23,057 nucleotides of DNA, taken from Cubamyces lactineus. Lineage: Eukaryota; Basidiomycota; Agaricomycetes; Polyporales; Polyporaceae. Under the pieces are notes generated by a model, which was given only the letters and a program-made list of their open reading frames with translations, was not told where the DNA came from and ran no database searches. This document shows, piece after piece, positions 1 through 23,057 of the stretch (position 1 is its first letter; each line of letters begins with the position of its first letter). The stretch covers positions 1 through 23,057 of the forward strand of contig JACDTU010000041.1 in assembly GCA_022376465.1 (NCBI GenBank), read 5' to 3'. The position numbers and the translations under genes were made by a program.

Positions 1-320
1 TTCTACCAATTTTGCATGGTTCCTCCTGCAAAAATATGCGTTAAAAAGCCCTTTCAAGCACCTCTCCAATGATATATTACTCACAGAAATTGGACCAGAG
101 GAAGCCAGGCCAGCCACCCTGCAGTGGTCCCCTCCTGGTGGCCCTTGGCCTAGGGTCGCATTTTTTGGTTATTTTCCCTGCACTATTGCATCACTATGCA
201 CACAGAGATGTACTATGGCATATACATACATGCTATGTATACTTTTGGCCCAACAGGGTGCCCTAATAGGGCCCCAGAAGAGGAGGGCAGGAAGGTGTTG
301 AATATGCCTGCCCTATTTGG

Positions 321-476
321 ACGCAAAAAAGCGCCCAAAAAGCGCCCAAATAGGAACCCAAAAAGCGCCCAGATAACAGCCAAAAAAGCGCCCAGATAAC
401 AGCCAAAAAAGCGCCCAAAAGCGTTGAAGAAGCGCCCAAATAGGAGCCCAAAAAGCGCTAGAAAGTGCCCAGATAG
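321..476 (+). repeat. GCGCCCA-rich short repeat array in fold-back arm
   Basis: About ten degenerate repeats built on AAAAAGCGCCCA, interspersed with AATAGGA and GATAACAGCC linkers. The same block recurs at about 18766-18921 (inverted) and 20899-21054 (direct). It sits inward of the ACGTGG array in each arm. No coding sense is apparent; its reverse complement gives a hydrophobic-looking frame that I consider spurious. Confidence 0.8.
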
Positions 477-499
477 TAGTTGTAATACAAAAGTGGCAT

Positions 500-1475
500 C
501 TACAAAGTGGCCATGTCCATATACAATCCAGCTAAATGTGGGCAGATTGTATATCAGAGGCATGTACAAAACTGCCACGTTCATATACAATTCAGCTATT
601 GTAGATCAGACGTGGGCTGATTGTATATCAGAGGCATGTACAAAACTGCCACGTCCATATACAATCAAGTTAAATGTGGGCAGATTGTATATCAGAGGCA
701 TATACAATACTGCCACGTTCATATACAAAACTGCCACGTTCATATACAATCCAGCTATTGTATATCAGACGTGGGCTGATTGTATATCAGACGTGGGCTG
801 ATTGTATATCAGACGTGGGCTGATTGTATATCAGAGGCATTTACAAAACTGCCACGTCCATCTACAATCAAGCTATTGACATCTACAAACTGCCCACGTC
901 CATCTACAATCCAGCTTTTGTACATCAGACGTGGGCAGATTGTATATCAGAGGCATCTACAAATCACCCACGTCCATCTACAATCCAGCTATTGACATCT
1001 ACAAACTGCCCACGTCCATCTACAATCCAGCTTTTGTACATCAGACGTGGGCAGATTGTATATCAGAGGCATCTACAAATCACCCACGTCCATCTACAAT
1101 TCAGCTATTGTACATTGGACGTGGGTGGATTGTGTATCACAGGGATATACAAACCGCCCACGTCCATGTACGATCCAGCTATTGTACATCAGACGTGGGC
1201 AGATTGTATATCAGAGGCATGTACAAAGCACCCACGTCCATCTACAATCCAGCTATTGACATCTACAAACTGCCCACGTCCATCTACAATCCAGCTTTTG
1301 TACATCAGACGTGGGCAGATTGTATATCAGAGGCATCTACAAATCACCCACGTCCATCTACAATTCAGCTATTATACATTGGACGTGGGTGGATTGTGTA
1401 TTGCAGGGATATGCAAACCACCCACGTCCATGTACGATCCAGCTATTGTGTATCATACGTGGGGGCATTATTCAT
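500..1475 (+). repeat. Array of ACGTGG/CCACGT modules in both orientations
   Basis: About two dozen copies of an ACGTGG or CCACGT core occur here, usually 20-45 bp apart. Each sits in a module resembling TTGTATATCAGACGTGGGC or its reverse complement. Forward and inverted modules are mixed, so the arm can fold on itself as well as with the partner arm. Such subterminal motif clusters are known in several DNA transposon families as transposase-binding sites; that role is only an inference here. Confidence 0.8.
757..834 (+). repeat. 22-bp tandem repeat, three units
   Basis: Three perfect 22-bp units at 757-778, 779-800 and 801-822, then a partial fourth. Each begins ATTGTATATCAG and contains ACGTGGGC. 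The left arm of the complete copy has three units and its right arm has four, so unit number is a marker separating the two arm types. Confidence 0.85.
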
Positions 1476-1548
1476 GCATCTCATTTACAAATGTGGCACA
1501 ATTGTTAATACACTACTACAAAAGCCCCACTCCCATTGAAAATCCATA

Positions 1549-3108
1549 GTGTCATTGATTCTCAATGAGGTGGGCCATTTGTATTTGTATATCGAGTTGG
1601 CAGGTCTTCCACGAGAATTTCCCCACCTACGTGGGCAGTTGTTAACAATCCGTGGTGACCACGACTGGTCGATACCGAAAGAATTTGCGGTTGACAAGGA
1701 AGCCAAGCTAGTCTACTACGAAGGGCAACAAGTCTTCTGGAAGAACAAGTCCTGGCACTTCACCGAAGTCCCTCTCACCTGGCGGAACTGCCTTGACATC
1801 GACCCCGACTACCGAAGACGCTACCGCGAAATATCACTTGGAGACGAACTTCCGGAGGAACCAGCGGCCACCCCGGAACCGAGAACAGAACCAGAACAAC
1901 CTTCCCCGGTAGACTTCACTACTCCCAGACCAGCTCAGGCGGAGATACTCGAGGAGAGTGAACCAGAAAGCGAGAACGCTACAAGAACTTCGAACGACGA
2001 CCACGACCCGGAGGGAAGCGAAGCCGCACCAGAACCCGTAGGGAAGACCCCTCAAGAAGAATCGAACCGAACTGCAAACGAACCCGAAGGCCGAACCGAA
2101 GCCACGATGGCTGAAGAAAAGACGAACGAGATCAAGCTCAAGATGCCCCCAGAGTTCTCAGGGAAGCGGGGCGAAGTAGTGGAGTGGTTGCAGAAATGCT
2201 CCCTCTACCTCACGATGAACAAGAAGACCTACGCCACCGACGAAATGAAGATCGTCTTCTGCCTTATGCTGATGAACGGAGGCACTGCCGGGACCTGGGC
2301 CCGCACCTTCATTGAAGACGTAGAACGGCAGGCAGCCGACCAGAACAAGAACCGAAGACCAGGCGAAGAACGTATCGAACCCAACTACGGAACATGGGAC
2401 GACTTCAAGAAGCAACTACTGGAAGCATTCGACAACATCGACCAGAAGGCCAGCGCCCGTGTGCTGCTGCGAAACCTGAAGCAAGGAAGCAAGAAAGTCG
2501 AAGACTACATTGCCGAGTTCAAGTCGATCATCTCGCGATGCGGAATCACAGAGTTCGAAGTCATTGCCGACTTCTTCTATGCTGGACTCAACCGTCCCCT
2601 TCGAGAAAAGATCTTCGGGATGTACCCCCTACCGAAGGATGCCAGCAAACTCTACCTCCGAGCCTCCACCCTCGAACAGCAGTATCACCTGGGAAGAGCA
2701 TACGACGGGAAGACCTCGACCTTCCGACCTACGTACAAGCCGTACAGACCCCGACCGCAAGAACGCGACCCTGACGCCATGGATGTCGACAAGATGACAA
2801 CCGAAGAACGTGAGAAGCACTACCGAGAAGGACGATGCTTCAATTGCCACCAGATAGGGCACCTAGCGCGGCAGTGCCCCAACAGAAGAACCAACGACCG
2901 TAAGAAGACGAAGCCTGCCGCCAAGGCCCGCATCACCGAGGTCGAAGAAGACGAGAGCGACGATGATGAAGACATCAAATCCATCGACGGCCAAGCGGCT
3001 GACAAGAAGCAGCTTATCGCAGCAAGGATCCGTACCGCTCTGAGGGGGCTAGAAGAAGACCAAGACGCGAAGGAAATCCTCGCAAGCTTCTCCAACGAGG
3101 GTTCTTGA
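1549..3108 (+). CDS. gag: Gag polyprotein, 5' end replaced by fold-back element sequence
   Basis: Gag would form the cytoplasmic particle that packages the element RNA. The 519-residue frame starts at a chance ATG inside the fold-back arm; genuine gag begins only after 1667 (about residue 40). An in-frame ATG at 2107 in good context (ccacgATGG) starts the conserved part. Residues 100-190 are Glu/Pro-rich and likely disordered. Residues 195-385 form the helical capsid-like region. The CCHC knuckle is C430-x2-C433-x4-H438-x4-C443, followed by a Lys-rich then acidic tail. The stop (3106-3108) overlaps the pol frame, which lies -1 relative to gag and is open from 3003. I see no canonical slippery heptamer in the 105-nt overlap. 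The true N-terminus is missing from the window. Confidence 0.8.
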   Translation: MSLILNEVGHLYLYIELAGLPREFPHLRGQLLTIRGDHDWSIPKEFAVDKEAKLVYYEGQQVFWKNKSWHFTEVPLTWRNCLDIDPDYRRRYREISLGDELPEEPAATPEPRTEPEQPSPVDFTTPRPAQAEILEESEPESENATRTSNDDHDPEGSEAAPEPVGKTPQEESNRTANEPEGRTEATMAEEKTNEIKLKMPPEFSGKRGEVVEWLQKCSLYLTMNKKTYATDEMKIVFCLMLMNGGTAGTWARTFIEDVERQAADQNKNRRPGEERIEPNYGTWDDFKKQLLEAFDNIDQKASARVLLRNLKQGSKKVEDYIAEFKSIISRCGITEFEVIADFFYAGLNRPLREKIFGMYPLPKDASKLYLRASTLEQQYHLGRAYDGKTSTFRPTYKPYRPRPQERDPDAMDVDKMTTEEREKHYREGRCFNCHQIGHLARQCPNRRTNDRKKTKPAAKARITEVEEDESDDDEDIKSIDGQAADKKQLIAARIRTALRGLEEDQDAKEILASFSNEGS

Positions 3109-4919
3109 AGAACCGGCGTGCCTCGACGTCACGACTGCGTACTAAGGTCCGCCGTGTAATAGTAGCGCAGACTTCTCGACAGTCTATGAGAATTCCGTTA
3201 TCTATCCACGCGGACCTAAGCGTCGAAACGAAAGCCCTCATCGACACGGGAGCGGGAGAAGTATTCATGGACCACAGGTTTGCGAAAGAGCACAACTTCC
3301 CGCTCAAATCGCTGAAAGCCCCGATCCGAGTATACAACGCTGACGGAACCAGGAATGAAGCAGGCGATATCAAGAAATGCGCAGTCCTTGAAATTGAAGC
3401 TGGGCGCCACCGACACATTGTGCGGTTCCTGATTACGTCGCTAGGAAAGGAACCAATCATCCTGGGCCTGCCATGGCTGCAGCGCGTCAATGCCAACATC
3501 GACTTCACGAAAGGGACCCTCGATATCGACCCCGCCCGGGTGAACCGAACAATTGTGGAACATCTGCGTGCAATGTGGTTCCCAGATCAAGACCCCTTCA
3601 CCGGAAGACCCAAGCCAGTGGAAGAAGAACCGAACGAAGAAGCAAATGAAGAAGACGAAGACGCGACCGAGGAAGCATCGACCCAAGAACCAATCTACGA
3701 GAACATCGAACGAGTTACCCTCTCCGACGTGCACCCGGAAGAAGAACCCAACGACCAAGATCTGCTGATAGCTTATCTTCGCGGAGAACACGAAGCCATG
3801 ATAGCATCGCACGCGACAGAACGGCACGGAGATATGCCTCGACCCGGATCCCCCCTCACCACGGAACACGACTACGAACCCACGAAGATTGGACCTGGAC
3901 CCACCATCGGAAGAATCCGACGAGCCCCACAAGGACTTCGATTTGCAATTGCAGCCAACGTCTGGATCCGAGCAAAGGTCAACCCCGCAATGGCACTCGC
4001 ACAACAGCACCAAGCACAGGAAGAGAAGAAGACTTTCGAAGAGATGCTCCCCGAACCGTACCGAGGATATGCCGCCATCTTTGAAAAGAAGGCGTCCGAA
4101 CGATTCCCACCATCACGACCCTGGGACCTGGCCATTGAACTCAAGGAAGGCTTTACCCCGAAGGACTTCAAGCGATATCAACTCACGCCCAAGGAACTCG
4201 AAGCCGAGGAAGAATTCATCCGGGAGAACCTACGAAAAGGCTACATCCGACCCTCGAACTCGCCGATGGCATCCCCATTCTTCTTCGTCGGCAAGAAGGA
4301 CGGAACACTACGACCCTGCCAAGATTATCGATACCTCAACGAAGGAACCGTCCCCAACAAGTACCCACTACCGCTCATATCAGAATTGGTCGACAAGCTG
4401 CGCGGAGCGAAGGTTTTCTCCAAACTGGACCTCCGATCGGGATACAACAACGTCCGTATCAAGGACGGTGATCAATGGAAGGCCGCCTTCCGAACCAGCA
4501 AAGGGCTATACGAACCAATGGTCATGTTCTTTGGACTGCGGAACTCCCCCTCGGCTTTTCAAGCTATGATGAACGCAATCTTCGCAGACATGATCGACGA
4601 AGGATGGGTAGTGATTTACATGGACGACATACTGATCTTTTCCGCAGACCTGGACGAACACCGAAGAAGGACCTTACGTGTCCTGGAACGACTCAAAGAA
4701 CACGACCTCTGCCTCAAGCTAGAGAAGTGCATATTCGATGCACCAGAAGTGGAGTATCTTGGAATGATCATCAGCGAGAACCGGATCTCCATGGACCCTA
4801 TCAAGATAAAGGGAATACTCGACTGGCCAGAACCGACAACCGTCAAGGACGTTCGATCATTCCTTGGATTCGGCAACTTTTACCGACGATTCATCGACCA
4901 CTTCTCGGAGATCGCGTGA
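3105..4919 (+). CDS. pol: Pol, N-terminal part: aspartic protease and reverse transcriptase (ends at an in-frame TGA)
   Basis: This 604-residue frame carries a retropepsin active site DTG at residues 47-49 with a GLPWL partner motif at 121-125, an acidic linker (about 170-225), then RT from about residue 340. RT landmarks are KLDL with catalytic D442, the FGLRNSP block at 476-482 and YMDD at 505-508 (4617-4628). The ATG-less start at 3105 is TTG; the first ATG in frame is at 3186, just before the protease, so expression could be by -1 frameshift from gag or by reinitiation. The frame stops at TGA 4917-4919, exactly where the family normally has Arg in the I-A-R-P-L motif, and the same frame then stays open to 6953. 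This is best read as a CGA-to-TGA nonsense change inside pol. Confidence 0.88.
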   Translation: MKNRRASTSRLRTKVRRVIVAQTSRQSMRIPLSIHADLSVETKALIDTGAGEVFMDHRFAKEHNFPLKSLKAPIRVYNADGTRNEAGDIKKCAVLEIEAGRHRHIVRFLITSLGKEPIILGLPWLQRVNANIDFTKGTLDIDPARVNRTIVEHLRAMWFPDQDPFTGRPKPVEEEPNEEANEEDEDATEEASTQEPIYENIERVTLSDVHPEEEPNDQDLLIAYLRGEHEAMIASHATERHGDMPRPGSPLTTEHDYEPTKIGPGPTIGRIRRAPQGLRFAIAANVWIRAKVNPAMALAQQHQAQEEKKTFEEMLPEPYRGYAAIFEKKASERFPPSRPWDLAIELKEGFTPKDFKRYQLTPKELEAEEEFIRENLRKGYIRPSNSPMASPFFFVGKKDGTLRPCQDYRYLNEGTVPNKYPLPLISELVDKLRGAKVFSKLDLRSGYNNVRIKDGDQWKAAFRTSKGLYEPMVMFFGLRNSPSAFQAMMNAIFADMIDEGWVVIYMDDILIFSADLDEHRRRTLRVLERLKEHDLCLKLEKCIFDAPEVEYLGMIISENRISMDPIKIKGILDWPEPTTVKDVRSFLGFGNFYRRFIDHFSEIA

Positions 4920-6953
4920 CCACTCAACGCGCTCACCAAGAAAGACACCAAATGGGAATGGACAACGGAATGCCAGAAGGCCTTCGACATGCTGAAGCAA
5001 CGATTCGCGACGGCCCCCGTGCTGCAAATGCCCGACATTAGCAAACCCTTTGTCGTCGAATCCGACGCCTCGCAATGGGCCACAGGGGCAGTACTCCGAC
5101 AACGAGACGCCAACGGCGACCTGCACCCGTGCGCGTATCTATCCGAAGGATTCACCGAAGCGGAACGGAACTACGAAATCTATGACCGAGAACTACTTGG
5201 CATCATTCGAGCCCTGAAGGCCTGGCGACACTACCTCGAAGGATCAGGGCACCCGGTTACGATCCTATCCGACCACAAGAACCTCACCTACTGGCGCAAC
5301 CCGCAACAACTGAACAGACGACAAGCACGATGGGCCCTCTTTCTCTCCCAGTTCGACATCCAACTCGTACATACCCCCGGCACGGCAATGGTACAATCGG
5401 ATGCGCTATCCCGAAGACCCGATCACCGACAAGGATCAGAAGACGACAATACTGAACGAACCATGCTACCTGACAACCTCTTCGTACGACTAGTGGACAC
5501 CCGACTGGCACCGAGGTTCCGACACTTGGCCACGCAAGACAGACTCTTTTGCGACGCACTTGCTGCCATCCAACACGACGGACCACCCCCGATCAGAAGT
5601 GCACTCACCGATTGGCAAGAACGAGATGGCTTAATCTTCTACAAGAACCGATGCTACGTACCGGCCGACGAAGCCCTGCGACGAGACCTGATCAGTCAAC
5701 ACCACGACTCCCCGGCAGCCGGACACCCTGGGAAATTCAAGACTCTAGAACTGATACGGCGGTCATACTGGTGGCCCGGCATGTATGCCATGGTATCCCG
5801 ATACGTCGAAGGCTGTGCCACATGCCAGCAGAACAAGCCAAACACACACCCGACCACCCCGCCCCCACAACCAATCCCCGCTGACGATGTTACTCGGCCA
5901 TTCCAGAACGTCGCGATGGATCTCATCACCGATCTCCCCGAATCCCACGGCTACGATAGTATTCTGGTCGTGGTCGACCATGGCCTTACGAAGGGGGTGA
6001 TTTTCGCACCATGCAAGAAGACGATCGACGCAATCGGCACAGCGGCGCTTTACCACCGGCATGTCTACCGACGCTTTGGACTACCCAGCAAGATCATATC
6101 CGACCGAGGGCCACAATTCGTATCCAACGTCACTCGCGAACTAGGAAGACTCTTAGGCATCACCCTTTCCCCGTCTACCGCGTATCACCCGCAGACCGAC
6201 GGACAAACGGAACGAGTGAATCAAGAACTGGAAGTCTACCTCAGGATATTCTGCGAAGGCCGACCAGACGAATGGGCGGAACACCTTGTCGACGCAGAAG
6301 TCGCACACAATCAACGGACCCACTCAGCACGGAACGCATCACCATTCTACCTCATGATGGGGTACGAACCGACACTGATTCCTATCGCATACCCCAAGAC
6401 CAACACCCCGACAGTACAAGAACGGCTAGTGAACCTCCAGAAGGCCCGAGACGAAGCCCTAGCAGCCCACGAGCTAGCTCGACACGTCATACGCGACAGG
6501 TTCAAGGGAAAGTTCGTCCAATTCAAGAAAGGACAGAAGGTCTGGCTTGAAGGGAAGAACCTCAAGCTCGCTTACGCATCCCGGAAACTCGCACCCAAAC
6601 GGGAAGGCCCCTTTGTCATCACCGAAGTACTTGGACCCGTAACCTATCGGCTGGAGCTGCCGAAACACTGGAAGGTACACCCCGTGTTCCACGCATGCTT
6701 CCTCACCCCATACAAGGAAAACGACACCCACGGACCGAACTACACGAGGCCACCACCTGACCTTATCGACGGAGAAGAAGAATATGAGGTCGAAGCGATC
6801 GTCGGACACAAGGCCACACGAGGCGGAATCCGCTACCAAATCAAGTGGAAAGGCTACTCCAGCGCCGAGAACACATGGGAACCCGAGTCCGCTCTAATTC
6901 CGAACGCCAAAGAAATCCTCCAACGGTATAAAAGGGCGAAGAAGCTGCTGTAA
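4920..6953 (+). CDS. pol: Pol, C-terminal part: RNase H, integrase, chromodomain
   Basis: In frame with the preceding pol segment. The first internal ATG is 4989, and numbering here is from it (654 residues). RNase H acidic residues appear as D26, E68, D95 and D138. Integrase has a zinc-binding H239/H246/C276/C279 set and a D311-D372-E408 core with exactly 35 residues between the last two, the D,D35E pattern. A GPF module lies near 540-542. The C-terminal chromodomain (about 597-650) keeps the cage aromatics Y599, W620 and Y623, so it could bind methylated histone H3 and steer integration to heterochromatin, as known for chromoviruses. No damage is visible in this half. It would be translated only if the upstream TGA is bypassed or from an internal start, so this copy is probably defective without help. 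Confidence 0.88.
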
Positions 6954-6959
6954 TCTGCA

Positions 6960-7118
6960 ATGCTCTCTCTCGCCATCCTCTTCGCCATCTACTGCCTCAC
7001 CCTCCTCGCTATCACCCTCCTCTTTCTCTGGTATATCCTCCGCGACCTCTTCAACCGCATCATCGAGCACACTCTCCATAGCCGTGACTACCCATCCCGA
7101 TCAGCGTGGGGATCGTGA
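6960..7118 (+). CDS. Small single-pass membrane protein ORF immediately after pol (52 aa)
   Basis: The ATG lies 6 nt after the pol stop and in the same frame as pol. Residues 2-27 are almost entirely Leu, Ile, Ala, Phe and Thr, ending LFLWYI, which is a clear transmembrane helix. A basic/acidic tail of about 25 residues (RDLFNRIIEH and on) follows. Codons strongly favour C in the third position, like pol, which argues for a translated gene rather than chance, although a CT-rich stretch would give some of this by itself. It is not a family I recognise. The position, where some retroelements carry env-like genes, suggests an accessory membrane product, but it is far too short to be an envelope protein. 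No signal-peptide cleavage site is obvious. Confidence 0.5.
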   Translation: MLSLAILFAIYCLTLLAITLLFLWYILRDLFNRIIEHTLHSRDYPSRSAWGS

Positions 7119-7123
7119 AGCCC

Positions 7124-7312
7124 ATGATCGTCGCGCTCTTCACCTGCATGACCCTCGGCTACCTCCTTGCCCTTGCCTTCATCGCCACTCACCTGCGCCT
7201 CTCCATCAACATCCTCGAAATTGCTCTCGAACACCGCGACCCTCTCGACCCCGCAAACGACAAGCTCGACCAGGCCGACCGCACCCTCAATAACTCCAGC
7301 TGGGACGAGTAG
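7124..7312 (+). CDS. Second small membrane protein ORF (62 aa)
   Basis: The ATG starts 5 nt after the preceding small ORF stops, in a different frame. Residues 1-21 (MIVALFTCMTLGYLLALAFIA) are hydrophobic and form one predicted membrane helix. The remainder is polar and charged, probably helical, ending NNSSWDE. Third-position C bias is again strong. An upstream in-frame GTG at 7106 would add six residues, but the ATG is preferred. With its neighbour it forms a pair of one-helix micro-ORFs wedged between pol and a larger acidic ORF. I do not recognise a family. Translation would need reinitiation, internal entry or a spliced RNA. Confidence 0.5.
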   Translation: MIVALFTCMTLGYLLALAFIATHLRLSINILEIALEHRDPLDPANDKLDQADRTLNNSSWDE

Positions 7313-7313
7313 A

Positions 7314-7919
7314 ATGGGCTGCCCCCTCTATAGCACCCAAGTCGCTGACGACAATGCAAGCGACCAGGAAAACCAACAGCCGCTACCCATTCCTCCCCCA
7401 CTCGCCAGACGCCTCTCGTCGCCTCCACCGGAATACACCTCCAGGTCACCATCGCCCGCCTCCTCGACGTCGGACCTCAGCACGGTTGGGGTCGAAGACT
7501 CTCATCTGGTAGACCACTCCCGGCACCCCGACGTCAACCAGTTGCTCCGTGCGCTCCTCACCAACCCTACCCCAGTCGTCAATGCCACCGAGCGAGGCTT
7601 GCAGTACTTCCTTAGAGAGTATCGATGCCTCTACAACGAGCAACGGGAACTGGACGCACTGGAAGGGAACCTTGTTGACGCAGCTGACATCCCAGAGGAC
7701 GCTCTAGACGCTCTTCACGAGGCGTTTGGTGAAGAAGAGGAGCAACGGCAAGTCTCGGACTACGACATCGCAGAACGGCAGGCGCTGTCATGCACCAATT
7801 TGGATTGGTACCTGGACATGGCAGGGAAGCAGACGCAGGTCAGTGGGAAGATATTACCTAAAAGTCATGTGCGGACCGTGAGTAAGCGGATGACTGAGCA
7901 ACGACGTGATCAAACGTAG
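7314..7919 (+). CDS. Uncharacterised accessory ORF, Pro/Ser-rich then acidic (201 aa)
   Basis: The ATG lies one base after the preceding stop. The same frame is open further upstream (from about 7167), but that part overlaps the small ORF and reads as low-complexity Ser/Thr/Pro, so 7314 is the better start. Residues 1-60 are Gln/Pro/Ser-rich and likely disordered. Residues 70-160 look helical and acidic, with a run EEEEQ. The C-terminus is basic (VSKRMTEQRRDQ). No domain, zinc site or membrane helix is recognised. It is intact over 201 codons inside an otherwise mostly intact element, which supports it being a retained accessory gene. What it does is unknown. Confidence 0.5.
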   Translation: MGCPLYSTQVADDNASDQENQQPLPIPPPLARRLSSPPPEYTSRSPSPASSTSDLSTVGVEDSHLVDHSRHPDVNQLLRALLTNPTPVVNATERGLQYFLREYRCLYNEQRELDALEGNLVDAADIPEDALDALHEAFGEEEEQRQVSDYDIAERQALSCTNLDWYLDMAGKQTQVSGKILPKSHVRTVSKRMTEQRRDQT

Positions 7920-7954
7920 GCGCTCAGTTTGACAGCTTCTCATCATCACCCATC

Positions 7955-8750
7955 ATGGTCGGTGTGTCATTCGATCTTCCTGCGGCCGTGCAACACGCGA
8001 TTCCCCGAAGTGTGCAGGCCGACCAAATACCCCGCTGCCCCGTAGTATCATACGGACTGGACTACCACGTTCTCTTTCGGCCAGACGGACTCTTTCCGCA
8101 TCGACTACGACCAGTCGCGTTAGGCGAGGAAGTCGGCGAGCAGGAAGTGTGGGTCGACGTTGAGCCTACCGGCAAGGAGGTGCGCCCACGATGGTTTGTT
8201 CCCCGAGTGGGAAGCTACTGCCGATTGGTTCTCCCCGACCAACGACGTTTCACGGGGCGGATCAGTCGCGTGGTGGAATACCAACAGACGCGCGTCATCT
8301 TGTGGGTAGAACACCCGCACTCCCCTGCGAGCATCACGCTGGCAGTACCCTACCCGTTCTTCGAAGGCACGCGGTGGTGGTACATTCGGTTGAGGAGCTG
8401 GTTCGGATGTCTGCGACCCGACAACGACCGGCACAACTCAGGCGAGTTTCCTTTGACGTGCGCAGATACAAGTACTCACCCACACCCGCAGAGGTTGGAC
8501 AGTCCCCAAACGTCGACGAATGGGAGCTGGACAACTACATCCAGGGAGAGTTCCGGTATCTGTACGCAGGCTGAGGGAATGGGCAACGGACATGGACTCC
8601 TTAGACACTCGTTCGGACAGTCACTCTTTTGCAATCTCGAATGGCCACTCGTTGTCTTCCTCATACGCATCCACAGCACCCACCAAGGTATCTGAGGTAG
8701 CGGAAGTAGCAACAGAGGCAGTGCGAGGCTACGTTGATGGTATCCATTGA
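7955..8750 (+). pseudogene. Uncharacterised accessory ORF, probably frameshifted near its 3' end
   Basis: The frame from ATG 7955 is open to 8695 (246 aa). Up to about residue 150 it looks like a genuine beta-rich protein: alternating V/I/R patterns with GSYCRLVLPDQRRFTG and a WWYIRLRSW motif, perhaps a small SH3- or chromo-barrel-like fold, which is only a guess. Near 8430 the protein-like signal moves to the next frame (FDVRRYKYSPTP onward to 8574), and near 8560 to the third frame, which runs to 8750 with a Ser/Asp-rich tail. Two small indels would explain this; an intron is less likely because no fitting donor-branch-acceptor set is visible. It follows the previous ORF by 35 nt. Confidence 0.42.
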
Positions 8751-8822
8751 GGCTATGCGAAGCTGTGTGCGTACAGCCTTGAACAGCCTTGAAGGGACAG
8801 CCAACGACGCAGCCATGCAACG

Positions 8823-9060
8823 TTCTGGAATGTTCTAGCAGGATCTAGGAGATCCCAGAAAACGCGAGAAGGTGCTGGAAGGTTCTCCAGGCAGTTCATG
8901 GCCCGGGACCTTCTGGAATCTTCAAGACAATAGACGAGGCAGTGAGTGCACAGCCGTGAGGCAGCGCGCACAGCCGAATGGCAGGGAACTTACAGGGCCG
9001 GGTCAGCCCGGGTCCTTGTCAAGAATACCCTGGAGAGTTACGGAATGTGTTGGAAGGTTC
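8823..9060 (+). promoter_or_regulatory. Cluster of heat-shock-element-like motifs
   Basis: Two perfect three-unit heat shock elements of the TTCnnGAAnnTTC form are present: TTCTGGAATGTTC at 8823-8835 and TTCTGGAATCTTC at 8911-8923. Two further GAAnnTTC pairs lie at 8878-8885 and 9053-9060, the first preceded by GAA at 8868 in the correct 5-bp register. They lie 75-310 bp upstream of a TATA box. This is the known binding pattern of heat-shock factor trimers; stress control of the downstream retroelement transcript is an inference. Confidence 0.6.
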
Positions 9061-9131
9061 AAGGACATTGTTAGTCAGCCAGTAGGTAGCGATTTGTAAT
9101 GTAGATAGAATGCGCCGGAAGCTTTCTGGGA

Positions 9132-9145
9132 GAGTATATATACTC
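9132..9145 (+). promoter_or_regulatory. Palindromic TATA box
   Basis: GAGTATATATACTC is a perfect 14-bp palindrome containing TATATATA. It is followed within about 40 bp by a change to A/C-rich leader sequence, and it lies downstream of the heat-shock-like motifs. It probably drives the RNA covering the polyprotein at 10165. Whether it lies within an LTR could not be settled because no second copy was found in the window. Confidence 0.6.
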
Positions 9146-9205
9146 GACTGGCAAAGCCCCCCGGGAGAACAACAACTCAGAAGGATTTTCTCACAAGCGA
9201 GTAAG

Positions 9206-9312
9206 ATCTGAAAGCAAGTACCAGCAAGCACCAGCAAACCAGCAAGGCAGCAAGTTCAGTTCGACAGTCAGCAACCTCAGCAACCAACCATCAAGTTCTC
9301 AGCAAGTTAGCA
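9206..9312 (+). repeat. CAGCAA-rich untranslated leader
   Basis: Seven CAGCAA copies and several AGCAAG variants occur between 9220 and 9310, giving an unstructured, G-poor leader typical of efficiently scanned 5' UTRs. It starts about 70 bp after the TATA box, consistent with transcribed sequence. Confidence 0.55.
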
Positions 9313-9325
9313 AGTGGATTTCTAG

Positions 9326-9370
9326 GTGAGTCGTCGTGGTGTTAATCGTTCGCTGATTTCTCTGTGTCAG
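9326..9370 (+). other. Likely leader intron (45 nt)
   Basis: The donor GTGAGTCGTC follows TCTAG, a CTGAT branch-like site lies at about 9352, and the pyrimidine-rich TCTCTGTGTCAG ends at 9370. Length and signals fit basidiomycete introns. It lies in the 5' leader of the polyprotein transcript, which is unusual for a retroelement that must keep its genomic RNA unspliced. Confidence 0.45.
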
Positions 9371-10164
9371 AACAGGTTCGATTAAGCCTTACCGTCGCTC
9401 GGTAGGACTTCGTGCGTCGTAAGCCACTGCAGGTTGGACCTTAGCGGCAGAGTCCGGGGTTTAGCAGCCTGAGTGCAGACATTGTTGAAGGATAGGATTG
9501 GGATAGGGATAAAGGAGAACAGGATAGGAAGGTTCTCAGGTCGTTTGACCATCGGACAGGACGTGCAGCCGAGCGGGTTAGCTAGGGGAAACTCTGCCAG
9601 CTCTATCGGTGCGTTCTAGGGTAGGTAGAGGAAGCTTCTGGGACTTGCCGGAAGATTTTCTCAAGGAGGATTCTGAGATCTACAGGGCCTAGGGAGAAGA
9701 GGTCAGATCTCGCAAAGGTACAGTAGACTTTGTGTGTTTCGTGTTCCGTAGGTTCGTTTGCGTATCACCGCCAAGTAAGGGCAGACCCCGAACTCGGCAG
9801 AGCCACTGTCTGGAAAGGAGGAAAACCGACAAGCTTTGCGGCAACGTGAGGTGTATTGGTTTGAGTTCTTTGAAAGACGCGTGACTAAGAGACGTATTTC
9901 TGAGTGCTCCTCATTTTCATTCACCTTCGTCGTAGGATCGTTGGCATTACCGCTTTCGGTCGAAGATTTTGATTGTTCTTGAGTAGGTAGTTTCTCACAC
10001 AACCCTCTTTCACCCCCTTTTTACTTTCTCACCACACAACCACCACCCCAACCTCACTCGCGACATCTGGAGCCCACCGCGAGGGGTACAAAGATTTGTG
10101 TCTCGATCTAGATACGCAATTGGATCAGGAGCCAAGCACAGAGTTTATTGTTCCAGCGCTTAGA
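9371..10164 (+). other. Long leader without recognisable gene
   Basis: About 800 bp between the putative intron and the polyprotein ATG. It holds a purine-rich segment with GGATAGG/GGGATAGGG repeats at about 9487-9530 and a C/A-rich stretch just before 10090. Multiple stops occur in all frames. I found no convincing primer-binding site or LTR end. Confidence 0.5.
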
Positions 10165-13100
10165 ATGTCGATGTCGTCTACGATAGATGCACGCAGCAGT
10201 AGGGCACACAGCCCGTCCTTTGGAAGTGATCTTTCTTCCATTCCGTCGTCACGTTCAGTCATGGACATGCCGGTGGAGGGGACAAAGCTGGCCCCAAAGA
10301 CATTCCGAGGGGACCCAGCTGAGGTGGAGCAGTTCTTGCGTAGGTTTGAGAGGCTAGCCATGTTACACAACCTCTCAGCCCGTGAGAAATGCGAGACCAT
10401 AGTGGACTATTGCAGCAAAGTCGTTCGTGAGACGATTCAGGGATTCTCGGCGTACCGGTTGCATAACTGGGAGGAGCTCAAGCAGAATGTTCGCATTTTC
10501 TGGAATGCTGATCTCGAGGATAAGCGTTTCAGGATTCGTGATCTTCAGGCGTTTGTAGCTCATTCTAGGAAGCAGCCTATCCAGGAGTTGAAGGATTGGC
10601 GCAAGTATCTACGTAAGTTTATCCGTATTGCTGGTTGGCTACAGGGTCAAGGCAAGCTCAAGGCCGACGACTACGCCTACTACATGTGGACAGGCTTATA
10701 TGGGCCATTCCGGAAACGACTGGAGGCTAGGATTCTTTTGAAGGACCCGAGTCACGACATGGCTGAACCGTTTGAACCAGAAGCTATCAGGAAAGCCGCT
10801 GAGGCAATCTTGGGAGTTGACCGGTTTGACACGGAGAGGCTTAGATCTGATGACTTGTACGAGGAAGATTCTGATGAAGACCAGTCAGATGATCTACGGG
10901 AACTCGAAAGGCCTAGCACCAAACGGACGAAGAAGACATTGGCGAGGAGTAGGAAGACTCATTTAGGATGGAAGGATGACGAAGATGACTCGGACGATGA
11001 AGATTTCGACAGGGCGCTGCCGCGAGAAATGCCGCGAGCCGTGGAGAAGGAAAACAAGGTAAGTAAGGAGAAGGTAGAAGAGAAGGAGTTTGAGGATTTG
11101 GTGGAGAAGATGAAGAAGTTGTCGGTAAATGATCCTCAGTATGGATTGTTGTTTCTGAAGGCATGTACCATGAAGCCCATTGCGGCCGAGTGTTTACCAC
11201 GTCCACAGGTGAACCAGGCTGCACCCGACCGTTTCGATGGAAGGAGGATGATGCCGCCACACATGCCTCGCCCAGACCCTAACAGATTCTTGTCGTATAG
11301 GCAACCACCGCTGAACACTGGAAACTGTTTTGGTTGTGGAGAGGCAGGGCACATCATGGGTGAGTGTCCCCAGATCCAGAAGTATCTGAAGGATGGTCTA
11401 CTCTTGAAGGACTTCAGGGGAAGGTTAACGTTGCCGGATGGTTCTATCCTAAGACGTAACCAAGGGGAGACGTGGGTACAGGCTGTCAAGCGGATATTTC
11501 CAGAAGTACACTTTGTGACGTATGGAGATCGGCTTGAAAGAAGCAATGATGAGGATGGTGAGGAGAGTGCGGACGTATTGGTATATCCAGTGGAGCGTGT
11601 CCAGCGTGAGACTAGATCATACCGGAAGCAGGCGTTTGACAAAGGGGGAAGCTCGTCCTCACAGGATAAGGGGAAGCAGAAGGAGCCGACTCCAAGCCAG
11701 AAGCAGCCTACGCCAATGGCTCGGTTTCCAATGCAACGCCTTACGCCAGTGGAGACACAGTCCCAGAGCTTCAACCCAGACAAAGATATAGAGATGATTG
11801 AAGATCGTGCTCTGAATCAGCGTCAGAAGAAGTCGAACGTGCCTGTTAGCGACCGCACTCGAGTACCTGCCAGGACCTCGCAGATCAGTAAGAATGTTGA
11901 TCCAACTGCCGTTTTGGACAAGATCCTCGATGCGCCAGTCACCTTATCGGTACGGGACGTCGTGGGTGTTTCCAAGGATGTGGCTAATTGCCTGCAGGAG
12001 GTGCTGAAGGTCAAGAAGGCTGATGTGGTACCTGCTCCCGCTTCGCACTTAGTGACATCCAAGGCAGGTTCTCTGATCCGCTTGGAAATGGAATGCAATC
12101 AGAAGCCTGTATCGTTTATCGTGGACACAGGTTCACAGTTGAACATCATCAGTGAATCAGTGTGCAAGAACGTAGTTCGCAGACCCATCAACACCGGAGA
12201 AGCGATCTCGATAAATGATGCAAATGGAGGATCTGGTAGATTGCTCGGATTGGTTGAAGACATCCCTCTCAAGATTGGGCATGTAAAGACACCGATCAGT
12301 GCATATGTAGCAGAGAATCCACCATTTGATGGACTTCTAGGCAGACCATGGCAGCGTGCGCACAAGATTGGCATTGAAGAACGGGATGATGGAACCTATC
12401 TCACATTCCCAAACGAGAAAGGTTACGCCAAGTCAGAGCTATTGGTCACTACGTCGCTCGCAAGCAGAGGAGCACCTGGTGTCTTCTCAGCGATTGTGAA
12501 GGAGTGGGACCAAGACGATCCTAAGTGTGCAGTCATAGATCACGAAGGTTCAGGCTCAGATGACTCGGACGCAATGTCAATCGCCTCAGCCGACGAACTT
12601 GGAAGTGACTCAGTGGAAGGACCAGCTTCAGACAAGGTAAGTACGGACTCAGAAGACAAGGACCACTCCGATTCGGAATCAGAGGGTAAGGCTGATTCTG
12701 TCCGAGACTCAGATGACGATGACAAAGACGAGGACAGGTTGGATCATGTGCTTGGGCCATTGTCGTCGAAGGAGAATTCAGTCGATGACGAGGATGAATG
12801 GGAGAGAGATATGTACCGGAAGGTGTGGCGTTTTCTAGAAGTACGGAATCCTGGAAGTACATTAACTAGGGCTGGACCATGCACAATCATGACAGACACA
12901 TCACTGGAATTACAGAACCCGGACCCGGGGGTAATCAGCCGAACGTTTCTCCTCAGGGACGCGAAGCTATTCAACCGAGCCGGAGGCTGTCAAGGACACG
13001 TGATTGTCAAGGTGGTGCCATACAGTGCTAGTAACTGCATGCGGTTCGAGCAGCTAGAAGATGATACTTTGCGGGAGGTGTCTGTGAACTCTGTTCAGGT

Positions 13101-14340
13101 GGAGGAGACTAGTCCTGCATTGGACAAGTCAAATCACCAGGTGACAGCTCCGCAGCGTCCACAGTCTACACTTCTGACCATGCATGGCTGGCTTCAAGGG
13201 TATACGTTTCCATTCTTGATCGACACTGGCTCCCAGATTGACTGCATTCACGCTAATGTCTGGCGAACCATAGGATGGGCGCACCCGCTGACACGCAAGG
13301 CAGAAAGGCTGTTGAACGTTACGGGCTCTCGTCTCAGATGCCTGGGAGTGTGGAAGACGTTTGTTACCATTGGAACCATTACGTCTATGGTAGACTTGCA
13401 TGTCGTTGAAGGCCTAACGGAGGCAGGGATACTTGGAAGACCATGGCAGGAACTTAACCGGATGTCGTTGAATGACACAGATGAAGGTGTGTACCTGAGC
13501 ATTAGGTCAAGTGATGGTTTCCATACCTATGGGGTATTGGTAACTTCGCCGGAAGCACAACGAGCGGTGCGACGACGGACTAGAGAGATTTGTGCAGCAG
13601 TGACCAGGCCATCCACGCCTGAGATGTCTTTTGACGAGAGTCACCAGTTGCAGAAGTTATTTGGTCCCGAGGAGCAGTTGGAGCACGAGGCATTTGTGGA
13701 GTCAGCATATGAGGACACAGGGGCCTTCGTGGACCTGCCGCTTGAACCCAGCCCAGAATACGATCCGTGGGATTTGAAAGTAGATGATGACACGGGAGAG
13801 TTGGAACCAGAACAGGAAATCAGTGAGGCTAATCTGGAGAATCAGATGTACACCAAGCTTCTATGGAAGTACTGTACTGAGTATCGACTCCCGCGAGCAG
13901 TGTCTCAGCCTACGATCGAGTCCATTGAGGTATACGAGTCAGACAAGTTGGAACTTAGGGACGATTGGCTGATTGATATCTCAAAGAAGGAACAGTTGTT
14001 CATTCTGCGGAACGTATTGGTACGCATTGATGGCAAGTATCGGGAAGGACACGGTGTGCTACACATGGTGTATTTCCCACATGAGTCGGAGCGTGCACGG
14101 ATAGCGAATGCAGCACTGAAAGGTAACGGCGATACGGAACGGAACAGTACGGATGAAGAGTTGGAGGAAGAACAGCGAAGTCGAAGACTCTTTGGACAGC
14201 GAATGTGGCCCAGGTTCACGCAGGAAGATCTGTACCAGTCAATGAAGGAAGTGTCATTTGAGACCGGAACCGTAAGTCAGTTGGTGTCGGAACAGAAGAG
14301 ATGGAGCCAGGCGAGATCTCAGACGTTGCGAGGCCAATAG
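10165..14340 (+). CDS. Gag-like polyprotein with zinc knuckle and two tandem retropepsin domains
   Basis: The first ATG in a long frame (open from 10096) is at 10165, giving 1391 residues. Residues 45-220 form a helical Gag/capsid-like region (FRGDPAEVEQFLRRFER onward). Acidic and basic linkers follow, then a CCHC knuckle C388-x2-C391-x4-H396-x4-C401. A block near 580-620 (VLDKILDAPVTLSVRDVVGV) resembles a domain I recall from basidiomycete retroelement proteins (DUF4100-like; from memory). Protease 1 has DTGSQ at 654 and LLGRPWQ at 724-730. Protease 2 has DTGSQ at 1020 and ILGRPWQ at 1089-1095, with nearly the same spacing and matching DxGxYL and LVT motifs. An Asp/Ser-rich linker separates them. 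No RT, RNase H or integrase follows. It is either a non-autonomous LTR element protein or a domesticated one; the length without a stop argues for recent constraint or recent insertion. Confidence 0.78.
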   Translation: MSMSSTIDARSSRAHSPSFGSDLSSIPSSRSVMDMPVEGTKLAPKTFRGDPAEVEQFLRRFERLAMLHNLSAREKCETIVDYCSKVVRETIQGFSAYRLHNWEELKQNVRIFWNADLEDKRFRIRDLQAFVAHSRKQPIQELKDWRKYLRKFIRIAGWLQGQGKLKADDYAYYMWTGLYGPFRKRLEARILLKDPSHDMAEPFEPEAIRKAAEAILGVDRFDTERLRSDDLYEEDSDEDQSDDLRELERPSTKRTKKTLARSRKTHLGWKDDEDDSDDEDFDRALPREMPRAVEKENKVSKEKVEEKEFEDLVEKMKKLSVNDPQYGLLFLKACTMKPIAAECLPRPQVNQAAPDRFDGRRMMPPHMPRPDPNRFLSYRQPPLNTGNCFGCGEAGHIMGECPQIQKYLKDGLLLKDFRGRLTLPDGSILRRNQGETWVQAVKRIFPEVHFVTYGDRLERSNDEDGEESADVLVYPVERVQRETRSYRKQAFDKGGSSSSQDKGKQKEPTPSQKQPTPMARFPMQRLTPVETQSQSFNPDKDIEMIEDRALNQRQKKSNVPVSDRTRVPARTSQISKNVDPTAVLDKILDAPVTLSVRDVVGVSKDVANCLQEVLKVKKADVVPAPASHLVTSKAGSLIRLEMECNQKPVSFIVDTGSQLNIISESVCKNVVRRPINTGEAISINDANGGSGRLLGLVEDIPLKIGHVKTPISAYVAENPPFDGLLGRPWQRAHKIGIEERDDGTYLTFPNEKGYAKSELLVTTSLASRGAPGVFSAIVKEWDQDDPKCAVIDHEGSGSDDSDAMSIASADELGSDSVEGPASDKVSTDSEDKDHSDSESEGKADSVRDSDDDDKDEDRLDHVLGPLSSKENSVDDEDEWERDMYRKVWRFLEVRNPGSTLTRAGPCTIMTDTSLELQNPDPGVISRTFLLRDAKLFNRAGGCQGHVIVKVVPYSASNCMRFEQLEDDTLREVSVNSVQVEETSPALDKSNHQVTAPQRPQSTLLTMHGWLQGYTFPFLIDTGSQIDCIHANVWRTIGWAHPLTRKAERLLNVTGSRLRCLGVWKTFVTIGTITSMVDLHVVEGLTEAGILGRPWQELNRMSLNDTDEGVYLSIRSSDGFHTYGVLVTSPEAQRAVRRRTREICAAVTRPSTPEMSFDESHQLQKLFGPEEQLEHEAFVESAYEDTGAFVDLPLEPSPEYDPWDLKVDDDTGELEPEQEISEANLENQMYTKLLWKYCTEYRLPRAVSQPTIESIEVYESDKLELRDDWLIDISKKEQLFILRNVLVRIDGKYREGHGVLHMVYFPHESERARIANAALKGNGDTERNSTDEELEEEQRSRRLFGQRMWPRFTQEDLYQSMKEVSFETGTVSQLVSEQKRWSQARSQTLRGQ

Positions 14341-14651
14341 TCTCTGAGTCGGGTGATGCTGACATCAGTGACAATGACGCAGACAGTATAGCCAGCACTC
14401 AGCCAGAGTCGAGTATGATGGTAGGGGGAATCCGCGGTGACACCAGTGCAGATACAATCACCGAGGAGGACCCACCGGTGCTCATGCCGATAGCTCAAGA
14501 GGACGATTACGTTGTTCTGCAGCAGATGTTTGGGTTGGTAGATGCACCGTTGGTCATCGCTAACACACCAGGACGGATGCCACAGTTCAACCTGTATAGT
14601 GTTTGGTTGCCGGACGAGAATTGCGTGCACACATGGTCGAGAGTTGCTTGA
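14301..14651 (+). CDS. Overlapping acidic ORF after the polyprotein (116 aa)
   Basis: It starts with an ATG 40 nt before the end of the polyprotein and lies in its -1 frame, so it could be reached by frameshift or reinitiation. The first 65 residues are Ser/Asp/Glu-rich. The rest (DYVVLQQMFGLVDAPLVIA and on, with LYSVWLPDENCVH) looks folded. No family is recognised. It may be the start of a downstream ORF that has since decayed. The overlapping arrangement resembles the gag/pol junction of the first element, but no Pol domain follows. Confidence 0.42.
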   Translation: MEPGEISDVARPIVSESGDADISDNDADSIASTQPESSMMVGGIRGDTSADTITEEDPPVLMPIAQEDDYVVLQQMFGLVDAPLVIANTPGRMPQFNLYSVWLPDENCVHTWSRVA

Positions 14652-15925
14652 AGTCACACGAGCAAGGACCGCCACGTAGCATCAATTAACCGAGGGCTCA
14701 AACATTAGAGAGGTGTAGGTAGTCGGAAACGAGAGATATCGAAGTATAGTACCGGACCATGCGAGATGATGACTGAGGGGAATGCATAGGGGTATACTGG
14801 CGATGGGAATCAGAGACGGTCGTGTATCGGAGAGTGCGTACTTACAGGAGTTGGGAGTCAAAGAAGAAGGGAAGAAGGACGGACTCACACAGACGGTCGT
14901 ACGTGTATGACAACCGTCCGTGGATTCCTGGATGGGACATGCAGGATGTTGAGTTGCGCCTTGAAGGAGGTGAGAAGAGACGGGTGGACGTACCAGAGAA
15001 GAAGGAAGAAAGGTGCTGCCCCTGACCAACCATTCTTGACGGGTTGACTCTAGGAGTCATCTGTGAGGACGAGAAGGGATGGGTGAGTACCGACAGGGTA
15101 GAGATGGATACTGTCACGTACGAGGTGGTCAATGCACACGGCGGAGCCCCAGGGCAAAGCTAAGGGCTCGACGCAGCGTACATGGCAGCAGAGGGTGGCG
15201 AAGATCGAAGAGTCGCAGGCGTTGCAGATCCAGAAGTTGTCCGTATATGTGATGAGCAGATGACTAGGTGACGGCGGTGGCTGATGGGCGGCTCCGACAG
15301 GAATGGAAGCACCACAGGCTTTCCGGACCTTCGAAGTCGTGGTCGGACACTAGGGTGGCACTAAGGATCCAGGAACTAGGGCGAGAAGCTCAGAAGTTGG
15401 ACCATGAGGCAGACATGGGATCAGCGGATTGAATTGAGGACAAATGCGAAATGCACACGTGTGATGGAAGGATGCTTCTAGTTGCAGAATGATGACTCGA
15501 ATGAATTGGCGGAGTTTGTAAAGAGGTCGGCGGAAGACCGGAGATCAGACAGGTGCCGCAGCACGGCGCAAAGAAGGACAGATAAGGAAAGGATAAGGAG
15601 GCGGATGCAAGGTAGATGCGTCCGATGTCCGCCGGACCATGCTACGGTAGCATGACGTATCGGGGAGTCGTTGGGCCAACAGAAGGATGCATGTGAATGA
15701 AGACATTGGGTAGGCGTGCGTGCAACAAGGTTTGATCACCGGGATGATGCCGAACTCGGCACGAGCTTCGACGGTTGGATTCGGGGAGTAATTCGAAGGT
15801 TAACGAGTGGGCATAGTAGCGTAGGACTCGGTCAGTCTGAGCAGACTTGGTCTAGGAATGGACATCTGCATTTTCGTAGCGTACGAAGGAGTACAGGGCT
15901 CAGGAGGTCAGATTTTGTGGACTGA
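14652..15925 (+). pseudogene. Decayed coding-like stretch downstream of the polyprotein
   Basis: No long frame survives. One forward frame (codons in register with 14822) reads protein-like in pieces: VYDNRPWIPGWDMQDVELRL near 14910, then after a TGA a segment including VSTDRVEMDTVTYEVVNAHGG near 15090, then after TAA and TGA further segments, ending with an open piece 15716-15925. The first interruptions could be C-to-T changes. I recognise no RT or integrase motif in any frame. It is probably the remnant of the element's 3' accessory region. A 23-bp imperfect direct repeat (AACAAGGTTTGATCACCGGG type) occurs at about 15723 and again at 15971. Confidence 0.35.
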
Positions 15926-15963
15926 ATGCTTAATGCTTAAATGCTAAAAGTCTAAAAGTCTAA
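15923..15963 (+). repeat. Short AT-rich microsatellite-like repeats
   Basis: Two to three copies of AATGCTTA are followed by two copies of AAAAGTCT. This may mark the edge of the decayed element. From 15964 to about 16190 I see no gene or clear signal. Confidence 0.6.
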
Positions 15964-16259
15964 CGCCACAAAACAAAGTTTGATCGCCGGGGTGCTTCGT
16001 GAGCGTTTACAGGAAATCACATGCAAGTTCTCAGTCTCTTTGACTGTGGGGCGAAGGTCGTACGGGTAACGGAAGGATGACTCAGGCATTTTGGGACAAT
16101 TCAGAATTCCAACAGAGCTGGGGCAGGAGTCCACAAGGCAACAGCCAGGGGTACAACTGGACCCAGCACTGTGGAAAGACTGAATATGACTTACCGAGGT
16201 TAGTAGAGTAGCGGACGCGCGGAAAGGCATGGACGCGCAGTGCGCACAGCCTTGGGAGG

Positions 16260-16637
16260 TCAGTAACGGAATGTTCGAGGCAGCGCGGGGCAGCGCGAAG
16301 GCAGTGGGACATCGGCGCACAGCCTGCGGCGATGGAACACGCCGGAGCAACGTCCAGACGTGTACGGAAGGGTATGGACGCAGCTAGCAAGTTCTAGGGT
16401 ATCTGTAGGTTGGGTATATAAGTGGCGCGACGGACGCGAACCTGCAAGAGACATGTCAGTAGCAGAGACGAGGATGTCAGTCAGTACTCACCTGTGGAAG
16501 AGAGAGAATGCGACGCGCGTACGCCTCGCGGCGTGCGTGGGTCCCCTGTGTGCGCCCCAGACAACGATCCCGACAAGCCGATTGTTGCGAGAGCGACAGT
16601 GGGCGAGGGTGAGTTGGAAAGGACGCGAACGAGAGCT
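16260..16637 (-). CDS. Putative last two exons of the minus-strand locus
   Basis: Removing the 50-nt intron 16491-16442 joins a Ser/Ala/Thr-rich frame (in register with exon end ...TCCACAG at 16492) to a frame that runs to a TGA ending at 16260, with a Gly codon split by the intron. The 5' limit is taken from a possible acceptor CCCTTCAG at about 16638; the frame is open further, to about 16779. The upstream part is typical fungal low-complexity sequence and the 60-residue tail has no recognised domain. The intron signals are excellent; the coding claim is weak, because the other minus frame is also open here. Confidence 0.28.
16415..16422 (+). promoter_or_regulatory. TATA-like motif TATATAAG
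   Basis: GGGTATATAAG lies downstream of a single GAAnnTTC pair near 16271. The layout loosely resembles the promoter at 8.8-9.15 kb and could be a diverged relative or a solo-LTR remnant. It falls inside the putative minus-strand exon, so its function is doubtful. Confidence 0.25.
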
Positions 16638-17567
16638 GAAGGGAGAGAAGACGCCGAGGATGCAGTGGATGCCGTGTGCGCCGAGGAAGCCGAAGCGATG
16701 GTGGCCGGAGACGCGAAGGAAGGCGAGCGGAAGGGCGAAGACGTCGAGGACGACGAACGCCGAGATGACCAGAGTTAAGTGACACGCCCGGAAGTCTTGA
16801 CGGACGTTGGACGCGGCGGACGAGCCTGGATGTACGTACTTACCTGTTAATGGAACACGTCGCGGAGGACGCGGTTAGTAGGCACGGCCGAAACGAGTCC
16901 AAGCTCGAGTTCGACGGGGGCAGCTGCGGTAGACGGTTAGTAGTGGCAGCGCGATGACGAGTGAGTCAGACGCTCCATTCGCAGCCGAAGCGAGCGCCGT
17001 AGACCGTGGGCTGGGCGTTCAATCAGTCTAGAACGAGTTAGTAGGGACGAAGGTGCTGCAGCAGCTGCAGTACCGGAGTCCGGAGAAGTCGGATTTGGGG
17101 GTGTTGATGGCAGGGAATGGAGAGTAGTGTCGGAAGTCCGAGAAGAGCGGAAAGCAGTGATAGGCGAGGACGGAAGACATGTGAATGGAGGTGGTGCTGC
17201 AGGACGGATGGATGCGCGCGGAACGACGTCGAAAGGCAGAATGTACCCTCAGACGGAGCTGGAGACGGCACCGCGCGAGGCGCATGCTGTTGACGACGAG
17301 GCACGGAGCTAGAAGACGTCAGTACAATAGCTACGGGTCCGGCTGGTACAGTAGGTACAGGAACGAATGGAAGCAAGTATTGGCCGTGTTCGCGAGCGCA
17401 GAAGTCGATGGACGGGATAAGGCGCGAAGGCGCGGAAGTTCTGGAAGTCAAGTCCTGCAGGAGTGACGTCAGTACAGTCGCGCGAGCAGGTGGACATGGC
17501 TGTGGTAGTCCCGGAGGACGTACTCACCGGGAATGGAAGGTCATGGTCCATGTGCCCGGGCAGATGC

Positions 17568-17574
17568 GGTACAG
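17568..17574 (+). repeat. Target-site duplication GGTACAG (left copy)
   Basis: GGTACAG directly abuts the left terminus CAGTCGTGG of the fold-back element. The identical 7-mer directly abuts the right terminus at 22174-22180. The next base outward differs (C versus G), so the duplication is 7 bp as seen. Confidence 0.75.
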
Positions 17575-19836
17575 CAGTCGTGGTCACCACGGATTGTTAA
17601 CAACTGCCCACGTAGGTGGGGAAATTCTCGTGGAAGACCTGCCAACTCGATATACAAATACAAATGGCCCACCTCATTGAGAATCAATGACACTATGGAT
17701 TTTCAATGGGAGTGGGGCTTTTGTAGTAGTGTATTAACAATTGTGCCACATTTGTAAATGAGATGCATGAATAATGCCCCCACGTATGATACACAATAGC
17801 TGGATCGTACATGGACGTGGGTGGTTTGCATATCCCTGCAATACACAATCCACCCACGTCCAATGTATAATAGCTGAATTGTAGATGGACGTGGGTGATT
17901 TGTAGATGCCTCTGATATACAATCTGCCCACGTCTGATGTACAAAAGCTGGATTGTAGATGGACGTGGGCAGTTTGTAGATGTCAATAGCTGGATTGTAG
18001 ATGGACGTGGGTGCTTTGTACATGCCTCTGATATACAATCTGCCCACGTCTGATGTACAATAGCTGGATCGTACATGGACGTGGGCGGTTTGTATATCCC
18101 TGTGATACACAATCCACCCACGTCCAATGTACAATAGCTGAATTGTAGATGGACGTGGGTGATTTGTAGATGCCTCTGATATACAATCTGCCCACGTCTG
18201 ATGTACAAAAGCTGGATTGTAGATGGACGTGGGCAGTTTGTAGATGTCAATAGCTGGATTGTAGATGGACGTGGGTGATTTGTAGATGCCTCTGATATAC
18301 AATCTGCCCACGTCTGATGTACAAAAGCTGGATTGTAGATGGACGTGGGCAGTTTGTAGATGTCAATAGCTTGATTGTAGATGGACGTGGCAGTTTTGTA
18401 AATGCCTCTGATATACAATCAGCCCACGTCTGATATACAATCAGCCCACGTCTGATATACAATCAGCCCACGTCTGATATACAATAGCTGGATTGTATAT
18501 GAACGTGGCAGTTTTGTATATGAACGTGGCAGTATTGTATATGCCTCTGATATACAATCTGCCCACATTTAACTTGATTGTATATGGACGTGGCAGTTTT
18601 GTACATGCCTCTGATATACAATCAGCCCACGTCTGATCTACAATAGCTGAATTGTATATGAACGTGGCAGTTTTGTACATGCCTCTGATATACAATCTGC
18701 CCACATTTAGCTGGATTGTATATGGACATGGCCACTTTGTAGATGCCACTTTTGTATTACAACTACTATCTGGGCACTTTCTAGCGCTTTTTGGGCTCCT
18801 ATTTGGGCGCTTCTTCAACGCTTTTGGGCGCTTTTTTGGCTGTTATCTGGGCGCTTTTTTGGCTGTTATCTGGGCGCTTTTTGGGTTCCTATTTGGGCGC
18901 TTTTTGGGCGCTTTTTTGCGTCCAAATAGGGCAGGCATATTCAACACCTTCCTGCCCTCCTCTTCTGGGGCCCTATTAGGGCACCCTGTTGGGCCAAAAA
19001 TATACATAGCATGTATGTATATGCCATAGTACATCTCTGTGTGCATAGTGATGCAATAGTGCAGGGAAAATAACCAAAAAATGCGACCCTAGGCCAAGGG
19101 CCACCAGGAGGGGACCACTGCAGGGTGGCTGGCCTGGCTTCCTCTGGTCCAATTTCTGTGAGTAATATATCATTGGAGAGGTGCTTGAAAGGGCTTTTTA
19201 ACGCATATTTTTGCAGGAGGAACCATGCAAAATTGGTAGAAATATGGATCATCGCATTTTCGCCAAAAATGGCCATTTTGTTTCCTTGATTGCTCAGCAC
19301 ACAGGTGTCCCCTCATGTTTTCCTTGGTACCGTTCAATTCGCGTTTTCAAGGGCTTTCTAACAGTAGTACATACATGGCATTCTGACCACATGCATTGAC
19401 ATCCTTCTCCTGCCCCTCCCTCACTTTACCACCTCATAGCTCCTGCAGTTCTTTGTCTTTCTCTGTGAAGTCTTTTGATATCTGTAGTATACATACAGAA
19501 CTATGTATTTATTGCTTTTTACGCCCTAATATGGCCTATCCCCAATGGAATCCATCTAGGTGCATTTTCGCACTTTTCAGATTCTCCCCTCCATATCTCT
19601 GCACCCAGAGCAGCTATTGCCTTTGTTCTTTTCGCATTTTGTGCCTGGACATTGCTACTACATGTCTGTAGAAGCTCATTTTTATCGAATGCAGCGATCA
19701 GAATTGAGCTCCTTATCAGCTGTGGCAGGCAGATCCTGTTTTGGCTTACATTCAGGGCATTATTTTCTGATCAGATAGCACATTCATATTCTACTCGTCT
19801 ATAGCTACCTGTAACAACAAGAATCATGGGATTTGG
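17575..19836 (-). repeat. Fold-back element, left arm (type A)
   Basis: Reverse complement of the same unit as 1-1667, extended inward to 19836. It has three 22-bp units in the ACGTGG array, and its outer array is 72 bp longer overall than that of the right arm. It is indel-free against copy 1 over 1667 bp. Confidence 0.85.
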
Positions 19837-19983
19837 AGGAGTGGTTGCAGAGATATGGCCCAGAGGCACCAAATGCTGCCTGTTCAGCAATGCACTGCAT
19901 GCATTTCCGGAGCAGTGCAACTGCACACACTGCAACTTTGGGTGTCCAGGAGGTCCATTCACTGTAGCTCACTCAATTCTTCA
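19837..19983. other. Fold-back element central loop (147 bp)
   Basis: The only single-copy part of the element, lying between ...CATGGGATTTGG and CCAAATCCCATG.... It contains small self-complementary words around TGCACTGCATGCA and GCAGTGCAACTGCAC but no ORF of note. Confidence 0.8.
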
Positions 19984-22173
19984 CCAAATCCCATGATTCT
20001 TGTTGTTACAGGTAGCTATAGACGAGTAGAATATGAATGTGCTATCTGATCAGAAAATAATGCCCTGAATGTAAGCCAAAACAGGATCTGCCTGCCACAG
20101 CTGATAAGGAGCTCAATTCTGATCGCTGCATTCGATAAAAATGAGCTTCTACAGACATGTAGTAGCAATGTCCAGGCACAAAATGCGAAAAGAACAAAGG
20201 CAATAGCTGCTCTGGGTGCAGAGATATGGAGGGGAGAATCTGAAAAGTGCGAAAATGCACCTAGATGGATTCCATTGGGGATAGGCCATATTAGGGCGTA
20301 AAAAGCAATAAATACATAGTTCTGTATGTATACTACAGATATCAAAAGACTTCACAGAGAAAGACAAAGAACTGCAGGAGCTATGAGGTGGTAAAGTGAG
20401 GGAGGGGCAGGAGAAGGATGTCAATGCATGTGGTCAGAATGCCATGTATGTACTACTGTTAGAAAGCCCTTGAAAACGCGAATTGAACGGTACCAAGGAA
20501 AACATGAGGGGACACCTGTGTGCTGAGCAATCAAGGAAACAAAATGGCCATTTTTGGCGAAAATGCGATGATCCATATTTCTACCAATTTTGCATGGTTC
20601 CTCCTGCAAAAATATGCGTTAAAAAGCCCTTTCAAGCACCTCTCCAATGATATATTACTCACAGAAATTGGACCAGAGGAAGCCAGGCCAGCCACCCTGC
20701 AGTGGTCCCCTCCTGGTGGCCCTTGGCCTAGGGTCGCATTTTTTGGTTATTTTCCCTGCACTATTGCATCACTATGCACACAGAGATGTACTATGGCATA
20801 TACATACATGCTATGTATATTTTTGGCCCAACAGGGTGCCCTAATAGGGCCCCAGAAGAGGAGGGCAGGAAGGTGTTGAATATGCCTGCCCTATTTGGAC
20901 GCAAAAAAGCGCCCAAAAAGCGCCCAAATAGGAACCCAAAAAGCGCCCAGATAACAGCCAAAAAAGCGCCCAGATAACAGCCAAAAAAGCGCCCAAAAGC
21001 GTTGAAGAAGCGCCCAAATAGGAGCCCAAAAAGCGCTAGAAAGTGCCCAGATAGTAGTTGTAATACAAAAGTGGCATCTACAAAGTGGCCATGTCCATAT
21101 ACAATCCAGCTAAATGTGGGCAGATTGTATATCAGAGGCATGTACAAAACTGCCACGTTCATATACAATTCAGCTATTGTAGATCAGACGTGGGCTGATT
21201 GTATATCAGAGGCATGTACAAAACTGCCACGTCCATATACAATCAAGTTAAATGTGGGCAGATTGTATATCAGAGGCATATACAATACTGCCACGTTCAT
21301 ATACAAAACTGCCACGTTCATATACAATCCAGCTATTGTATATCAGACGTGGGCTGATTGTATATCAGACGTGGGCTGATTGTATATCAGACGTGGGCTG
21401 ATTGTATATCAGACGTGGGCTGATTGTATATCAGAGGCATTTACAAAACTGCCACGTCCATCTACAATCAAGCTAAACGTGGGCAGATTGTATATCAGAG
21501 GCATGTACAAATCACCCACGTTCATCTACAATCCAGCCACGTTCATATACAAAACTGCCACGTTCATATACAATACTGCCACGTTCATATACAATACTGC
21601 CACGTTCATATACAATCCAGCTATTGTATATCAGACGTGGGCTGATTGTATATCAGAGGCATGTACAAAACTGCCACGTCCATCTACAATCAAGCTAAAC
21701 GTGGGCAGATTGTATATCAGAGGCATGTACAAATCACCCACGTCCATCTACAATCCAGCCATTGACATCCACAAACCGCCCACGTCCATCTACAATCCAG
21801 CTTTTGTACATCAGACGTGGGCAGATTGTATATCAGAGGCATCTACAAATCACCCACGTCCATCTACAATTCAGCTATTATACATTGGACGTGGGTGGAT
21901 TGTGTATTGCAGGGATATACAAACCACCCACGTCCATGTACGATCCAGCTATTGTGTATCATACGTGGGGGCATTATTCATGCATCTCATTTACAAATGT
22001 GGCACAATTGTTAATACACTACTACAAAAGCCCCACTCCCATTGAAAATCCATAGTGTCATTGATTCTCAATGAGGTGGGCCATTTGTATTTGTATATCG
22101 AGTTGGCAGGTCTTCCACGAGAATTTCCCCACCTACGTGGGCAGTTGTTAACAATCCGTGGTGACCACTAGTG
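19984..22173 (+). repeat. Fold-back element, right arm (type B)
   Basis: Direct-orientation arm, colinear with copy 1 at offset 20578 up to about 21379. After that the array differs: four rather than three 22-bp units, then a run at about 21541-21620 of a roughly 21-bp unit (CTGCCACGTTCATATACAAT) that is nearly the inverse of the 22-bp unit. Colinearity resumes near the terminus. Confidence 0.85.
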
Positions 22174-22180
22174 GGTACAG
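22174..22180 (+). repeat. Target-site duplication GGTACAG (right copy)
   Basis: Identical to 17568-17574 and directly adjacent to the right terminus of the fold-back element. Confidence 0.75.
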
Positions 22181-22860
22181 GTCTAGAAGAAGGACAGTAG
22201 GTTAGTAGATCAGCGGATGGAAGAAGAAAGAAGGTTCCGAGGCACCGTACGCAAGGTACAGTGCCCCGGAGGACTTGAACGGCGGTGCGCAGTGCGCGCG
22301 CGCGTCGTGACGGTCAAGGGGAGATGTTGGGATGCTTACGAAGGAATGTGGGGTTTGGTCGGTGGCGAGTCTCGACTTGAGCTGGGTCGGAGACTGCGCG
22401 CGCTGCGGATGCATGTGGAGAGCGAAGCTAGACGAGAAGTTAGCACGAAAAGTGGAGAAATGAACGGTTAGTACGCACCTGGGCCCGAGTATCCAACGCG
22501 CGGGCTCCATGGTGTAAGGGCGAGGCTTGAAGAGAACAATAGGATGGTGACCGCCGAGTTCCGAAGGCACCAGATGGAGAGGCACGAGAAGAAAGATGGG
22601 AAATGGAAAGCAGTCGTACGGGCAAAAAAGAGCAGCTTGGCAGAAGATCGGCAGTGGGTATCTGGAGAGAGAGATGAAGGTCAGTGGAGAGATCGGCAGC
22701 ACCAAAGGCACGGTAAGTACACAAGTCGCGTACTTACCAAATTCGGCAAGTTCAGTTGTGGGCGCGCGAGATGTTCACTCGTGGTGGCAGACCACCACCA
22801 AGCGGGCGCGCGAGACCTAGAAACACGACAGGAAGACAAGGTCAGCAAAAGCAAAGGTAC
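22181..22860 (-). other. Minus-strand spliced locus, upstream part
   Basis: Minus-strand introns are seen at 22737-22662 (GTAAGTACGC, CACTGAC, TCTCTCTCCAG; 76 nt), 22478-22428 (GTGCGTACTAAC, TGCTAAC, CTCGTCTAG; 51 nt) and more weakly at 22860-22817 (GTACCTTTGC, TTGCTGAC, GTTTCTAG; 44 nt). An acceptor with TACTAAC and CTTCTTCTAG ends at 22183. The next exon begins at 22182 and is interrupted after nine bases, at 22173, by the fold-back element; it resumes at 17567 once the duplicated 7 bp is counted once. The exon 22661-22479 is open in a Ser/Pro/Ala-rich frame and ends in phase 0. No family is recognised and the 5' end of the transcript is not identified. Confidence 0.48.
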
Positions 22861-22869
22861 GCAGAATCG

Positions 22870-22877
22870 TATAAAAC
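22870..22877 (+). promoter_or_regulatory. TATA box upstream of right-edge ORF
   Basis: GTATAAAA lies 37 bp upstream of the ATG at 22915 and is followed by a short GC-rich leader. The spacing suits a short 5' UTR. It sits close to the upstream end of the minus-strand locus, so the two may share a divergent promoter region. Confidence 0.45.
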
Positions 22878-22914
22878 CACGGGCGAGTCGAGTGGAACGG
22901 GCGACAAGCACACC

Positions 22915-23057
22915 ATGGCTTTCATCCATCCCACTCGACCGACCGATGGGGTGCCTCGTCGAGGTGACCCCGCACGTTTCTCGTACATTGTTGACTATCA
23001 TGTTTGGTCTTCAGGTCGTACTTCGCTTCCTCAGGTCTCGCCTCCCTCTGTCACCGC
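22915..23057 (+). CDS. Partial CDS of unknown function, running off the window
   Basis: The ATG has an ideal fungal start context (caccATGG) behind a TATA box. The frame is open for all 47 codons to the window edge, beginning MAFIHPTRPTDGVPRRGDPA and continuing through a Tyr/Val/Trp-containing stretch to a Ser/Pro-rich end. No domain can be named from so short a piece. A GTGACC...CTTCAG segment at about 22971-23014 could be an intron, which would change the later residues. It lies outside the transposons, so it may be host sequence. Confidence 0.4.
   Translation, partial: MAFIHPTRPTDGVPRRGDPARFSYIVDYHVWSSGRTSLPQVSPPSVT

Follow-up and report, generated by a model that had tools for sequence, protein, structure and literature searches.

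The long-armed foldback anatomy of the elements reported here is shared, as far as they are described, by Drosophila FB and Mutator-like foldbacks (Tm1 and others). The duplications of these elements are longer, about 9 bp, and FB has a Mutator-type transposase. In mushrooms, Abr1 of Agaricus bisporus is a short element (~300 bp) in which subterminal repeats accompany a 7-bp duplication; unlike our elements it is not known to have a long palindrome. Another structural counterpart is Galileo, of the P superfamily, for which long inverted repeats, internal tandem repeats in some subfamilies, 7-bp duplications, unequal numbers of repeats in the two arms, chimeras without matching 7-bp flanks and recombination between copies are described (PMC3573991), as for the present family. 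In contrast with Galileo, the long relative found here encloses matches to KDZ transposases, the arms make up nearly the whole element and the host is a fungus.

Kyakuja, the KDZ lineage of mushrooms, is described as having 7-bp duplications and 5'-CA..TG-3' termini, and two Laccaria bicolor Kyakuja families are reported without inverted terminal repeats (Kojima 2025, PMC12730594). Cryptococcus KDZ1-3 are given as ~9.2-11 kb long, with inverted repeats of 139-241 bp and duplications of 4-8 bp (PMC12810828). Our elements resemble the Kyakuja/KDZ transposons, as presented in these two sources, in their 7-bp duplications, their 5'-CA..TG-3' ends (Kyakuja) and the KDZ matches of the long relative, called type D. 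The latter is also similar to Cryptococcus KDZ1-3, as described, in its size class (~9-12 kb) and in having inverted repeats >130 bp (PMC12810828). In contrast, the elements that we called type A are palindromes of 3.7-5.7 kb without a recognised transposase and carry tandem repeats in their arms.

Anatomy of the palindromic element

The window, i.e. the whole 23,057-nt stretch of Cubamyces lactineus DNA analysed, contains one complete type-A copy and part of a second one. Their features are as follows.

1..1667, minus strand: incomplete second type-A copy, running off the contig start, with a CAGTC-type end at 1667, adjoining Gypsy gag sequence
1740..2332, plus strand: empty paralogue of the insertion site of copy L015 (contig C19), within the window's own Gypsy element (593 nt, 98%, gap-free)
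17568..17574, plus strand: target-site duplication GGTACAG, left copy
17575..17641, plus strand: left terminus of the CAGTC type (CAGTCGTGGTCACCACGGATTGTTAACAACTGCCCACG...); its homologue in type D, the KDZ-enclosing element, is the left end (82% over 67 nt)
17650..18760, plus strand: left subterminal tandem-repeat zone, with spacings mostly of 42, 74 and 116
18784..18920, plus strand: GCGCTTTTTGGG-rich repeat zone of the left arm, matched by 162 nt of a type-C end at 81%
18980..19841, plus strand: palindromic core, left half, common to other subfamilies (~85-92%)
19842..19978, plus strand: loop, 137 nt, whose orientation relative to the ends varies among copies
19979..20840, minus strand: palindromic core, right half, inverted
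21050..22106, minus strand: right subterminal tandem-repeat zone, inverted, with a repeat number unlike that of the left arm
22107..22173, minus strand: right terminus, CACTA-type end
22174..22180, plus strand: target-site duplication GGTACAG, right copy

The first-pass annotation of this DNA had described a palindromic, foldback-type mobile element at 17575-22173, and this was borne out: the near-palindrome is 4,599 bp long, GGTACAG abuts it on either side, and long, internally repetitive inverted arms form nearly all of it. The arms, estimated at about 2.2 kb, measure 2,267 and 2,195 nt, and the loop is 137 nt rather than the 147 bp first given. The termini had been called matched; they do match from position 6 inward, but the outermost 5-mers differ (CAGTC versus CACTA). 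Aligned over their full length, the arms have 2,124 identities, 48 mismatches and 118 gap positions, with 39 of the mismatches and all the gaps concentrated in 18050-18407, within the tandem-repeat zone. The innermost arms (18407-19841 and 19979-21413, 1,435 nt each) pair with 2 mismatches.

The left subterminal zone is rich in CCACGT/ACGTGG, with 25 motifs in the 1,111 nt of 17650..18760, compared with a mean of 0.37 and a maximum of 5 in shuffled sequences. In agreement with the first-pass annotation, which saw no transposase, the element has no recognisable coding capacity: no Pfam match passed the cut-off for three of its reading frames, the longest of 241 residues. An Rfam search of the window at gathering scores returned no match either.

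Copies, duplications and empty sites

At least 18 complete type-A copies are present in the 36.3-Mb genome, including that of the window, and all of them lie inside contigs. The same boundaries recur from copy to copy, and the genome holds dozens of related elements; the copy numbers are lower bounds, as the best 40 of 56, 46, 43 or 55 candidates were scored in the DNA searches. Perfect 7-bp duplications flank 22 of the 24 complete type-A or type-B copies that have one CAGTC and one CACTA end, namely 16 of 18 for type A (the remaining two having one of 8 bp and none, respectively) and 6 of 6 for type B. The initial expectation of 7-bp duplications at other insertions thus holds for most copies, with a minority of exceptions: neither of the two type-B copies with like ends has a perfect duplication, nor does the single A/E chimera have one of 7 bp, and among the five type-E copies two have an exact duplication and one a duplication with one mismatch. 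In all 22 copies with perfect duplications, CA and TG directly abut the 7-bp repeats. An inversion between L014 and L015 was considered for the missing duplication of L014 and rejected, L015 having retained both its perfect duplication and an empty site.

Gap-free empty sites were identified for three of the 17 copies tested (L011, 593 nt, 99%; L015, 593 nt, 98%; L021, 590 nt, 96%). For 12 of the 17, including the window copy, none was found within the loci examined. The duplications and empty sites are the marks of real, precise transposition events. An assembly artefact, a caveat raised at the outset, or a random inverted duplication might seem to be favoured by the five contigs that begin or stop inside a copy (C6, C22, C23, C26 and C36) and by two C26 flanks that duplicate the C23 site with 100% identity. 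For the family, however, this explanation is already refuted and its probability practically nil, given that the complete type-A copies lie within contigs and differ in their flanks, that 16 of 18 have a 7-bp duplication of their own, and that gap-free empty sites exist.

Arm similarity and loop orientation

Relative to the ends, the loop lies one way in 10 of the 18 complete type-A copies and the other way in eight. The arms are identical within 11 of these copies, compared with 4.0 expected, a number reached in none of 20,000 shuffles; the summed differences amount to 26, as against 70 (p about 0.0006). The similarity of arms within copies thus exceeds chance and the centre occurs in either orientation, which points to arm-to-arm recombination. 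Part of the homogenisation may nevertheless be due not to conversion but to the shared ancestry of subfamilies.

Terminal types and subterminal motifs

A CAGTC end is present in 25 of the 26 complete type-A or type-B copies (24 with dissimilar ends and one with two CAGTC ends), whereas all five type-E copies have CACTA at both termini. An assignment to CACTA/EnSpm, in which both ends are CACTA and the duplication is of 2-3 bp, was rejected in view of the 7-bp duplication and of these CAGTC ends. Across subfamilies the core is conserved at ~85-92% identity, while the subterminal arms go down to ~65%. CCACGT/ACGTGG motifs occur at 22.5, 9.8, 5.2 and 16.6 per kb in the subterminal zones of types A, B, C and D, respectively, compared with 0 per kb in the type-A and type-B cores and 0.4 in the non-element DNA of the window. 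The end sequences consist of the outer CAGTC/CACTA pair, GTGGT and CCCAC separated by 22 nt, and CCACGT-rich subterminal repeats.

A longer relative encloses KDZ matches

The first-pass annotation had given no source for the transposase and had proposed looking for a longer relative with the same termini. Such a relative appears to exist, and the former statement does not stand as worded. The type-D element extends from C20:58693 to about 75929 and carries a nested type-A copy, net of which it is 12,029 bp long. Its ends, C20:58693(+) and C20:75763-75923(-), are inverted repeats 100% identical over 161 nt; the last 6 bases of the right end have no match to the left end. Immediately to the left of C20:58693 stand the 7 bases AATCTCG. 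They are 79-82% identical over 67-84 nt to the CAGTC ends of types A and B. Two matches to the KDZ transposase domain PF18758 lie between them, C20:72507-72881 (98 bits) and 72305-72475 (36.4 bits), together with a third block, C20:72091-72264, which at 25.1 bits is under the curated cut-off. The three blocks jointly span profile positions 1-217, with stops in two of them that may represent introns or decay.

We found 61 KDZ matches in the genome, only three of which lie between matched ends of the palindrome family. Together with chromodomain Gypsy elements, the KDZ matches give the genome a fungal appearance. The association between type D and KDZ is a single case, since only one KDZ-enclosing type-D element was found among the matches listed (best 40 of 55). 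The link that it provides between the palindromes and a KDZ transposase, as judged from sequence, appears strong but not closed. The 7-bp duplication alone decides nothing, because Cryptococcus KDZ elements give 4-8 bp and hAT7 elements also give 7 bp. The KDZ domain of the long relative (one case), the 7-bp duplication and the 5'-CA..TG-3' termini are features of KDZ elements, but the inverted repeats of type D span at least 161 nt, in contrast with the Laccaria bicolor Kyakuja families. The assignment is thus one of membership at the KDZ level and of mere likeness at the Kyakuja level, because type D has inverted terminal repeats as Cryptococcus KDZ1-3 do.

One might argue that an unrelated KDZ transposon landed in the type-D element, and that another enzyme is responsible for moving both type D and the palindromes. 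KDZ matches are indeed common in this genome, and so are nested insertions, as illustrated by the type-A copy inside type D and by type-E copies on C22 and C41 whose distances to KDZ matches are 147 and 344 bp. However, the net 12.0 kb of type D is a normal length for a KDZ element and leaves little room for a second one, and the 7-bp duplication and CA..TG ends agree with Kyakuja. We therefore consider this explanation unlikely.

A hAT transposase generating 7-bp duplications (hAT7-like), with its autonomous copy diverged, lost or unassembled, could also move the foldbacks. The termini of the palindromes begin with CA, which counts in favour of hAT, but the hAT terminal consensus is YARNG, which CAGTC and CACTA do not seem to fit. 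The genome has ten matches to the hAT-dimerisation domain (PF05699), but none lies between facing ends of the palindrome family, and the sole long relative found holds KDZ rather than hAT matches. Although 7-bp duplications are described for hAT7 families of rust fungi (PMC12730594), we find this explanation quite improbable. An origin in another class with 7-8-bp duplications, such as the P superfamily, is suggested by the strikingly similar anatomy of Galileo, with its long inverted repeats, tandem repeats in some subfamilies, 7-bp duplications and chimeras as described in PMC3573991. It seems very improbable given the KDZ matches inside the only long relative found, the profiles searched being KDZ, hAT and MULE. 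MULE as a source of transposase was rejected, none of the five PF10551 matches lying between facing ends.

Two other candidate autonomous elements were discarded. At C18:6181, a type-C end is followed by different sequence, and a solo end is likelier; Tc1/mariner-like fragments there (HTH_Tnp_Tc3_2, E 1.7e-6; DDE_3, E 0.00026) are below curated cut-offs, and a 141-residue frame has no Pfam match. The other, C7:653609-671294, is a type-B copy that has CAGTC at both ends, lacks a duplication and is broken up by gag sequence of the copia type and by a chromodomain Gypsy element.

Separately, facing CAGTTGTGGTCACC motifs at C11:52367(+) and C11:68577(-) flank the KDZ matches C11:57349-58126. Among the matches listed for a loose pattern, three (C11:52367, C35:29388 and C35:5381) are each separated from the edge of a KDZ domain by exactly 4,982 bp; the pattern totals 113 real matches versus 51 in controls (28 forward, 23 reverse).

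Proposed explanation and significance

On the basis of their ends and of the type-D element, the palindromes are probably non-autonomous foldback derivatives of a KDZ (Kyakuja-like) DNA transposon, whose transposase would carry out their cut-and-paste movement in trans. That enzyme would bind the shared terminal block (GTGGTCACCA...GCCCAC), possibly assisted by the many CCACGT motifs of the subterminal repeats, and would move the palindromes in the same way as its own element. Each palindrome probably formed as an inverted copy of one arm took the place of a longer element's interior. Later recombination between arms and between copies would keep the arms alike, flip the centre and form chimeras.

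A more tentative idea, which we regard as rather doubtful, is that a KDZ lineage spun off a family of palindromes of many lineages moved in trans, whose central cassette, spread by recombination across terminal types, is a module of its own. The flips and the identity of the core relative to that of the arms would fit this idea, and the cassette might be kept because a double-stranded transcript or hairpin affects silencing.

In the open-licence PMC literature, our searches turned up no published KDZ element of the foldback type. According to PMC12730594, the KDZ group has three lineages, and just one of them is described there as a well-characterised DNA transposon. If confirmed, the explanation that we favour, mobilisation in trans by a KDZ transposase, would add the foldback architecture to this group, and the dozens of natural substrates would reveal the end sequences on which the enzyme can act. 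The palindromes are also a record of arm-to-arm recombination, and with their flipping centres and homogenised arms, it may become possible to measure palindrome maintenance directly, from long reads or in pedigrees.

Type-A copies in the window and across the genome

The assembly searched comprises 36.3 Mb in 43 contigs, one of which, C36, is taken up in full by the window (bases 1-23057 of 23057). The boundaries proposed for its palindromic element by the first-pass annotation, 17575-22173, were borne out: the element spans 4,599 bp, and both borders touch GGTACAG. Its innermost arms (1,435 nt each) are paired with two mismatches around a loop of 137 nt, and the arms differ chiefly in their subterminal tandem repeats. 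As also proposed, no transposase is recognised in the element, none of three of its frames (longest 241 residues) matching Pfam above the cut-off. The window also contains:

1-1667, second type-A copy, truncated
1549-6953, Ty3/Gypsy element (gag, protease, RT, RNase H, integrase and chromodomain across three listed frames)
10096-14340, open frame of 1,414 residues (DUF4100 match and two aspartyl-protease-like stretches)

The gag frame of the Gypsy element adjoins the truncated type-A copy. The 1,414-residue frame, within which no reverse transcriptase match was found, looks like the gag-protease of another retroelement.

The termini of the element recur genome-wide. Counting complete copies and leaving out partial copies and solo ends, here and for types B and E, we found 18 type-A copies of 3,699-5,737 bp (a set of 17 plus C12:335947-340175). 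All were oriented with the CAGTC end at left, and all 18 carry CACTA at the other end, though the search pattern permitted four combinations. The predicted 7-bp duplication is perfect in 16 of the 18; L022 has an 8-bp duplication, AGTTCGGA, and L014 has none.

For 17 copies, the flanks were joined, one 7-mer was removed and the result was compared with all fetched sequence. Three have gap-free unoccupied paralogues:

L011, 593 nt, 99% identity
L015, 593 nt, 98% identity, within the Gypsy element of the window itself
L021, 590 nt, 96% identity

L018 and L022 gave matches with gaps, and the search of fetched sequence returned no empty site for the other 12, window copy included.

Contig C26 has two partial copies (L026, C26:2074-2700; L020, C26:19715-20314) whose flanks are 100% identical, over 595 and 600 nt, to both flanks of L021 on C23; their order points either to a duplication, tandem or segmental, or to a haplotype left uncollapsed. 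The type-A copy L044 (C16:275183 onward) borders open frames that may resemble a stretch of a Plavaka-type transposase gene of fungi; two of these frames had no match in a Pfam search. At L068/L070 (C18:6150-10990), a probable solo type-C end is followed by Tc1/mariner-like fragments (Pfam matches under cut-off), and a 141-residue frame there has no Pfam match.

Arms and core

Over an 841-nt core, 11 of the 18 copies have two identical arms, against 4.0 expected under random arm pairing, and as many as 11 occurred in 0 of 20,000 shuffles; the summed arm differences are 26 versus a shuffle mean of 70 (p ~0.0006). Among 17 copies, L013 and L024 carry their own unique variants on both arms. The loop lies one way in 10 of 18 copies and the other way in 8, and the pairs L010/L011 and L014/L015 have the same two arm haplotypes with sides swapped and the loop turned to match. 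Together, these observations indicate recombination between arms. Part of the arm homogeneity could reflect shared descent of subfamilies.

A search with 681 nt of core yielded at least 78 matches (best 40 of 46 candidates scored), mostly adjacent inverted pairs, with identities of 98-100% for type-A copies, 96% for one match and 86-92% for the remainder. Types A and B are ~85% identical over 898 nt of core, versus ~64-67% in the subterminal zones and 74% over the terminal 98 nt. The type-B copy L065 retains one half of the core, with the loop unmatched, and core copies at C40, C12:194 kb, C7:192 kb, C41:434 kb and C41:1,614 kb have no assigned ends.

Like and unlike ends

Type B (GTGGTCACCACTCATTG...) has eight complete copies. 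The duplication is perfect in all six with unlike ends, and is missing from the two like-ended ones, C5:190367-192715 (CACTA/CACTA) and C7:653609-671294 (CAGTC/CAGTC). In types A and B, unlike ends thus accompany transposition, and like-ended copies look like recombination products. Two unlike ends may be required, but they are no rule for the whole group: all five complete copies of type E (CACTAGTGGTTTCCATTTTTATAA) carry CACTA on both sides, with exact duplications in two, a duplication with one mismatch in another and none in two. KDZ matches sit 147 and 344 bp away from these last two copies, C22:17398-21285 and C41:275678-279538. A chimera at C26:20315-24049 (in L020), with a left A end and a right E end, lacks a duplication.

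A candidate source of transposase

None of the 10 hAT and 5 MULE matches in the genome lies between facing ends of the palindrome family. The KDZ profile has 61 matches in the genome and none in 14 control genomes. Taken with the Gypsy content, this abundance of KDZ suggests that the host is a basidiomycete, probably related to mushrooms. A longer relative of the kind that the first-pass annotation proposed to look for appears to exist: type-D ends enclose KDZ matches and are 82% (A) and 79% (B) identical to the CAGTC ends among the best 40 of 55 candidates scored. The end at C20:58693 has an inverted partner at C20:75763-75923 (100% over 161 nt); we infer the outer right border, 75929, because the partner's six outermost bases are unmatched. 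Between these ends lie three KDZ blocks, jointly spanning profile positions 1-217:

C20:72091-72264, 25.1 bits, under cut-off, with stops
C20:72305-72475, 36.4 bits, with stops
C20:72507-72881, 98 bits

Based on these profile blocks, the KDZ gene is a candidate for D's own transposase. D measures 17,237 bp with a nested type-A copy (C20:62275-67475) and 12,029 bp without it; the D sequences on the two sides of that copy join into an open frame of 147 residues that runs through the empty site. Three pieces of D reading frames stayed below the Pfam cut-off (best E, 0.017). The type-D end has CCACGT-rich tandem repeats, as do the palindromes. Types A-E share GTGGT, then 22 nt, then CCCAC (spacing counted on the end alignment), and CA.T.GTGGT..CCA is common to eight aligned end examples.

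Elsewhere, loose-end-pattern matches occur exactly 4,982 bp from a KDZ domain edge at three places (C11:52367-68577, C35:5381 and C35:29388) and may be the terminus of a second type of KDZ element.

Mobilization of the palindromes

The palindromes are quite probably passengers that a KDZ enzyme would move in trans by cut-and-paste. We consider this the best reading, and published KDZ relatives fit: Kyakuja elements have 7-bp duplications and 5'-CA..TG-3' termini (PMC12730594), and Cryptococcus KDZ1-3 are ~9-11 kb long with inverted repeats of 139-241 bp and duplications of 4-8 bp (PMC12810828). However, hAT7 likewise gives 7-bp duplications, and inverted repeats are reported absent from Laccaria bicolor Kyakuja families (both PMC12730594); a single KDZ-enclosing copy with family ends, among 40 of 55 candidates scored, also counts against a KDZ enzyme. 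Each palindrome probably arose when an inverted copy of one arm took the place of a longer element's interior, and the palindromes may possibly have a role at the RNA level.
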